Source: Gammaproteobacteria bacterium (GTDB lineage: Bacteria > Pseudomonadota > Gammaproteobacteria > Burkholderiales > Nitrosomonadaceae). Taken from it: DNA of 64,000 bases. The translations under genes were made by a program, and so were the position numbers. Below are positions 1-64,000 of this stretch, piece by piece. The notes below the pieces were generated by a model that worked only from the letters and a program-made list of their open reading frames with translations, had not been told where the DNA came from and searched no databases. The DNA lies in NCBI GenBank assembly GCA_030431985.1, contig JAUIIB010000001.1, forward strand, positions 1-64,000, in the 5' to 3' direction. Position 1 is the stretch's first letter. Each line of letters begins with the position of its first letter.

Positions 1-3000
1 GAGCCGTTGGGGTTATCGGGGTAGGACTCAGTAACATTCCCGTAGTTATCAATATATCGTAGTGTGACCAGTGTTTCGTGGCCTTTCTCTCTATCATCGT
101 TGAATGCCGTGCGCCCTTCGCCGTGTGCAACGGCGACAGGCATACGGCTACCCGCCATATGCTTGAATAATATCGACGGACTATCCTGTACTTCTACCAT
201 GACAAAACGCGCTTCAAACTGTTCGGAGTGATTGCGTACGAAACGAGGCCAGTGTTCTGCGCCCGGTATGATTTCATGAAGATGACTCATCATTTGACAG
301 CCATTACACACGCCGAGTGCAAACGTATCTGTACGTTGAAAAAATGCCTCAAATGCATCGCGTGCGCGTGTATTGAATAAAATTGTCTTTGCCCATCCTT
401 CACCGGCACCCAGAACGTCACCATAGGAAAAACCGCCGCATGCAGCCAGTCCCTTAAATGCATCAAGTGGAGTGTTACCCGCCATGATGTCACTCATATG
501 GACATCGATTGCGGCAAATCCTGCTCGGTCGAACGCTGCAGCCATTTCCACATGACCATTAACGCCCTGTTCACGTAAAATAGCTACAGTCGGGCGTGTA
601 CGGCCCCGTCGAATAAACGGCGCGGTAATATTTTCTTCCGGATTGAAACTGAGCGCGGTATGTATGCCCGGATTCTCACTATCGAGCAGTCGGTCATATT
701 CTTGCTGTGCACAAATGGGGTTATCACGCAGTTTCTGCATATGAAATGTTGTTGCTGACCAAGCACGGTGTAAATCAACGCGTTTTTCTATCAATACGGG
801 TTTATTGTTGCGCATAAACCGTAAGTCGTTCGTTGTATTGAGGCTGCCGATAACAAAGCTTGTGTCACGCAATCCGGCTTCTGCTAGGGTGTTCATCACA
901 AAGGCATGTTTTGCGCGGCGAATTTGTATGACGACACCCAGTTCTTCGTTAAATAATGCAGCAAAAATCTTTTCCATAAAACGACCGTTGAGCTGTACAG
1001 AACGCAGTTCCGCACCGTCAATATCGTTAGACAACGAATCGAAACAAAGCTGGTCAAGATTAACAGTAATGCCGGTGTGACCGGCAAATGCCATTTCACA
1101 TAATGTTACAAACAAACCGCCATCCGAGCGGTCATGGTAGGCTAGGAGTGCATCGGCTGCGTTTAGCAATTGAATGACGGTAAATAGTGCTTTGAGTTTT
1201 TCTGCACCAGATTGGCCGTCAATATCCGGTGTCGCATTACCAATTTGCTTATAAACCTGAGCCAGTGCAGATCCACCCAAGCGATTTTTCCCCTGTCCGA
1301 GATCAATTAAAATCAGTTCAGTCTCACCGCAGTCGGTACGTAATTGTGGCGTCAATGTACGGCGTACTTCGCTGACCCTGGAGAAAGCCGAAACGATGAG
1401 GGATAGCGGTGCGATAACCGTTTTGTCGCGTGTCTCTCCTGTGTGCTGATCGGTTTCCTGCCAAGTCGTTTTCATTGACATTGAGTCCTTACCTACTGGA
1501 ATGCTAATACCCAGTTGTGGACAGAGTTTCATGGCAACGGCGCGGACGGTATCGTATAATCCGGCATCTTCGCCAGGGTGTCCGGCTGCGGCCATCCAGT
1601 TCGCAGATAATTTGATATCGCTGAGTTGTTGAATAGAAGCTGCTGCAATATTGGTAATGGCCTCTCCAACCGCCATACGACCGGCCGCAGCTGGATTGAT
1701 TAAAGCCAGCGGTGTGCGTTCACCGATTGCAAATGCTTCACCAAAGTAGGTTTGATATCCCATTAAGGTTACGGCAACATCGGCTACGGGTACCTGCCAG
1801 GGCCCGACCATTTGGTCGCGTGCCGTTAAGCCACCGATGCTGCGATCGCCAATACTGATGAGAAACGTTTTGTCGGCAACGGTTGGCAGTCGTAAAATCC
1901 GGTAAGCTGCCTCCTTGATATCGAGCGTGTCGGTATGAAATGCAGTAACCGGCCGGGTTTTGTGTTCAACATTTCGGGTCATTTTGGGGGGCTTGCCGAG
2001 TAATACCGGTAGCGGCATATCGACGGGTGGCGGCGCAGAGGGATGATGCTCATCCGCTACAACCAGCTGGGGTTCCTCAATCGCTTCGCCAACTACTTCA
2101 AAAGGGCAGCGTTCACGTTCACAGATTTCCTGGAAGCGGCCGAGCGATTCCGGGTAAATGGCTAGCACGTAACGTTCCTGCGCTTCATTGCTCCAGATTT
2201 GCATTGGCGACAGGCCGGATTCTTCAACCGGTATTGAGCGTAAATTAAACTGTCCACCGCGGTCAGAATCGTTGACTAATTCAGGAAAGGCATTTGACAA
2301 GCCGCCAGCGCCAACATCATGAATAAATAGAATCGGATTCTTCTCTCCGTTTCTTTCCATCTGCCAGCAGCGATCAATAACTTCCTGTGCCCGCCGTTGC
2401 ATTTCGGGGTTACTGCGCTGAACAGAATCAAAATCCAGCGTCTCGGTATTCGAGCCGGTATCCATACTTGAGGCTGCGCCGCCACCAAGACCAATCAACA
2501 TGCCCGGCCCACCCAGTTGGATCAATAGCGTACCGGGTGGAAATGTTTCTTTTTGGATATGTTTTGCCGAGATCTGCCCGATGCCACCTGCAAGCATAAT
2601 CGGTTTGTGATAACCGCGTATTTCACCGGCAACACTTTCCTCAAAGGTGCGGAAATACCCTGCTAGATTGGGACGCCCGAATTCATTATTGAATGCGGCG
2701 CCGCCAATTGGTCCTTCCAACATAATCTGTAAAGCTGAAGCAATGCGTGCAGGTTTACCGTAGACTGTTTTTTGATCAATGTCGTGGTATTCCCATGGCT
2801 GCATGAAGTCTGGGATATTTAAATTAGATACTGAAAATCCCGCTAGGCCAGCCTTTGGTTTGGCGCCACGGCCGGTTGCTCCTTCATCTCGTATTTCACC
2901 GCCCACTCCTGTGGCCGCACCGGGATAGGGAGAAATAGCGGTAGGGTGGTTGTGTGTCTCTACCTTCATGAGTAAGTGCGTCAATTCCTGCTGGTGCAGA

Positions 3001-3833
3001 TATTGATGGTTTTTCCCCGGATAAAAACGCCCAATTTTGGCGCCTTCAATAACGCTCGCATTGTCCGCGTAAGCTACCAATGTACCCTGAGGGTTTCGTT
3101 GATGTGTATGTCGAATCATAGCAAACAGTGAACGATCTTGTTTGTGACCATCTATAATCCAGTCTGCGTTGAAAATTTTATGGCGACAGTGTTCTGAATT
3201 GGCCTGGGCGAACATCATGAGTTCAACATCCGTCGGATTGCGTTGGGCGTGCTCAAAGTGTTGCATCAAATATTCGATTTCATCGGCCGACAGCGCAAGC
3301 CCCATTTCTGAATTCGCGGTTTCCAGTGCCGGTAATCCACCAGTTTCTGTATCGATAACGCGTAAGGGTTGTGGTGTAAAATGCTGGAATAACTGCTCAG
3401 TTGCATCAAAAGAATGCAAAGTGATTTCAGTCATGCGGTCATGGAGTAATCCTAGCAGGGATTGTCGTTGTTCGACGGAAAGGGATTGATTTGTCTGAAT
3501 ATAATATGCTGTACCTCGTTCAATGCGTTTTATGCTTTTAAGTCCACAATGATGCGCAATGTTTGTAGCTTTGCTGGACCAGGGCGAAATGGTTCCCGGA
3601 CGAGGAACGACCAATGCAAATTCTTCATGCGGTGTGACTTGGTATGGGGAGTGGCTATTGAGTAATTGTTCGAGTATTGTGGTCTCGGCTTCAGTCAATG
3701 CCTGGTTGACTGCACAGAAAGACCAATATTCTGAATGGATATGAGACACTTGAATATCCAATGCATTGCATGCATGGATAAGTTTCTCCAGCCTGAATGC
3801 GGAAAGTGCGCTACCGCCACTAAATCGAAGCAT
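1..3833 (-). CDS. purL: Phosphoribosylformylglycinamidine synthase PurL, C-terminus cut by window edge
   Basis: Converts FGAR, ATP and glutamine to FGAM in step 4 of purine synthesis; this is the large single-chain proteobacterial form. Reading the minus strand from the ATG at 3833 gives about 1,277 codons that stay open to the window start. Visible are the PurS-like N-terminus, the NSEHCRHK motif near residue 215, the first AIRS-like half with [15 protein letters not shown], a second AIRS-like half, and the start of the glutamine amidotransferase domain with its nucleophile in GVCNGCQMM. The usual family length is about 1,300 residues, so only the last few dozen, including the His-Glu part of the triad, lie outside the window. 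It is divergent from nnr across 77 bp. I read most of it but did not check every codon for stops. Confidence 0.96.
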
Positions 3834-3910
3834 TGATTGATAGAAAGAGTTTGATCAAATCTAACATTCTACACGAGAAATATAATTTTCCGATCATAGA
3901 CACAGTTTGA

Positions 3911-5434
3911 ATGATGAGCATGATAGAGCCGGTTTTTTTGACAGAGGAAATACGCAGGGTCGAGCAAATAGCATTTGCTCAGCCTAACCCACCGGATTTA
4001 ATGGAGAAAGCAGGCTATGCGGCTGCAGAAATTGCTAAGCGACATTGTATTCCGAGTCCCGTTAGCCGTATCTTGGTGTTAGCCGGTCCCGGTAATAATG
4101 GTGGCGATGCATTTGTCGCGGCGCGCTATCTTAAGCAATGGGGGCATATCGTTACAATTGTGTTCAACGCCAATCTAGAGCGTATGCCGCTGGATGCGAG
4201 AAAGGCCCGGCAAAGCTGGCTTGATCAGTGTGGTTCTGTTGAGATGGATATTCCTAATGATCTGCAGTGGGATTTAGTTATCGACGGCTTGTTTGGGATT
4301 GGCCTACAGCCTGACCGTCCTGTCGCGGGTCATTATCTGGATTGGATTAATGTGGTGAATGCTATGCAAAAACCGGTTTTGGCCCTGGATATTCCATCCG
4401 GACTAGGCGGTGATGACGGCGGGATTCATGGCGCTGTGATTCGTGCTGCATTTACCGTTACGTTTATCGGTCTTAAGCCGGGCGTATTAACCCAATACGG
4501 TCCCCAATATAGCGGTAAACTTTTTGTCTGCAATCTTGGACTTGATCCTGCTGCTATGGTGTTGCCTCGTAAGTGGGTAATTAACCAGAAAATGGTTCAA
4601 ATGCTATTGCCACCGCCTCGACCAGCGAATAGCCATAAGGGTGATTTTGGCAGTGTCGGTATTCTGGGCGGCAATGCAGGCATGGTTGGCGCCGCTATTC
4701 TTGCCGGACGGGCGGCATTGCATCTTGGTGCGGGGCGTGTTTATCTTGGTATGTTAGCGTCCTCAGTACCGGATATTGATTTTACAACCCCAGAATTAAT
4801 GATGCGTACACCAGCAGAATTGTTTGAGCTCAGTTCGATTAACTGCTTGGTTGTGGGCCCGGGGATGGATATGAACGAATTAACCTATAAATATCTGGAA
4901 AGTGCTTTGTGTTGTGATGTGCCACTGATTCTGGATGCGGACGCGTTAAATCACATCGCGTTTCATAACGAGTTGGCGAATCAACTTAAACGGCGTGAGC
5001 CGGCCACTATTTTGACGCCGCATCCGATGGAGGCAGCACGTTTACTGGATACAGATGTATCTATCGTGCAAAGTTGTCGTCTTGATGCCGCGATACGTTT
5101 ATCGACAAAACTCAATTGTTTTGTATTACTGAAAGGTGCTGGCAGTATTTGTGCAAAACCGGATGGCACATGCTTTATTAATACCAGCGGCAATCCCGGT
5201 CTAAGTAGTGCAGGCACTGGGGATGTGTTATCTGGCATTATCGGCGCATTGATTGCTCAAAAACTAAAACCGGAGGATGCTTTGGTATTGGCTGTTTATT
5301 TGCATGGCGCTGCTGCGGAAGAGTTAGTGAAACAAAACACTGGTCCAGTGGGTATGACTGCATCTGAAATTATTCTTGCAGCCCGTTTATTGTTGAATCG
5401 TTGGATTTATCAGCATGATTCATTGAAAGAATAA
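3911..5434 (+). CDS. nnr: Bifunctional NAD(P)HX epimerase / ADP-dependent NAD(P)HX dehydratase
   Basis: Repairs hydrated NADH and NADPH. The N-terminal YjeF domain epimerises R-NAD(P)HX to the S form and the C-terminal ribokinase-like domain dehydrates the S form using ADP. The 507-residue length fits the fused YjeF family. The epimerase half carries the phosphate-binding loop AGPGNNGGDAF near residue 60. The dehydratase half (from about residue 230) has GDFGSVGILGGNAGMVGA, LTPHPMEAARL and the nucleotide-site GTGDVLSGIIGAL near residue 440. Three possible ATG starts lie within the first four codons (3911, 3914, 3920), without a clear Shine-Dalgarno. It stands alone, divergent from purL, and has no obvious terminator of its own. 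Confidence 0.95.
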   Translation: MMSMIEPVFLTEEIRRVEQIAFAQPNPPDLMEKAGYAAAEIAKRHCIPSPVSRILVLAGPGNNGGDAFVAARYLKQWGHIVTIVFNANLERMPLDARKARQSWLDQCGSVEMDIPNDLQWDLVIDGLFGIGLQPDRPVAGHYLDWINVVNAMQKPVLALDIPSGLGGDDGGIHGAVIRAAFTVTFIGLKPGVLTQYGPQYSGKLFVCNLGLDPAAMVLPRKWVINQKMVQMLLPPPRPANSHKGDFGSVGILGGNAGMVGAAILAGRAALHLGAGRVYLGMLASSVPDIDFTTPELMMRTPAELFELSSINCLVVGPGMDMNELTYKYLESALCCDVPLILDADALNHIAFHNELANQLKRREPATILTPHPMEAARLLDTDVSIVQSCRLDAAIRLSTKLNCFVLLKGAGSICAKPDGTCFINTSGNPGLSSAGTGDVLSGIIGALIAQKLKPEDALVLAVYLHGAAAEELVKQNTGPVGMTASEIILAARLLLNRWIYQHDSLKE

Positions 5435-5495
5435 AGGCGCCGAATTTTAAACCCGAGGTAATATTGGTGCCGGATATTCTGGCGGTAGTAAAAAT

Positions 5496-5525
5496 GCACC
5501 AGCTATCTAATTAGATAGCTGGTGC
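5496..5525 (-). terminator. Perfect 30-bp palindrome, likely terminator
   Basis: Two 15-base arms are exact reverse complements with no spacer (arm GCACCAGCTATCTAA). Read on the minus strand the hairpin is followed at once by GCATTTTTAC-like sequence, giving a run of five T, as expected for a Rho-independent terminator of the small minus-strand gene ending at 5563. On the plus strand no T run follows, so it is a weaker candidate for ending nnr. A dimeric-regulator site is the alternative. Confidence 0.6.
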
Positions 5526-5562
5526 AAGGGGGAGGACAACACTTGATAATGGTCAACACAAC

Positions 5563-5952
5563 TTAAGTATCTATTTGCGCTACTTTATTCATTTCTTCTT
5601 TTAATTGTCTCGGAACAATTTCGAAATCTTCTCGAGCCATTCTGTAGTGGAAATCCGCTTGAGTCATCGCTTCTTCCGCAGCTTTTGTATATCTATGGAT
5701 TCTGGCAGTTATCCGTTTTTTTATTTTTTCCCCATCTCGCCCAAAGAAACTGGTGCTGGGTTTGTTTTTAAGGATATTTTTTTGCTGCCCCACTTTAGCA
5801 AGCATTTCCTGTGCTATTTTTTCATATTGAATAGCCAGTGTTTTGTGATCAAGATCGGCTTTACCTTCCTGAGCATACACAATACTGCTCATTGACAAGC
5901 CAATTAATAGGTGAGGTATTAGCAATAAATACTTTTCTATGGCTATTTTCAT
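5563..5952 (-). CDS. Small exported protein of unknown function
   Basis: I do not recognise this 129-residue protein. It begins with a typical Sec signal peptide (hydrophobic core LLLIPHLLIGLSMSSIV, cleavage expected after VYAQ near residue 28), so the product should be periplasmic. The mature part is charged and helical, rich in Lys, Glu and Ala, with no cysteine and no catalytic motif. A basic patch around residues 72-90 (GRDGEKIKKRITARIH) precedes an acidic, alanine-rich helix. A good Shine-Dalgarno, GAGG, sits 7 bases before the ATG, and a strong hairpin follows downstream, so it looks like a real monocistronic gene. It could be an adaptor or a metal- or stress-related small protein; the sequence does not decide. 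Confidence 0.7.
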   Translation of the reverse strand: MKIAIEKYLLLIPHLLIGLSMSSIVYAQEGKADLDHKTLAIQYEKIAQEMLAKVGQQKNILKNKPSTSFFGRDGEKIKKRITARIHRYTKAAEEAMTQADFHYRMAREDFEIVPRQLKEEMNKVAQIDT

Positions 5953-6341
5953 AGTAAAACCTCAATTCATTAATAAACTTATAACATTTAATCCTGATAA
6001 TTACTGTGTTGGTTGAAAATTAAAACAACAACAGCACTTTAAAAATTCACTTGCTTATTTCTAAGTGAAACCATTAGATAATCAAATTATAGGGGCGTTT
6101 AATGTAAGTGTCCAGCCTATTTATTAAAAAACTGGACCAATTTTGAATAAATAATAAAATTGTTATGAGATATCAAATAATTATATTCGTGATCAAAAAT
6201 ATAATATTTGATGGAGAAAGATGCATAAATGTACGCGGTAGATTTAACTTGCCCAGTATACCGGTGAGTTAATACAATGATTATAAGGGTTTGGATTGTA
6301 AATTAATCAGTTTGCGAGGTGGATGCGATCAAAGTCTTAAG
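5953..6341. other. AT-rich intergenic gap
   Basis: This stretch holds no convincing open reading frame. It contains the promoter region of the small exported protein, many A/T runs, and a short inverted repeat GTCCAG/CTGGAC (6110-6115 and 6132-6137). I see no RNA gene, terminator or complete mobile element. Confidence 0.5.
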
Positions 6342-7016
6342 TTATTTCCATTTGCCGAGTCTGATCAGTTTTTTCTTGAGTCCCGGCAGCGGAAAGTTGT
6401 GCGAGTAAGCTTTTTTTGCAAAACGTACGGCATTGTCGTAGTCTTTTGTCTTCAGATAAAGCAACCCTAGGTTATAGTGAATAGTTGGGTTGTCCGGCTC
6501 AATATCGGCCGCAAATATAAGCTGTTCCAAGGCCAGATTTATTTTGTTAATTTTGACTAAATGGCTGCTAAAAAGGCTGCGCACCATGGCGTCATCAGGT
6601 TTGAAACGAACAGCTCTGTCAAAATAACACAGTACCGAGTAACGTGCGCCATCTGGTTTGGGTGTTTTTTCCTTTAATGAGAGTCTGCTCATCGCGTTTA
6701 ATGCGCGATGATGGCTGGGAAAAATATTTAAAACGAAGGCAAGGTCGCCACCAATTCTTGAAGTGGATTCGCCGGCGATGAGCTGCTCTACTTTTTTGGT
6801 AAAATGGTGTGCTTCTACGACTTTTAGTCTTTCGCTAACACTTGGATCCCTAAAATCAAAGGGTCCATTATATATTTCCGAAAAATCACCGCAAATTGAG
6901 GAAGCAAGAAGAGTATTCGCATTTAACAGCAATATTAAACCGATTATTGGGTGCAGGTATTTGATTGTATGCATATCTGTTCTGATGGGATGATCAAAAA
7001 ACGACTTCGCTTTCAT
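6342..7016 (-). CDS. Exported TPR-repeat protein
   Basis: A 224-residue protein with an N-terminal hydrophobic signal (PIIGLILLLNANTLLASS) and two to three tetratricopeptide-like repeats toward the C-terminus. The clearest covers about residues 172-205, including NPTIHYNLGLLYLKTKDYDNA. The front of the mature protein has CGDFSEIYNGPFDFRDP, then KVVEAHHFTKKVEQLIAGES and FPSHHRALNAMSRL. From memory this layout recurs in small TPR proteins of ammonia and methane oxidisers, which I cannot verify here. It probably scaffolds protein contacts in the periplasm. A second start at 6974 (Met15) would give a more normal signal peptide; neither start has a strong ribosome site. Partner and function are unknown. 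Confidence 0.8.
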   Translation of the reverse strand: MKAKSFFDHPIRTDMHTIKYLHPIIGLILLLNANTLLASSICGDFSEIYNGPFDFRDPSVSERLKVVEAHHFTKKVEQLIAGESTSRIGGDLAFVLNIFPSHHRALNAMSRLSLKEKTPKPDGARYSVLCYFDRAVRFKPDDAMVRSLFSSHLVKINKINLALEQLIFAADIEPDNPTIHYNLGLLYLKTKDYDNAVRFAKKAYSHNFPLPGLKKKLIRLGKWK

Positions 7017-7317
7017 AATTCTTGGATAAATGAAGTGTAACGAAAGTTCGGTGATATTATCTTGCCACTAAATACACAGTACTTACAACAATTAATTGAT
7101 AAAACGGATTCTGGTTTCTGGTTGATTTTTATTGGCATTCGTTCAATAGCATGACTCTGGTAATAGATTAGTCAAATTTTTTTAAACCGATTGGTTGCCT
7201 GGTTTTTCAATTGAGAAATGACTGTCTTTAGGCGATGTTCCACGGAATTGCGTGGCAGCTATGCAGGTAACTATCCAGGACACATGATTTTTTGCGTACA
7301 GTTTCTTACAAGCTGCA
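7017..7317. other. Intergenic gap without recognised content
   Basis: This stretch lies between the divergent TPR gene and the antiporter gene and presumably holds both promoters. I see no gene, strong hairpin or operator-like palindrome. Confidence 0.4.
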
Positions 7318-8823
7318 ATGATAGATATGTTGCCTTGTTTGAAGAATTTTTGGATAAATGACGTGGTGCGGATACAAAAAAAAACAACACATGACGAAGT
7401 GCAGTGCAGTACGATTATAAATCACTCACAATCACCTGGACTGGTTCATGCCATAATTTGTTTCTTAGGGGTATTCTTACTGATATCGCTTGGTTTGTTT
7501 GTGTTTCAGATCAGTCTGCATACGCTTCTTTTTTTGGCGCTGGTTTGGAGTGTAGTTCAAGCATCCAGGCTGGGTTATTCTTTCGCTGCCATTCGGGAAA
7601 TGATGAATAGTAGTATTCATAAGGCACTGCCTGCACTGTATATTTTTTTTCTGATTGGTATGATTATCGCTAGTTACATGCAAAGCGGCACGATCGCCAG
7701 CTTACTGTACTATGGCTTAAATGTTTTGAATCCAGTGATTTTTTTGCCGATTGGACTGATTTTGTGCAGTTTAATGTCGGTGGCAACAGGTACGGCATGG
7801 GGCACCGTTGGAACTGTTGGTGTTGTGCTCATGAGTATTGGTGAGACAATGGGTATTCCGTTGTCGATAGTCGCAGGTATGATTATTTCGGGCGCAACCT
7901 TCGGTGATAAGATATCTCCGATATCTGACACGACGAATTTGGCAGCAATCAGTGCTGGCACCAGTCTTTATCGTCACATCCATTCAATGCTGTATACAAC
8001 TGTACCTACGTTCATTATCGTACTCTGTTTATTTTCGCTAATTGGATTGCAATATACGGATACATTGCAATCTGGAAGATCTGTCGAGGATGCCAGTCAA
8101 ATAATCAGATTGGCTCTAGCAAATATATACCAGCTAAATCCATTGATCACGCTGCTGCCGCTTATTGTCATGTTCGTTCTGTGTGCGAAGCGATATGCGC
8201 CGGAAGTGAGTATGACTGTCGGGATTATACTTGCCATACTCATAGCAATTTTTTATCAGGGAAAAAGTGCCATTGATGTTCTGAATGCACTTTGGATTAA
8301 TACTGCAGGTACGACGGGTATTGCGAGCCTAGATTCACTCCTGGGTCGCGGTGGAATATACAGTATGGCATGGACAATGTTATTGTCGATTATGGCTTTG
8401 GCATTAGGTGGCATTTTGCACCACGCTGGATTTCTGCGGGTAATGTTGGTCAATATGATTGAACGCATCAAGCGCATAAGCGCACTCATTGCTGCGACTA
8501 TCGCTTCAGGATTTGCCTGTAATCTGGCTATGGGGGAAGCATATATATCGATAATATTGAATGGTCAGTTATTTAAGGATACATATGATGAAAAAGGTGT
8601 AGATAAAGCGATTTTGTCTCGTTCAGTGGAGGAAGGTGCAACGTTAACAACCGCACTTATTCCATGGACAACTTCAGGTACGTTTTATACCGCAACGCTG
8701 GGCATCTCAACATTGGAATACGCACCCTATGCTTTGCTCAATCTGTTGAATCCATTCATTTCAATCATCATGGCATTTCTGGGTATTGGTTTGTTAAATG
8801 CTGTATCTCAACGAAATTCCTGA
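7318..8823 (+). CDS. nhaC: NhaC-family Na+/H+ antiporter
   Basis: Inner-membrane secondary transporter expected to exchange Na+ (or an organic anion pair, as in some NhaC members) for H+. The 501-residue chain has about eleven to twelve hydrophobic segments starting near residue 44. It carries the family motifs GTAWGTVGTVGVVLMSIG near residue 160, GATFGDKISPISDTTNLAA near residue 195, and LIPWTTSGTFYTATLG near the end. The first about 43 residues are a polar extension, and the ribosome site before 7318 is weak, so an internal start (Met4) is possible. The gene stands alone. The family assignment is firm; the transported ion is inferred. Confidence 0.92.
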   Translation: MIDMLPCLKNFWINDVVRIQKKTTHDEVQCSTIINHSQSPGLVHAIICFLGVFLLISLGLFVFQISLHTLLFLALVWSVVQASRLGYSFAAIREMMNSSIHKALPALYIFFLIGMIIASYMQSGTIASLLYYGLNVLNPVIFLPIGLILCSLMSVATGTAWGTVGTVGVVLMSIGETMGIPLSIVAGMIISGATFGDKISPISDTTNLAAISAGTSLYRHIHSMLYTTVPTFIIVLCLFSLIGLQYTDTLQSGRSVEDASQIIRLALANIYQLNPLITLLPLIVMFVLCAKRYAPEVSMTVGIILAILIAIFYQGKSAIDVLNALWINTAGTTGIASLDSLLGRGGIYSMAWTMLLSIMALALGGILHHAGFLRVMLVNMIERIKRISALIAATIASGFACNLAMGEAYISIILNGQLFKDTYDEKGVDKAILSRSVEEGATLTTALIPWTTSGTFYTATLGISTLEYAPYALLNLLNPFISIIMAFLGIGLLNAVSQRNS

Positions 8824-9193
8824 TTTTTGTGAACCCCTGAGTACTGTGGTATGGCGATTAATTGTTTTCGTTGGATTGTTTACTGGATATGTGTTGACTG
8901 GGTTTCGGCAACGCGCGATGGATACATCATTCTGTGCGGTGTATCCATTCAAGTTAAATGAATTTGCACGATATTAGAAAATAAACCTATTCTATAATTA
9001 AGAGATAAATGTACACATGAGTGTGAAAGGTACCGACCTCACTTTGATGGTTATTACTTTTATGGGTGCATGAAACGAGCGGTACCATTTGACGAGGATA
9101 GTCGTAGGCACTATTCATTATGACTATTTTCAGTATCGATTGATCTTGTTGTATTGCCGTGATTTAATATGAATAACAATGGTTTGCCTGCCG
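8824..9193. other. Intergenic gap with two inverted repeats
   Basis: No gene is seen. A 9-bp stem with a 13-base loop (8918-8926 pairing with 8940-8948, arm ATGGATACA) lies after nhaC without a T run, so it is not a canonical terminator. A second, wider inverted repeat GGTACCG/CGGTACC spans 9029-9086. Their role is unknown. Confidence 0.45.
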
Positions 9194-9871
9194 ATGACAC
9201 AGCTATTACTTGATATTAGGCCCAAGGCTTCTCCAAGCTTGACTAATTTTGTGCCTGGACGTAATCACGAATTGCTGCATACGCTTAGAAGAATGCTTTT
9301 TCGACAAGAGAAAGAGCGTTTTATATATGTTTGGGGTAAGTCTGGATGCGGTAAAAGTCATTTGTTACAAGCAGTAGTCGAGCATTTCATGCAGAAACAA
9401 TTTGCCGCTCATTATTGTCTTGGTAAATTCGGTTTGACATTTCAATTGAACGATAATTTAGGATGTGTTGCTGTTGACGATGTGGAGCAGTTGGATGCAA
9501 GCGCGCAGATTGAATTATTCAATATTTATAACGAATTGCGAGACAACGGACAAACTCTTTTATTGGTGAGTGGTTCTTCAGCACCAGCGCAACTCGATTT
9601 AAGGCAGGACCTGGTTACCCGTTTAGGGTGGGGGCTGGTTTATCAGATACACGAAATAACTGAAGAAGAAAAAATAGAAGTATTGCAGCAACATGCAAAT
9701 GAGCGTGGATTTGAGTTACAGGAAGCTATTTGCAAATACCTGTTGCGGCATAGTCAGCGCGATTTACCATCATTGATGGTAATATTGGATGCACTTGATC
9801 GCTATTCTTTAACGCATCAAAAACAAATAACCATTCCATTATTAAAAAAACTGCTGCAAGGCATATCTTAG
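9194..9871 (+). CDS. hda: DnaA regulatory inactivator Hda
   Basis: DnaA-like AAA+ protein that acts with the DNA sliding clamp to trigger ATP hydrolysis by DnaA after initiation. The Walker A loop GKSGCGKSH is near residue 48 and Walker B CVAVDDVEQL follows; there is no DnaA-type DNA-binding domain, and the length of about 225 residues is right for Hda. The N-terminal QLLLDI matches the clamp-binding pentapeptide class (QLxLx), which argues for the start at 9194 rather than the in-frame ATG at 9179, where five extra residues would precede it. Neither start has a good Shine-Dalgarno. It sits 13 bp before a HAD phosphatase gene, the usual betaproteobacterial neighbour. Confidence 0.92.
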   Translation: MTQLLLDIRPKASPSLTNFVPGRNHELLHTLRRMLFRQEKERFIYVWGKSGCGKSHLLQAVVEHFMQKQFAAHYCLGKFGLTFQLNDNLGCVAVDDVEQLDASAQIELFNIYNELRDNGQTLLLVSGSSAPAQLDLRQDLVTRLGWGLVYQIHEITEEEKIEVLQQHANERGFELQEAICKYLLRHSQRDLPSLMVILDALDRYSLTHQKQITIPLLKKLLQGIS

Positions 9872-9884
9872 AAACTAAACAATC

Positions 9885-10553
9885 ATGAAGCTTGCATTAT
9901 TTGATCTAGATAATACTTTAATCGCAGGTGATAGCGATTTTGAGTGGGCGCAATTTTTAATCGAGAAAAAAGCACTTGATCGCGAATTGCACGAAGCAAA
10001 AAACCTGGAATTTTATGAGCAATATAAAACCGGGACTTTAGACATTCATGAGTTCTTGGATTTTCAGCTAAAGCCGTTATCAAGGCATCCAAGAAATCAG
10101 CTTGAAGAATGGCGGCGTGAGTTTATGGGTAAGAAAATCAAGCCGTTGATCGCGCCAGGCGCGAGAGCGCTTATTGAGAAACATAGATTAGATGGCGATT
10201 TGTGCATAATTATTACTGCAACAAATAGTTTTGTAACCCAGCCCATCTCAGCCGCATTGGGAATTGAACATTTAATTGCGACAGATCCTGAAGAGCGGGA
10301 TGGCGAGTTTACCGGTAAAGTTACAGGTACTCCCAGCTTCAGGGAAGGCAAAATCAAACGTTTGGAAGATTGGCTGAATAAGCACAATTTGACTTGGTTA
10401 TCTTTTCTACAAAGCTGGTTTTATAGCGACTCATTGAATGATTTGCCGTTATTAAATAAGGTTACGCATCCGGTTGCGGTAGACCCTGACGATACATTAA
10501 AGAAACATGCTGAAAGTAATGGCTGGCCGGTAATTAGCTTGCGTTCGAATTGA
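9885..10553 (+). CDS. HAD-IB family phosphatase (SerB-like)
   Basis: A 222-residue HAD-superfamily hydrolase of subfamily IB. Motif I is FDLDNTL at residues 5-11 with the nucleophile Asp, motif II is IIITATN, and motif IV is SDSLNDLPLL near residue 180; a helical cap lies between motifs I and II. Members dephosphorylate small molecules such as phosphoserine or are of unknown substrate; the sequence does not identify this one. It follows hda by 13 bp in the same direction and is convergent with the sphingolipid operon (22 bp between stop codons), so it probably belongs functionally with hda's conserved neighbourhood and not with lipid synthesis. Confidence 0.88.
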   Translation: MKLALFDLDNTLIAGDSDFEWAQFLIEKKALDRELHEAKNLEFYEQYKTGTLDIHEFLDFQLKPLSRHPRNQLEEWRREFMGKKIKPLIAPGARALIEKHRLDGDLCIIITATNSFVTQPISAALGIEHLIATDPEERDGEFTGKVTGTPSFREGKIKRLEDWLNKHNLTWLSFLQSWFYSDSLNDLPLLNKVTHPVAVDPDDTLKKHAESNGWPVISLRSN

Positions 10554-10575
10554 TCATGCAGGGCGGTGATGTTTA

Positions 10576-11766
10576 TCAATGTTCCAGTATTTGTTGATAC
10601 AATTTGGCAAATGTATCGCCAACGTAGGTCATTTGTTCGGTTGTATGGGCCGCATTGACACTGCAGCGTACTAGAGATTTTCCATCCGGTGCGGCAGGCG
10701 GTAAAATTAGATTGACATAAATATTGTGCTCTAACAAACTCTGCCAGATTTGTAGTGCTTGTTTAGGGTTGTCTAGTATTGCAGCAATAACTGGACCCGG
10801 CTCTGGTCCCAGTTCGTAGCCCGCTGTTTTGAGGCGTTCATAAAGCTGAGAGCAATTTTTCCAGAGTTGCTTGCGCAAATTATCGCCGTTCTTTAATAAT
10901 GCTAATGCGGCACGTGTTGACGCAATAGTTGCGGGTGAGGGGGATGCTGTAAAAATATAAGGGTGGCTCACAAAGCGTAGTTGGTCGAGTTGTGAATGGT
11001 TGCTAACACAAAAACCGCCAATACTGCATAGGCTCTTGCTGAATGTGCCTGTAATAAAATCTACTTCATTCAGTAGTCCCGTTTTTTCTACCAGCCCTTG
11101 TCCCGTTTCGCCTAGAACACCTAGCGAATGTGCCTCATCCAGTAATAAGGTACAGTTGTACTTATTTTTGAGACGTACAATTTCCGCCAGAGGGGCTTGG
11201 TCGCCCAACATGCTGTATATGCCCTCAACGATGATTAACGTTGTTTCGGTTCGATTGCCTAAGCGTCGCAGCCGTTTTTCCATGTCGGCCATATCATTAT
11301 GTTTAAAGCGAATAATCTCGGCGCCGCTTAAAATACAACCATCGTAAATACTGGCATGAGAATCGCCATCAATGAGTACGGTATCACCGCGACCTACTAA
11401 GCCAGAAATTGTTCCCAAGTTAGCCTGATAGCCCGTAGTAAATACGATGCCTGCAGAGCATTGATAAAAATCCGCAAACTCTTGCTCAAGTGCTCGGTGG
11501 CCATAATAACTGCCATTGGCCATTCTTGAGCCGGTAGTACCCGTTCCTTCGTGGTTGAGCGCTTGGTGGGCTGCTTCGATACATTCGGGTGCGAAGGTTA
11601 AACCGAGATAATTGTTGGTTCCAAGCAAAAGCACACGGCGCTCGCCAATTTTTGCTTCCGTTGCAGAATATACTTCCTCTATGGGAATTCCAAATGCGCC
11701 CACACCGTCAGGCAACATCGCTTTTCTCGCAGCAGCTGCCGCATCTAGTTTTTCTAATAAGTTCAT
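10576..11766 (-). CDS. spt: Serine palmitoyltransferase (alpha-oxoamine synthase)
   Basis: PLP enzyme that condenses L-serine with an acyl thioester to 3-ketosphinganine, the first step of sphingolipid synthesis. The PLP lysine lies in GTFSKSLCSIGGFCVSN near residue 240. This matches bacterial SPT (GTFSKS then GGF) and not KBL, BioF or ALAS. Other SPT-like stretches are GTGTTGSRMANGSYYGH, DGDSHASIYDGC, VEGIYSMLGD and DEAHSLGVLG. At 396 residues the length is typical of the soluble bacterial enzyme. Its ATG abuts the stop codon of the carrier-protein gene, so it is the last gene of a four-gene operon. A relative making other alpha-aminoketones is possible but less likely. The assignment rests on motif comparison from memory. 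Confidence 0.9.
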   Translation of the reverse strand: MNLLEKLDAAAAARKAMLPDGVGAFGIPIEEVYSATEAKIGERRVLLLGTNNYLGLTFAPECIEAAHQALNHEGTGTTGSRMANGSYYGHRALEQEFADFYQCSAGIVFTTGYQANLGTISGLVGRGDTVLIDGDSHASIYDGCILSGAEIIRFKHNDMADMEKRLRRLGNRTETTLIIVEGIYSMLGDQAPLAEIVRLKNKYNCTLLLDEAHSLGVLGETGQGLVEKTGLLNEVDFITGTFSKSLCSIGGFCVSNHSQLDQLRFVSHPYIFTASPSPATIASTRAALALLKNGDNLRKQLWKNCSQLYERLKTAGYELGPEPGPVIAAILDNPKQALQIWQSLLEHNIYVNLILPPAAPDGKSLVRCSVNAAHTTEQMTYVGDTFAKLYQQILEH

Positions 11767-12021
11767 TTAATGAGTGGATTTGATTCTTGAGATAAGACCC
11801 GCAAGTTCATCAACTGTTTGCACATCGGCCAACGCGTTGATAGGTATAGAAATATCAAATGTATCTTCAATTTCCATAATTAGATTGAGCAGCTTAATAG
11901 AATCAATTGAGAGCTCGCTGATAAGATTGGTTTCAGGCGTAACAGTGGCCTCTGAATTCGTTAAGCTGTTGAGGCGATCACACAATAATTGCATGATTTC
12001 ATCGTAGTTACTTTCATTCAT
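11767..12021 (-). CDS. Acyl carrier protein of the sphingolipid operon
   Basis: An 84-residue acidic four-helix carrier protein. The phosphopantetheine serine lies in ELSIDSIKLL near residue 41, a DSI variant of the usual DSL. It is distinct from the housekeeping AcpP and sits between the acyl-AMP ligase/reductase genes and serine palmitoyltransferase. The likely role is to receive the fatty acyl group from the ligase and present it to SPT, as described for the Caulobacter and Sphingomonas clusters; that is inference from gene context. The stop codon abuts the SPT start, suggesting translational coupling. Confidence 0.9.
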   Translation of the reverse strand: MNESNYDEIMQLLCDRLNSLTNSEATVTPETNLISELSIDSIKLLNLIMEIEDTFDISIPINALADVQTVDELAGLISRIKSTH

Positions 12022-12049
12022 AAATCAATAGTGCTCCTGAAACTCCCTG

Positions 12050-12964
12050 TTAAACAATGGAGGGTAACGTTTCGCGCAAACGCATGCCTGGCCGCCACCC
12101 TGGAAGTGCTCGAATTAAAGATGTATTATCGCATACCCAGTCATGGTATTGCAGTTCTTTAACTTTTCCGGGTGTTAACATGGGAGAGTAGTTAAATAAT
12201 TGTGCCATCCCGAGATTCAATAGTGCTGTGGCTTTAATTAAAGCATGTGGAATCATAATACAGCGAACTGGTTTTTTCCAAACTTCTTGTGCCAATTCTG
12301 CGAGAGTTTCAAAGCTGTAGCCATCAGGAGTGCCGTCATCCAATTCAAAAATGTCGTTACACGGCGTTTTTGAATTCAGCCAAAGACGGATGGCGTTCAC
12401 TAAGTCGTCTACATGAATAAGACCAAATCGGTTGTTTAATTGTCCTACAACCGGGAGTATTCCTTTACGTGTCGCTTTAAAAAGTGGTTTGAGTTCTTTG
12501 TCACCTGGACCATAGACTGCTGTTGGTCTAAAGATTGTCCATGATAAGTGAGTTGAATGGTGAATAACTTGGTGTTCAGCCAGGCGTTTGCTTTCAGCAT
12601 ACCAAGAAAGCTCCGGATGCTTGGCTGCAAGGGAGGAAATATGCAGAAAACGCGGGATTTTGTTTTGCCGGGTTGCGGCATCAAGTAGATTCTTTGTTCC
12701 AGTTACGTTGGTACGTACAAATTCTTCAAATGAACGCCCTCTAACTGAGCCGGCACAATGGACAATTGATGAAACATTCTGTGTCAGTGCATTTAGCGCT
12801 GATTGATTGTCCAAATCCCCATGAATCCACTCTATAGTTGACTCGGTATCTGCTTTTTTTTTTCTTGTAAGTGCTTTGACTTGCCAGCCTTCACTGGCAA
12901 GTTGATGAGCTAATCGATAACCGATGAAACCAGTAGCACCTGTTACCGCTACTGGTTCTCGCAT
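12050..12964 (-). CDS. Extended SDR reductase, likely ceramide reductase (CerR-like)
   Basis: A 304-residue NAD(P)-dependent extended short-chain dehydrogenase. The nucleotide motif TGATGFIG is at residues 8-15 and the catalytic Ser (HISSLAA) and Tyr-Lys pair (WYAESK) are near residues 110-126. In experimentally described bacterial sphingolipid clusters a NAD-dependent epimerase-like gene in this position reduces the 3-oxo group of the oxidised ceramide or long-chain base; the same role is inferred here from the neighbours. The ATG begins 6 bp after the ligase stop codon, and 28 bp separate it from the carrier-protein gene. Sugar epimerase activity cannot be excluded from sequence alone. Confidence 0.82.
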   Translation of the reverse strand: MREPVAVTGATGFIGYRLAHQLASEGWQVKALTRKKKADTESTIEWIHGDLDNQSALNALTQNVSSIVHCAGSVRGRSFEEFVRTNVTGTKNLLDAATRQNKIPRFLHISSLAAKHPELSWYAESKRLAEHQVIHHSTHLSWTIFRPTAVYGPGDKELKPLFKATRKGILPVVGQLNNRFGLIHVDDLVNAIRLWLNSKTPCNDIFELDDGTPDGYSFETLAELAQEVWKKPVRCIMIPHALIKATALLNLGMAQLFNYSPMLTPGKVKELQYHDWVCDNTSLIRALPGWRPGMRLRETLPSIV

Positions 12965-12970
12965 GACGGA

Positions 12971-14788
12971 CTAACGATCTCCTGATTCAACCACAGATAG
13001 TTCATTATTAAGATTTGTACGCTGTATATAACCCTGGCGTGCCGCAAAACGAGATAATTTGCCGGAGGACGTTCTCGGCAAAGTATGTGGCGGTACGAGT
13101 TCTACTATACAACTCACACCAAAGGCCATATAAACCAGTTGTTGCAATCGTTTTATTAATGAGTGGCGCTCTGATATTGCGGTTAACCGGCACTCGATAA
13201 CCAATACAATTGTCGTGGTTCCGTCAGCATCATTAACACCAAATGCAGATGCCTCTCTGGATCTAACTTCAGGTTGTTGTTCTGCAAGTTCTTCAATATC
13301 TTGGGCACGAATATTACGCCCATTTACAATGATGACATCTGTGCGCCGACCAGTGATATATAAGTCGCCTTCATATAAAAACCCGATATCGCCTGTATCT
13401 AACCAATTGTTTGGTTTTAGGGCTTTTTGTGTTTCTTCCGGATTATTGTAGTATCCCGTCATAATGCTTGCGCCCTGGACTAAAACACTGCCAACTTTGT
13501 TTTCTGCTAACTGCTGACCATTTTCATCGACAATCTTGACAATGTGACCTGGAAGCGGGCGTCCACAATTGACAAACTCGTTATATTTACGGCCTTCAGC
13601 TTGTAATTTAACGGCCATTCGCTGATCGATAAGCGTTTTGCTGTCAATTTGTATGCTATCAAACCCGTTTCCAATTTTTGAAAAGGTGACTGCCAGCGTT
13701 GATTCGGCTAAGCCATAGCAGGGCAGGAAAGCACTTGAATTAAAGCCAGCTGAAGAAAATTTCTCAGCAAAATTCCTTAATGTTTCCGGGCGAATCATTT
13801 CTGCACCGATACCTGCAGCACGCCAGCAACTTAAATCTAGGTCCTGTAAATCCGATTCTCGTACGCGCATGGTGCACAATTTAAGCCCGAAAGGCTGGCT
13901 GAACGCTACTGTACATCGATTGCGGCTAATAAGTCTTAGCCATTGTAATGGTCGAATTGCAAAATCTCGTGTTGCTAAATAATCAACCGAAAGCTGTGTG
14001 ACCATCGGTGCCAGAACTAAACCCACTAACCCCATGTCATGATAGAAAGGCAACCAGGATGCAGAGCGATCGCCAGGCCTTATTTCTAAACCGTTTCTGA
14101 CAATACCTTGCAGATTGCACATCAGTGCATGCTCTGTAATGACTACCCCACGTGGCATACGTGTACTGCCCGAGGTGAATTGCAAATAAGCTACTTCATC
14201 CGGTTGATTTGATTGCGGCTCAATTTCTTGTGCGGGCAATTCCTCCAGTTGATCTGCGGTTCCAATCCATTTCAATGTTGCTGATTTTTTTGCAGCTTCA
14301 TTCAGGAAATTGATGTAGTCTAAATTTGCAAAAGCCAGACTTGCATGACTGCTATCCAGCATTCCTTTAAGTTGTTGGACATAAACGCCATGACTTCCCA
14401 GGTTAACCGGGACAGGCATGGCGAATGGCGCAAGCCCAGCATAGCGGCAGGCAAAAAATAACTCAATAAATTCAGGCGATGTGTCAGCAATGATAGCAAC
14501 TCGACTACCGCGATCCAAATTAAATCCGGCAAGATGTTGTGCTAATGCGCGCGCTTTGTTTCTGAGTGAGCTGTAAGGTAATACTGACCGCAAACGACCT
14601 TTTGCGTCATAGAAGTTATATCCGGTATTTCCCTGTGCAGCATACTCCAACGCATTTGTCAGGGTGTCAAATCCTGCCAAACGTTGCGTAAGCGTATTGC
14701 GAGTCGGTGTCGGTAATAATTCGCTTGAAGGCTGAAAATCAAACGCTTGCGTTAGCGGAGCGTTCAACTTGGCTATTGTCGAACTCAA
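12971..14788 (-). CDS. Fatty acyl-AMP ligase / acyl-ACP synthetase
   Basis: Adenylates a fatty acid and is expected to pass it to the dedicated carrier protein. At 605 residues it fits the FAAL branch of ANL enzymes. Motifs: the P-loop FTSGSTRMPRGVV near residue 210, the FAAL-typical LPFYHDMGLVG, CYGLAESTLAVTF, and DTGDIGF with the hinge ITGRRTDVIIVNGRNI near residue 470. No carrier or reductase domain is fused. The start is a TTG at 14788: no ATG lies nearby in frame, and GAGGGG is 6 bases upstream. The stop codon of a 13-codon upstream ORF overlaps this TTG. It is the first large gene of the four-gene operon. Confidence 0.9.
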   Translation of the reverse strand: MSSTIAKLNAPLTQAFDFQPSSELLPTPTRNTLTQRLAGFDTLTNALEYAAQGNTGYNFYDAKGRLRSVLPYSSLRNKARALAQHLAGFNLDRGSRVAIIADTSPEFIELFFACRYAGLAPFAMPVPVNLGSHGVYVQQLKGMLDSSHASLAFANLDYINFLNEAAKKSATLKWIGTADQLEELPAQEIEPQSNQPDEVAYLQFTSGSTRMPRGVVITEHALMCNLQGIVRNGLEIRPGDRSASWLPFYHDMGLVGLVLAPMVTQLSVDYLATRDFAIRPLQWLRLISRNRCTVAFSQPFGLKLCTMRVRESDLQDLDLSCWRAAGIGAEMIRPETLRNFAEKFSSAGFNSSAFLPCYGLAESTLAVTFSKIGNGFDSIQIDSKTLIDQRMAVKLQAEGRKYNEFVNCGRPLPGHIVKIVDENGQQLAENKVGSVLVQGASIMTGYYNNPEETQKALKPNNWLDTGDIGFLYEGDLYITGRRTDVIIVNGRNIRAQDIEELAEQQPEVRSREASAFGVNDADGTTTIVLVIECRLTAISERHSLIKRLQQLVYMAFGVSCIVELVPPHTLPRTSSGKLSRFAARQGYIQRTNLNNELSVVESGDR

Positions 14789-14826
14789 GATCTTCCCCTC
14801 GAAGTAATATAACTTGTACTTTTCAT
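14785..14826 (-). CDS. Possible 13-codon leader ORF overlapping the FAAL start
   Basis: ATG at 14826 is preceded by AAGGA with a 7-base spacing, an excellent ribosome site. It encodes MKSTSYITSRGRS and ends in a TGA that overlaps the TTG start of the acyl-AMP ligase by two bases, the geometry of translational coupling. The Shine-Dalgarno lies inside a small inverted repeat (TTCCTT-AGC-AAGGAA, 14832-14846), so its access could be regulated. The ORF is short enough to be chance. Confidence 0.3.
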   Translation of the reverse strand: MKSTSYITSRGRS

Positions 14827-15189
14827 CTTGCTTTCCTTAGCAAGGAAGTGCGTGTTCTGTGCATGTCAGCTTTGATTAATATAGCTTCAAAATTTATTTG
14901 CTGATATGCAAATCGCTATTCAAATGGTGACATTTTTCTTAATATTATGTGAATAAAAGGTCGTATTCGACCAAAACGCAGCTTATATAAGGTGGTTTTT
15001 CCTGTCAAGGCAATATTCATCTGCTGTTGCGCCAAAACAACAATTATGCGAATTGCGCAAATGGTATTTGTTAGATAAATTAGCAAGCGGTTTTATATTT
15101 ACTACAGAAAATTAGTGTAATTCTACCGCATTTGTATTATTACGATATAAAACTTAATTATATATCAATATGTTGGTTGAGGTGTGCTG
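14827..15189. other. Intergenic gap upstream of the sphingolipid operon
   Basis: No gene is seen. It must hold the operon promoter on the minus strand, but no clear -35/-10 pair stood out. A short hairpin GGTCG-TATT-CGACC at 14959-14972 is followed on the minus strand by TTTTATT and may be a weak terminator for the oxidoreductase gene ending at 15190. Confidence 0.4.
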
Positions 15190-16326
15190 TTACTTAAGGC
15201 TATTAATAAATTGTTGGTCAATGTGATTTTTCCAGTACCAAACCCACGACCCGTGAACGAAGATAGCACCTCGAGAAGCGGCAGCGTATTTTTTACCCAT
15301 GGTTAATAAACTCAAGGAATGTTTTTTTGGTTGAAAAGGAACGAGTGACTGATTTCTACATGCGGCAACCAGATTTTTGAGGAGTGTTGGCCCTTGACGT
15401 ACTGCAAAAACTCCGGATTTTGGTAATTTTTGTGGCATAAATCTAGCGCAATCGCCCGATGCGAAAATATTTGAATGAGAAAGGCTTCGTAGATATCGAT
15501 CAATTTCTATGAATCCATGCTGATCGCATTGTAATCCACTTATGCCCGGCCATTGATATGCATCAGCATGGGTCGACCAAACCGTAAAATCATAGTCTAT
15601 TGTAAGGCCGTTTTGAAGGTGTAGTTGGCGTTCGTCTATCGCTTTAACTCGGCCGTATTCGATTGTTATTTCATGGGATTGTAAATACTGTTGAAAGAAT
15701 TGCTGAATAGAAAAATTGTGTGTCGGTAGAATTGTTTTTTCTGCGCATACTAATGTGAATTTGGCTTTCCTTGATGAAGTATTTTGCCAGCAATGGTGCA
15801 AAGAAAGTAGTGTTTCAATGCCTGCTGCACCACAGCCAACTATTACTATTTGTTGCGTGTGATTTGAATGGGGTCGAGATGCTAGCCAATGATGCCATTT
15901 GCACAAAAATCTTTTTGCCGGCTTTATAGGCTGGCCATATTGTTTTGCCCCGCGAATGGTGCTTATGGCAGGTCGTGAGCCAATGTTTATTGACAGATAG
16001 TCATATCTAATCGGCGAGGATTGAATGCACTCTATAAGATTTGAGTTTGGCTTGATTTGTTTAACTTGTTTTTGGGTAAATTGTACGCCATTATTTTGGC
16101 AAAGATTACGCAAGTCGATATGGCAGTCTTCAAATAAGTAATGACCGGCAAGCAAGCCGGGCAACATTCCGGAATACGATGTGAATCTATCGGTACTAAT
16201 TAGCGTGATACAAATGTCAGGAATCGATAGTGTGGCCAACTGTTTAATAGCGGTCAAGTGCGCGTGCCCGCCACCGACTAAGCATATATGCTTTTTATGG
16301 CTATGGGAGAAGGGGAGGGGTTGCAT
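15190..16326 (-). CDS. SelD-associated FAD/NAD-dependent oxidoreductase, stand-alone
   Basis: A pyridine nucleotide-disulfide oxidoreductase-like flavoprotein with the layout of NDH-2 enzymes and of the domain found fused to the N-terminus of selenide, water dikinase in some bacteria. The FAD motif LVGGGHAHL lies at about residues 15-23 and the NAD(P) motif IVGCGAAGIE in the middle; ASGDCARF near the end completes the FAD site. No SelD domain follows, and the length of 378 residues matches the single domain. I chose Met27 of the longer frame (16326) because the upstream start at 16404 is a TTG and would add an odd 26-residue tail. The substrate is unknown; a membrane-peripheral dehydrogenase role is possible. 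It stands alone. Confidence 0.78.
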   Translation of the reverse strand: MQPLPFSHSHKKHICLVGGGHAHLTAIKQLATLSIPDICITLISTDRFTSYSGMLPGLLAGHYLFEDCHIDLRNLCQNNGVQFTQKQVKQIKPNSNLIECIQSSPIRYDYLSINIGSRPAISTIRGAKQYGQPIKPAKRFLCKWHHWLASRPHSNHTQQIVIVGCGAAGIETLLSLHHCWQNTSSRKAKFTLVCAEKTILPTHNFSIQQFFQQYLQSHEITIEYGRVKAIDERQLHLQNGLTIDYDFTVWSTHADAYQWPGISGLQCDQHGFIEIDRYLRSLSHSNIFASGDCARFMPQKLPKSGVFAVRQGPTLLKNLVAACRNQSLVPFQPKKHSLSLLTMGKKYAAASRGAIFVHGSWVWYWKNHIDQQFINSLK

Positions 16327-16477
16327 ATTGAGTACTGTCTTGATTGAAACGATTATCGGTAATTTGACGTGAGAAAAATTAAAGTCTAATCTGATAGAGC
16401 ACAAAATATTTGACCGGTTCGGATCAAATAATAATTAAAATCTTAAATTGTTTATACAGTTAATAATTGGAGGGGTG

Positions 16478-17107
16478 ATGGAGCTGAGAAAGGTTGGAGT
16501 ATCGTTGGTATATGTTTCTCTACTGTGTATCGTTGGAATGTTATCGGGCTGTGGTGAAGAATCAGAAGAAAATGCAACTCAGGGTAAAGAGACTGTTTTG
16601 GATGCACCAGCACCAGTCTATGACGTAGACGAAGAGAGTATAGAGGCTATTCAACCTTCAAGTGACATTAATTTGGATGAGCAGTTGAATTCGGTGGAGC
16701 TAGGAGTAGATCAATTAACTGAATCTGTGTTTAATGAAGCTGCTGAGGTGGAAGAAAAATCAACTGAAGCTGCGAATGAGATGATTTCCTTCATGGAGGA
16801 AAGTGTGGCGGATTCCCAGGATGAGATGAGAGAGATGCATGAAGATATTACTGGGGTGCTTGAAGAAACAGCTGTTGAGCCGGTCGCTGAAGTGTATGAA
16901 GGTGCAGAGGATATTGTTGTCGTTAGCCCGGATTTGATTCGCCGTGTTCAGCAAGCTCTCGCTCGAGCGGGTTACAACCCAGGGCCGGTTGATGGTGTGA
17001 GCGGACCCAGAACAGTAGCGGCCATAAAACAATTTCAGCAGGATAATAATCTTGCGAGTGGCGAATTGACCAGAGAGACATTGCGTACATTGGGTGTGGA
17101 ATTCTAG
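16478..17107 (+). CDS. Peptidoglycan-binding lipoprotein
   Basis: A lipoprotein of 209 residues. The signal peptide ends in the lipobox LSGC (lipidated Cys near residue 25). A long acidic, Glu/Ala-rich linker covers residues 28-150 and is probably disordered or coiled. The C-terminal about 60 residues form a PG_binding_1 domain (VQQALARAGYNPGPVDGVSGPRTVAAIKQFQ). It probably tethers the outer or inner membrane to the cell wall. The start at 16478 has a strong GGAGGGG 2 bases upstream; an in-frame TTG at 16448 would only lengthen the signal. It sits between envelope lipid gene blocks, which fits a cell-envelope role, but it has no operon partner. Confidence 0.85.
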   Translation: MELRKVGVSLVYVSLLCIVGMLSGCGEESEENATQGKETVLDAPAPVYDVDEESIEAIQPSSDINLDEQLNSVELGVDQLTESVFNEAAEVEEKSTEAANEMISFMEESVADSQDEMREMHEDITGVLEETAVEPVAEVYEGAEDIVVVSPDLIRRVQQALARAGYNPGPVDGVSGPRTVAAIKQFQQDNNLASGELTRETLRTLGVEF

Positions 17108-17591
17108 TACAGTCTTTCGACAGACGGTGTCAATTCATCTCGGTAAATCTCGGGGATTGCATATACTGAATGGGTCATTGCTAATTCGACGGGAATGGCA
17201 TTCATGTAGGTACATGAAGATGAGTAAAATCTTGCAATAGGTGACAGTGCAAAAAGTGTTGTTTTTATACAAAATGTACCTTGTATATAAAAATTAGAGG
17301 GTTGTCTCGATAACTGATTGTTATTTGTCGGCTTTTTGTCTGGGTAGTGATTGTTGCTGCATAGTCTGAGTTTCAGTGTTCGACTATAAGGCAGATATAT
17401 TACGATATAATTCAGCAGATTGGATAATTGAGTTTTGAACTGATTCAAAATCAATTGTTATTAATTGTTAATTGATCGATGATTGATTGAATGGAATATG
17501 ATCAATTTTTTAATAAATTATAAGCTATAAGCGCTTGGTGTGTGATTTAAGTGCTAAAGCGGAAAATATAAGTTATTGGAGGGTTTTGCCC
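17108..17591. other. Intergenic gap upstream of the hopanoid block
   Basis: No supported gene. It contains a TATACAA/TTGTATA inverted repeat (17266-17287) and an AT-rich stretch with a possible -10 TATGAT at 17497-17502 preceded by TTGATC at 17472-17477 (19-bp spacing, longer than ideal). This is the likely promoter zone for hpnH. Confidence 0.35.
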
Positions 17592-18710
17592 ATGGGAGTA
17601 CCTTTACGTCAACAGATAGCGGTAGGCAGTTATTTAATTAAGCAAAAGATTAAGGGTGTTAAAAAATATCCTTTGGTGCTGATGCTGGAGCCGTTATTTC
17701 GTTGTAATTTAGCATGTGCTGGTTGTGGAAAAATAGCGCACCCAGAAGATATTTTGGACAAGCGTTTGTCTTACGAGGAATGTATGCAGGCCGTTGACGA
17801 ATGTGGTGCCCCAATGGTTTCAATTCCTGGTGGAGAGCCGCTGCTGCACAAAGAAATGCCCCAAATTGTTGAAGGCATTATTAAACGAAAAAAGTACGTC
17901 TATCTGTGTACTAATGCATTGTTGCTCAAAAAAAGGATGGATGATTATAAACCATCGCCATACTTGACGTTTTCAGTACATCTGGATGGAATGAAGGAAA
18001 GGCATGATGCCTCAGTTTGCCAAGATGGGGTGTTTGATCGAGCGGTTGAGGCTATTAAGCTAGCGCTCGACAAGGGGTTCAGAGTTACCGTTAATTGCAC
18101 CCTGTTTCAGGGAGAAACACCTGATGACGTTGTTGAATTTCTCGACTATGCTATGGAGCTTGGTGTAGAGGGCGCCACAATTGCACCAGGATTCAGTTAT
18201 GAACATGCTCCAAAACAAGATGTATTTATAAAGGGTGCGGATACCAAGAAACTGTTCAGAGGAATTTTTGAATTAGGTAAAAAGCTTAAACGAAAGTGGC
18301 GGCTTAATCATTCTGCGCTTTATCTGGATTTTTTGGCAGGGAACCAGAACTACAAGTGTACGCCATGGGGCAACCCGACACGAAATGTGTTCGGTTGGCA
18401 AAAGCCATGTTATTTGTTGGCTGACGAAGGTTATGTTGAAACCTTTCAAGAATTACTTGATACAACCCCGTGGGAGAAATATGGTAATGCTCAAAATCCA
18501 AAGTGTGCTCAGTGTATGGCGCATTGTGGATATGAGGCAACAGCAGTTGAAGATACCATGCGCCACCCTTGGAAAGCATTTGTAACAGCCGTTAAGGGAC
18601 CTAAAACAACAGGGGAGATGGTTGCGGAACCGATGCCACAATGGATCTCTCAAGAAGACAAAAAAGACGAAAAATTGTCTGATATACCTGTAACTGTTTC
18701 GAACAAATAG
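17592..18710 (+). CDS. hpnH: Adenosyl-hopene transferase HpnH (radical SAM)
   Basis: Radical SAM enzyme that adds the 5-prime-deoxyadenosyl group to diploptene, the first step toward extended C35 hopanoids. The iron-sulfur motif Cys-x3-Cys-x2-Cys lies at residues 38, 42 and 45 (CNLACAGC), followed by SIPGGEPLLH and a C-terminal cysteine-rich segment (CAQCMAHCGYE). At 372 residues the length is standard. The start at 17592 gives the family-typical MGVPLRQQ N-terminus with GGAGGG 8 bases upstream; a longer TTG-initiated frame from 17535 is rejected. It is the first gene of a four-gene hopanoid block; squalene-hopene cyclase is not in the window. Confidence 0.96.
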   Translation: MGVPLRQQIAVGSYLIKQKIKGVKKYPLVLMLEPLFRCNLACAGCGKIAHPEDILDKRLSYEECMQAVDECGAPMVSIPGGEPLLHKEMPQIVEGIIKRKKYVYLCTNALLLKKRMDDYKPSPYLTFSVHLDGMKERHDASVCQDGVFDRAVEAIKLALDKGFRVTVNCTLFQGETPDDVVEFLDYAMELGVEGATIAPGFSYEHAPKQDVFIKGADTKKLFRGIFELGKKLKRKWRLNHSALYLDFLAGNQNYKCTPWGNPTRNVFGWQKPCYLLADEGYVETFQELLDTTPWEKYGNAQNPKCAQCMAHCGYEATAVEDTMRHPWKAFVTAVKGPKTTGEMVAEPMPQWISQEDKKDEKLSDIPVTVSNK

Positions 18711-18766
18711 CAAGAAGGTGATGCATTATTGATGCTGTTTTACGCCAGCGTCTTTGAGCGTAGATA

Positions 18767-19921
18767 ATGGGTTATCTTTTTCCCGATTTACTTTTTAGTG
18801 TTGGGCTGGGGTGCGCGGTAATTGGCGCTATATGCTGGTGGTCAATATTGTTGTTGCCCTGGCGTCCTGCAAGTGTCCGCGAAAATATTGAACCGGCAGT
18901 TGCGATCCGGTCCGGTCGTCAGTTGAACGATATTACAGTGTTGATACCTGCGCGTAATGAAGCGCAGTTTATTCAACACACAATTGATACAGTCAAAATT
19001 CAAGGTGATGGTATAGAGATCATCGTAATCGATGATCAATCTACAGATGAGACTGCACAATTGGCTCGTAAGAAAGGTGCTAAAGTGATAAGCGGAACGG
19101 CGCCTCTGCCCGGTTGGAGTGGTAAACTTTGGGCGCTCGAACAGGGTTTGCGTAAGGTAAAAACCCCTTATACATTATTACTTGACGCTGATATTGCATT
19201 GTCGCCCGGTACTATTGCGACTATTCGAGATAAACTCGAAACCGAACAACGTGCTTTGGTATCGCTGATGGCAGCCCCTTCATTAGATAACGTTATCGAG
19301 CGTTTTCTAATGCCCGCATTTATTTTTTTCTTTAAGTTGTTGTATCCATTCGGTCTGGCAAATAAGCCCACTTCTCGTTTGGCTGCTGCTGCGGGCGGTT
19401 GTATTTTGGTCAAAACACAGGCATTGCATTCGGTGGGGGCTTTCAAAAGTCTCCACAATGCGATGATAGATGATTGTACTTTGGCGACACACATAAAAAA
19501 TGCCGGCAACAAAATATGGGTAGGATTAAGTCATGCTGCACAGAGTCATCGTGGTTATCTTTCATTGTATTCAATATGGGAGATGGTGGCACGTACGGCG
19601 TATACTCAGCTTAACTATTCTTTAATGTTGCTCATTCTATGTACCGTTATAATGCTTTCGATGAGTTGGGTCGCGCCGTTTATTTTTCTGCTGTTGCCAA
19701 ATCAGAACACTTATATGATCAGCGCATTAACATGGGTGGCTATGTTTTTTGCATATAGTCCGACTCTAATTTATTATCAACGTTCGTTATTCTGGGTATT
19801 GTCATTACCATTTATTGGCACGTTATACCTTGCCATGACGTGGACTTCTGCAATACGTTACTGGCGTGGCGAACGTGCTCGTTGGAAAGGCCGTCAATAT
19901 GAAAGTAAAACAAGTTATTAG
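18767..19921 (+). CDS. hpnB: Hopanoid glycosyltransferase-like protein HpnB
   Basis: Family 2 glycosyltransferase (384 residues) found in hopanoid clusters; its exact acceptor is not established. It has an N-terminal membrane segment (residues 7-28), the GT-A core TVLIPARNEA and VIDDQSTDET, LLLDADIALSPG with the DxD-type motif, an acceptor-loop region DDCTLATHIK, and three C-terminal membrane helices. It is 56 bp after hpnH and overlaps hpnM by 23 bp, so the genes are co-transcribed. The symbol follows the hopanoid context and typical length. Confidence 0.9.
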   Translation: MGYLFPDLLFSVGLGCAVIGAICWWSILLLPWRPASVRENIEPAVAIRSGRQLNDITVLIPARNEAQFIQHTIDTVKIQGDGIEIIVIDDQSTDETAQLARKKGAKVISGTAPLPGWSGKLWALEQGLRKVKTPYTLLLDADIALSPGTIATIRDKLETEQRALVSLMAAPSLDNVIERFLMPAFIFFFKLLYPFGLANKPTSRLAAAAGGCILVKTQALHSVGAFKSLHNAMIDDCTLATHIKNAGNKIWVGLSHAAQSHRGYLSLYSIWEMVARTAYTQLNYSLMLLILCTVIMLSMSWVAPFIFLLLPNQNTYMISALTWVAMFFAYSPTLIYYQRSLFWVLSLPFIGTLYLAMTWTSAIRYWRGERARWKGRQYESKTSY

Positions 19922-20558
19922 AAAATTTCATTGGTTGTGGTTTCAGATGGGTTTGATGGCGTTATTGCTATGCGTTGTAATGTCAGCGGTTAACGCGGCC
20001 GAGACAGATGAACTGCAGTCAGATAACGCACAAGCTGTTGTAGAGCATCTTCAGAGGTCTTTGATTCAGGCAATGCGCAAGGGCGAACAATTAGATTTTG
20101 AAGAACGGATAGCTTTTTTGTCGCCAGTGATCGATCAGACGCATGACATTAAATTGATAATTAAAACTATTCTTGGTGCTACGTTGTGGCGTCAATTAGA
20201 TCAATCACAACAAGATTTGATTGTTGAAACATTTCGTCTGTTAAGTGTTGCGACTTATGCAGGGCGGTTTAAGTCATATAGTGGTGAACAGTTTGAATTG
20301 CTGGAGGAACGTGATTTGGCTGGAGACCAGAAGCTGGTTCGTAGTCGGCTGATTACCGGCGATGGCGGCAGCGTTAATTTTGATTACGTTTTGTATAGCC
20401 ATGATGGCCATTGGGTCATTATCAATATTTTGTTTGATGGAGTAAGTGACTTGGCAATTAAGCGAAGTGAATATCGTTCAATTATGCAACGGGAAGGATT
20501 TCAATCATTAATAGATATGTTGAATATCAAAATTTCTGAAGCAGAACAAAATGAATAA
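19899..20558 (+). CDS. hpnM: Hopanoid-associated periplasmic protein HpnM (MlaC/Ttg2D-like)
   Basis: A periplasmic lipid-binding protein of the MlaC fold. The signal peptide ends near AVNAAETD (about residue 34), and the mature part shows IKTILGATLWRQL and TYAGRFKSYSGEQF, typical of this family. It probably hands hopanoids or other lipids to or from HpnN. The start at 19899 (inside the hpnB 3-prime end) has GGAAAGG about 8 bases upstream and gives 219 residues; an upstream frame start at 19866 adds 11 unlikely residues. hpnN follows after 34 bp. Confidence 0.9.
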   Translation: MKVKQVIRKFHWLWFQMGLMALLLCVVMSAVNAAETDELQSDNAQAVVEHLQRSLIQAMRKGEQLDFEERIAFLSPVIDQTHDIKLIIKTILGATLWRQLDQSQQDLIVETFRLLSVATYAGRFKSYSGEQFELLEERDLAGDQKLVRSRLITGDGGSVNFDYVLYSHDGHWVIINILFDGVSDLAIKRSEYRSIMQREGFQSLIDMLNIKISEAEQNE

Positions 20559-20592
20559 TTGCATTTGTCTCTAATTTAGAAGGAAATTCTCT

Positions 20593-23235
20593 GTGGGAGT
20601 TGCTGGTCGCTCAGGTAGTCGCTTTTTCGTCCGCTGGGCTGCGTTTTCCTATCAGCACGCTATTTGGGTCATCATAACGGCAATAGTTATTGCTGGTTTG
20701 AGTTTGACCTATACTGCAACAAATCTGGGTATACATACAGATACAACGGACATGCTTTCTGAGGATGTTCCTTTCCGTATCAATCACAAACGTTATAAGG
20801 AAGCTTTCCCGCAATATGAAGACGCATTGCTTCTGGTGGTGGATGCACCTACACCAGAGCAGGCCCATGAGGCTGCGAAACGCTTGGCTGGTAATTTACA
20901 GAAAGATAAGGCGCATTTTTATGAGGTGAATTATTTAAGTGGCGATCCTTTTTTTGAGAAGAATGGTTTGCTGTATAAAGATGTGGTCGAGTTAGAAAAA
21001 ATTACTGACCAGCTTGCTTCTGCACAACCATTGATTGCACGTTTGGCGAAGAATCTGACATTGGGTGCTTTTGCATCGGTGTTAACAGAAGCTGTCAATG
21101 AAATCAATAAAGGAAGGGACTTAGATCTTGATGCCGTTTTCAGGGGTGTAAGCACGGCATTGAATGCCAGATTTGCAGGGACACCGCATGCATTGTCATG
21201 GCAAGCACTGTTGGGGGGGGTACAACAAGTTGACCATTATCAAGAATTGGTATTAGCGAGGCCCAGACAAGACTATACACAATTATTTGCTGCTGAAGCC
21301 GCTTTAGTAGCTGCACGTGAAGCGGCTGCGGTTCTTGGAATATCGCATAATGCATCTGTAAAAATGCGCATTACCGGAGAGGCGGCACTGGCTTATGATG
21401 AGCTCCACAGTGCTATGAAGGGTGCTCAAGATGCAGGTGTATTAGCGCTTATATTAGTGATAGTGGTATTGTTTATTGCATTGCGTACTGTGGGTGCAAT
21501 TATGACGGTAATTTTCAGTCTTGTCTTAGGATTGATTTTGACAGCCGCTTTTGCAACCTTTGCCGTTGGACATTTAAACTTAATTTCGATTGCTTTTGCT
21601 GTGCTGTATATCGGTTTGGGTGTGGACTATGCCATCCATTTTTTGTTGCGGCAGGAGGAGATCAGAGGCGCCGCCCATACGGTTGCCAGAGCAGTGCCAA
21701 TAGTGGGTGGAGATATAGGACAGGCGTTGATGATCTGCGCATTGACTACCGCAATTGGTTTTTATGCGTTTATACCAACGTCATATGATGGGGTGGCTGA
21801 GCTTGGTTTGATTTCCGGTTCTGGAATGCTTATCAGTCTGTTGGTGACATTGACGATTGTACCTGCTTTGCAGCGCTATTTCCCGATAAAATCCATTAAA
21901 TCGATTCTGTCAGTTCGGTCGATACAAACTGTTTTAGAATGGCCGGTACGTGCGCGAAAAAGTGTTTACTTGCTGACAGCTATCACCGTCCTTTTATCGG
22001 TCATTGCTTTACCGCAGGTGCGTTTTGATTATAATTTACTCAATCTAAATGATCCAAAGAGTGAATCTGTAGAAACTTTTCGTGATTTACTCGAAAATGC
22101 TGATGACTCACCTTGGCATATTATTGTGCTTGCCGATAATCAACTTGAGGCAGCTCAGCTAACTCAGCAGCTATTAGCGTTACAAGAAGTCGATAAGGTT
22201 GTAACCATTCTCGATTTTGTTCCAAATGACCAGGAAGAGAAAAGGCAATTGATTAATGAGATGGCTATGATGCTTGGTCCCGTTACATTTCCTCAGATGC
22301 AGCAGCAACAGATTGATGTGGAGTTACAAAAAGCGGCGCTGGAGGATTTGGGAAATGCGTTGAGCCGACTGATTATTGAACAACCTGCACACCCATCGAT
22401 TAAGTTAGTTCATGCTTTGCATGAATCACTTTCTGAGTTGTCATCGCAACTCGAATTAAACAATACACCCGAAGCGCAGATCAGATTGTTATCCGCAATT
22501 GAGAGAGATTTGTTGTATCTCCTGCCTACATCGATTCATCGATTGCAGCTTGCGTTGGCAGCCACACCTTTTGCCCTGCAAAGTATCCCGGAATCAGTCA
22601 AGGTACACTGGCAGAGTCGTTCGGATGTTTATCGGATTGCCGTTTATCCTGCTGAAAATATTGATGATAATGATGCATTGAAGCGATTTGTTCATGCGGT
22701 ACAGCGTATCTCCCCCGGTGCGACCGGTGTACCTGTTATTAGCCTGGAGGCCGGCAAAGCGGTTGTTGAGGCGTTTATCTATGCTTTCTCGTTAGCGTTT
22801 ATTGGTGTTGTTCTGGCTTTGCTGGTGTTGCTAAGAAGTGTTAAATCAACCGTGCTGGTTTTTGTACCATTACTTCTGGCAGCGCTATTTACAGGAGCAG
22901 CGACTGTTCTTCTGGATATACCGTTTAATTTTGCTAATATCATTGCATTGCCGTTGATACTCGGCATAGGTATTGATTGCAGCGTGCATATGGTGCATAG
23001 AAGCCGTAGCAGCGGAGAAGCATACGAAAATTTACTGCATAGCAGTACGGCTCGTGCAATTTTTTATAGTGCGTTAACTACAATGGCTGGATTTGGCAGT
23101 TTAATCTTTTCACAGCATCAAGGTACAGCAAGTATGGGATTATTGTTGCTTGCCGGTGTTGTGCTGACACTGGTTTGCGTTTTAATTATTTTGCCAGTTC
23201 TACTCCATACCGTGGACAATCAACGGTCTGAATGA
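20593..23235 (+). CDS. hpnN: RND-family hopanoid transporter HpnN
   Basis: A large inner-membrane RND/MMPL transporter (880 residues) that moves hopanoids to the outer membrane in studied bacteria. There are two repeated halves, each with one N-terminal helix, a periplasmic domain and a block of five helices. The second helix block of each half carries the matching motifs GLGVDYAIHFLLR (near residue 340) and GIGIDCSVHMVHR (near residue 795). The GTG start at 20593 is preceded by AAGGAAA 8 bases upstream. It is the last gene of the block and is convergent with the RNA methyltransferase gene, across a 43-bp gap with an imperfect hairpin. Confidence 0.94.
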   Translation: MGVAGRSGSRFFVRWAAFSYQHAIWVIITAIVIAGLSLTYTATNLGIHTDTTDMLSEDVPFRINHKRYKEAFPQYEDALLLVVDAPTPEQAHEAAKRLAGNLQKDKAHFYEVNYLSGDPFFEKNGLLYKDVVELEKITDQLASAQPLIARLAKNLTLGAFASVLTEAVNEINKGRDLDLDAVFRGVSTALNARFAGTPHALSWQALLGGVQQVDHYQELVLARPRQDYTQLFAAEAALVAAREAAAVLGISHNASVKMRITGEAALAYDELHSAMKGAQDAGVLALILVIVVLFIALRTVGAIMTVIFSLVLGLILTAAFATFAVGHLNLISIAFAVLYIGLGVDYAIHFLLRQEEIRGAAHTVARAVPIVGGDIGQALMICALTTAIGFYAFIPTSYDGVAELGLISGSGMLISLLVTLTIVPALQRYFPIKSIKSILSVRSIQTVLEWPVRARKSVYLLTAITVLLSVIALPQVRFDYNLLNLNDPKSESVETFRDLLENADDSPWHIIVLADNQLEAAQLTQQLLALQEVDKVVTILDFVPNDQEEKRQLINEMAMMLGPVTFPQMQQQQIDVELQKAALEDLGNALSRLIIEQPAHPSIKLVHALHESLSELSSQLELNNTPEAQIRLLSAIERDLLYLLPTSIHRLQLALAATPFALQSIPESVKVHWQSRSDVYRIAVYPAENIDDNDALKRFVHAVQRISPGATGVPVISLEAGKAVVEAFIYAFSLAFIGVVLALLVLLRSVKSTVLVFVPLLLAALFTGAATVLLDIPFNFANIIALPLILGIGIDCSVHMVHRSRSSGEAYENLLHSSTARAIFYSALTTMAGFGSLIFSQHQGTASMGLLLLAGVVLTLVCVLIILPVLLHTVDNQRSE

Positions 23236-23236
23236 T

Positions 23237-23277
23237 GGTTCCTAACTCTTTTTGACAGATAAAAAGCGGAAGGGACC
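23237..23277. terminator. Imperfect hairpin between convergent genes
   Basis: Between the hpnN and RNA methyltransferase stop codons the sequence folds as GGTTCCT...AGGGACC with inner CTTTTT/AAAAAG pairing and a few mismatches. It may act as a two-way terminator, though it lacks a clean GC stem followed by a T run. Confidence 0.3.
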
Positions 23278-23278
23278 G

Positions 23279-24538
23279 TCATTTCTTGCGCTGCAGTGCG
23301 GCTGCAAAAAAACCGTCAGTATTGTGGGTATTTGGAGTGAGATGTAGGAACTTCCCAGTATTGACTGTGATATTTTGTTTTGCCATCAATTCAGAACAAT
23401 CCAATAAATCGAATTCGGTGTGTGTTGATTGAAAATTTTCAATCATTTGCTGATTCTCCTCAGGTAAGAAGCTGCAGGTTGCGTACACTAATCGACCGCC
23501 CGGCTTGACCAAGCCAGCCGCTGCAGACAGGATTGCTTCCTGTTTAATTTTTAGTTCTTCTATACTTTGGGGCGATTGGCGCCATTTTAAATCTGGATTT
23601 CGGCGTAATGTTCCAAGTCCGCTACAGGGTGCATCGACGAGCACCCGATCTATTTTCTTAGAAAGACGCTTGATCTTGACATCTTTTTCATTAACGATAC
23701 GCTGGGTCTGAACATTGGATAAACCTGAGCGCTTTAGCCTCGGTTTGAGGTTACCCAACCGTTTTTCATCAATATCAAAAGCATACAGACGCCCTTTCGA
23801 ATGCATTAGTGCGCCAAGTAATAATGTTTTACCGCCTGCCCCGGCACAGAAATCAGCGACCATTTCACCGCGCCGCGGAGCCAGCAAATACCCCAGCAAT
23901 TGACTGCCTTCGTCTTGTACTTCTATGGCTCCCGAGAGAAAAAGTGGATGGCGGTTAATTGAAAGTTTTTTATACAAACGAATACCGCATGGTGAATATG
24001 GTGTTGCTTTGGCTTGTATATTGTCTTGAGCCAGCGTTTCGAGGATTTGCTCTCGTTTTGCCAGTAATGTATTTACGCGTAGGTCCAGTGGAGCAGGCCT
24101 TTGCAGTGAAAGACCGAGGTTAAGAATTTCATGATCTGGCATAAACTGTTTTAGCTTTTCTAGCAACCAGTCTGGAAATTCTGCTTGTGCTGACAGTGGC
24201 AGGGGATTAAGCTGCAATGCTTTGATATCTGGCAGCCATTTTAATTCAGAGTCTCGGGCCCATTTTTTTAATTCTCGTAGATTAACATTTTCAAATTGGA
24301 ATAAATAGGCCAATAATAGAGATCTAGGAGTTGCAGTATGAATTTTCTGCTCAAGGAATAATCGATGACGCAAAATGCCAAAAGTTGTTTCCGCGATAAA
24401 GGCCCGGTCATTTGCACCGAGTTTTGGATTGCATTGGAAGAAACGCCTCAGAATAGCATCTGCTGGATATTTAAGCGGCAGTAAGGTCTGCAGGGCTGCT
24501 ACAGCCATGTCTAGTTGAGTGGTTGTAAAATGCATCAT
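23279..24538 (-). CDS. RsmB/NOP2-family RNA cytosine-5 methyltransferase
   Basis: SAM-dependent m5C RNA methyltransferase, 419 residues. The N-terminal helical part resembles the NusB-like domain of RsmB. The C-terminal Rossmann domain has FCAGAGGKTLLLGAL (SAM loop), VDAPCSGLGTLRRNPDLKW with the PCSG cysteine and YATCSFLPEEN with the catalytic TCS cysteine. The 16S C967 site is the usual RsmB target. Some betaproteobacteria carry a second paralogue in the purN neighbourhood, so the exact target is uncertain and I give no symbol. It is the last gene of the purM-purN-DUF3108 operon, 9 bp after the preceding stop. Confidence 0.88.
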   Translation of the reverse strand: MMHFTTTQLDMAVAALQTLLPLKYPADAILRRFFQCNPKLGANDRAFIAETTFGILRHRLFLEQKIHTATPRSLLLAYLFQFENVNLRELKKWARDSELKWLPDIKALQLNPLPLSAQAEFPDWLLEKLKQFMPDHEILNLGLSLQRPAPLDLRVNTLLAKREQILETLAQDNIQAKATPYSPCGIRLYKKLSINRHPLFLSGAIEVQDEGSQLLGYLLAPRRGEMVADFCAGAGGKTLLLGALMHSKGRLYAFDIDEKRLGNLKPRLKRSGLSNVQTQRIVNEKDVKIKRLSKKIDRVLVDAPCSGLGTLRRNPDLKWRQSPQSIEELKIKQEAILSAAAGLVKPGGRLVYATCSFLPEENQQMIENFQSTHTEFDLLDCSELMAKQNITVNTGKFLHLTPNTHNTDGFFAAALQRKK

Positions 24539-24547
24539 GCTATCGTG

Positions 24548-25321
24548 TTATTGTGTGCAGCAGGGAGGGGGTACAGTGTAATCAATATCTATTTTTGCAA
24601 TCATACTTTCAATTTCCAGACCGTCTTTTTCAATAGACTGTATATGTACCGGAATCATATGATACGCCGGAGACAACCAAATTTTTTTTTGCATTTTATC
24701 GTTATTGGTTTGCTGCTTGGTTAATACAACCGTATCCAGCGGACCAAGAGGTGTGTTCAATGTTTCACGACTAATCTTAAATTGCATTAATTGCAAGCTG
24801 TGTCCATCAGTAACATGAATGGCGAGAAGGTCTCCATTCCGCATGTCGCTTATTGGAGTGAAAATGAAATTATATGGCAGACTTAAACGGTCTAATGTGC
24901 CTGAGGTCAGTGGTTTTAGTGTTTCTCCTTCCTCGTTCTTGAGTGTTAAGATCTGTTTTTCCCAGTCAAATAGCGCCAAACTGGGTTGATTGTCTACGCG
25001 TTGGTCAGAGTAATAATTCGGTTGCAAGCCATGCTCAGTTACGACTCCTTGACTGTTTCGCAGAATTTTACCCGGATTAATTATTTTGAAGACGCCAGTT
25101 GCTTGTGCGTCACTTGTGATATTGAAGGTATGTGATTCATTATTCTGATCAATATCGACGATTTCATTTAGCTCACCATAGCCAATGTCTGCTTTGACGG
25201 TGTAATTAATTTGAATGCGTTTTGGTATTTTTGTGGTCGTTTCGAGTGCAATATGATTCTCGGATGCGAATGCTGTAGATTTGAGTCCAAGCAATATAAG
25301 AAATATTAAAAAAAATCTCAT
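24548..25321 (-). CDS. DUF3108 exported protein
   Basis: A 257-residue secreted or periplasmic protein. The signal peptide MRFFLIFLILLGLKSTAFAS is followed by a beta-rich domain of the DUF3108 type (IQINYTVKADIGYGELNEIV near the front and KIWLSPAYHMIPVHIQSIEKDG toward the end). The function of the family is not established; a lipid- or envelope-related role is often suspected because of its beta-sandwich fold. Its ATG overlaps the purN stop codon (ATGA), so the two are translationally coupled. Placement of this family after purN is, from memory, common in betaproteobacteria. Confidence 0.8.
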   Translation of the reverse strand: MRFFLIFLILLGLKSTAFASENHIALETTTKIPKRIQINYTVKADIGYGELNEIVDIDQNNESHTFNITSDAQATGVFKIINPGKILRNSQGVVTEHGLQPNYYSDQRVDNQPSLALFDWEKQILTLKNEEGETLKPLTSGTLDRLSLPYNFIFTPISDMRNGDLLAIHVTDGHSLQLMQFKISRETLNTPLGPLDTVVLTKQQTNNDKMQKKIWLSPAYHMIPVHIQSIEKDGLEIESMIAKIDIDYTVPPPCCTQ

Positions 25322-25956
25322 TTTTGTAATTCTGGTGAATAAATGACTGAGTTATGCGTTGTTGCATCGGATATTGTGACCATGTTGTCACTAAAATTTA
25401 AACGGCCCTGTAGAAACCAGCGTACGGCCTGAGGGTAAATTTGATGTTCCTGTTGCAGTACTCTTTCGGCTAGCGCTTTGTCTGTATCATGGGCGAATAC
25501 CGGTACGGCCGCTTGAATCACAATAGGACCATGATCCACAGTTGGCGTTACGAAATGAACTGTGCAACCGTGTATCTTAACCCCTTCTTTTAATACACGT
25601 CGGTGAGTATATAAGCCCGGAAAGGCCGGCAGTAAAGAGGGATGAATATTCATTAGCCGATACTGATAACGCAAAACAAAATCGTCTGTAAGTATGCGCA
25701 TAAAGCCGGCAAGTGCGATTAAATCAGGCTTGAGGCGATCCATCTCATCAGCTAATGCCGTATCATATGCCGAACGATTGGGAAAGATGCGGTGATCGAT
25801 ACATATAGTTTGTATACCCATTTTTGCAGCGGTCTTAAGTCCCTCGGCATTCGGGTTATTGCTAATAACGAAGATATTGTCAACAGGTAATTTCGCCTCA
25901 AGTAAAGCAAGCATATTACTGCCGCGACCTGATATCAATATAACAAGGGTACTCAT
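25318..25956 (-). CDS. purN: Phosphoribosylglycinamide formyltransferase PurN
   Basis: Transfers a formyl group from 10-formyl-tetrahydrofolate to GAR in purine step 3. At 212 residues it has the normal length. The N-terminal ISGRGSNM loop binds phosphate. The catalytic Asn-His pair is in NIHPSLLPAFPG near residue 106, and the catalytic Asp in HFVTPTVDHGPI near residue 144, in line with the E. coli enzyme (Asn106, His108, Asp144). It lies 18 bp downstream of purM in the same operon, a classical purMN pair. Confidence 0.97.
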   Translation of the reverse strand: MSTLVILISGRGSNMLALLEAKLPVDNIFVISNNPNAEGLKTAAKMGIQTICIDHRIFPNRSAYDTALADEMDRLKPDLIALAGFMRILTDDFVLRYQYRLMNIHPSLLPAFPGLYTHRRVLKEGVKIHGCTVHFVTPTVDHGPIVIQAAVPVFAHDTDKALAERVLQQEHQIYPQAVRWFLQGRLNFSDNMVTISDATTHNSVIYSPELQK

Positions 25957-25974
25957 GAAAACGTTGTAAAATAC

Positions 25975-27048
25975 TTACAGTAGTTCAACAGCCGGTTTCC
26001 CGGATTCACGTACCTTGATTTTACCAATCGAATAAACAGTTTCACCGGCATCACTCAGTCGTTGCATCGCTTTTTCAGCTAAATCAGGGGCGGTAATGGC
26101 AACCATGCCGATACCGCAATTAAAAACGCGAAATAATTCTGTATCATCAATATGTCCCTGTTGTTGCAGCCAACTGAAAAGTGGCGGTAATTCCCAGTTG
26201 TCTGTGTACAATTCAGCTGTAATATGAGCCGGTAGAATACGTGGTAAATTTTCAATTAGTCCACCGCCTGTAATGTGCGCAAGACCTTTGATTGGTAACA
26301 TTTCTAATAATGATATCAATGGTTTTGCATAAATGCGCGTCGGTGTCATAATGACGTCGCTGAGTGGTTTGCCATGAAAATCCTGAGATAGATCGATATG
26401 ATTCGCACTGATGATTTTGCGGATTAATGAGTAACCATTGGAGTGTGCTCCATTCGATGCCAGACCTATTACAACATCACCTGGTTGTATTGCTGAGCCG
26501 TTTATAATTTGTGTTTTTTCCACAATTCCTACAGCAAAGCCAGCCAGATCGTATTCACCTTCAGGATACATGTCCGGCATTTCAGCTGTTTCTCCACCAA
26601 TTAACGTGCAACCTGCTTGTTCGCAACCGGCAGCAATACCCCTGACGACTGTTGTCGCAGTGTCAACATTAAGTTTGCCGCAAGCGAAATAATCGAGAAA
26701 GAACAATGGTTCAGCGCCTGATACCAGAATGTCATTAATACTCATGGCGACCAAATCAATACCAATGCTGTCATGTTTGTCTAACTGGAATGCAAGCTTT
26801 AATTTGGTACCAACACCATCCGTACCGGATACGAGTACAGGATTCTGGTATTTTTTTGAAATTTCGAATAAAGCATTAAATCCACCAATACCGGTTAAAA
26901 CTTCTGGACGTAAGGTACGCTTTGCGAGCGGACTGATATTATCTATTAAACGTTCGCCGGCATTGATATCGACACCGGCATCACGATACGTTAGTGGCGT
27001 TGCTGTCTTTGTAACTGGGTTATTTTTGTCGGAATAAAAAGTTGTCAC
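25975..27048 (-). CDS. purM: Phosphoribosylformylglycinamidine cyclo-ligase PurM
   Basis: AIR synthetase, purine step 5, converting FGAM and ATP to AIR. The protein has 357 residues. Motifs: [11 protein letters not shown] near the start, [44 protein letters not shown] and [13 protein letters not shown]. The start is a GTG at 27048 with only a weak ribosome site, and no other start lies near. In many betaproteobacteria purM precedes hda; here the two are about 17 kb apart, so that link is broken. Confidence 0.97.
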
Positions 27049-27186
27049 GATTCTAATTGCCGGGAAGTTATTTTTATCACCCTGTATTTTACAGCAAATA
27101 GATCAGCATCATTTGTTGTTGTTTTTCGATATGCTGAAATTTATTTTTTCGTGATGAAATAATGGAAATCAAGCAAATGATGTTTA

Positions 27187-27523
27187 TTAGTGATGGCGGC
27201 CACCTCGATGTCCTCCGCCTCGACCATGTGAATGACTGCGTCCGAATCGCCCGTGATTGCCGCCAAAGCGCTGTCCACCTCCACGGAAGTATTTTTTCCC
27301 TCCTCGATAATGTCTATGTCCACCATGGGAGTGTTTGTGCCTAATAAAATATCTTTGGCTTCCATAATATGCCGGTTGATAACTTGTATCCGGTGCTGAT
27401 TCCACCGTAACCACCGTAACCACTGTTATATCGTGTTCCGCTATAGTAAGGCGGCGCAACGCACCCACTGATAAAAAATATTACTACGATCAAAAAACCT
27501 ATTGCGTATTTTTTTGTATTCAT
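27187..27523 (-). pseudogene. Gly/His-rich lipoprotein, frameshifted
   Basis: The minus-strand frame from ATG 27523 encodes a lipoprotein signal (lipobox ISGC, near residue 20) followed by PPYYSGTRYNSGYGGYGG, then soon runs into a stop at 27341. A frame shifted by one base takes over near 27375-27420 and continues as SYQPAYYGSQRYF, then a strongly Gly/His/Arg-rich tail ending GGHRGGRHH at 27187. The two parts share composition and together would make one small surface or periplasmic lipoprotein of about 110 residues. The junction follows the repeat GGTTACGGTGGTTACGGTGG, a plausible slippage site. It may be a true pseudogene, a phase-variable locus or a sequencing error. No function is recognised. 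Confidence 0.55.
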
Positions 27524-27776
27524 AACTGCCCCCAAAATATGATATGTATCAGGCGAGTTTTTCTTTATGTTGAAACTTTTTCTATGTGGGAATTTTATGG
27601 CGGTTAAACTGAATTGATGCTGAATGTAAATAGATTACGCTGTTTCTGTATTTTGCCGTTATCAATTAATTATGGGTTTGTGGTGGAAAATACAGTTAAG
27701 GCATAACGTATTTTCATTTTCTACGACGAATTGATGATGTGTTGAAACGATATGTCTCTAAATACTAAGCAGATAA

Positions 27777-28829
27777 ATGAGTATAGAAAATAGCGGCAGC
27801 AATAAATCAATATCTTTTATTGATCGTAGGCAAGGAAGGGTGGACCGTAGGCAAGAAAATCTGATGTCAAGAGACAATACGCCTAGTGATACCTTGAGTT
27901 TTACGAAGAAAATCGTTATTACCGGGTTTGTATTTGTAGTTCTTGGCGTAACAGTTTGGAGTAATGAAAAATTGTTACAGGTTTTTTCTCCACTGCTCAA
28001 GCAGCAGCATTATTCATTAGAGCAATCTTCCAGTTGTCAGTCATTACCTGTGCATGGGTCGGTATATGTGAAGGAACCAGCCTTCATGAAACGAACCGAT
28101 GTACTCTATGCGGGATTAAAAATACATAATAAACATGATTATTCGATGGTGGTTGTTCTGATGGATTTGACACTATCCAGGCAATTTATGGCAGCTTCTG
28201 TGGATGCGGATAAAACAGCCTTTCTAAGTGTTCCGGTTGGGCAATACGGAATGCAGGTATTCTTCGGTTCACGGTGGTGCAACTTGGAAACGGGGTTTTC
28301 CGATGGTGCGGGTGTATTGGTTGAAGGTGGTGTTGCAGTGCGATCCGGGCAAACGACTTTATTGGAATTTTATGGCGCGAATGTTGATCCGGTCCAGCTG
28401 GCACTTGCTTATCGTACTTCACAGCCGGTCAATCCAGATCAGATCAAACCGCCTTCAGAGGTAATCGGAGACGGTAGGCTTGAATTGTTGCAATCCAATG
28501 CTGGGCATTATTTCAGTTCGGGAAGTGTTAATGGTGCGCCAGTTGTATTCATGATTGATACCGGTGCCACAACAGTTTCAATCTCATCCGAAATTGCAGA
28601 ACGGGCGGGTATATCGAAATGTCAGCCGCGTGTTGTGTCGACAGCAAACGGTTCTGTAAATGCTTGTTTTGCAAATGTAGCTGAAATTACATTCGGGAAA
28701 TATCGTTTGACTCATGTCGATGTAACGATTATGCCGGAAATGCCGGGTGATGCATTGTTGGGCATGAATGTGCTACGTCATTTTCGTATTGAGCAGCTGG
28801 ATAAAAGAATGACAATTTCAGTGCATTAA
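27777..28829 (+). CDS. Membrane-anchored retropepsin-like aspartic protease
   Basis: A 350-residue protein with a short cytoplasmic N-terminus containing two DRRQ repeats (residues 16-26), one membrane helix at about residues 45-63, an unassigned periplasmic beta-rich domain (residues 80-215), and a C-terminal clan AA aspartic protease domain. The catalytic motif FMIDTGATT places Asp at about residue 261, and the second hydrophobic motif ALLGMNVLRHF near residue 328 is typical of the TIGR02281-like family. One DTG per chain implies a dimeric enzyme. The substrate is unknown. Its stop codon overlaps that of the convergent pyrF by two bases. Confidence 0.82.
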   Translation: MSIENSGSNKSISFIDRRQGRVDRRQENLMSRDNTPSDTLSFTKKIVITGFVFVVLGVTVWSNEKLLQVFSPLLKQQHYSLEQSSSCQSLPVHGSVYVKEPAFMKRTDVLYAGLKIHNKHDYSMVVVLMDLTLSRQFMAASVDADKTAFLSVPVGQYGMQVFFGSRWCNLETGFSDGAGVLVEGGVAVRSGQTTLLEFYGANVDPVQLALAYRTSQPVNPDQIKPPSEVIGDGRLELLQSNAGHYFSSGSVNGAPVVFMIDTGATTVSISSEIAERAGISKCQPRVVSTANGSVNACFANVAEITFGKYRLTHVDVTIMPEMPGDALLGMNVLRHFRIEQLDKRMTISVH

Positions 28830-29521
28830 TTATTTACTTCTAGAGTCTGGTTAAGCTGTTGTAAAGTGCGGAGTGGATTGTCTGCCTGTGTAATCGGTCT
28901 GCCAATGACAAGATAATCAGCGCCATTATTGATGGCTGCTTGAGGTGTAGCAATGCGTTTCTGGTCGTCCGTATTGTTTTGCTCCAAACGAATGCCTGGT
29001 GTTACAAGATGGAAGTCGGATTTGACATGTTGTCTCAAACTACCGGCTTCTAGTGCCGAACATACGATACCATCCAGTCCGCAGTCTTCAGTCATTGTCG
29101 CCAGGCGATATACCATTTGCTCTGGTGTTTCTTGCAAGCCGATGTCATTCAGGTCATTTTGGTCCATACTTGTCAGCAGAGTTACCGCAATTAGTTTTGT
29201 GGTATTCTGCGGAATTGCCTCTCGAGCTGCATGCAGCATTCTTTTCCCACCAAGTGCGTGGACATTCAACATCCAAACCCCTAGATTTGCTGCTGCTTTG
29301 CACGCTTTGGCTACGGTGTTAGGAATATCATGAAATTTAAGATCGAGAAAAACATCGAAACCGTCATGGGTTAGTCGTTCAACCAGTTGGGGACCTGTTG
29401 CAGTAAATAGTTCCTTTCCTATTTTCAGGCGGCATAATTGTGGATCGAGTTGGCTGACCAGATCAAACGCAGGTTCGGCTGCGCTAAAATCCAAGGCAAC
29501 AATAATACGAGATTTATTCAT
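28826..29521 (-). CDS. pyrF: Orotidine 5'-phosphate decarboxylase PyrF
   Basis: Last step of UMP synthesis, decarboxylating OMP. The 231-residue TIM barrel has VALDF at the start, KIGKELFTATG, the catalytic LDLKFHDIPNT (the Asp-Lys-Asp array) near residue 60, and VIGRPITQADNP near the C-terminus. It belongs to the group I family of gammaproteobacterial and betaproteobacterial type. It lies 99 bp downstream of rapA on the same strand and may be read through from it. pyrD, another gene of the pathway, is at 57114-58130. Confidence 0.97.
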   Translation of the reverse strand: MNKSRIIVALDFSAAEPAFDLVSQLDPQLCRLKIGKELFTATGPQLVERLTHDGFDVFLDLKFHDIPNTVAKACKAAANLGVWMLNVHALGGKRMLHAAREAIPQNTTKLIAVTLLTSMDQNDLNDIGLQETPEQMVYRLATMTEDCGLDGIVCSALEAGSLRQHVKSDFHLVTPGIRLEQNNTDDQKRIATPQAAINNGADYLVIGRPITQADNPLRTLQQLNQTLEVNN

Positions 29522-29620
29522 AATGGAAGCGAGTAAGTGGTGTCATGTCATTATAAAGCGATTGAGTATATTGAAGATGATTATGAGATTGCTATGAGTT
29601 TTTTTATGTGTGTGGTTCGG

Positions 29621-32521
29621 CTAGGTTGCAACGATGACGCGCATGGCGTCCAGTCTAGCGTGTGCATCGTCGACTGCTTGGATTAAATCTGCCAGTAGTT
29701 GTTCGAAAAATTCGATTTCTGCAACGCGTACGTTAGGATTAACTTGCTTTAATGCTTTTAATCGCTCAATTTCTGGTGCGAATGTTTCTTGCAATTGAGA
29801 TTTGGTTTTTTGAGTTGCTGTCGGCATCTGAGACTGGGCAATTTGCTCGCTGATTGTGGTCATATTTCTTATTGTTTCTTTCTTTAGTTCAATAACTTGT
29901 CCTGAGATATGTTGTGATAGTGAGGTGAGGTTCAGATTAATTGTTTCATGATCAAGTGCCGGGTGGTTCGAGCAACCATGTTCGTCCACCAGTGTTCGTA
30001 TCATAATATTCGGTAAATTTTGTTTTTTTGCCGCAGTGGATGGCGTTGTAATATCGAGGACAAACAGACATTCAAGAAACAGCTGTCCTGGTGGTGCGTT
30101 GCGGTGAGAGAGGCAGGATACAGTAGCATTACCATTTTCATTGCTAAGAATGCGATCCATTACATGTGTAACTAAAGGGTGTTCCCAGGTCAAGAATTGC
30201 ATATCTTCGTTAGCTAGGGCAACAGAACGGTTGTAGGTAATAGTTACGCCTTCGTCATACATACCAGGCAACGGTTCTGCCATATGTTCTCCTGGTTGTA
30301 ACCGGTAACTGCCGGTTCGGTGTTCTTCAATATGTATACCGAAACAATCCAACGCTTTATCCATGTAGTGCTGAATATCTGTGCAGGCATCATTTGAAAT
30401 AGCATTCGTATAGATCTGTTCGGCTATTTTCGGGCGGAATGAGTTAGATTCAAGTAAGCGGTCCCGGCCTTGCTCCAATGTTGCGCAGAGCGACTGGTTA
30501 AGTGCACGGGTACGGTTGATTAAATCGGAAAAAGCCAATGATTCGGTATCGCGTTGAAGGAAAGTATCAATTAATTGGTTCTCAAATTGCTTGAAAAGAG
30601 CTTGGCCAGACTGGCAGGTTTTTTCAAGTGCATTCAATCCATCATGATACCAGCGCAACATAATTTCTTGAGCACTGTTTTTCAGAATGGGAGCATAGAT
30701 ATTAATCGTTTCCGTTTGTCCGATACGGTCCAAACGGCCAATGCGTTGCTCCAGCAAATCAGGACTGAATGGCAAGTCAAATAAAACAAGATGATGAGCG
30801 AACTGAAAATTACGGCCTTCACTGCCAATTTCCGAGCAGACCAATACTTGGCAGCCTGTTTCACTGTCGGCAAAAAGTGCTGCAGCACGGTCTCGCTCCA
30901 TTAAATCCATATGTTCATTAAATACGGGATAGTACTGGCCTGTCAATGATTTGAGTGCACGTGTTATATCGCGTGCGGTTAGTGCAGTAGCTGTAATGAC
31001 CAGGATTTTCCGGGGTTTGAGTTGAAGGATAAGTTTATGCAGCCATGGAATGCGCGGATCGATATCGGTCCATTTGGGACCATCCATACCAGTACTCGTC
31101 TGATACTGCTGTTCGGGATTGAGAAGTAACTGTGGATTGGGCAATGATGTTTTTTCAATAGTACTTAGACAAGTAGTGTAGTCATTGGGTAGTGGTAGTG
31201 GTATTACTGATAGTTTTCTTTCCGGAAAGTCGTCAATAGTTGCACGTGTATTACGAAACAATATACGTCCCGTACCATGACGATCTAATAGGAGGGCGGT
31301 CAATGCCTGCTGAGCTTGTTTATGGCTTTCAGATCGAGTGTCTGTTTTTTGAAGTTGTTTAATTAATGATTGAATATACGGCGTATTTTCAATTGAAAGG
31401 ATGGTGCGTTTAAATGTTTCGTTTAATGGTTGATTGGCAAGTAACGCTTCAACAATATTCGCGATTGGCTCAAATGCTTGCTCTTCTTTGATAAAGTGTC
31501 TTAGGTTAGAAAAACGGTCCGGGTCAAGTAGACGAAGACGGGCGAAATGACTTGCTTTGCCGAATTGTTCGGGGGTGGCTGTTAACAGCAGTATACCGTG
31601 AGTGCATCGCGCTAGTTGTTCAATAACTTGATAGGCAGGACTGGATGCAGTTTCTGTCCATTCAAGATGATGTGCTTCGTCAACAACTAAAAGATCCCAG
31701 CTACCCGCTAATGCCAACTGAAAATGTTTTGAATTGTTGCACAGAAAATCTAAGCTGCAAATGATTAACTGTTCGCTATAAAAGGGGTTTTCACCATCCT
31801 GGTTTTTCTCAAGAGCAATAATCCGTTCATCGTTGAATACACTGAAGTGCAGATTAAAGCGGCGCAGCATTTCTACAAGCCACTGATGGGTCAGTGTTTC
31901 AGGAACAACAATCAAGATGCGTTCGGCACGACCGGTCAGATGCTGTTGATGCAGGATCATACCTGCTTCGATTGTTTTACCCAATCCAACTTCATCGGCC
32001 AATAGTACGCGTGGGGCATATCGCCGGCCTATTTCGTGGGCGATGTACAGCTGATGTGGAATTAAACTGGTGCGGGTGCCTAGCAAGCCGTATAACGGTG
32101 AATTTACAAGTTGATTGCGTTTCAACCAGGTTTGATAGCGGATTCGGAACCACTTATCTGCGTCAAACTGATGGTTGAGAAGTCTCGTGATGGGTTGATT
32201 GAGTTGTAAATGATGGGCAAGTTGATGCTCTTCAAATATCAATGATTTGCCACGCTTATCGTTACCTGTGTAGATGAATAATCCGTTTTCTTCATGTATT
32301 GAGGTAATTGTTATGCTGAAGCCTTCTTGATTTTCAATAGTGTCGCCAATATTAAAAATGACGCGTGTCAGCGGTGCAGATTCACGAGCGTAGGTGCGGG
32401 TTTCGCCGGTTGTTTTAAACGTAATACTAACAGTACGTTTTTCAACAGATTGTATGGTGCCAAGGCCCAATTGCAGGTCGGTATCGCATACCCAACGCTG
32501 ACCGGATTTAAAACTATTCAT
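29621..32521 (-). CDS. rapA: RNA polymerase-associated ATPase RapA
   Basis: Swi2/Snf2 ATPase that binds RNA polymerase and promotes its recycling. From the ATG at 32521 it has 966 residues, close to the E. coli length of 968. Two N-terminal Tudor-like domains (QRWVCDTDLQLGLGTI) precede a helicase core with LLADEVGLGKTIEAGMI (motif I), DEAHHLEW (motif II), LLTATPEQFG (III) and EQRIGRLDRIGQT (VI). The C-terminal half also aligns well with E. coli RapA, for example EQGRDRLLE and TWEHPL. RapA is best known in gammaproteobacteria, so its presence here is notable. It lies 97 bp downstream of regA on the same strand. An upstream frame start at 32554 would add 11 residues. Confidence 0.95.
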   Translation of the reverse strand: MNSFKSGQRWVCDTDLQLGLGTIQSVEKRTVSITFKTTGETRTYARESAPLTRVIFNIGDTIENQEGFSITITSIHEENGLFIYTGNDKRGKSLIFEEHQLAHHLQLNQPITRLLNHQFDADKWFRIRYQTWLKRNQLVNSPLYGLLGTRTSLIPHQLYIAHEIGRRYAPRVLLADEVGLGKTIEAGMILHQQHLTGRAERILIVVPETLTHQWLVEMLRRFNLHFSVFNDERIIALEKNQDGENPFYSEQLIICSLDFLCNNSKHFQLALAGSWDLLVVDEAHHLEWTETASSPAYQVIEQLARCTHGILLLTATPEQFGKASHFARLRLLDPDRFSNLRHFIKEEQAFEPIANIVEALLANQPLNETFKRTILSIENTPYIQSLIKQLQKTDTRSESHKQAQQALTALLLDRHGTGRILFRNTRATIDDFPERKLSVIPLPLPNDYTTCLSTIEKTSLPNPQLLLNPEQQYQTSTGMDGPKWTDIDPRIPWLHKLILQLKPRKILVITATALTARDITRALKSLTGQYYPVFNEHMDLMERDRAAALFADSETGCQVLVCSEIGSEGRNFQFAHHLVLFDLPFSPDLLEQRIGRLDRIGQTETINIYAPILKNSAQEIMLRWYHDGLNALEKTCQSGQALFKQFENQLIDTFLQRDTESLAFSDLINRTRALNQSLCATLEQGRDRLLESNSFRPKIAEQIYTNAISNDACTDIQHYMDKALDCFGIHIEEHRTGSYRLQPGEHMAEPLPGMYDEGVTITYNRSVALANEDMQFLTWEHPLVTHVMDRILSNENGNATVSCLSHRNAPPGQLFLECLFVLDITTPSTAAKKQNLPNIMIRTLVDEHGCSNHPALDHETINLNLTSLSQHISGQVIELKKETIRNMTTISEQIAQSQMPTATQKTKSQLQETFAPEIERLKALKQVNPNVRVAEIEFFEQLLADLIQAVDDAHARLDAMRVIVAT

Positions 32522-32618
32522 ATTTGAGTGTTTCGCAAAGTTACAGCTGTGCACATGGAGAGAGTGGAGAGTTTTGTTATTAGCAACGCAATGAAGCAGG
32601 CCACTATTTAATATGAGA

Positions 32619-33179
32619 TTATTTCCGTAACGGTTTTTTAGCCAGTTTGCGTTGCAGTGTTCGGCGATGCATGTTCAAAATTCTTGCGGTCACTGAAATA
32701 TTATTATCATTCTCAGCCAGAATACGGTGAATATACTCCCACTCAAGTCGGCCTACAGATAGCGGATTAACATTAATCGGGGCATCCGTTTCTCCACTAA
32801 CGCGTTCAAATGCAGTCATAATTTCATCGGCATCTACAGGTTTGGCTAAGTAATGCGTTGCCCCAAGTTTTATTGCTTCTACAGCGGTAGCTATACTGGC
32901 ATAACCGGTCAGCATAACAATTCGTGTGCCCGGGTCCAGTGTTTTGAGTTTCTCAACGAGAACCAATCCCGATTCGCTGGATAACTTAAGGTCCACGATC
33001 GCATATTCAGGTGTAATCGATTCGGCTAAATCCATTGCATCTTGAATAGTGTGCGATGTATGTACATTAAAGCCTTTTTTTGTCATCGCTTTTGCCAGAA
33101 CATCGCAAAAAATTTCATCGTCATCAACAATGAGTAAATCGGGATGCTCGTTTGCGGCAATTGATTCTTGTTCAGTCAT
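32619..33179 (-). CDS. regA: Redox response regulator RegA/PrrA/ActR family
   Basis: Two-component regulator for global redox control in proteobacteria. The 186-residue chain has an N-terminal receiver domain with the acidic cluster VDDDE near residue 19, phospho-acceptor Asp63 (IVDLKL), and the conserved Lys in LAKPVDADE. A C-terminal Fis-type helix-turn-helix follows (NISVTARILNMHRRTLQRKLAK), nearly identical to the invariant RegA DNA-binding helix. Its ATG overlaps the regB stop codon (ATGA), so sensor and regulator are coupled. Targets are not known from the sequence; energy metabolism genes are likely. Confidence 0.94.
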   Translation of the reverse strand: MTEQESIAANEHPDLLIVDDDEIFCDVLAKAMTKKGFNVHTSHTIQDAMDLAESITPEYAIVDLKLSSESGLVLVEKLKTLDPGTRIVMLTGYASIATAVEAIKLGATHYLAKPVDADEIMTAFERVSGETDAPINVNPLSVGRLEWEYIHRILAENDNNISVTARILNMHRRTLQRKLAKKPLRK

Positions 33180-34444
33180 AGTGTTGTTTTAATTAGTGGC
33201 AGCGTGACTTGTGTACATGCTCCGTGTTTTTCGAGATTAAATAAATGTACACTGCCGCCAAATCGCTCGATATTGGCGTTTGCAAGAAACAGGCCAATAC
33301 CAAATCCTTGGCCAGGTGCTTTTGTGGTAAAGAAGGCTTCGCCGGCGCGTTGCGTAGCTTGATCAGACAGACCTTCACCGTCGTCTATGATTTCAAGATG
33401 TAAGTGTGTTTTGTCCCAGTGGCTTCTGATTTCAAGATGCTTGGACGATGCATCGGCGGCATTGTTTAATAAATTGAGGATAGATTGACTGATCAGCTGA
33501 TTATCCATGATTTGCGGTGCTGGTAATGATCCATCACTGTGATAACTGAATTTTATATCCGGTCGTATGAGCTTCCATTTTTCTAGTAATGCGTCTAAAA
33601 AATAGTTGACCGATATTTGACTGCCATCTTCTAACCGGGTTTGTCCGGCTTTGGCCAGAAGTTGGGTTAGAATTTCTTTACAGTGTGTGATTTGATTGCG
33701 TAAGATTCCAATACTGTTTTGGAATTCATTGTCGTGGATATATTCTTTTTGTAGTTCTTTAGTGACCACAGCCATGGTTGATAATGGTGTGCCTAGCTCA
33801 TGCGCTGCACCGGCGGCCAATGCACCTAGTGCGATAATTTGTTCATTACGAAGCACTTGTTCCCGGGCCAGTGCAAGATCATGGTCGCGGTCTCGAATTG
33901 AAATACTCATTTTAACAACAAACCAAGAGATGATGACTGTGCTAAGCACAAATGCTAACCACATACCGGATACATGCAAATTAAATTCGACAAGGTGTTT
34001 GCTATGATCATGCGGAAGCGGAATATAGTTAAATAATAAAAATGAATAGCAGCCGATAGTTATCATCGCCATAACCCAGATATAGCGCCACGGCAACGTG
34101 GCGGCGGCAATTGTAAGTGGTAGAAGATAAAGCGAAATGAATGGGTTTGTGGAGCCGCCGCTAAAATATAGTAATGCGCTTAGTGCAAAAACATCGATTA
34201 ATAATTGCAGAAAAAATTCTAAACTGGATATTGGCCATTTTTGATGTAGACGTATCCATGTTATCAAATTAAGAAGCGCTAATACTGCAACGATAATAAT
34301 CAGCTCTGTCCACGGAATGTCGAGATCAATAATGATATAAACAAGGCTGAATGTCAGGCATTGCGCGAGGATGGCAATATTCCTGAGCATAAATAAACGC
34401 TGAAGATTTTTGCTGAGTGGTGATTGGCTTAGATCGTTGAACAT
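33176..34444 (-). CDS. regB: Redox sensor histidine kinase RegB/PrrB family
   Basis: Membrane sensor kinase (422 residues) with six N-terminal helices. The quinone-sensing motif GGSTNPF is at residues 96-102. The phosphorylated His215 lies in AAGAAHELGTPLS, and the redox-active cysteine is Cys255 in ITHCKEIL. Both are offset by exactly 10 from His225 and Cys265 of Rhodobacter RegB. The ATPase G boxes (GQGFGIGLFLANANIE) close the protein. It heads the regB-regA pair, with rapA downstream, and is divergent from the CLC gene. It probably reports quinone pool and thiol redox state. Confidence 0.95.
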   Translation of the reverse strand: MFNDLSQSPLSKNLQRLFMLRNIAILAQCLTFSLVYIIIDLDIPWTELIIIVAVLALLNLITWIRLHQKWPISSLEFFLQLLIDVFALSALLYFSGGSTNPFISLYLLPLTIAAATLPWRYIWVMAMITIGCYSFLLFNYIPLPHDHSKHLVEFNLHVSGMWLAFVLSTVIISWFVVKMSISIRDRDHDLALAREQVLRNEQIIALGALAAGAAHELGTPLSTMAVVTKELQKEYIHDNEFQNSIGILRNQITHCKEILTQLLAKAGQTRLEDGSQISVNYFLDALLEKWKLIRPDIKFSYHSDGSLPAPQIMDNQLISQSILNLLNNAADASSKHLEIRSHWDKTHLHLEIIDDGEGLSDQATQRAGEAFFTTKAPGQGFGIGLFLANANIERFGGSVHLFNLEKHGACTQVTLPLIKTTL

Positions 34445-34671
34445 GAGTTGAACTTAATGGTATGTATATGGATACGATAAATTGATCGATTTATTTAATA
34501 AACATGTTTACTGGCATTACTTTAAGTCGGTATGCTTAAATTCTGAAATGTAGAGAGCCTGTCAGCTAAAATTATTATTAATTTCGTTACATTAGTTTAA
34601 ATTGATCTCGATGGCTATGCGACATTTTGTCGCAGACAAGCGTTGTTGAAAATTGCAAAAAATGACTGAGA

Positions 34672-36402
34672 ATGGATTTTAGGGCAAATAACTGGCGGGA
34701 AACCGCTGTCATGGTTTTGTTGGCGGTAGTAGTGGGTACAGTGACGAGTTACGCAGCTCTAGGATTTTTGTGGGCTATAGACGGTTTACATGTTTTATTT
34801 TTTGATGCAAAAGGTGAGGCGCTCTATGTGCAACTCGAGGAGGTTTCCGGTTGGTATTTATTGTTGATATCTGCTATTGGCGCTTTCGTTGTACGTTTGA
34901 TTGTTCAATATTGGCTTCCTGAACAGCGGAATCACGGTCCCGCCGATGTTATTGAGGCATCACGTTTGAAAGGTGGAAATCTATCAATTAGAGCGGGTGT
35001 TGGCAGTGCGGTTGCCAGTATTATATCGATTGGAAGTGGCGCATCAGTTGGAAGATACGGCCCAGCTGTCCATCTGGGCGCGTCGTTAGGGTCTTGGCTG
35101 GCCCAGTTGCTGAAGCTCACGAACGAGCGAAAAAAAAATCTGCTGGCATGTGGTGTTGCGGGAGCAATTGCGGCCTCATTTTCTGCTCCGCTGGCTGGAG
35201 TGGTATTTGCGCACGAGGTGGTTCTAGGCCGATTTGGTAGCAAATCTGTAATGCCTATTGTAATCTCGTCAGTAGTGGCTACTGCAATTGTCAAAGTACA
35301 CGCCAAGGGTAATATGATTTTCGTATTACCTGACCCACCAGTATTTGCAAATCTAGAATATTTTCTGTTTGCATTCGTCGGTATAATCGGCGGGGCATTA
35401 GCTGTTGTTTATATGTTTTTAATGGTTCGTTGCAATCAGTTGATGCAGCAATATTCAATTTCTGCTCTGACGAAATCATTATTGGGCGGCTTACTACTAG
35501 GTTGTATTGTGGTGATTTATCCCCAGACATTTGGTTTAGGTGAGCAGATTATTCGTGATGCTCTGCACTATGAACTTACAGCGGATGTCTTGCTGACATT
35601 ATTATTTGCAAAGTTGTTGGCAACGTCTATAAGTTTTGCTGCAGGTTTTTCTGGCGGTGTATTTGGACCGGCATTATTTCTGGGTGCGATGTTGGGTACA
35701 GCCTTCGGGATTGGCGTTCAGGGATTGGAAGGTGTTGTTGCATCACCCTCTGTTTATACTGTTGTCGGTATGGGGGCAGTTGTAAGTCGTGTAATAGGTG
35801 CGCCGATTGCGACAATTTTGATTGTTTTCGAAATAACAGGCAATTATTCACTTATGACTGCAGTTATGGTTTCTGTCGTGGTTGGCGGTACGGTAACTCG
35901 AGAATTATTTAATCGATCATACTTTTATCATCAATTACGTGCGCGAGGGACTGAACCTGAGGTTTCTCAAGTGCAGCAACATTTGAATGAGTTGCCTATT
36001 AGTGCATTAGCAGTCCAACCATATATTCTAAAGGCGGAGATGACGCTTCAGGCAGCACAGTTGGAGCTTAAGTTTAGACCTTTTGTTTCTTCAATTGAAG
36101 AAGTGTATGTTGTGAATAAAAAGGGCCAGTTAATCGGACAAGTTCATGCGGTGCGATTAATAAATACGTTCGAAGAAAAAGCACTTAATCAGTCCTTGAC
36201 AGATATACTTACACAACCGCCGGTGGTTTTTACAAAGGAGATGAGTGTGTATTGCGCCTATTTGAAAATAAAAAATTTCAAAGGTGTGAGTGTACCGGTG
36301 GTCGATGGTCAGACGCGGCAATTTGTTGGTGTCATATACATGAGCAAATTGGTGGATGGCTGCTTGCAGGGATTTGAAAAGTTTCGCACAGAGGAACGAT
36401 AG
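34672..36402 (+). CDS. CLC-family chloride channel with CBS domains, non-canonical gate
   Basis: A 576-residue CLC protein with a membrane part (residues 10-420) and a C-terminal CBS-domain pair (from about residue 445). The anion-site motifs are present but altered. GSGASVGRYGP has Tyr129 where E. coli ClcA has the gating Glu148 (GREGP). FAHEVV places Val183 where ClcA has the internal proton Glu203. The GSGIP region reads RNHGPADV. GGVFGPALFLGA near residue 325 is retained. Loss of both glutamates argues for an uncoupled channel rather than an H+/Cl- exchanger; this is inference from hand alignment. It is divergent from regB and followed by DAHP synthase after 92 bp. Confidence 0.9.
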   Translation: MDFRANNWRETAVMVLLAVVVGTVTSYAALGFLWAIDGLHVLFFDAKGEALYVQLEEVSGWYLLLISAIGAFVVRLIVQYWLPEQRNHGPADVIEASRLKGGNLSIRAGVGSAVASIISIGSGASVGRYGPAVHLGASLGSWLAQLLKLTNERKKNLLACGVAGAIAASFSAPLAGVVFAHEVVLGRFGSKSVMPIVISSVVATAIVKVHAKGNMIFVLPDPPVFANLEYFLFAFVGIIGGALAVVYMFLMVRCNQLMQQYSISALTKSLLGGLLLGCIVVIYPQTFGLGEQIIRDALHYELTADVLLTLLFAKLLATSISFAAGFSGGVFGPALFLGAMLGTAFGIGVQGLEGVVASPSVYTVVGMGAVVSRVIGAPIATILIVFEITGNYSLMTAVMVSVVVGGTVTRELFNRSYFYHQLRARGTEPEVSQVQQHLNELPISALAVQPYILKAEMTLQAAQLELKFRPFVSSIEEVYVVNKKGQLIGQVHAVRLINTFEEKALNQSLTDILTQPPVVFTKEMSVYCAYLKIKNFKGVSVPVVDGQTRQFVGVIYMSKLVDGCLQGFEKFRTEER

Positions 36403-36494
36403 TTGAATCATGGTAACTAACCGTATTTTCGGTTAGAATTCACTACCCATTGATATTGTACTCAGTGAATTAGCATGAATTTTTATATTGTCCT

Positions 36495-37610
36495 ATGATT
36501 CTAATTTTAGTTCCCAACACTCTGCCAGAAAGCTCCGAATATAAGCAGTTAATGGCATATCTTGCTAATCTTCCAGGCATTACTACGCGCGTACACACTG
36601 AAGTTGGTGCAGAGAAAACATTGACCGAGCTATATTTGATCGGCAATACCAAGTCGCTATCAACTGATGAAATCAGTAATTTGCCTTGCGTAGACCGTGT
36701 TGTACGTGTTTCTGAAGAATATCGTGTACTCGGAAGACACCAGAATGACACGCGTTCCACAAGTTTTGAGTATAACGGAGTAACATTTGGTCAGGATACG
36801 TTAAATGTTTTTGCTGGTTTGTGTGCCGTAGATACGCTTGAGCATGTGGAACTTATGATGAAGGTATTGCAGCAGGAAGGTCAGACATGCACACGTATGG
36901 GTGCCTACAAACCGAGAACGAGTCCGTATTCGTTTCAGGGTCATGGCAGTACTTGTCTTCCTTATGTGTTTGATCTGGCGGGAAAATATGATATAAAAGT
37001 CATTGCTATGGAGATTACGCATGAAGTGCATTTGGAAGAGATACGTACAGCGCTTCACCAAACAGGCAGTCCAACGGGCGTTATGTTACAAATCGGTACA
37101 CGGAATACCCAGAATTTTGAGTTGCTGAAAATAGTTGGTCGGCAGCAGACTTTTCCGGTATTAATCAAGCGGGGGTTTGGTATAACACTCGATGAGTCTT
37201 TAAATGCGGCTGAATATCTGGCCTCTGAGGGTAATCGGAAAGTAATTTTTGGTTTGCGGGGTATGAAGACAAATATGGGGGATCCGCACCGCAATTTTGT
37301 TGATTTCTCTCATGTTCCTGTCGTGAAACGACTGACACGAATGCCTGTTTGCATTGATCCGTCACACTCAGTGGGAACGCGTGCCGCTTCACCTGACGGT
37401 ACGCTGGATATTATGCATGCGACTGCTCAGGGTGTGATTGCAGGTGCTAATATGGTTTTAGTTGATTTTCATCCTGTTCCGAATAAAGCGTTGGTTGATG
37501 GACCGCAAGCGTTGTTAATAAAAGAATTGCCGCATTATCTGGAAGATGTGCGAATTGCGCGTGAGGCTTATTTAAAACGTGTTGAGCTCGCCAGGCGATT
37601 TAACACGTAA
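36495..37610 (+). CDS. aroF: DAHP synthase, class I-beta with N-terminal ferredoxin-like domain
   Basis: First enzyme of the shikimate pathway, condensing PEP and erythrose-4-phosphate. The 371-residue chain has an N-terminal ferredoxin-like regulatory domain (residues 1-80), then the catalytic barrel with GAYKPRTSPYSFQG near residue 136, GLRGMKTNMGDPHRN and IDPSHSVGTR. It belongs to the AroF-beta (Thermotoga/Bacillus-like) family and not the E. coli AroG type. No Shine-Dalgarno is obvious before the ATG. It precedes ispH by 54 bp in the same direction; the feedback effector cannot be told. Confidence 0.92.
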   Translation: MILILVPNTLPESSEYKQLMAYLANLPGITTRVHTEVGAEKTLTELYLIGNTKSLSTDEISNLPCVDRVVRVSEEYRVLGRHQNDTRSTSFEYNGVTFGQDTLNVFAGLCAVDTLEHVELMMKVLQQEGQTCTRMGAYKPRTSPYSFQGHGSTCLPYVFDLAGKYDIKVIAMEITHEVHLEEIRTALHQTGSPTGVMLQIGTRNTQNFELLKIVGRQQTFPVLIKRGFGITLDESLNAAEYLASEGNRKVIFGLRGMKTNMGDPHRNFVDFSHVPVVKRLTRMPVCIDPSHSVGTRAASPDGTLDIMHATAQGVIAGANMVLVDFHPVPNKALVDGPQALLIKELPHYLEDVRIAREAYLKRVELARRFNT

Positions 37611-37664
37611 ATGATTAATTGGTGGATTCGACTCGAGATACACCATTTTCATGGAGATAAATGA

Positions 37665-38609
37665 ATGATCAGAGTATTACTCTCAAATCCCCGGGGGTTT
37701 TGTGCAGGCGTTGATCGGGCGATTGGGATCGTAGAACGTGCATTATCGATGCATGGCGCGCCGATTTATGTGCGTCACGAAGTTGTGCATAATCGTTTCG
37801 TGGTAGAAGATCTTGAGAAAAAGGGCGCAGTTTTTGTAGAAGCATTGGATGAGGTGCCCAAAGACAGTATTTTAGTTTTTAGTGCTCACGGCGTTTCGCA
37901 TGCAGTCCGTAGAGAAGCTGCTAAAAGAGAGCTGAAAGTGTTTGATGCAACATGTCCACTGGTTACAAAGGTACATGTAGAAGTGGGTAAAATGCGTAAT
38001 GATGGTAAAGAAATCATTATGATAGGACACCAAGGTCATCCAGAAGTTGAAGGAACGATGGGGCAGGTTGAAGGTATTGATACGGGTATGTACCTGGTTG
38101 AAACCGAAGAGGATGTTGAAGAATTACAAGTTCGGGATGCTTCTAATTTAGCTTATGTAACACAAACGACTTTATCCGTTGATGACGCGGCTCGTATTGT
38201 TGATGCTTTAAAAAAACGCTTCCCATTGATTATGGGGCCAAAAAAAGATGATATTTGTTATGCAACTCAGAATCGTCAGGATGCTGTAAAAAAAATGGTT
38301 ACAGAATGTGATCTGGTGATTGTCGTTGGTTCTCCAAATAGTTCAAATTCTAATCGTTTATGTGAAGTTGCCAGGAATGCCAATGTGGAGGCTTATATGG
38401 TAGACAACGCCAAGCAGTTGGAAGATAAGTGGTTTGTTAACAAACACCAAATTGGAATTACAGCCGGTGCATCTGCGCCAGAGATATTAGTTCAACAGGT
38501 TATTGCGCGTATCAAACAAATTGGAGCCGAACAAACCGGTGAGGAAGTTACTGTCGAGGAATTAAGTGGTGTAGTAGAGTCGGTTGTTTTTCCTTTACCT
38601 AAAGCATGA
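37665..38609 (+). CDS. ispH: 4-Hydroxy-3-methylbut-2-enyl diphosphate reductase IspH
   Basis: Last enzyme of the MEP isoprenoid pathway, a 4Fe-4S protein giving IPP and DMAPP. At 314 residues it has the normal length. The three cluster cysteines are Cys13 in NPRGFCAGV, one in FDATCPLV near residue 97, and one in [11 protein letters not shown] near residue 198. HEVVHN and [11 protein letters not shown] are also present. GGAG lies 8 bases before the ATG. Its isoprenoid product feeds squalene and therefore hopanoids, whose late genes lie at 17592-23235. It is convergent with thiO. Confidence 0.97.
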
Positions 38610-38643
38610 GTTTTTAGGATTTTCATTATTCTGGATATTGCTA

Positions 38644-39747
38644 TTAGTCTTTCCAGCCAAACTGATAAGGATAAATATCCAACGGCTGGGTTGCGCCCAG
38701 AATAGCGTTCCCTAGAATTCTAGCACTGCCAGGTGCCATAGTAATGCCGTAGCGAAAATGTCCGCTGTTAACATATAAATTAGTTAAATTAGGATGTTGG
38801 CCTATAGTTGGGATGTTTCGATGGGTCGCCGGGCGAAGTCCTGACCATTGATGCACTATAGACGTTTTATATAACTCTGGGAGTATGGCTGATGCATTTT
38901 TTAACATCTGGTTTCGTGCGGATATGGTGATTTGTTTGTTAAACCCTTTGTCTTCCAATGTGCTCCCTACTAGAAGATGCCCATCTTTGCGGGGAATGAG
39001 ATATGTGTTGCCTTTGACATAAACAGCTGATATTGGCGGCTCCTCAAATTTAAATAACAGCATCTGACCGCAAATAGGCTTAATTTCTAGGTTGAAAGCA
39101 TATTGCCCAAGAACTTCCTTACTCCAAGTGCCTGCAGTTATGGCATAGTCATTCGCAGTAAATTTTCCGCGTGATGTTTGAAGCGATCTGACGCGACCCT
39201 GTTTAACCGTAAGATTGTGAACAGTACAATTTTCCATTATCTGTCCTCCTAGCCTAATTACATGTCGGTGAAGAGCGCGTAATAGCCTCGGATTGCGAAT
39301 TTGTGCAATACTGGGCAGAAAGATCGTTCTTGTTTCTGCTTCACTGTGACTAACCTTTTTGTTTCTTTCAGTAGAAATATGCTGGGGTAATTCTAATTGA
39401 TGCATATTGGCATTGTTTCTTGAGCACCAATGTATTGCTGAACCCAAGTCATATGGTGGCAAAATTAACATTCCGCATTGATGGTATTCTGGATTAATGC
39501 CGGTAACCGCATGTAACCTTGCAGTCCACTCTGGAAACAGATTGACACTAAACTTCGTCAAGCATGTAACGGGCTGAGGGTAATTCCAGGGAATCAGTGG
39601 TGACAAAATGCCGCCGCCAGCCCATGAACACTCTTTTCCCACATACTCACGTTCCAAAATTAATACATTTAAGCCTTGTTGCAGTAAATACTCAGCTGTC
39701 GCTAAGCCAATGATACCTGCGCCAACTACGATAACGTCATATTTCAT
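38644..39747 (-). CDS. thiO: Glycine oxidase ThiO, FAD-dependent
   Basis: Oxidises glycine to iminoglycine for the thiazole of thiamine. The 367-residue DAO-family flavoprotein has the FAD-binding VVGAGIIGLATAEYL at residues 7-20, ECSWAGGGILSP near residue 40, and the C-terminal GLRPATHRNIPTIG and NSGHFRYGITMAPGSA, typical of ThiO. No thiazole gene lies beside it; it is divergent from the minor pilin operon and convergent with ispH. A general D-amino-acid dehydrogenase is the alternative, but the motifs favour ThiO. Confidence 0.88.
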   Translation of the reverse strand: MKYDVIVVGAGIIGLATAEYLLQQGLNVLILEREYVGKECSWAGGGILSPLIPWNYPQPVTCLTKFSVNLFPEWTARLHAVTGINPEYHQCGMLILPPYDLGSAIHWCSRNNANMHQLELPQHISTERNKKVSHSEAETRTIFLPSIAQIRNPRLLRALHRHVIRLGGQIMENCTVHNLTVKQGRVRSLQTSRGKFTANDYAITAGTWSKEVLGQYAFNLEIKPICGQMLLFKFEEPPISAVYVKGNTYLIPRKDGHLLVGSTLEDKGFNKQITISARNQMLKNASAILPELYKTSIVHQWSGLRPATHRNIPTIGQHPNLTNLYVNSGHFRYGITMAPGSARILGNAILGATQPLDIYPYQFGWKD

Positions 39748-39915
39748 TCTAATCGTACTATTTGATTCTTAAATAAATTAAGGAATACATAATGAATTAT
39801 AAAGTAGCATAAAAATTAAACGTGCAAGTTTAAGTTAAAAAACATTAAAGTCGAATTGAATTTTTGTCGTAACAATAAAAACGAAGCATCTTCATCGTTT
39901 TTACAAAAGTATAAA

Positions 39916-40437
39916 GTGATAAATCTTGCGATAAATAAAGGATTCACCATAATCGAGCTACTTGTTACTTTAAGTGTAGGGGCAATCTTATTAACAGTGG
40001 CAATGCCAAGTTATCGAGAGTTTGTGCAAGAAAGTCGAATTTCTACACAAAGTAATAGTTTTTTATCTTCTACTATGTTGGCAAAAAGCGAAGCAATAAA
40101 GAGAAACAGCACTGTAACGATTTGTCCGAGTACAAATGGTACTGCATGTACCGGTGGAACAGTTTGGTCAAATGGTTGGATTGTTTTTGCAGATGCAAGC
40201 AGCGACGGTGTAGTTGATGGTGGCGAGGAGGTTATACAGGTAAATGCTGCATTTACCGGAGGTAATACTTTACAGAGTGGAGCACGTGCACGTGTGACTT
40301 TTACAGCAAATGGTTTTTCTATGGGCTTTACTGATACGTTTTCCATATGTGATAGTCGAGGTGTTGCCCACTCACGGGCCTTGATATTGAATAACCAAGG
40401 CCGTATGCGTACTGAAAAAGGAACGGGTACATGTTGA
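39916..40437 (+). CDS. fimT: Type IV minor pilin FimT/FimU (GspH-like)
   Basis: First gene of a six-gene pilus operon. The prepilin peptidase site is NKGFTIIELLVTLSVG: cleavage after Gly, then Phe with Glu at +5. The C-terminal half carries GspH-type beta strands and four cysteines. The start is uncertain. The GTG at 39916 gives a normal short leader of nine residues, whereas a TTG at 39856 would give a leader of about 29; no good Shine-Dalgarno precedes either. Minor pilins FimT/FimU prime pilus assembly and in some bacteria bind DNA. Its stop overlaps the pilV start by 7 bp. Confidence 0.85.
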   Translation: MINLAINKGFTIIELLVTLSVGAILLTVAMPSYREFVQESRISTQSNSFLSSTMLAKSEAIKRNSTVTICPSTNGTACTGGTVWSNGWIVFADASSDGVVDGGEEVIQVNAAFTGGNTLQSGARARVTFTANGFSMGFTDTFSICDSRGVAHSRALILNNQGRMRTEKGTGTC

Positions 40438-40931
40438 ATTTTATCGGTCAGTCTCCTAGTAGAAGATATACCTCTAGAGGTTTCAGTATGCTGGAGGTGT
40501 TAATTACCATATTAATTTTGTCGCTTGGGTTGCTGGGAATGGCGGGATTAATTACGACAGGCATGAAAAGTAATGCTACAGCACATTTTCGTTCTATTGC
40601 CATACATCAAACCCAGGATATCGCAGATCGCATGCGCGCCAATTTAGCAGGAGTGCGAAGCGGAGTATACGATAACCTGACAACAGCTATTCCTGCCAGT
40701 AATGATTGTGTGGCTGCTGGCTGTGATACCACTCAGATGGCGGTATATGATCATGCGCAATGGAACACTGCTAATGCAAATTTGTTACCCAACGGTCGGG
40801 GAACAGTAGTCGGCGACTTGGCTAATGGATATGTTATTACGATGATGTGGGCTGAAAAGGATAGAGGGGGTGGATGTCAGGGTGCTGTGCCTGCGGAAAC
40901 AAGATGTTTTCAAACAAGGTTTGTGCCATGA
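40431..40931 (+). CDS. pilV: Type IV minor pilin PilV
   Basis: A 166-residue minor pilin. The leader ends in SRGFSMLEVLITILILSLGLLGMAGL, the typical PilV/GspI N-terminal helix with Glu at +5 of the mature chain. QTQDIADRMRANLAGV, near residue 66, is a family hallmark. Four cysteines lie in the globular part. The protein joins PilW, PilX, FimT and PilE in the priming complex at the pilus tip together with PilY1. Its start lies inside fimT and its stop overlaps the pilW start (ATGA), so translation is coupled. Confidence 0.9.
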   Translation: MLNFIGQSPSRRYTSRGFSMLEVLITILILSLGLLGMAGLITTGMKSNATAHFRSIAIHQTQDIADRMRANLAGVRSGVYDNLTTAIPASNDCVAAGCDTTQMAVYDHAQWNTANANLLPNGRGTVVGDLANGYVITMMWAEKDRGGGCQGAVPAETRCFQTRFVP

Positions 40932-41686
40932 CTCAGTTTGAAAAATCAAAGCAAGGTGGTTTTACCTTGGTCGAAATGATGATTGCTTTGACACTTGGCC
41001 TGATAATACTTTTGGTTATTGGAACAGTATTTGTTAGTAGCAGCCAGACATTCCGTGTTCAAGATGATAATGCCCGTATCCAGGAAAGTGGACGTTTTGT
41101 GCTCGAGGTTATTGGGCGCAGTATTAAACAGGCAGGGCATGCAGATATACCCTTTACAGGATTCAAAGTCGCATTTTCTGGAGATGCTATTAATGGTGTC
41201 GACGGTGGAGCCGGAGTCGCGGATACGTTAACCATACAATATGACGGTGTTATAGGTGGCAGCGATTGCGAAGGTGCGGGTGTAGCCGCTGCTGGAACTA
41301 TTATTCAAAATCATTTTAATGTGGATGCTGCTAATGCACAACTTCGGTGTGATGGAGAAATTAACGTAACGCCACCTATAGTTGGTGCAGTTCCCTCTGG
41401 TGTTGTTCTTGCAGACAACGTAGAGGATCTTCAAATTGTCTACGGTATCGATACTGTCGGAGATCAGTCGGCTAATCAGTATGTTTCAACACCGGTTGAT
41501 TGGAATCAGGTTGTAACAGCTCGTGTTTGTGCTTTAGTGCGTTCTGACAAAACTAACATCGCTACTGTTGGAAATAACTACCTGGATTGTAATGGGGCCT
41601 TAGCTGCTGTTCCTGCAGATGGTCGGCTAAGACGTGCATTCTCTGCCACGTTCAACTTGCGAAATAGAATCAATATCTTGCCATGA
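40928..41686 (+). CDS. pilW: Type IV minor pilin PilW
   Basis: A 252-residue minor pilin (GspJ-like). The prepilin motif GGFTLVEMMIALTLGLIILLVIG near residue 10 is followed by SSQTFRVQDDNARIQESGRF and IGRSIKQAGH, which are hallmarks of PilW. The start at 40928 overlaps the pilV stop codon and gives a nine-residue leader; a longer frame start at 40874 is unlikely. It overlaps pilX by 4 bp. Confidence 0.9.
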   Translation: MTQFEKSKQGGFTLVEMMIALTLGLIILLVIGTVFVSSSQTFRVQDDNARIQESGRFVLEVIGRSIKQAGHADIPFTGFKVAFSGDAINGVDGGAGVADTLTIQYDGVIGGSDCEGAGVAAAGTIIQNHFNVDAANAQLRCDGEINVTPPIVGAVPSGVVLADNVEDLQIVYGIDTVGDQSANQYVSTPVDWNQVVTARVCALVRSDKTNIATVGNNYLDCNGALAAVPADGRLRRAFSATFNLRNRINILP

Positions 41687-42273
41687 TGTCACACATTACT
41701 TTGCCACAGCATCAAGTTGGTGCAACATTTGCAACTGGACTGATTTTTTTGGTTGTTCTTACTCTTTTTGGAACTGCAGCAATGAAGACGGCAGGTATGG
41801 AAGAGCGCATGTCAGGTAATTTACGCGATCGTAACCTTGCGCATCAAGCTGCAGAGATGGCATTGCGTTATGCGGAACAACATGTCCGCGATAACGATCC
41901 GATAACAAATGCGCCGAATCCAATAGATGGTGTTGTAGGTTTTGATCAAGCTTGTACGAATGGGTTATGTTACTACGGTGCTGGGATGCCAGCACCTGGT
42001 GAACCAGGTAATCCAGGCGATCCTGCATGGATTACCTACTGCACTCCAGATTGTCCTATAAATTATCTTGTGGGGACAGTATTTAGCGTTGATGGTGTGA
42101 ATTATACCGCTCCTGCATTACCAGCGGGTGTACCCGCACCGACTTATATCATTGAGGGTATAAGAAAAACACCGCCTGGAAATGGTGTTCGATATTACTA
42201 CCGGATTACTGTTCGTGCTCAAGGTGCAAAGCCAGGTACTGTTGTGCAATTGCAGGAAATTTTCAGACCTTAA
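41683..42273 (+). CDS. pilX: Type IV minor pilin PilX
   Basis: A 196-residue minor pilin (GspK-like). The leader HQVGATFATGLIFLVVLTLFGTAAMKTAGMEERMSGN fits PilX, in which the usual GxxLx4 rule is relaxed and Glu+5 is missing. ERMSGNLRDRNLAHQAAEMALRYAE follows and is the strongest family signature. Two pairs of cysteines lie near residues 86-116. It precedes pilY1 by 31 bp and is coupled to pilW by a 4-bp overlap. Confidence 0.9.
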   Translation: MMSHITLPQHQVGATFATGLIFLVVLTLFGTAAMKTAGMEERMSGNLRDRNLAHQAAEMALRYAEQHVRDNDPITNAPNPIDGVVGFDQACTNGLCYYGAGMPAPGEPGNPGDPAWITYCTPDCPINYLVGTVFSVDGVNYTAPALPAGVPAPTYIIEGIRKTPPGNGVRYYYRITVRAQGAKPGTVVQLQEIFRP

Positions 42274-42304
42274 AACAAATTAGATAGGGCTTCTAAGAAT
42301 TTAT

Positions 42305-45300
42305 ATGGAGATCAAGGCCATGAGGGAAAATTTGACACGTTCGTTATTATTTTCAGGCGTTTTTTTTCTGCAAGTTTCTTTTGTGGTTCCGGCATACGCC
42401 TTACCGCCGTTATCGAATAGCCCACTTTTTCTAGGTGGAAATATTTCACCAAATGTGATGTTTACGCTTGATGATTCGGGGTCAATGCACTTTGAAATTA
42501 TGCCGCAGGATTTAATTATTCAATCTGTACGCTATACATTTCCTCGGGCTTCTAATGTTTATGGTCCTAGCGATTATAGTAAATATGTCGTGGGTTTCGA
42601 CACGCCAAATAAATACACGGCCTCTTTACGTTCCAGCCATGTTAACAAAATTTATTATGATCCCACAGTAATGTATTTGCCATGGAGTAATGAAGATGGA
42701 TCGCTGATGAATAATGCCAATCCGACATGTGCACCCCATAACCCTGTCAATACGGCAGCGGGTTGTCGCAATTTAACTGTAAACAATACAGAAACGGCAC
42801 GTTGGTTAAGGGACAATGGAACTCGAACATCCTGGCAGTCGAGAACATTTTATCCTGCCGTTTATTTTCAATATAACAGTGGCAGTGTCAATTCGGCGAG
42901 TAGCTACACGCAAATTGAAATCAAGTCTTCAACACCGACATATACTGGAGGTTCTAATCGACTTGATTGTGCAGCTATTTTTACATGTACATACAATGAA
43001 GAAATACAGAATTTTGCCAATTGGTATACGTATTATCGCTCACGGGTGCTATTGGCTCGCGCAGGTATTGGTAGGGCATTTGCTGCGCAAGGCAATACGA
43101 TGCGTGTTGGCTTTGCAGCTATCAATAAAGGCTCGGGGACTATTGATGGCAAATCAACATCAGTTATTGTAAAGGGTGTTAGGCAGTTTACTGGTACAGA
43201 TAGAGCAAATTTTTTTGATGTTCTGTACGATCATGCCATCCCAGCTGCCGGAACACCTCTTCGGAATGCTGTAGATAAGGTTGGAGAATATTTCGAACGT
43301 AATGATGATAAAGGGCCCTGGAGTGAGACGCCGGGATCGAATGGTGGTGTTGAATATGAATGTCGCCAAAATTACAATATATTGATGACTGACGGATATT
43401 GGAATGGCTCTACACCATCGGGTATTGGTAATTCTGATAATACGGCAGGTTCGAGTATTACTAATCATTCTTCACCGGCAATACCGGCAACTTACTCCTA
43501 TTTACCCGAGCTACCCTATTCAGACAGTTATAGCAATACACTTGCTGACGTGACGATGCATTACTGGAAAAAAGATTTACGCACCGATATGCAGAACAAC
43601 GTTCCGACTAATCCTGCCGATCCAGCTTTTTGGCAGCATATGTCTACTTTTACTGTGGGGCTGGGTGTTAGCGGTTCATTAGCCGAGATACCTTCTGGTT
43701 CAGATGTATGGCCAGATCCATCTACGAACGATACCGCGAAAATTGACGATTTATGGCACGCAGCAGTTAATGGCCGTGGTGATTTTTTCAGTGCGGCTAA
43801 CCCGGCAATTTTTGCAGAATCTTTGTCAAGTTCATTGTCAACAATCGTTGCACGAACGGGATCTGCATCTGCTGTAGCTGCTAACTCAAATTCTCTGATG
43901 ACGAATGGTCGTATTTATCAAGCAAAATTCAACAGTGGTGACTGGAGCGGACAACTCTTATCAATTCCAATTGATGCGGCTGGTAATTTGGGTGCATTAG
44001 AATGGGAAGCTAGTTCTGTTTCACTGGCGCCTGCTTCAGTTAATCCATCGGCACGTGTGATTATCACCAAGGGAAATACCGATGGTGTGGCGTTTGAATA
44101 TGCAAATCTTACGGCGGTTCAGAAGGCATTCTTAGATCAAGATGCTGTTGGCGTAGTTGACAACTGTGGTCTGGAAAGAGTGTCTTTTCTCCGTGGCGGT
44201 AGTAATAATGAAGGGAGCGGAACATTTAGTTGTGTAAGCGCTTCGACGATAGATAAATTCAGGAATCGTACTACTAGTAAGCTTGGTGATATCGTAAACT
44301 CAGGTCCTTTCTACGTAGGAAGGCCACGTGCTGGCCATTCCAATGTCGATCATCCTGGTTATGCAGCATTTAATTCTGCGTATAAAGACCGTTTGCCCGT
44401 TGTATATGTTGGTTCAAATGATGGTATTTTGCATGGCTTCAATGCGTGCATTCCCGGAGTATCTGCAGGTTGTTCAGCAGCTGATGCTGGCAAGGAACTC
44501 ATAACATATATACCGAGTATGGTTTATGAAAATTTAAGCAGATTGACCGATAAAGATTATAACGCCAATCATCGTTATTTTGTCGATGGTTCTCCAATGG
44601 TAGCTGACGCATACACAGGTACGTCACCAACCTGGAAAAGTGTATTGGTAGGTGGATTAAATGGAGGAGGTAAAGGATTTTTTGCGCTAGATGTAACTGA
44701 TCCATCTGGTGCTGGTTCAGCACCTGCATTTGCTGTTGCTAATGCAGCAAGTTTACTCCTTTGGGAGTTTTCTGATACAGATGATGTAGATGTGGGTTAC
44801 AGCTACAATTATCCTCCCATAAACCCATTTACAGGGGAGGCGAAACAAATTGCGAAAATGGAAAATGGCAAATGGGCGGTCATCGTCGGCAATGGCTACA
44901 ACAGTGACAACGGCAAGGCAGCACTTTATATCCTTTTTCTAACGGGCGGCGAAGACGGTAGTTGGACTGCTGGCACAGATTATATAAAGCTCGTTGCCGA
45001 TACTGGAACAGGTAATGGATTGTCAACACCTTTTCCATTCGATTCTGATGGCAATGGAAAGATAGATGTCATTTATGCGGGTGATATTAAAGGCAATTTA
45101 TGGAAATTTGATGTGAGTTCGAATTCGTCAGCGAGTTGGAATGTCGCAATTGGTGGCCAACCTCTTTTTGTTGCGGGAACTAGTAAACCTATTATTGCTC
45201 CTCCAGCAATCAGTCTACATCCCGATGGAGGGCAATTGGTATTGTTCGGAACAGGTAAGTATCTTGAGACTGGAGATACAACCAATACCGATACTCAAAG

Positions 45301-45823
45301 TATTTACGGTATATGGGACCATAACACTTCAACCACGGTCGCAATTGGCGAATTAGTGCAACAAGTAATAACGGATGCTTCAGTTAGAACCGCTTCGCAG
45401 AACCCGGTTAGTTATTCGCCAACGGTTAAAGGTTGGTATTTTGATTTGCCGATAAGTGGTGAGCGATTGACAGGTATTCCTGCCTTGGAAGATGGTTTGT
45501 TTACTTTTACTACCATTATTCCATCTACATCACCATGTGATTTTGGTGGAAGAGGCTTTGTAAATACAGTAGATTTCCTGACAGGAGGAATGCTGTCATT
45601 TCCTGCATTTGATATTAACAGAAATAACCGGATTGGATATGACGATGGATTTTCGGCAGGTGTTGAGATCGGTTTTTCTGTCGGCGGTGTTACAAGAATT
45701 CGGGGTACGTCGGAGGATGTATTGGTATCTTCAAGAGCTGATGGCACATTAATCAAGACGCCGGCTACTAAAGGGTTAGCTGGGCTTCGTGGAAGAATTA
45801 CATGGCGCGAGCTTATTCAGTAA
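42305..45823 (+). CDS. pilY1: Type IV pilus tip adhesin and assembly factor PilY1
   Basis: A 1,172-residue secreted protein, the usual PilY1 size. A signal peptide (to about residue 32) precedes a von Willebrand A-like N-terminal region with the MIDAS-like TLDDSGSMHFE near residue 55. The C-terminal half is a PilY1 beta-propeller (VYVGSNDGILHGFNA near residue 700). A calcium-binding loop DSDGNGKIDVIYAGD starts at residue 913. A second DxNxN-type loop (DINRNNRIGYDDG) lies near the C-terminus. PilY1 helps pilus extension, adhesion and surface sensing. Met6 (42320) has GGAG 9 bases upstream and may be the real start. Confidence 0.94.
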   Translation: MEIKAMRENLTRSLLFSGVFFLQVSFVVPAYALPPLSNSPLFLGGNISPNVMFTLDDSGSMHFEIMPQDLIIQSVRYTFPRASNVYGPSDYSKYVVGFDTPNKYTASLRSSHVNKIYYDPTVMYLPWSNEDGSLMNNANPTCAPHNPVNTAAGCRNLTVNNTETARWLRDNGTRTSWQSRTFYPAVYFQYNSGSVNSASSYTQIEIKSSTPTYTGGSNRLDCAAIFTCTYNEEIQNFANWYTYYRSRVLLARAGIGRAFAAQGNTMRVGFAAINKGSGTIDGKSTSVIVKGVRQFTGTDRANFFDVLYDHAIPAAGTPLRNAVDKVGEYFERNDDKGPWSETPGSNGGVEYECRQNYNILMTDGYWNGSTPSGIGNSDNTAGSSITNHSSPAIPATYSYLPELPYSDSYSNTLADVTMHYWKKDLRTDMQNNVPTNPADPAFWQHMSTFTVGLGVSGSLAEIPSGSDVWPDPSTNDTAKIDDLWHAAVNGRGDFFSAANPAIFAESLSSSLSTIVARTGSASAVAANSNSLMTNGRIYQAKFNSGDWSGQLLSIPIDAAGNLGALEWEASSVSLAPASVNPSARVIITKGNTDGVAFEYANLTAVQKAFLDQDAVGVVDNCGLERVSFLRGGSNNEGSGTFSCVSASTIDKFRNRTTSKLGDIVNSGPFYVGRPRAGHSNVDHPGYAAFNSAYKDRLPVVYVGSNDGILHGFNACIPGVSAGCSAADAGKELITYIPSMVYENLSRLTDKDYNANHRYFVDGSPMVADAYTGTSPTWKSVLVGGLNGGGKGFFALDVTDPSGAGSAPAFAVANAASLLLWEFSDTDDVDVGYSYNYPPINPFTGEAKQIAKMENGKWAVIVGNGYNSDNGKAALYILFLTGGEDGSWTAGTDYIKLVADTGTGNGLSTPFPFDSDGNGKIDVIYAGDIKGNLWKFDVSSNSSASWNVAIGGQPLFVAGTSKPIIAPPAISLHPDGGQLVLFGTGKYLETGDTTNTDTQSIYGIWDHNTSTTVAIGELVQQVITDASVRTASQNPVSYSPTVKGWYFDLPISGERLTGIPALEDGLFTFTTIIPSTSPCDFGGRGFVNTVDFLTGGMLSFPAFDINRNNRIGYDDGFSAGVEIGFSVGGVTRIRGTSEDVLVSSRADGTLIKTPATKGLAGLRGRITWRELIQ

Positions 45824-45883
45824 ACAATCTCTTTAACATAATAGAGAAGTAGATGTGTTTAATTTGTGTTGGAGGAATTCGAG

Positions 45884-46312
45884 ATGAAATTCAAGGGAAA
45901 TGTCATTGTATCCAGAGGTTTCACATTAATTGAGTTGCTTATAGCTGTTGCGATTGTAGGTATTCTAACGGCCGTTGCTTTGCCTTCCTACCAGAACTAT
46001 GTGAGGGATTCAAATCGGGCTGTTGCGAAAGCAATTTTGTATGAAAATGCTCAGTTCATGGAGCAATTTTATACGGAAAATAATCGTTATGATCAAGATC
46101 TGGCAGGTAATGTTGTTGTAATACCTATAGCTCAATCTCCCAGGACAGGGGTTGCTCAATATCAGATTACACGCGTAGTTACAAACGCTACATTTACTTT
46201 GCAGGCGACTCCTGTTGGTTCAATGGTTGGCGATACATGCGGAGCGCTCACACTAACTAATACCGGATTGCAGGGTGCTGGTGGCGATGTTGCAGCATGT
46301 TGGAATCGTTGA
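45884..46312 (+). CDS. pilE: Type IV minor pilin PilE
   Basis: A 142-residue pilin-like protein. The leader MKFKGNVIVSRG precedes FTLIELLIAVAIVGILTAVALPSYQNYV, a canonical type IVa pilin helix with Glu+5. AQFMEQFYTENNRYDQ near residue 70 and two cysteines in the C-terminal loop (CGALTLTN and AACWNR) match minor pilin PilE of the Pseudomonas-type operon. The start at 45884 has GGAGG 8 bases upstream; a GTG at 45866 is discarded. It is the last gene of the operon. The main pilin gene is not in the window. Confidence 0.9.
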   Translation: MKFKGNVIVSRGFTLIELLIAVAIVGILTAVALPSYQNYVRDSNRAVAKAILYENAQFMEQFYTENNRYDQDLAGNVVVIPIAQSPRTGVAQYQITRVVTNATFTLQATPVGSMVGDTCGALTLTNTGLQGAGGDVAACWNR

Positions 46313-46433
46313 TCTATATTTCAGAGAGATTATCAGAAAATAAGGGAATGATTGTAGATCAGACGTAATGCTGAGACTGTTCTACGACAGTGGGTTGCTT
46401 AATACGGGGTTTTTAAAGGATGGTCTTGTATTG

Positions 46434-47141
46434 TTAATCTTTAATTTCCTGCTCAATTTCTTCTGCAGTAACATGGCGCACATCTTTTCCTTTGACCATA
46501 TACACAACGTATTCAGACATATTTTTTGCATGATCACCGATACGCTCAATTGCTTTGGCAACAAAAAGAATCTCCAGTGAGGTGGATATTTTACGTGGGT
46601 CTTCCATCATGAATGTGATTAGGTGACGCATAATAGAGCGGAATTCTTCATCCACAAATTCATCTTGTCTTACGATTTGAGCGGCAGAATTGAGGTCTAG
46701 ACGTGCAAATGAATCGAGTGCCTTTTTCACCATATCCATGGCGATGCTGGCAACATGTTTAATTTCAGTGAAACGCGGTGTTTGTAAGCGGTCATTCGAG
46801 TATATCAGCTTGGCCATGCGGGCTATTTTTTGAGCTTCATCTCCTATACGCTCAAGATCTGTAATGGTTTTGATAATCATTACAATCATACGTAAATCAA
46901 CAGCAGTTGGTTGTCTACGAACAATAATCTGGCTGCAAATTTCATCGATAGAGACTTCCATTGCATTGACGCGATGGTCGTATTCAATCACTTGATCGAT
47001 TAATTCCTCATTCCCGGTTGTCAATGCTTCCATAGCACGCTCAATTTGTTCTTCTACAAAACCACCCATTTGCAGAACACGTGTACGCGCTTCTTCAAGA
47101 TCAGCATCAAATTGTTTGGAAAAATGTTCTTTGGTAACCAT
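46434..47141 (-). CDS. phoU: Phosphate regulator PhoU
   Basis: A 235-residue all-helical protein made of two PhoU repeats. EYDHRVNAMEVSIDEICSQI (near residue 53) and MIIKTITDLERIGDEAQKIAR, mirrored later by VAKAIERIGDHAKNMSEYV, are the metal-binding helical signatures. PhoU curbs PhoR kinase action when the Pst transporter is saturated. No pst genes are adjacent; rpiA lies 58 bp upstream on the same strand. The gene ends 121 bp from the pilE stop (convergent). Confidence 0.95.
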   Translation of the reverse strand: MVTKEHFSKQFDADLEEARTRVLQMGGFVEEQIERAMEALTTGNEELIDQVIEYDHRVNAMEVSIDEICSQIIVRRQPTAVDLRMIVMIIKTITDLERIGDEAQKIARMAKLIYSNDRLQTPRFTEIKHVASIAMDMVKKALDSFARLDLNSAAQIVRQDEFVDEEFRSIMRHLITFMMEDPRKISTSLEILFVAKAIERIGDHAKNMSEYVVYMVKGKDVRHVTAEEIEQEIKD

Positions 47142-47199
47142 GGCATATCCTAGTTTATTGAGGAATATGAATAAATAACATCTTTATATTAAAGGGTCT

Positions 47200-47862
47200 T
47201 TACTGCAAAGTTATTGTTCTTACATCGTTATCACTACCTAATAATAGAACGTCTGCTGCCCGGTGTGCAAAAAGTCCGTTTGTTACAATACCGGTTATCT
47301 GGTTGAGTTTTTCTTCCATCTCTATGGGGTTTAAGATTTGAAGACTATGTACATCTAAAATTACATTACCGTTATCGGTAACAAAATTTTGCCGAAGTGC
47401 TGGTTGGCCTCCAAGTAAAGCGATTTCGCGGGCTACATAACTACGGGCCATTGGAATTACTTCGATCGGTAGCGGGAAATTACCAAGCATTTTAACGAGC
47501 TTAGTTTGATCTGCAATACAGATAAATTTTCTAGCCACTGCTGCAACGATTTTTTCTCGTGTGAGTGCGCCACCACCTCCCTTGGTCATATGAAGGTGTT
47601 CTGTAATTTCATCAGCACCATCAACATAAACTGGAAGATCGTCTATATTGTTTAGATCTAGAACTTCAATATTATGTGATTTCAGCCGTTTGGCTGTTGT
47701 GTCTGAACTGGCTACAGCACCATCTATTTTATGTTTAATTTTTGCGAGCTCGTCAATAAAATAGTTTGCTGTTGATCCTGTTCCTACACCGATAATACAG
47801 CCTACAGGAATATGTTCTATAGCAGCGGTTGCTGCTGCTTTTTTTTGTTCGTCTGGTGTCAT
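47200..47862 (-). CDS. rpiA: Ribose-5-phosphate isomerase A
   Basis: Interconverts ribose-5-phosphate and ribulose-5-phosphate. At 220 residues it has the family length. Motifs: [19 protein letters not shown] near residue 22, [37 protein letters not shown] with the catalytic Asp, Lys and Glu near residues 80-103, and [11 protein letters not shown]. It lies upstream of phoU on the same strand and is divergent from mutL, with 77 bp between the ATGs. In an ammonia oxidiser it would also serve the Calvin cycle. Confidence 0.96.
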
Positions 47863-47939
47863 TTGTTTATTATCATTAATTAAAATTAAAATAACTTACA
47901 GATCATTATAATGTTTATGTTTTGGAATTGTACAATTTT

Positions 47940-49748
47940 ATGGCGTCAATAAAGCCTTTACCTGAATTATTAATCAACCAGATTGCGGCTGGTGAAGTTG
48001 TCGAGCGTCCAGCTTCTGCTTTAAAAGAAATTATAGAGAATGCTATTGATGCCGGTGCAACCCGAGTTGATGTGCAGCTTCAGCATGGCGGTATTAAACA
48101 GATGCGAGTTACTGATAACGGCAACGGAATTGCAAAAGATGAGCTGATTCCAGCGCTGACGCGGCACAGTACAAGTAAAATTAGTTCGTTGGAGGATTTG
48201 CTCAATATTACTAGTCTAGGGTTTCGTGGGGAGGCGCTTGCCAGTATTTCAGCTGTATCTGCATTGACGCTAACGAGCTACAAGGCTAATCAAAACCATG
48301 CGTGGCAGATTCATGTCAGTGGTAAATCCATATCTCAGCCGCAACCGGCTGCTTTAACTCAGGGTACGGTTGTTGATGCACATGATTTGTATTCAAATCT
48401 GCCTGCAAGACGGAAGTTTTTGAGAACCGAAGCTACTGAATATGCACACTGTGAAAATGTTTTCAGGCGAATGGCCTTGGCAATACCCAGTATAGAGTTT
48501 ACGTTGGAACATAACGGAAAACTCCGTCACCATTATCATAGCGCGGATTTGTTAAAGCGAATTAAAGCTGTGCTTGGTGAAGAATTTATAGATTCTGCTG
48601 TGTCAATTAACGAACAGGGCGGGAGTATACAGTTGCAAGGGTTTGTATCTTTGCCTGCATATTCTGGGGCATCACGTGATACGCAATATTTTTTTGTCAA
48701 TAATCGATTTGTAAGAGATAAACTGATATCGCATGCAATCAGGGAAGCCTATCGTGATGTATTGCATTTGGACAGGTATCCAGCGTTCGTTTTGTTTTTG
48801 GAAATGCATCCATCAGAAGTTGATGTTAATGTGCATCCAACCAAAACAGAAGTAAGATTTCGCGATTCGCGTGCGTTACATCGATTTATTTTTCATACTA
48901 TCCATAAGTCCTTAGCCAAGCCTGACGGGAAAACGCAGGCGGATCCCGCGCATGTTATTCCTGCTCAGTCTGTATCGTTTTATCCAAAGCCGAATTTAGA
49001 CAGGCCTCAAAATGCCCAACAATCGATAGGATTTTATCAAACGTTATTTGGTGCTGAAGATAGCGGCTCCAATGCTATGGATACTGCAAATACAAGTAGT
49101 TTTATGACGCTTGATTCTGATGACTCAGAAAAGCCCTTTGAAGCGGCAAAAGAAAAACAAGATGTTCCTCCACTTGGTTTTGCATTGGGGCAATTACATG
49201 GTATTTATATATTAGCTCAGAACAATAACGGATTAATCGTTGTTGATATGCATGCTGCTCATGAGCGGATTTTATACGAAAAATTGAAGACAGCTATGGA
49301 TAATCAGGTCTGGGGTACTCAGCCTTTACTGATACCCACAACGTTTCAGGCAGATCGTGGTGATGTCGTATTCGTCGAAGAGAACCATGAATTGTTTGAG
49401 AAAATTGGTTTTGAGCTGGCAGTGCTTTCTCCAACCACCTTGGCTGTACGTGCTGTGCCAGTGATGTTTAAACATAGTGATATTGCTAAATTAATTCAAG
49501 ACCTGTTGCACGAAATGCACGATTATGGCAGTAGTCAAATCTTAACAGCCGGACGGAATGAAATGTTGGCAACAATGGCATGTCATGGGGCCATTCGGGC
49601 CAATAGAACGTTGACAGTAGCCGAAATGAATGCTTTGCTGCGTGAGATGGAAAGAACCGAACGTGCTGACCAATGTAATCACGGTAGGCCGACCTGGTAT
49701 GAAATAAGCCTGGCTAGTCTGGATAAAATGTTTATGCGTGGAAAATAA
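47940..49748 (+). CDS. mutL: DNA mismatch repair protein MutL
   Basis: GHKL ATPase linking MutS recognition to strand removal, 602 residues from the ATG at 47940 (a TTG at 47922 would add six). N-terminal motifs: INQIAAGEVVERPASALKEIIENAIDAGAT with the catalytic Glu, DNGNGI, and GFRGEALASIS. The C-terminal half has VDMHAAHERILYEKLK, a variant of the DQHA(x)2E(x)4E endonuclease metal motif, and the ending QCNHGRPTW, both seen in MutL proteins with nicking activity (organisms without MutH). It is convergent with chpA, with 12 bp between stops. Confidence 0.97.
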   Translation: MASIKPLPELLINQIAAGEVVERPASALKEIIENAIDAGATRVDVQLQHGGIKQMRVTDNGNGIAKDELIPALTRHSTSKISSLEDLLNITSLGFRGEALASISAVSALTLTSYKANQNHAWQIHVSGKSISQPQPAALTQGTVVDAHDLYSNLPARRKFLRTEATEYAHCENVFRRMALAIPSIEFTLEHNGKLRHHYHSADLLKRIKAVLGEEFIDSAVSINEQGGSIQLQGFVSLPAYSGASRDTQYFFVNNRFVRDKLISHAIREAYRDVLHLDRYPAFVLFLEMHPSEVDVNVHPTKTEVRFRDSRALHRFIFHTIHKSLAKPDGKTQADPAHVIPAQSVSFYPKPNLDRPQNAQQSIGFYQTLFGAEDSGSNAMDTANTSSFMTLDSDDSEKPFEAAKEKQDVPPLGFALGQLHGIYILAQNNNGLIVVDMHAAHERILYEKLKTAMDNQVWGTQPLLIPTTFQADRGDVVFVEENHELFEKIGFELAVLSPTTLAVRAVPVMFKHSDIAKLIQDLLHEMHDYGSSQILTAGRNEMLATMACHGAIRANRTLTVAEMNALLREMERTERADQCNHGRPTWYEISLASLDKMFMRGK

Positions 49749-49760
49749 TAAAATACTTTG

Positions 49761-52700
49761 TCAAGATTCTCTGGGTGTGAATTGCAGTAGAGTACCCAAA
49801 AGATTGTCTTCTTCATATGGTTTTCCCATGAATTCATCGGCGCCGAGCTGTAATGCCATTTTGCGATGTTTTTCTGCAGTACGTGAAGTAATAACAATGA
49901 TGGGTGTGTGTGAGATTTTAGGGGTGTTGCGTATTGCTTTGATAAGTTCAAAGCCATTCATTTTAGGCATTTCAAGGTCGGTAAGAATAATATCGGGCTT
50001 GACGGCTGCAATCATCTCAATGGCTTCCATACCATGCTTGGCGGTTGCAACGTTATAGTTTTTTCGTTCCAACAATCTGCCGATTACTTTGCGTACAGTC
50101 AACGAGTCATCGACTACTAGCACAGTTGCAGTGTATTTTTTGCTCTGCGAAGATTGTCTGATAATTTCCGAGACTGGTGTATTTAAGATGTGTTGTACGT
50201 CTTCTCGTTGCATCAATTTAAGCAGATTTAGAATGAGCGCAGGTTTGCCATCGTTAGTTACGGTAATACCTTCTACACCGGGAGCATGCATGATTTGGGG
50301 ACCGATTTTTTTAACTATGACTTCATGGTTCCCAAGTAGTTTGTCAATATGTATCGCAAGAAGTGAATCGTCACTATTGAGTAGTAAAACTTGGTTGCGA
50401 TTTTTTATTTCTGGCCGTGGTTCAAAGTTCCCAAGGTAATAGGGTAAATAGGTAAACGGATAAATTCTTCCATTATAATTGATACGTTGTTTTTGATACG
50501 CAGCCTGCAAGGCCTCAGGATTAAGCTCCTGAATGTGTTCGACAATTGCAGCTGGTAATGTGACAATCTGGTCACTTGAAGATACAAAAACCGCATTTGT
50601 TACTGCAAGCATTAACGGTAATTGAATGTTAAAAACGGTACTTTTGTTCGATTCGGAACTTACTGTGATATGACCGCCTAGTCCAGATATATCATTTTGT
50701 ACGATGTCCATACCCATTCCACGTCCTGCAGTATCAGTTGCATGATGTTGCGTGGTTAGGCCGGGTGCGAATATCTGTGCTGCAATCAGTTCATCATCAA
50801 GGACATCGGATTCTTTAATGAGATGTCTTTTTACAGCTTCTTTACGGATATTCTCAAGATCCAGGCCGGTGCCATCATCGCTAATAATGATTGTAATCTC
50901 ATTATCTTTCAAACGAAGATCTACAGTAATCTTGCCGATCTCTGGTTTGCCAATTTGAATACGGTGATCAGGCTTTTCAATGCCATGAACAACAGCATTC
51001 CGTAGAATATGTTCTAAGGAAGTGCTCAGTTTTTCCAGTACGCTGCGATCTATTTCAATGTCTTCGCCATGGATTTTTAATTCGACTTTCTTGCCCAGTT
51101 CGTTAGCCGTTTTTCTAACAACACGATAATATCGTTCAGATATATTTCCAAACGGAATGGTGCGAATCTGAATTAATTCCTGTTGCAATTCATGGTTGAT
51201 GGTGGCCTGCCGTTCAACGGCATCGGTTGTGGCACTATGCATAGAATTTAATTGCCTTTGAACAGTAATCACATCGTCGATGCTTTCGGACATAAGACGG
51301 GTTAGTTCATGTAGGCGCGAAAAGCGGTCTAATTCAAGTGGGTCGGTGAAATTTTCATGAGGAGTTAACTGCGCTATTTGAGTACTTATTTGCATTTCTG
51401 CTTGGATCTCGACTTCACGAATTTGCTCATGAAGTCGGTCAATGCTTTCATTTAAATCCCGGAATGAATGTTTGAACTGGTTCAACAGCGTTTCTATTTT
51501 GTTGCGGATAATGCCGGCTTCACCAGCCTTGTTGACTAGTCGATCAATGAGTTCGGCATGAATGCGAAGAACGTTAATGGGTTGATGCGCGTCTTCTAAT
51601 TTTGTGGCAGATGGGATGGGATCTCCAGTAACAGATAGTATGGGCGTTGTCGCAGATTGAGAGGTGTCGGGTGCTGTTTTGGAGAAGTCGTGTGTTTCAA
51701 CCTCTTTTGTTTCTTGTTTCTCTACAGGGCTAGGACTGGGCGGATGCTGTAACTGCTCAATTGCTTCACATATTTGATCAAATTGATATTCCACATTTTC
51801 TATAGAATAAATCGACACAACTGGATTATTGAAAGCTTGTTCAATTTCTTCTTCAGTTGCATGAATAAGCTCGCCGAGTTGTTGTGCGCCAATCATATGA
51901 GCGCTGCCTTTTAAGGTATGTAGTAACCTTAGTAAGTTGATGCGAACGTCTTCATCTTGCGGAAGGATACGCCATGCCCGCAATCGGGAACTGAATTGTG
52001 GAATAATTTCATTCGTTTCATCAAAGAAAGTTTGCAGCAGGTTGGAGCTAACATCGTCAATTTTGTTATCTACATTTTTTTCTTGAGTAAATTCTGGTTG
52101 CGTTAAGGGCAGTACTTCATTTGAAATTGTTTCGGGGGCGGATTCTTGTTGTTTTTCGATTTCCTGTATTAACAATTGAACAAGTTTTAAATCAGCGTCA
52201 TCTGGTAATTGCTGCTGGTGTATCTTAGATAGTAATTCGCCGATCTGATCGACGCAGTTCTGTATCAGATTAATATGTGATGGCGTTAAATGTGCATGCA
52301 TCTCCGTTAACTGGGTTAGCCATTCCTCAAGCTTGCCGCTCAGATCAGCAAGGAAATCCAAATTTATGGCGCGAGCTGTGCTGGCCAAGGTATGAGCAGC
52401 CAGCGCAAACGGCTGAGTAATCTGACTCGGATGGAAGTTCTGCAATTCCTTCAACTCTTTTTCAAGTGTTGCATAATGTTGTTTTGATTCGGTACTGAAG
52501 ATTCCAAACAGTTCGGTGGGTATTGAGATGTCGCCAATAAAAACATTTGAGGGCGGTAAATTGATGGATTCCGTTGTGCCTACTGAGGAATCCGGCTTAA
52601 TTTCAGAAGCGACTTGTGTCTGATTGCTATCCAGACTATTAATAAGGTCGAATAGCCGGTCGAATTGAATTTCTGCCTTACCCGTTGTATTGAGGCTGAC

Positions 52701-54830
52701 GCACCACTCAGAAAATTCCTGATGTGCTGATTGTATTAATTCAATCAGTCCAACGGTAATTTGTTTTTTTTCATTGAGCCAGTAATTTAGCGTTTTCTCC
52801 ATTATCCACGCTGCTTCGCTGAAAGAATCAAGCTTAACCATGCGGCTGCTGCCTTTCAACGTATGAAATCCGCGCCGTATATTGGTCAGAAATTTTAGGT
52901 CCGAATTGTCTGGAGAGCAATTTTGGAGACAACTGATGATTTCAGCTAGAATGTCCCGGGCCTCTTCTAAAAAAATGCTCAGTAATTCTGGATTAATGCC
53001 CGAATCAATTTGATTGACTGGCTGAGTGTCGATATTGGCATTAATTTCGATTTCAGGAGCACTACTGTCTTCAGGGTCCAGTTCGTGGGCTGATATATTA
53101 TTTTCAGTCGAAGCTTTTTGGCTGGCACTATTTTCAAAAATTGCTATTGCAGATTCTAGAACTCTTTGATTTGCCGTTTGGTCATTTTTGTAGGCTTCCA
53201 GGTAAAAACTCAGACTACTTAAACCGTCAACAAGCAGGTTCTGTTCATTTAGATTTAAATGATGATCCGGATCGGAAAATTTTTTCTCAAGATCGTGACA
53301 TAGTGCTAATAAATGATTCGCACGGCTGAGCTCTAGTATTTCAAGAACACCTCCAATCTGATTAAATAAGTTCGTTAATGCAGATAAAGGAGTACGGTCT
53401 TCCGACGTTTCAAAGAATTGCTCCAGATTTTTCTCAATTTGCCGCAAATTAGTAAGTACTTCCTGTATGGATAGCTTCTGTGATTGTTTTGTGAGAGACG
53501 GACTTTGAATATCGTTGGGCGTGGGGGTAACCAACTGCCTGGGGAGTGTATTGTTGGATTGAACTTCATTTGTCAGTCTTGCTACAACCGGTTGGATATG
53601 TTCTGAAATATTGTCCGATTGAGTGTTGAAATTTTCCAGTATATTGTTCAAATGCAGCAGTGCGGTCGCAATTTCCATGTGTTCATTGACTGTTGCCGAT
53701 TGCAAATCTTGTGTTTGCATTGATTGTGCTGCTAAATTGATGGATTCAATCAGTTGTTGTATGGGCTGACATTGCAGATCGACTGACTGTTCACGTAGCT
53801 GTGCCATACTCCCCAGAAATGTATTTAAATCAGAATCGTTCGTACAGAGAGCCTGCCAGTTCTCATTGGTTTGTCTTAATGTCTGTTGCATTTTTTCTAG
53901 GCAGGATTGTTGTGACGCCAAATCAGTTAATTCATTAGCCTTGGTTTTTGTAAGAAAAGCCAGGGCATAAGTTGTTTGAATATCCTCGATTCGTTGGGTT
54001 GGGCTTGACGTCTGGTGGCGAGTTGCGATGCGATAGAGTAATTCACGAGCCAGTTGGTCTGTTTTTTTGCGTGATCTTTCAATGAATGAACGTAGCGCCT
54101 GTTCAATTTTTCCGCAGAGTTTGCAGTCCGATAATTCAATACTTGATTCCTGAGATAATAAGCTTTCAAGGAATCCTGTTGCTATCCACCAGAAAATACG
54201 CTGTTCGAAATTCCCTGGTAATTGCTCGACCTGGTCGAGTGCGTGGTGCATTTTATTTAAATGATTCGTGTCTGATGTGTTTTTCAGTAATAAAACCAGC
54301 CCGGACTGATATTCGGCGCGTGCGCGCTTTGCCAGGGTCTTGGCTTGCAGAATGTTATGTTCATAAAGGATAGGTTTAAGAGATGGTTCTGTTGCAAGAG
54401 TGGGGTAAAATAAATCAAATTCCGATACCTGGTGATATCCAATGCAGTGCATCAAATCCCGGTAAGCGGGAAACAATTGCATTGGATTTTCTGGCGCGCC
54501 GTCCACGAGTTTATTCAGGTAAGAAATCAATGTATCTATAGCATGTTTAATCGCGTTAATACTGAGTGGAATATTGTCTGTTTTGTTGTCGATTAACTTT
54601 GTAATCAGTTGTTCGATTTTTTCAGTCACGACAGTGATACTGTTCATTTCGAGAATCTGAAATAAGCTGTCCAACTGGTGAATGTAGGTGCGGCTTGACT
54701 CTATTTCATGGATCTCATCTGGCGTTTGTTTATAACAATCCAGATTATGTTTGACGAGCGATAACAGTTCATGAATATTTCCTATAACACCGGAAATGGA
54801 AGCGATGTCGGGTTTGGTTTGCGTAGTCAT
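49761..54830 (-). CDS. chpA: Twitching chemosensory hybrid kinase ChpA/PilL
   Basis: A 1,689-residue CheA-like hybrid histidine kinase for type IV pilus control. Order: a long N-terminal helical region, an Hpt domain with His656 (FHTLKGSSRM), a degenerate Hpt-like domain at His813 (HTLASTARAI, the KGS replaced), another Hpt domain with His971 (LHTLKGSAHM), a dimerisation helix pair, the GHKL ATPase (LRNAVVHGIEKP, DDGTGLD, GRGMGMDIV), a CheW-like domain, and a C-terminal receiver with Asp1618 in LTDLEMPKMNG. Pseudomonas ChpA has eight Xpt domains; this form has fewer obvious ones. It is 36 bp downstream of pilJ. Confidence 0.94.
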   Translation of the reverse strand: MTTQTKPDIASISGVIGNIHELLSLVKHNLDCYKQTPDEIHEIESSRTYIHQLDSLFQILEMNSITVVTEKIEQLITKLIDNKTDNIPLSINAIKHAIDTLISYLNKLVDGAPENPMQLFPAYRDLMHCIGYHQVSEFDLFYPTLATEPSLKPILYEHNILQAKTLAKRARAEYQSGLVLLLKNTSDTNHLNKMHHALDQVEQLPGNFEQRIFWWIATGFLESLLSQESSIELSDCKLCGKIEQALRSFIERSRKKTDQLARELLYRIATRHQTSSPTQRIEDIQTTYALAFLTKTKANELTDLASQQSCLEKMQQTLRQTNENWQALCTNDSDLNTFLGSMAQLREQSVDLQCQPIQQLIESINLAAQSMQTQDLQSATVNEHMEIATALLHLNNILENFNTQSDNISEHIQPVVARLTNEVQSNNTLPRQLVTPTPNDIQSPSLTKQSQKLSIQEVLTNLRQIEKNLEQFFETSEDRTPLSALTNLFNQIGGVLEILELSRANHLLALCHDLEKKFSDPDHHLNLNEQNLLVDGLSSLSFYLEAYKNDQTANQRVLESAIAIFENSASQKASTENNISAHELDPEDSSAPEIEINANIDTQPVNQIDSGINPELLSIFLEEARDILAEIISCLQNCSPDNSDLKFLTNIRRGFHTLKGSSRMVKLDSFSEAAWIMEKTLNYWLNEKKQITVGLIELIQSAHQEFSEWCVSLNTTGKAEIQFDRLFDLINSLDSNQTQVASEIKPDSSVGTTESINLPPSNVFIGDISIPTELFGIFSTESKQHYATLEKELKELQNFHPSQITQPFALAAHTLASTARAINLDFLADLSGKLEEWLTQLTEMHAHLTPSHINLIQNCVDQIGELLSKIHQQQLPDDADLKLVQLLIQEIEKQQESAPETISNEVLPLTQPEFTQEKNVDNKIDDVSSNLLQTFFDETNEIIPQFSSRLRAWRILPQDEDVRINLLRLLHTLKGSAHMIGAQQLGELIHATEEEIEQAFNNPVVSIYSIENVEYQFDQICEAIEQLQHPPSPSPVEKQETKEVETHDFSKTAPDTSQSATTPILSVTGDPIPSATKLEDAHQPINVLRIHAELIDRLVNKAGEAGIIRNKIETLLNQFKHSFRDLNESIDRLHEQIREVEIQAEMQISTQIAQLTPHENFTDPLELDRFSRLHELTRLMSESIDDVITVQRQLNSMHSATTDAVERQATINHELQQELIQIRTIPFGNISERYYRVVRKTANELGKKVELKIHGEDIEIDRSVLEKLSTSLEHILRNAVVHGIEKPDHRIQIGKPEIGKITVDLRLKDNEITIIISDDGTGLDLENIRKEAVKRHLIKESDVLDDELIAAQIFAPGLTTQHHATDTAGRGMGMDIVQNDISGLGGHITVSSESNKSTVFNIQLPLMLAVTNAVFVSSSDQIVTLPAAIVEHIQELNPEALQAAYQKQRINYNGRIYPFTYLPYYLGNFEPRPEIKNRNQVLLLNSDDSLLAIHIDKLLGNHEVIVKKIGPQIMHAPGVEGITVTNDGKPALILNLLKLMQREDVQHILNTPVSEIIRQSSQSKKYTATVLVVDDSLTVRKVIGRLLERKNYNVATAKHGMEAIEMIAAVKPDIILTDLEMPKMNGFELIKAIRNTPKISHTPIIVITSRTAEKHRKMALQLGADEFMGKPYEEDNLLGTLLQFTPRES

Positions 54831-54866
54831 TAATCAAAAATTAAGCATTGTGATTTAGAAACAAAA

Positions 54867-56960
54867 TTAAATCTTAAAATTGGCAACCGATGTTTTGAGT
54901 TGAGTCGTGAATCCCGAAATATGTGCGATAGATTCGGTTGTTTGTTGGGTGCCATTTGTTGCTTGCCGAGTAATTTGCAATATAGCCTCCATGTTCTCTA
55001 TCACACGTTTAGTCGTTTGTGTCTGAGCGTGAGTGGTCGAATGAATATCGGCAACATAATTTGCAAGACGTTTGGATACGGTTTCAATTTCTTCCAAGGC
55101 TTTTCCTGCAATGGTTGATTTTTGAGTCCCTTTGATAACTTCTCGTGTACTTCTTTCCATTGCGGCAATAGTGTCATGCGTATCATGCTGGATCATCTTG
55201 ATATGCTTACTAATTTGTTCGCTTGCTTCCGCCGAACGTTTCGCAAGATGCTGAATCTCTTGTGCGATAATATTAAAGCCACGTCCTGCCTCACCTGCGG
55301 CTGATGCTTGTAATGTGGCATTTAATGCAAGTATATTGGTTTGTTCGGTAATATCTGAAACTAACGCAATAATCTCGCTGATTTCTTGTGTACTTTCACC
55401 CAATCGTTTAATACGTTTTGATGTTTCTTGGATATGTGTACGGATCTCTTCCATTCCCGTAATTGATTCGTGGACTGCAGTACTGCCTTTTTCTGCTGTA
55501 ATGAGCGCTTGTTTGGCAACTTCTGTCGACTCGGTTGCGGTGTTTGAAATCTGGTTAATAGATTCGGCCATGTCTAAAACTGTGATCGTTGTACTTTCAA
55601 TCTTAAGTGATTGCTGTTGCGCTGCTGACAGCAGCTGGGCGGAGACATGCTGTGCCTGGTCGGATGCGTTGACCACCAAGGTGGTAGCCTTATTAACCTG
55701 CTCAGCCAGGGCATGTAATTGTTCAATGGTAAAGTTAACTGCGTCAGCAATTGCGCCGGTGATATCTTCAGTAACCGGTGTGCGGACAGTGAGATCGCCT
55801 TCCGCCATTTTTTTCATATCGTCTAGCAGTGTCAGCATGGCGCTCTGGGTGGTGTCTAATGTATCTTCATTTTGGAGCGGGCCAGGCTTATTTTGATGTA
55901 GAAAATATAGGAATACGCACAGTGACGAAAAGGCAATGACGAGTAGCAGTTGGTTTATTTTATCTATTAAATGAATTCCTTTCGCATCGGTAACCTGGAA
56001 GGCTTTATCCAGTTTTGCAAGACTGTTGAGTATCTTGTCGCTATTTTGATGGATGGTGCCGGCGGCGGATTTTGCAGCGACAATATCTGAGATTTCGGTT
56101 TCGATTGTTTTGATATTGTTGTTAATTCTGATAAAAGTTTTCTGAATCAGGGAAGGTAATTCCGCTATCTTTTTATCTTGGATTGCAGATGTATCGAAGA
56201 TGTTATGTCCTTGGTTAAACGCTTGTAAAATTGCAGCAAATTGCTTGCGGTCATGTGACAGTTGTTTCTTTATTTCCGAAATGGATAATTTGCTGGAGAG
56301 GGTGATGCCTATGCTTCGTGAAACATTTTGTGCCAATGTGCGCATGCTGATTACAGCGCCGAGAGTGTCGGGTCGATCCGCCTGATTCAGGTGTGTAATC
56401 AGTTGTTCAATGTGGTGATTCAATTGATTACTGACTGCATTAATGGCATTTACAGCCTGGCCCAGGTTGGTGAGTGACTTCTGATGGTTAAGAATCAATT
56501 GGATATGTTTTTTTTCAGATTGCCAATGCTGTATTAAATCTTCAAGGTAAGCCAACAGATCATCAGAGTGACTGATGGGAGAAATGTCATCCTGGCGGAA
56601 GTAGCCCCCCTCAGATAGCAAATCAAGGTATTGGTTGATTCTTGCGTGACTGTCGTCGAGCTGCTCTAAGGCATTTTGATGACCGGAAAACACGGGTTGA
56701 AGCACCATTCTTAGACGTAGCAAATGGGTTTGTATCCGGGCGGTAATTTCTAGTCGTGCGCTATTTTGTCGTATCTGCTCCTGACTGTAGAAAAATAATC
56801 CACCAAATAGACAAATGCTCAGAATGAATATGCCACCTAAAACGATATAGGGTTTTGAAGTATATTGGGTCTGTTTATGGTTTACAGGTTTGATAACGGG
56901 TATATGTGAAATTTTTGAGGATTTAAGAAATTTTTTAAACGTTGAAAAAATTCCCGTCAT
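54867..56960 (-). CDS. pilJ: Methyl-accepting chemotaxis protein PilJ
   Basis: A membrane chemoreceptor for the Pil-Chp system, 697 residues. A first membrane helix at about residues 37-58 is followed by a type IV pilus-methyl-accepting periplasmic domain (two helical PilJ repeats, residues 70-330), a second helix near residues 335-352, a HAMP-like linker, and a cytoplasmic MCP domain. Its tip has NILALNATLQASAAGEAGRGF and IIAQEIQHLAKRSAEASEQI. It is co-transcribed with chpA. The usual pilG, pilH and pilI upstream are absent: pyrD lies 153 bp away. Confidence 0.94.
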   Translation of the reverse strand: MTGIFSTFKKFLKSSKISHIPVIKPVNHKQTQYTSKPYIVLGGIFILSICLFGGLFFYSQEQIRQNSARLEITARIQTHLLRLRMVLQPVFSGHQNALEQLDDSHARINQYLDLLSEGGYFRQDDISPISHSDDLLAYLEDLIQHWQSEKKHIQLILNHQKSLTNLGQAVNAINAVSNQLNHHIEQLITHLNQADRPDTLGAVISMRTLAQNVSRSIGITLSSKLSISEIKKQLSHDRKQFAAILQAFNQGHNIFDTSAIQDKKIAELPSLIQKTFIRINNNIKTIETEISDIVAAKSAAGTIHQNSDKILNSLAKLDKAFQVTDAKGIHLIDKINQLLLVIAFSSLCVFLYFLHQNKPGPLQNEDTLDTTQSAMLTLLDDMKKMAEGDLTVRTPVTEDITGAIADAVNFTIEQLHALAEQVNKATTLVVNASDQAQHVSAQLLSAAQQQSLKIESTTITVLDMAESINQISNTATESTEVAKQALITAEKGSTAVHESITGMEEIRTHIQETSKRIKRLGESTQEISEIIALVSDITEQTNILALNATLQASAAGEAGRGFNIIAQEIQHLAKRSAEASEQISKHIKMIQHDTHDTIAAMERSTREVIKGTQKSTIAGKALEEIETVSKRLANYVADIHSTTHAQTQTTKRVIENMEAILQITRQATNGTQQTTESIAHISGFTTQLKTSVANFKI

Positions 56961-57113
56961 GAGTTGCTCCAGAATGTGTTTCGAACACTGACAAAACCTG
57001 ACCCGAGATACTATTGTAATGTATATAACAAAAAACGGGTATTGTTACGTAAGAATCTTAATTAAATTTTCCAAAAAGATAAGTTGCAGAAATAACCGTT
57101 AATGTATGTCTAA

Positions 57114-58130
57114 TCAAATTGAGTTGTTGCAAACTTCATTTGCGATTTCCGAAACCAAGTCCGGTCCTTGATAGACCAGTCCACTGTATACCTGTATCAG
57201 AGAGGCTCCCGCATTGAATTTGTCCTTGGCGTGTGTTGCGGACATAATGCCGCCAACGCCGATAATCGGTAAACTATCGTGTAAATGTTGTTGTAATTGT
57301 TGAATGATAGATGTGGCTTGCTGTGTGAGTGGTGCGCCGCTCAACCCCCCGGTTTCGTGAGATAAAGCAAGGTGCGCTACGCCTTGGCGTGACAGGGTAG
57401 TGTTCGTGGCGATAATGCCGTCTACATGGTGTTTTTTAAGTAGTTGTGCAATGGTTGCTATCTGCTCGGTATTCAAATCGGGTGCGATTTTGACAGCAAT
57501 TGGAGAATATTTATTGTGGACATGTGCAAGGGATTGTTGCTCAGATTTTAACTGGGCAAGTAAACTGTCCAATGCATCGGCTGATTGCAGTTGTCGAAGG
57601 TTTTGGGTATTAGGTGAGGAAATGTTGATCGTAATGTAGCTGGCGTATGGATACACTTTAGACAAACAGATTAGATAATCTTCTGCAGCATCTTCAATTG
57701 GCGTGTCAAAATTTTTTCCAATATTAATACCGAGAATACCGGTGTAGTTTGACTGCCTGATGTTCTCAACTAATGCATCGACTCCTTTATTGTTAAAACC
57801 CATGCGATTGATGATGGCCTCTGCTTCCGGGATGCGGAAAAGGCGCGGTAGAGGATTTCCCGGTTGCGGACGTGGCGTGACAGTTCCGATTTCGATAAAG
57901 CCGAAACCCAGTGCGGACAGTGCGTCTAAATATTCCCCGTTTTTATCTAACCCTGCGGCCAGACCAATGGGGTTGGGGAATGTAATACCCATCACATGTC
58001 TGGGACAAGAGTAATGTAAAGGTTTAAGTGCGCCTAATTTGTAGGCCAGACCAATTGCCCGCAATGTAATGCGGTGTGCATCTTCGGGATCAAGACGGAA
58101 AAGTAATGGACGCAAAAATGAATAGAGCAT
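57114..58130 (-). CDS. pyrD: Dihydroorotate dehydrogenase (quinone), class 2
   Basis: Membrane-associated flavoenzyme that oxidises dihydroorotate with quinone, in UMP synthesis. The 338-residue chain has the class 2 N-terminal helix pair (LYSFLRPLLFRLDPEDAHRI), then NPIGLAAGLDKNGEYLDAL, GFIEIGTVTPRPQPGNPLPRLFR, INISSPNTQNLR with the catalytic Ser, VKIAPDLN, and IIGVGGIMSATHAKDKFNAGASLIQVYS. The upstream 168 bp to bpt holds a possible small ORF but no other gene. Confidence 0.97.
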   Translation of the reverse strand: MLYSFLRPLLFRLDPEDAHRITLRAIGLAYKLGALKPLHYSCPRHVMGITFPNPIGLAAGLDKNGEYLDALSALGFGFIEIGTVTPRPQPGNPLPRLFRIPEAEAIINRMGFNNKGVDALVENIRQSNYTGILGINIGKNFDTPIEDAAEDYLICLSKVYPYASYITINISSPNTQNLRQLQSADALDSLLAQLKSEQQSLAHVHNKYSPIAVKIAPDLNTEQIATIAQLLKKHHVDGIIATNTTLSRQGVAHLALSHETGGLSGAPLTQQATSIIQQLQQHLHDSLPIIGVGGIMSATHAKDKFNAGASLIQVYSGLVYQGPDLVSEIANEVCNNSI

Positions 58131-58233
58131 TAATAATGGGGTCGAGTGAGATTAAGTTTTCCGAATATTGTCATCTCTATCAATTTGAATAACAATATAT
58201 CCTGGATTGCCGAGCAAATCATTCGATGCTGCA

Positions 58234-58302
58234 TTACTGTTTTTTACGAGTGAAACCGGTGGCAGGATTCGGTCTAAACAATTCAACAATACCTTGCGTC
58301 AT
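58234..58302 (-). CDS. Possible 22-residue small ORF coupled to bpt
   Basis: An ATG at 58302 overlaps the TGA stop of bpt (ATGA) and starts a 22-codon frame (MTQGIVELFRPNPATGFTRKKQ) ending in TAA. The overlap is the geometry of translational reinitiation, and the C-terminus is basic. I recognise no family, and the length permits chance. Confidence 0.25.
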   Translation of the reverse strand: MTQGIVELFRPNPATGFTRKKQ

Positions 58303-59021
58303 AAGCTTAACTTGGCGGCCATTTGTTCATACGGTAGCCAATGTCCATCAATTAAAATTTCCAGCGGTCTGAAATTGACCTTGTAATTCATTTTGCTATG
58401 TTCTTTAATCCAGTAACCGAGGTATAGATGACGCAAGCCGAGGGTTTTACAAAGCTGGATTTGCCACAGAATATTATAAGTGCCTAAACTGGCATGTGGT
58501 ATGTCGGGGTCGTAGAATGTATACACAGATGACAATCCGTCTTCTAGTTTGTCAATCAGGCTAATCATACAGAGTTGTTTATTGTCATAAAACGTAACTA
58601 ATTTTGTGTCGACATGACTTTGCAACAGAAAGTCTTGATATTGCGCGCGTTTGTCCTCGTCTGCACTGTTGCAGGCATGACGTGCTGCCTGATAGCGCTG
58701 ATACAGCAAAAAGTGTTCTTCACTGAAGTGTAGTTGATGTTCTTGATACGTTAAATGACAGTGTTTCTTCCAGCTTCGGCGCTGGGAACGGTTGGGTTTG
58801 AAAATCGGCGCTTTGACACGTACCGATAAACAAGCCTGGCATTGGTCACACCTGGGGCGGTAAATAAAGTGCCCGCTTCGGCGATACCCTTGTTCTAACA
58901 ACTGGTTGTAGAGGGTTGTATCAATACGGTTTCCAGGTTCAACTACTTCTGATCGGGCCGTTTTATCGGGCAGATAACCGCATGGATATGGCTGGGTTGT
59001 ATGATATTTGAGTGTTTTCAT
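58299..59021 (-). CDS. bpt: Leucyl-tRNA:aspartate/glutamate protein N-end transferase Bpt
   Basis: Adds leucine to proteins with N-terminal Asp or Glu, marking them for ClpS/ClpAP. The product is 240 residues from the ATG at 59021, four bases after the aat stop, and fits the family. The N-terminus PCGYLPDKTARSEVV and the cysteine motif RPRCDQCQACLSVRV near residue 60 are hallmark features; YIYR-like and GYWIKEHSKMNYKVNFRPLE motifs lie near the end. A longer frame from 59072 overlaps aat and is less likely. It forms an N-end-rule operon with aat. Confidence 0.93.
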   Translation of the reverse strand: MKTLKYHTTQPYPCGYLPDKTARSEVVEPGNRIDTTLYNQLLEQGYRRSGHFIYRPRCDQCQACLSVRVKAPIFKPNRSQRRSWKKHCHLTYQEHQLHFSEEHFLLYQRYQAARHACNSADEDKRAQYQDFLLQSHVDTKLVTFYDNKQLCMISLIDKLEDGLSSVYTFYDPDIPHASLGTYNILWQIQLCKTLGLRHLYLGYWIKEHSKMNYKVNFRPLEILIDGHWLPYEQMAAKLSL

Positions 59022-59025
59022 TGCA

Positions 59026-59721
59026 TCACTCGTTGATATGACTGAAGCGCCATTGCTCACTGCTTGTAGCATGTTCGGTCCATTTGCTCAATAGCTGGCT
59101 GAATTCTATTCTGGGGATCTCGCGTGCGCCCAAAGATGCAAGATGAGCTGTTTTGACCTGACAGTCGATTAAAATAAAATCCCAACGGATTAATTGCCTA
59201 ACTAGGTGGATGAATGCAATTTTAGAAGCGTCCGGTGAGCGTGAAAACATGGATTCACCAAAAAATACTTTGCCGAGGGCTACGCCGTAGAGTCCGCCTA
59301 CTAGTTCGTCATTTACCCAGGTCTCGACAGAATGCGCCAGACCGATATTATGCAATGTCGTATAGGCAGCAATCATCTCAGGATGAATCCATGTGCCGGT
59401 CTGATTTTTGCGTGGCGCAGCGCAAGCATGCATTACATCGTTAAAACGATAGTCGGTACGAATTTTATAGTTATTTTTTTTAATTGATTTATTTAGGGAA
59501 CGGGAAATTTTCAATTCACCGGGGAATAACACCATACGTGGATCCGGACTCCACCATAAAATGGGTTCCTGTTCATTAAACCATGGAAAAATACCTTTTT
59601 GATAAGCATTAATCAGTCTTTCTGGCGACAAATCTCCACCAACTGCAAGTAATCCATTGGGCTCGTGCAATGCGTTTTCCAGCGGTGGAAACATCATATC
59701 CGTAGATAAAAATTCAATCAT
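59026..59721 (-). CDS. aat: Leucyl/phenylalanyl-tRNA--protein transferase Aat
   Basis: Adds Leu or Phe to proteins with N-terminal Arg or Lys, the first step of the bacterial N-end rule. The 231-residue chain has [38 protein letters not shown] near the start, [12 protein letters not shown], and [32 protein letters not shown] in the C-terminal GNAT-like domain. It is upstream of and coupled to bpt. Its 5-prime end lies 47 bp from an FNR-type palindrome serving the divergent barrel gene. Confidence 0.96.
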
Positions 59722-59764
59722 CTTGGTAATAGCTGGTAATGGTAATACTTTATTATTTTACTCA

Positions 59765-59784
59765 ACTTTGATCAAGATCAAAGT
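59765..59784. promoter_or_regulatory. FNR/ANR-type binding site (perfect palindrome)
   Basis: ACTTTGATC-AA-GATCAAAGT is a perfect 9-bp inverted repeat. Its core TTGAT-CAAG-ATCAA (59768-59781) matches the FNR consensus TTGATNNNNATCAA at all ten fixed positions. The centre is at 59774.5. A TATGAT at 59804-59809 would place the transcription start near 59816 and the site at about -41.5, exactly the class II activator position. Confidence 0.85.
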
Positions 59785-59803
59785 GGCTCCCGCGCTGATT
59801 CAA

Positions 59804-59809
59804 TATGAT
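59804..59809 (+). promoter_or_regulatory. -10 element of FNR-dependent promoter
   Basis: TATGAT, one base from TATAAT. With 17-bp spacing the -35 region (59781-59786, AAGTGG) is unlike TTGACA, as expected for an activator-dependent promoter. It drives the gene starting at 59920; the leader would be about 104 bases. Confidence 0.65.
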
Positions 59810-59919
59810 TGCGATCAGAAAATAAATAAAGAATAAGCACCTTATTCTACCCGATCATGCTGTTGCGTTACGGGATAAGGGTACGAGGATGCGCTTATAA
59901 GAAGAATGCTGGGAGGCAA

Positions 59920-60843
59920 ATGAAACAAATCACAAAAAATTTTAGTTTGTATTTCTTGGTTAGCTTTATTTTGGGTATATTGATTACACCGCAATCCATG
60001 GCACAAATGAACAAGGAGCGTCAGTTGGAACAAAAAGTACAGGCGCTCGAGGCAATGCTGCATTCAGTCAAGGATGAATTGCAGCAATTGAGAGAGGAGA
60101 CAGCCAGAACAGCAGCGAACAAAGCAGCGGAAACGAAAGCGGCGGAGGTTGCAGCGGAAGCAGCGAGACAAGATGCCTCCGTAGCTAAAGCACAGGCAAT
60201 TGCAGCTAAAGAAGCGGCGTCAAATGTTGCCGGGCAGAAGGCGGGGCGCCCCAAGCATATGGTGTTTTTTCGGGGCGGTTTTACACACGCGAGAGAAAAG
60301 CGTGACGGCTCGAGTATCCGGAGTGATGTTGCGCCGGTCGGTGTGCAGGATCAAGCAGATAGAGACGGGTGGTATACCGGCGCTGGTTTTGACTTCAACT
60401 TGACTGACGATGTATGGGGCTTGTTGCCCAGAACTTCGGTTTATGCCGAATTGATGTTTGAATACAAGAATTTTTCTGATCATGTTCAAGGTAATGCTTT
60501 AGCCAACAACCCAACACTGCTGGTAGGAGACGTTGTCAACCCAAGAAGTGTAACGGTCAGTCAGTTTACTTTAACTGCTTCACCCAAAATTAAGTTTTTC
60601 GAGGGATCGAAGATCCGGCCTTGGATTATACCGATGGGTTTTGCGCTTCATGTTGTGAGTCCGACCACTGAATCAATCACTTATTTGATACCTGGTGTTC
60701 AATTTGGTGCCGGTGTTGACTACAATATCTGGAAGAATTTCTACGTCGGTATTGACGGGCGGTATCAACTGTCGGCGGGTAAATCCGATGGTGTTAAAGT
60801 GGATGGCATGACTGCCGGAGGGTATTTTGGTATAGGTTTTTAA
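59920..60843 (+). CDS. Outer-membrane beta-barrel protein with N-terminal coiled coil
   Basis: A 307-residue exported protein from the ATG at 59920 (GGGAGG 3 bases upstream; the frame opens earlier at 59857 but has no ribosome site). After the signal peptide (to about AMAQ, residue 29) a coiled coil rich in Ala, Glu and Lys covers residues 31-105 (QKVQALEAMLHSVKDELQQL then AAE/AAK repeats). The remaining 200 residues alternate in the manner of a beta-barrel and end GGYFGIGF, with the C-terminal Phe typical of outer-membrane proteins. The coiled coil may span the periplasm or trimerise. The family is not recognised with certainty and a porin or OprD/OmpW-like barrel is possible. Expression is probably oxygen-controlled. 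Confidence 0.85.
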   Translation: MKQITKNFSLYFLVSFILGILITPQSMAQMNKERQLEQKVQALEAMLHSVKDELQQLREETARTAANKAAETKAAEVAAEAARQDASVAKAQAIAAKEAASNVAGQKAGRPKHMVFFRGGFTHAREKRDGSSIRSDVAPVGVQDQADRDGWYTGAGFDFNLTDDVWGLLPRTSVYAELMFEYKNFSDHVQGNALANNPTLLVGDVVNPRSVTVSQFTLTASPKIKFFEGSKIRPWIIPMGFALHVVSPTTESITYLIPGVQFGAGVDYNIWKNFYVGIDGRYQLSAGKSDGVKVDGMTAGGYFGIGF

Positions 60844-60972
60844 GCCATACGCCGACTGTGGAATAAAAAATCTGGGCAACAAATAAGTTAATATTTGATT
60901 GTGAATGCTTATCTTATTGTTGTGAAGTGATGTCGATGAATGATTAGACATTTATTTGTGATGAAGCCGTTT

Positions 60973-61002
60973 CACCTCACTGTTTCAGTGAGGTGTTTTT
61001 TT
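60973..61002 (+). terminator. Rho-independent terminator
   Basis: A perfect 10-bp stem (CACCTCACTG/CAGTGAGGTG) with a TTT loop is followed by seven T. It lies 130 bp after the barrel gene and is the clearest terminator in the window. Confidence 0.92.
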
Positions 61003-61033
61003 AGGTTATCTACGTTCATACCGGGAAGAAGAA

Positions 61034-61870
61034 TTAATGGTCGCCGCCTGTTCTGACTAATAGTCTGTCAAGTGCTCGGGTACTGAGCAGGCGCTTAAGT
61101 ACACCTAACAGATATGTCGGAAATGTGACATAGTATCGGGGGCGGGGAGTGCTCGTTTCAAGTGCGTGTATGACTCGCTTAAGCACTGCGCTTGGTGGAA
61201 GCGTAAAAGGGACTGCCGGCCCTTGAGTATTGAGACGTTTTAGCACATGTTGATAGCGATCGCGGTGAATACTGCTCTCTACATCGATATATTTTTCAAG
61301 CATTTTGACAGCATTTTCGCGAAATTTGCTTTCGATCGGACCTGGTTCAATCAGGCTAACGTAAATGTTACTGCCTTGCAGCTCAAGACGCATTGTGTCA
61401 CTCAAACCTTCAATGGCGTATTTGGTTGCATTGTAGGCCCCGCGAAAAGGCAGCGAAACAAAACCAAGCACCGAGCTGTTTTGTATGATACGGCCATAAC
61501 CTTGCTGACGCATTACAGGTATTGCAAGGTTGGTAAGTTCTTGCCAGCCTAATACGTTAGTTTCGAATTGGTCGCGTAATGCATCTCGGCTTAAATCTTC
61601 AATGGCACCCGGTAATCCGTAGGCGCCATTGTTAAACAAGGCATATAATTTTCCATTAGTGTGGTGCATTACTGATTCAAAGGCCCGGTTAATGGAATCG
61701 GTATTCATTAAATCCAATTGAAAACTTTCTAATCCATCTTGTCGTAACGCATCAACGCTTTCACTTCTGCGGGCCGTCGCAAAAACATGGTAACCACGTT
61801 CTTGCAACGCTTTGGCAACACAATAACCGATGCCGCTGGAGCATCCGGTGATTAAAATTGTTTTTTTCAT
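61034..61870 (-). CDS. Classical short-chain dehydrogenase/reductase
   Basis: A 278-residue NAD(P)-dependent SDR. The cofactor motif TGCSSGIGYCVA is at residues 8-19, and ATARRSE near residue 31 suggests an NADP preference. NNGAYG is the NNAG variant, and the catalytic set is Ser in NSSVLGF and Tyr-Lys in YNATKYAIEGLS near residue 155. The C-terminal extension (YVTFPTYLLGVLKRLLSTRAL) is seen in SDRs acting on bulky lipid or steroid-like substrates, though the substrate is unknown. It stands alone, convergent with the barrel gene. Confidence 0.88.
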   Translation of the reverse strand: MKKTILITGCSSGIGYCVAKALQERGYHVFATARRSESVDALRQDGLESFQLDLMNTDSINRAFESVMHHTNGKLYALFNNGAYGLPGAIEDLSRDALRDQFETNVLGWQELTNLAIPVMRQQGYGRIIQNSSVLGFVSLPFRGAYNATKYAIEGLSDTMRLELQGSNIYVSLIEPGPIESKFRENAVKMLEKYIDVESSIHRDRYQHVLKRLNTQGPAVPFTLPPSAVLKRVIHALETSTPRPRYYVTFPTYLLGVLKRLLSTRALDRLLVRTGGDH

Positions 61871-62001
61871 AATTTCGGTGTGATAATTCTAATGAAGTCA
61901 GTTGACATAGACTTGACAATCAAATGACTGCAAAGATAGCATCAATTTGATTGTCAGAAAATCACTGTACGAATGACCTCGTTAATTAACAGAAGAATTC
62001 A

Positions 62002-62382
62002 ATGTCGAAAATTTTATTTAAGCTGCACGGTGTTCCAGATGATGAAGCCGATGATGTACGTGCATTGCTTGCTGATAATGATATTGATTTTTATGAAACG
62101 TCGGCGGGTAACTGGGGTGTTTCCATGCCAGCAATCTGGTTAAATGATGCAACGCAGTTTAATAAAGCCCGTGCGCTTATAGATGAATATCAGAGCGAGC
62201 GAAGTACTAGAATGCGCGAAGAATACAATCGATTGAAACAGCTTGGAGCGCACAAAACGTTAATTGATACGATAAAAGAGAAGCCCGTTCAATTTATCCT
62301 GCATTTAGCTGTTGCTGCGTTAGTGATCTATTTATCGATACGATTAGTGTTAGATATTAGCGAAATAAGTCCAAAAGAATAA
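62002..62382 (+). CDS. DUF6164 family membrane protein
   Basis: A 126-residue protein with a soluble N-terminal domain (LFKLHGVPDDEADDVRALLADNDIDFYETSAGNWGVSMPAIWL) and one membrane helix near residues 96-116. From memory this matches the DUF6164 family, whose function is unknown; the N-terminal fold resembles DUF2007-like signal-domain proteins. It precedes the P460-family gene by 68 bp on the same strand and may share its transcript. It starts 131 bp from the divergent SDR gene. Confidence 0.78.
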   Translation: MSKILFKLHGVPDDEADDVRALLADNDIDFYETSAGNWGVSMPAIWLNDATQFNKARALIDEYQSERSTRMREEYNRLKQLGAHKTLIDTIKEKPVQFILHLAVAALVIYLSIRLVLDISEISPKE

Positions 62383-62450
62383 TACAATTACACAAACTGA
62401 TATAAAAGCAAAAATACTTTGTTTTAGATGATTATAAAAAGGAGCTTGTC

Positions 62451-62975
62451 ATGAAAAATGTATTAAAAATTCTGGTTGCACTATTAGCTGTAACGCCATT
62501 ATATGTTCATAGCGGGGGTGACCCTGAATATGTCGAATTTCCCGAAGATTATGACAAAGCGTTTACTCAATACGCTACGGCAAATCGCGCCAATCAAAAA
62601 CAGGTGGCTAAATTGTATGCCAATGAAACTGCTATAGCCAGTTATCAAAAAAGCCAGAGAGGTGCGCCGGGCTCCGTTGTTGTAATGGAAATCTACAGTC
62701 CCAAGACCGATGCAGAAGGAAAGCCCGTGCCTGGTGACGATGGTATTTTTGTCATTGATTCTCTGGCTGCCGTTGCTGTTATGGAAAAACGGGATGATTG
62801 GAACGAAGCGTACCCGGTTGAGAACAGAGTCGGTAACTGGGGATTCGCTGTTTACAATCCAGATGGTACGGAAAAGAGCAATGATTTAAATTGCGTAGAG
62901 TGTCATACACCGCTCTCAAGTCAAGATTATTTATTTACCTACCATAAATTGGTCGACTTCGTAAAGAATCACTAA
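62451..62975 (+). CDS. Cytochrome P460-family c-type cytochrome
   Basis: A periplasmic mono-haem cytochrome of 174 residues. The signal peptide ends near residue 21. A P460-type beta-sheet domain is followed by one haem motif CVECH near residue 149. In N. europaea P460 the haem is cross-linked to Lys in VLVKEL; the matching stretch here is VVVMEIY, so Met replaces that Lys. The family oxidises hydroxylamine (P460) or binds NO (cytochrome c'-beta); without the cross-link this one is more likely an NO- or electron-handling cytochrome. GGAG lies 7 bases before the ATG. The haem axial ligand should be the CH histidine. Confidence 0.88.
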   Translation: MKNVLKILVALLAVTPLYVHSGGDPEYVEFPEDYDKAFTQYATANRANQKQVAKLYANETAIASYQKSQRGAPGSVVVMEIYSPKTDAEGKPVPGDDGIFVIDSLAAVAVMEKRDDWNEAYPVENRVGNWGFAVYNPDGTEKSNDLNCVECHTPLSSQDYLFTYHKLVDFVKNH

Positions 62976-63120
62976 TCTGTAGTGTTGTCTTCAGGGCTTG
63001 AAGCAGGTTATTCATCGACCTGGCTGTCATGTATTACTTGCTTTGGGCTGAGATGGATTCGCGTGGTTGTTGTGGGTTTTGTGATTACGGAAGAGAGTAA
63101 AGCAAATTAAACAATCGAGA

Positions 63121-63438
63121 ATGAAACCGGAGAACATTTTTTTAGTACAGTCCGTTGACCTGAAGAAAGAGGTGTTTGACGTATTAATTGACGATCCAAG
63201 GGTAACTATTGAAAGAATCGTTTCTAAAGGCCATCGATCTCCAGAAAACGGTTGGTACGATCAGGAAAAGAATGAATGGGTGATGGTGCTTAGGGGAAAA
63301 GCGGAGCTTACTTTCTTTGACCAGACTATCATGTGCCTAGGTGCCGGAGATTATGTTCATATTCCGCCTCATACAAAGCACCGGGTCAGTTGGACTGACC
63401 CTGATCTGGAAACCTTATGGCTGGCAGTACATTATTAG
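63121..63438 (+). CDS. Small cupin-domain protein
   Basis: A 105-residue single-domain cupin. The fold is seen in GWYDQEKNEWVMVLRGKAELTF (motif 1) and GDYVHIPPHTKHRVSWTD (motif 2, with His in PPHTKHRV). The usual metal ligands of motif 1 (HxH) are absent, so metal binding is doubtful. No signal peptide is present. It follows the P460-like gene by 145 bp on the same strand. Binding of a small molecule is probable but nothing points to which. Confidence 0.82.
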   Translation: MKPENIFLVQSVDLKKEVFDVLIDDPRVTIERIVSKGHRSPENGWYDQEKNEWVMVLRGKAELTFFDQTIMCLGAGDYVHIPPHTKHRVSWTDPDLETLWLAVHY

Positions 63439-63620
63439 CTGGAATGACTGCGGTTGGCGAGACATAACGGCCTGATTGCCACAAAAAGTCCAAAAACCCG
63501 GGCTGATAGATTAGCCTGATGTGCGCACCAACGGATTTTGATGGATTGGGCTTAATCTATTGTAATACCCGTTACTATGTTTCTGAAAACTACAGAACGT
63601 TAGCGGCCAGTGTGGTAAAG

Positions 63621-63857
63621 CTAAGAAGCGGCCTTATTGCTGTTACGTTTGGGGATTTGAGTGCCGTATTTCTGACGGAATTTTTCGACGCGACCTGCTG
63701 TATCAACAATTTTTTGTTTGCCGGTGTAAAAAGGATGGCAAACTGAGCAAACCTCAATGCTCAATGCCTTGCCAAGCGTTGAGCGTGTTTTGAATTCATT
63801 ACCACAGCTGCATGTGACGGTTATTTCCTGGTAATCAGGATGGATATCTGCTCTCAT
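63621..63857 (-). CDS. rpmE: 50S ribosomal protein L31
   Basis: The zinc-type L31, 78 residues. Zinc-site cysteines lie in CSCG near residue 16 and [10 protein letters not shown] near residue 37. MRADIHPDY at the N-terminus and the basic C-terminal [12 protein letters not shown] are normal. On the minus strand the ATG at 63857 is preceded by AAGGA at a long spacing (about 15 bases). It is alone within the window; rho often lies next to it in related genomes, but the neighbour is beyond the right edge. Confidence 0.95.
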
Positions 63858-63961
63858 AGATGTTCTAAGTCCTTGCGCGCGTGCGCCTTAAATTGCTGTA
63901 TTACGAGATAGTATAAAAGCCGAGCATTATCCTTTAATATTCATATCAGTGCAACTTTTGA

Positions 63962-63989
63962 ATTGTATCGTGTCTTATAAGCATTGCAA
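63962..63989 (-). promoter_or_regulatory. Candidate rpmE promoter
   Basis: On the minus strand TTGCAA (63989-63984) and TACAAT (63967-63962) are separated by 16 bp, near-consensus for a sigma-70 promoter, about 100 bp ahead of rpmE. No experimental or comparative support is available. Confidence 0.35.
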
Positions 63990-64000
63990 TAATCGTTAAC

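Follow-up and report, generated by a model that had tools for sequence, protein, structure and literature searches.

The genomic window analysed here, a stretch of 64,000 nucleotides, carries a compact operon, aasR, cerR, acpR and spt (10576-14788, minus strand), which in all probability directs the synthesis of the long-chain base of ceramide. The genes, their families, catalytic residues, order and conservation, as well as a ceramide synthase (CerS) homologue elsewhere in the genome, were observed directly. Judging from homologues and the literature, from which we infer both the reactions and the final lipid, AasR would activate a fatty acid with ATP and load it on AcpR, serine palmitoyltransferase (SPT) would use the acyl-AcpR and L-serine to form 3-oxo-sphinganine, and CerR would reduce the keto group. 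The second acyl chain would be added by the separately encoded CerS, a step that published proposals place either ahead of the reduction or behind it. Enzymes encoded near cerS, namely a kinase, nucleotidyltransferases and a CDP-alcohol transferase, probably turn ceramide into anionic phospho-sphingolipids like the CPG/CPG2 of Caulobacter, and an LptF/LptG pair at the same locus probably helps to carry them to the outer membrane.

Layout and conservation of the operon

The four abutting minus-strand genes reported in the initial annotation are all present as open reading frames, with gaps of 6, 28 and 0 bases. The aasR gene (12971-14788, minus strand) encodes a fatty acyl-AMP ligase (FAAL)/acyl-ACP synthetase of 605 aa, which scored 852.6 bits with NCBIfam NF006624 (cut-off 600). 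Its listed start is the TTG at 14788, preceded by a GAGGGG sequence, and this start is uncertain because the alignment with the E. coli homologue begins only at residue 36. The operon had been delimited earlier as 10576-14826; the genes stand, but the upper end does not, as translation from the ATG at 14826 would be in the wrong frame and run into a stop after 13 codons. The cerR (epi) gene (12050-12964, minus strand) encodes an extended SDR reductase of 304 aa with the motifs TGATGFIG and YAESK (Pfam Epimerase, 9.7e-31). It is followed by acpR (11767-12021, minus strand) for a dedicated acyl carrier protein of 84 aa (Pfam PP-binding, 2.1e-11), bearing the phosphopantetheine serine in DSI, residues 40-42, and by spt (10576-11766, minus strand) for a PLP-dependent enzyme of 396 aa. 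All four products have homologues encoded in an operon of E. coli BL21, with identities of 47% for AasR (552 aa), 41% for the SDR (300 aa), 39% for the acyl carrier protein (69 aa) and 54% for SPT.

Of the 37 loci retrieved via SPT, 30 show the order FAAL-SDR-ACP-SPT on a single strand, which indicates that the four-gene arrangement is more than chance. Five of the exceptions (L087-L091) are distant enzymes from other phyla with 28-41% identity. At L082, SPT alone was found of the four, and its gene starts 2.6 kb from the contig end; at L083, ACP and SPT adjoin, while FAAL and a weaker SDR match lie 9-11 kb off. Scans for promoters (7 found, mean of shuffled sequences 10.9) and terminators (6 found, shuffle mean 5.2) gave nothing above the shuffles, and no RNA family at gathering score and no tRNA was detected in the window.

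Identity of the serine palmitoyltransferase

The name serine palmitoyltransferase, given to the last enzyme at the outset, is borne out by family models, active-site residues and phylogeny. The protein passed the equivalog model for beta-type SPT, NCBIfam NF047599, with 578.9 bits (cut-off 500), and failed both the alpha-type model NF047603 (429.3 of 670 bits) and the Bacteroidota-type model (359.2 of 640). Its best match in the PDB was the SPT 2x8u (E 1.4e-118, 399.3 bits). The catalytic residues of the Sphingomonas structures 2JG2 and 2X8U (E down to 1.4e-118) are common to the window enzyme: H159, D231, H234, T262, K265 and R390 of 2JG2 correspond to H137, D210, H213, T241, K244 and R367, where K244 is the lysine of the predicted GTFSKS motif, which is indeed present. 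In a phylogenetic tree, for which the Nitrosomonas loci L004-L033 and L053 were set aside together with L087, L049 and L003 (short or duplicate rows), the window SPT grouped with the solved SPTs, far from a second alpha-oxoamine synthase of the same genome.

It is extremely improbable that the PLP enzyme is instead an autoinducer synthase like CqsA/LqsA, or a different alpha-oxoamine synthase (BioF, KBL), supplied with acyl groups by the carrier protein and ligase. All these enzymes belong to one superfamily, and the window protein does match the models for bioF (325.7 bits) and for autoinducer synthases (NF005526, 227.8 bits), but these scores fall far below the respective cut-offs of 426.45 and 428, whereas that for SPT was exceeded. 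Likewise, the match to CqsA (2wk8) reached 126.6 bits as against 399.3 for 2x8u, and the enzyme is accompanied by a CerR-like SDR and a CerS homologue. The phylogeny proposed earlier as the way to separate the enzyme from LqsA/CqsA thus places it with SPTs; the tree held no CqsA/LqsA row, so that the exclusion of these enzymes rests on the scores.

Two positions differ from the Sphingomonas enzyme: R378, described as the residue that binds the carboxylate of serine in the S. paucimobilis enzyme (PMC3794620, available part), is replaced by Leu355, and the PPAT motif reads PPAA. These replacements could speak for an SPT-like enzyme preferring glycine, alanine or cysteate, whose product would be an aminoketone or a sulfonolipid and no sphingolipid. 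However, the R378 position is occupied by L, V or I in the aligned beta- and gammaproteobacterial SPTs and by Leu in E. coli BL21 SPT, and S. multivorum SPT has Val there. According to excerpts of PMC9386255, the E. coli BL21 enzyme converted L-[14C]serine into a product that ran like 3-oxo-sphinganine, and it strongly favoured palmitoyl-AcpR of Caulobacter over palmitoyl-CoA. Since the active E. coli enzyme has Leu and that of S. multivorum Val, the missing arginine is not disqualifying. The match to cysteate acyltransferase 28eh was also much weaker (178.2 bits), and the use of another amino acid therefore appears very unlikely compared to that of serine by a genuine SPT.

Ceramide synthase locus and a Tam41-like candidate for CpgC

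No ceramide synthase is encoded in the window, and the initial annotation had supposed that it might lie elsewhere. The search of the rest of the genome bore this out: a full-length homologue was found on another contig (G000:C26:53241-54350, E 3.4e-121), with 49% identity to E. coli BL21 YghO over 375 aa. It adjoins genes for a lipid kinase, a CDP-alcohol transferase, nucleotidyltransferases and LptF/LptG. The homologue gave no match in Pfam, at E limits of 0.001 and 5, or in NCBIfam, at a limit of 1e-8, so that its name rests on the homology to YghO and on the literature.

PF04339, a family associated with bacterial ceramide synthase, matched neither YghO nor this homologue, while passing its cut-off in the control Caulobacter vibrioides. 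Its one match in the source genome was below threshold and proved to be the XrtA/PEP-CTERM FemAB protein (TIGR03019, 518.2 bits).

Together with the lack of CerS in the window, the assignment of this FemAB-type protein, likewise on contig C26, to the XrtA/PEP-CTERM system might suggest a pathway ending at the free long-chain base or 3-oxo-sphinganine, with ceramide synthase missing or replaced. The full-length homologue on C26 makes this exceedingly unlikely, as does the CerS match in 82 of 85 Nitrosomonas genomes, some of these matches being partial. All 81 genomes over the SPT cut-off have such a match, which is incomplete in just two, G022 and G063, and among the four below the cut-off it was found only in G020. 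SPT and CerS travel together.

A protein of 322 aa, encoded outside the window beside the putative ceramide kinase, is a candidate for CpgC, whose mechanism has been called unidentified (PMC12275187). Its score with Pfam PF09139 (Tam41) was below threshold (15.7 bits vs. 24, E 0.0098). The predicted structure of the L065 homologue (72% identical to the candidate; pTM 0.80) shows the fold of Tam41, a CDP-diacylglycerol synthase: comparison with 7ecd gave Z 18.3 over 227 aligned residues at 3.1 A, the next unrelated entry reaching Z 7.5. Likeness of a modelled fold does not alone establish function. In 22 of 82 genomes, the candidate and the putative ceramide kinase form one open frame. We give even chances to the proposal that the 322-aa protein is a Tam41-type cytidylyltransferase converting ceramide-1-phosphate into CDP-ceramide, that the CDP-alcohol transferase then swaps CMP for the glycerate head group, and that kinase and cytidylyltransferase make up one bifunctional protein in roughly one in four Nitrosomonas genomes. 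An NDP-activated ceramide was suggested earlier from an InterPro hit on CC_1161 (PMC11324152, available part), and the common open frame and the fold match further support this idea. If true, a CDP-ceramide intermediate would mean that bacterial phospho-sphingolipid synthesis parallels phospholipid synthesis via CDP-diacylglycerol. Through the link between the kinase and the Tam41-like protein, an open step in the CPG pathway of Caulobacter can be tested directly.

Distribution and comparison with known systems

The presumed Nitrosomonas origin of the DNA agrees with the nearest SPTs, which are those of Nitrosomonas (87-90%). Of 85 Nitrosomonas genomes, 81 have an SPT scoring over the cut-off, as do 119 of 125 genomes of the Nitrosomonadaceae; at the level of the order, the count was 16 in a sample of 399 genomes drawn evenly from a larger group, 13 of these within the family and 3 outside. 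Among 44 genomes carrying both spt and the hopanoid gene hpnH on one contig, 35 have the two less than 15 kb apart (for the gene distances, any second copy of CerS was set aside, as were the incomplete matches to CerS in G022 and G063). A search for the ammonia oxidation marker amoA (PF02461) gave no hit in the source assembly (91% complete). It was found in 46 of the 85 Nitrosomonas genomes and missed in 38 of the 84 others, even in the single-contig G043 (89% complete). Among the genomes made up of one to four contigs, 12 have 2-3 copies of amoA; its absence here is read as assembly loss and proves nothing. As far as gene content can tell, sphingolipids are likely a core trait of the Nitrosomonadaceae. 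The family survey therefore suggests that they may be among the envelope lipids of these nitrifiers and might serve as lipid markers for them, which could be checked in culture.

Sphingolipids had been described at the outset as unfamiliar in ammonia oxidisers. Among the matches listed from the open-licence literature, we found only genome-based statements on N. eutropha (available parts of PMC9386255 and PMC11324152), where its operon is assigned to ceramide synthesis. The surprise is weaker, however, because the operon of N. eutropha C91 is already in print: Neut_0458 (aasR), 0459 (epi), 0460 (acpR) and 0461 (spt) are the same genes in the same numerical order, and aca/cerS (Neut_1100) has a distant locus number (PMC9386255, excerpts), just as cerS is separate here. 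This other species of the same genus was compared by locus numbers. What is new with respect to the published trait is the family-wide spread, the proximity of hpnH, and the predicted Tam41 fold and kinase open frame of the CpgC candidate.

As in other ceramide gene sets, acpR directly precedes spt, with aasR and cerR close by. The order FAAL-SDR-ACP-SPT is common to the window and E. coli BL21(DE3) (ECD_02850-02854: yghO, aasR, epi, acpR, spt). There, unlike in the source genome, cerS (yghO) adjoins the operon, and spt is followed by lptG and lptF on the opposite strand. In two Nitrococcus loci (L079, L081) and a gammaproteobacterial MAG (L080), a cluster for CerS, NTP transferase, LptF, LptG, kinase and the 322-aa protein adjoins FAAL-SDR-ACP-SPT. 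By description, the same kinds of genes occur in Caulobacter crescentus CC_1152-CC_1168 (PMC11324152, available part), namely those for ceramide synthesis, ceramide kinase, nucleotidyltransferases, CDP-alcohol transferase and a second LptF/LptG, which form a single region in that bacterium, whereas in the source genome they are divided between two loci on different contigs.

The operon and its serine palmitoyltransferase

Four abutting genes on the minus strand (10576-14788 in the window) encode a fatty acyl-AMP ligase (aasR; NF006624, 852.6 bits vs. a cut-off of 600), an extended SDR (cerR; Pfam Epimerase), an 84-aa acyl carrier protein (acpR) and an alpha-oxoamine synthase. The latter passed the cut-off of NF047599, the NCBI equivalog model of the beta-type serine palmitoyltransferase, SPT (578.9 bits vs. 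500). The operon is confirmed, and the sphingolipid (long-chain base) function assigned to it in the initial annotation is supported. The operon 5′ end, placed there at 14826, was in error: the ATG at this position belongs to another frame, and the listed start is a TTG at 14788, which is uncertain as the aasR start.

The closest solved structures to the window SPT are the Sphingomonas SPTs (E 1.4e-118). In an alignment of 78 rows, including duplicates and some non-SPT relatives, H159, D231, H234, T262 and K265 (numbered after the Sphingomonas structure 2JG2) are conserved throughout, and R390 in 77 rows, the remaining one having a gap. R378, described in the excerpted text of PMC3794620 as binding the serine carboxylate, corresponds to Leu355 in the window SPT; this position is occupied by Leu in 66 rows, Arg in 4 (two Sphingomonas and two distant rows only), Val in 3, Ile in 2, Asn in 2, and a gap in 1. 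Leu355 is compatible with SPT activity, because the E. coli BL21 SPT, which also has Leu here, converts labelled L-serine into a compound running like 3-oxo-sphinganine (PMC9386255, in excerpt), and the S. multivorum SPT has Val. According to the same excerpt, the BL21 enzyme much prefers palmitoyl-AcpR (Caulobacter) over palmitoyl-CoA.

In a tree of 46 rows, built without CqsA/LqsA sequences and carrying a long-branch warning (among others for E. coli and the outgroups), the window SPT falls into a starred clade of nine Nitrosomonas rows including itself (support 100/96), nested within Nitrosomonadaceae. The next group is Nitrococcus (81/82, not starred); both Sphingomonas SPTs branch outside, the Bacteroidota type further out, and the second alpha-oxoamine synthase of the same genome is distant. 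A grouping with the autoinducer synthases CqsA/LqsA, considered in the initial annotation as the opposing outcome, is highly improbable: the enzyme scored 227.8 bits with the autoinducer-synthase model (cut-off 428), and the PDB scores also argue against CqsA/LqsA and in favor of an SPT.

The operon is preceded on the minus strand by a TIGR03169 oxidoreductase gene (15190-16404), a homologue of which is close to the operon in seven of the named loci too; this oxidoreductase is a part usually N-terminal to SelD. The hopanoid genes on the plus strand (17535-23235), which begin about 2.7 kb from the operon 5′ end, include hpnH (555.3 bits vs. a cut-off of 225.05), an hpnB-like gene just below the TIGR03469 cut-off (362.9 vs. 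379.25 bits), and probable genes that we take to be hpnM and hpnN.

Distribution among Nitrosomonadaceae

The SPT exceeded the cut-off in 81 of the 85 Nitrosomonas genomes. The others were G009 (80% complete), whose partial match of 374 bits lies where a contig begins, G020 (66%), G031 (76%) and G048 (91%). The cut-off was passed in 119/125 genomes of the family and in 16 of 399 genomes evenly sampled from the order, 13 of these 16 being Nitrosomonadaceae. Nearly the entire family has the trait, which is uncommon in the surrounding order. In the tree, the SPT also tracks the family; this pattern suggests an old acquisition and vertical retention. We regard this family-wide conservation as a lead worth following.

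A match to hpnH was found in 83/85 Nitrosomonas genomes. Both hpnH and spt are present in 81 genomes and share a contig in 44, being less than 15 kb apart in 35 of the latter, as a raw count over related genomes. In the loci read, hpnH was on either side of the operon. The search for amoA (PF02461) gave no match in 39/85 Nitrosomonas genomes, including the source assembly (91% complete, 62 contigs). In three Nitrosomonas genomes (G001:C5, G011:C26, G066:C1), spt has an amoA copy at a distance of about 4-5.5 kb. The SPT of Nitrococcus mobilis, a nitrite oxidiser (loci L079, L081), is 62-63% identical to the window SPT.

Ceramide synthase homologue and the second locus

The initial annotation supposed that the ceramide synthase gene might be elsewhere in the genome or replaced, and a genome search located a homologue. 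YghO of E. coli BL21 (NC_012971), named in the excerpted PMC9386255 as the acyltransferase for dihydroceramide, served as a query against the 85 Nitrosomonas genomes (E up to 0.001). Matches were found in 82 (absent in G009, G031 and G048; only partial in G022 and G063), including every genome above the SPT cut-off (81/81). The homologue in the source genome (G000:C26:53241-54350) is 49% identical to YghO over 375 aa, which completes the set of five ceramide gene homologues, split over two contigs.

The same-strand neighbours of cerS on this contig encode a MobA-like NTP transferase, LptF, LptG, a CDP-alcohol transferase, a lipid kinase (DAGK_cat), a 322-aa protein and a DUF2959 protein. Where both genes share a contig, the cerS-kinase distance is below 10 kb in 63/65 Nitrosomonas genomes, and the spt-cerS distance below 15 kb in only 1/16 (G070). 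Six second-locus genes are clustered with the FAAL-SDR-ACP-SPT operon in Nitrococcus (L079, L081) and in a gammaproteobacterial MAG (L080). Nitrosomonas sp. Nm51 (L065) carries the genes for the CDP-alcohol transferase, the lipid kinase, the 322-aa protein and the DUF2959 protein about 7 kb or less upstream of the operon. These arrangements link the two loci in one predicted pathway.

The 322-aa protein matched Pfam Tam41, the mitochondrial CDP-diacylglycerol synthase, below the threshold (E 0.0098; 15.7 bits, cut-off 24). The structure predicted for its Nm51 homologue from a five-row alignment with three truncated rows (pLDDT 79.4, pTM 0.80) had Tam41 as its best structural matches (Foldseek E 7.6e-10, TM about 0.5; Z 18.3 over 227 residues vs. 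7.5 for the next unrelated fold). Matches to the 322-aa protein occur in 82 genomes; in 22 of these they fall inside an open frame of 665-709 aa, and the kinase match of the same 22 genomes is likewise inside a frame of 665-709 aa. Four of the 22 (G029, G038, G058, G075) had one stop reported in the kinase match; in their fetched loci the single ORF begins at kinase residue 22, downstream of the stop. Among the 30 highest-scoring loci fetched, which are not a random sample, seven Nitrosomonas loci (L109, L112, L115, L117, L118, L119, L120) have one ORF of 664-698 aa covering nearly the whole kinase and the 322-aa protein.

The fusion of a kinase with a Tam41-like enzyme fits a route in which ceramide would be converted to ceramide-1-phosphate and then to CDP-ceramide; no paper on a Tam41 link or CDP-ceramide in bacteria was found in the literature searched. 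In Caulobacter, CpgC is required to turn ceramide-1-phosphate into CPG, with a mechanism given as unidentified in the excerpted PMC12275187, and an NDP-activated ceramide was contemplated for CC_1161 (PMC11324152, in excerpt). From gene content, neighbourhood and these two papers, we infer that CpgC probably has its orthologue in the 322-aa protein, and that the ceramide kinase is probably the DAGK_cat protein. The fusion is likewise a lead worth following.

Comparison with Caulobacter

The corresponding Caulobacter region makes ceramide phosphoglycerate lipids. According to the excerpted PMC11324152, at least 13 of the 17 genes have good orthologues in N. eutropha, which is expected to make CPG and CPG2. 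The sphingolipid trait is already in print for Nitrosomonas. In Caulobacter the two loci are likewise joined in one pathway, a likeness known from the published description of the Caulobacter region.
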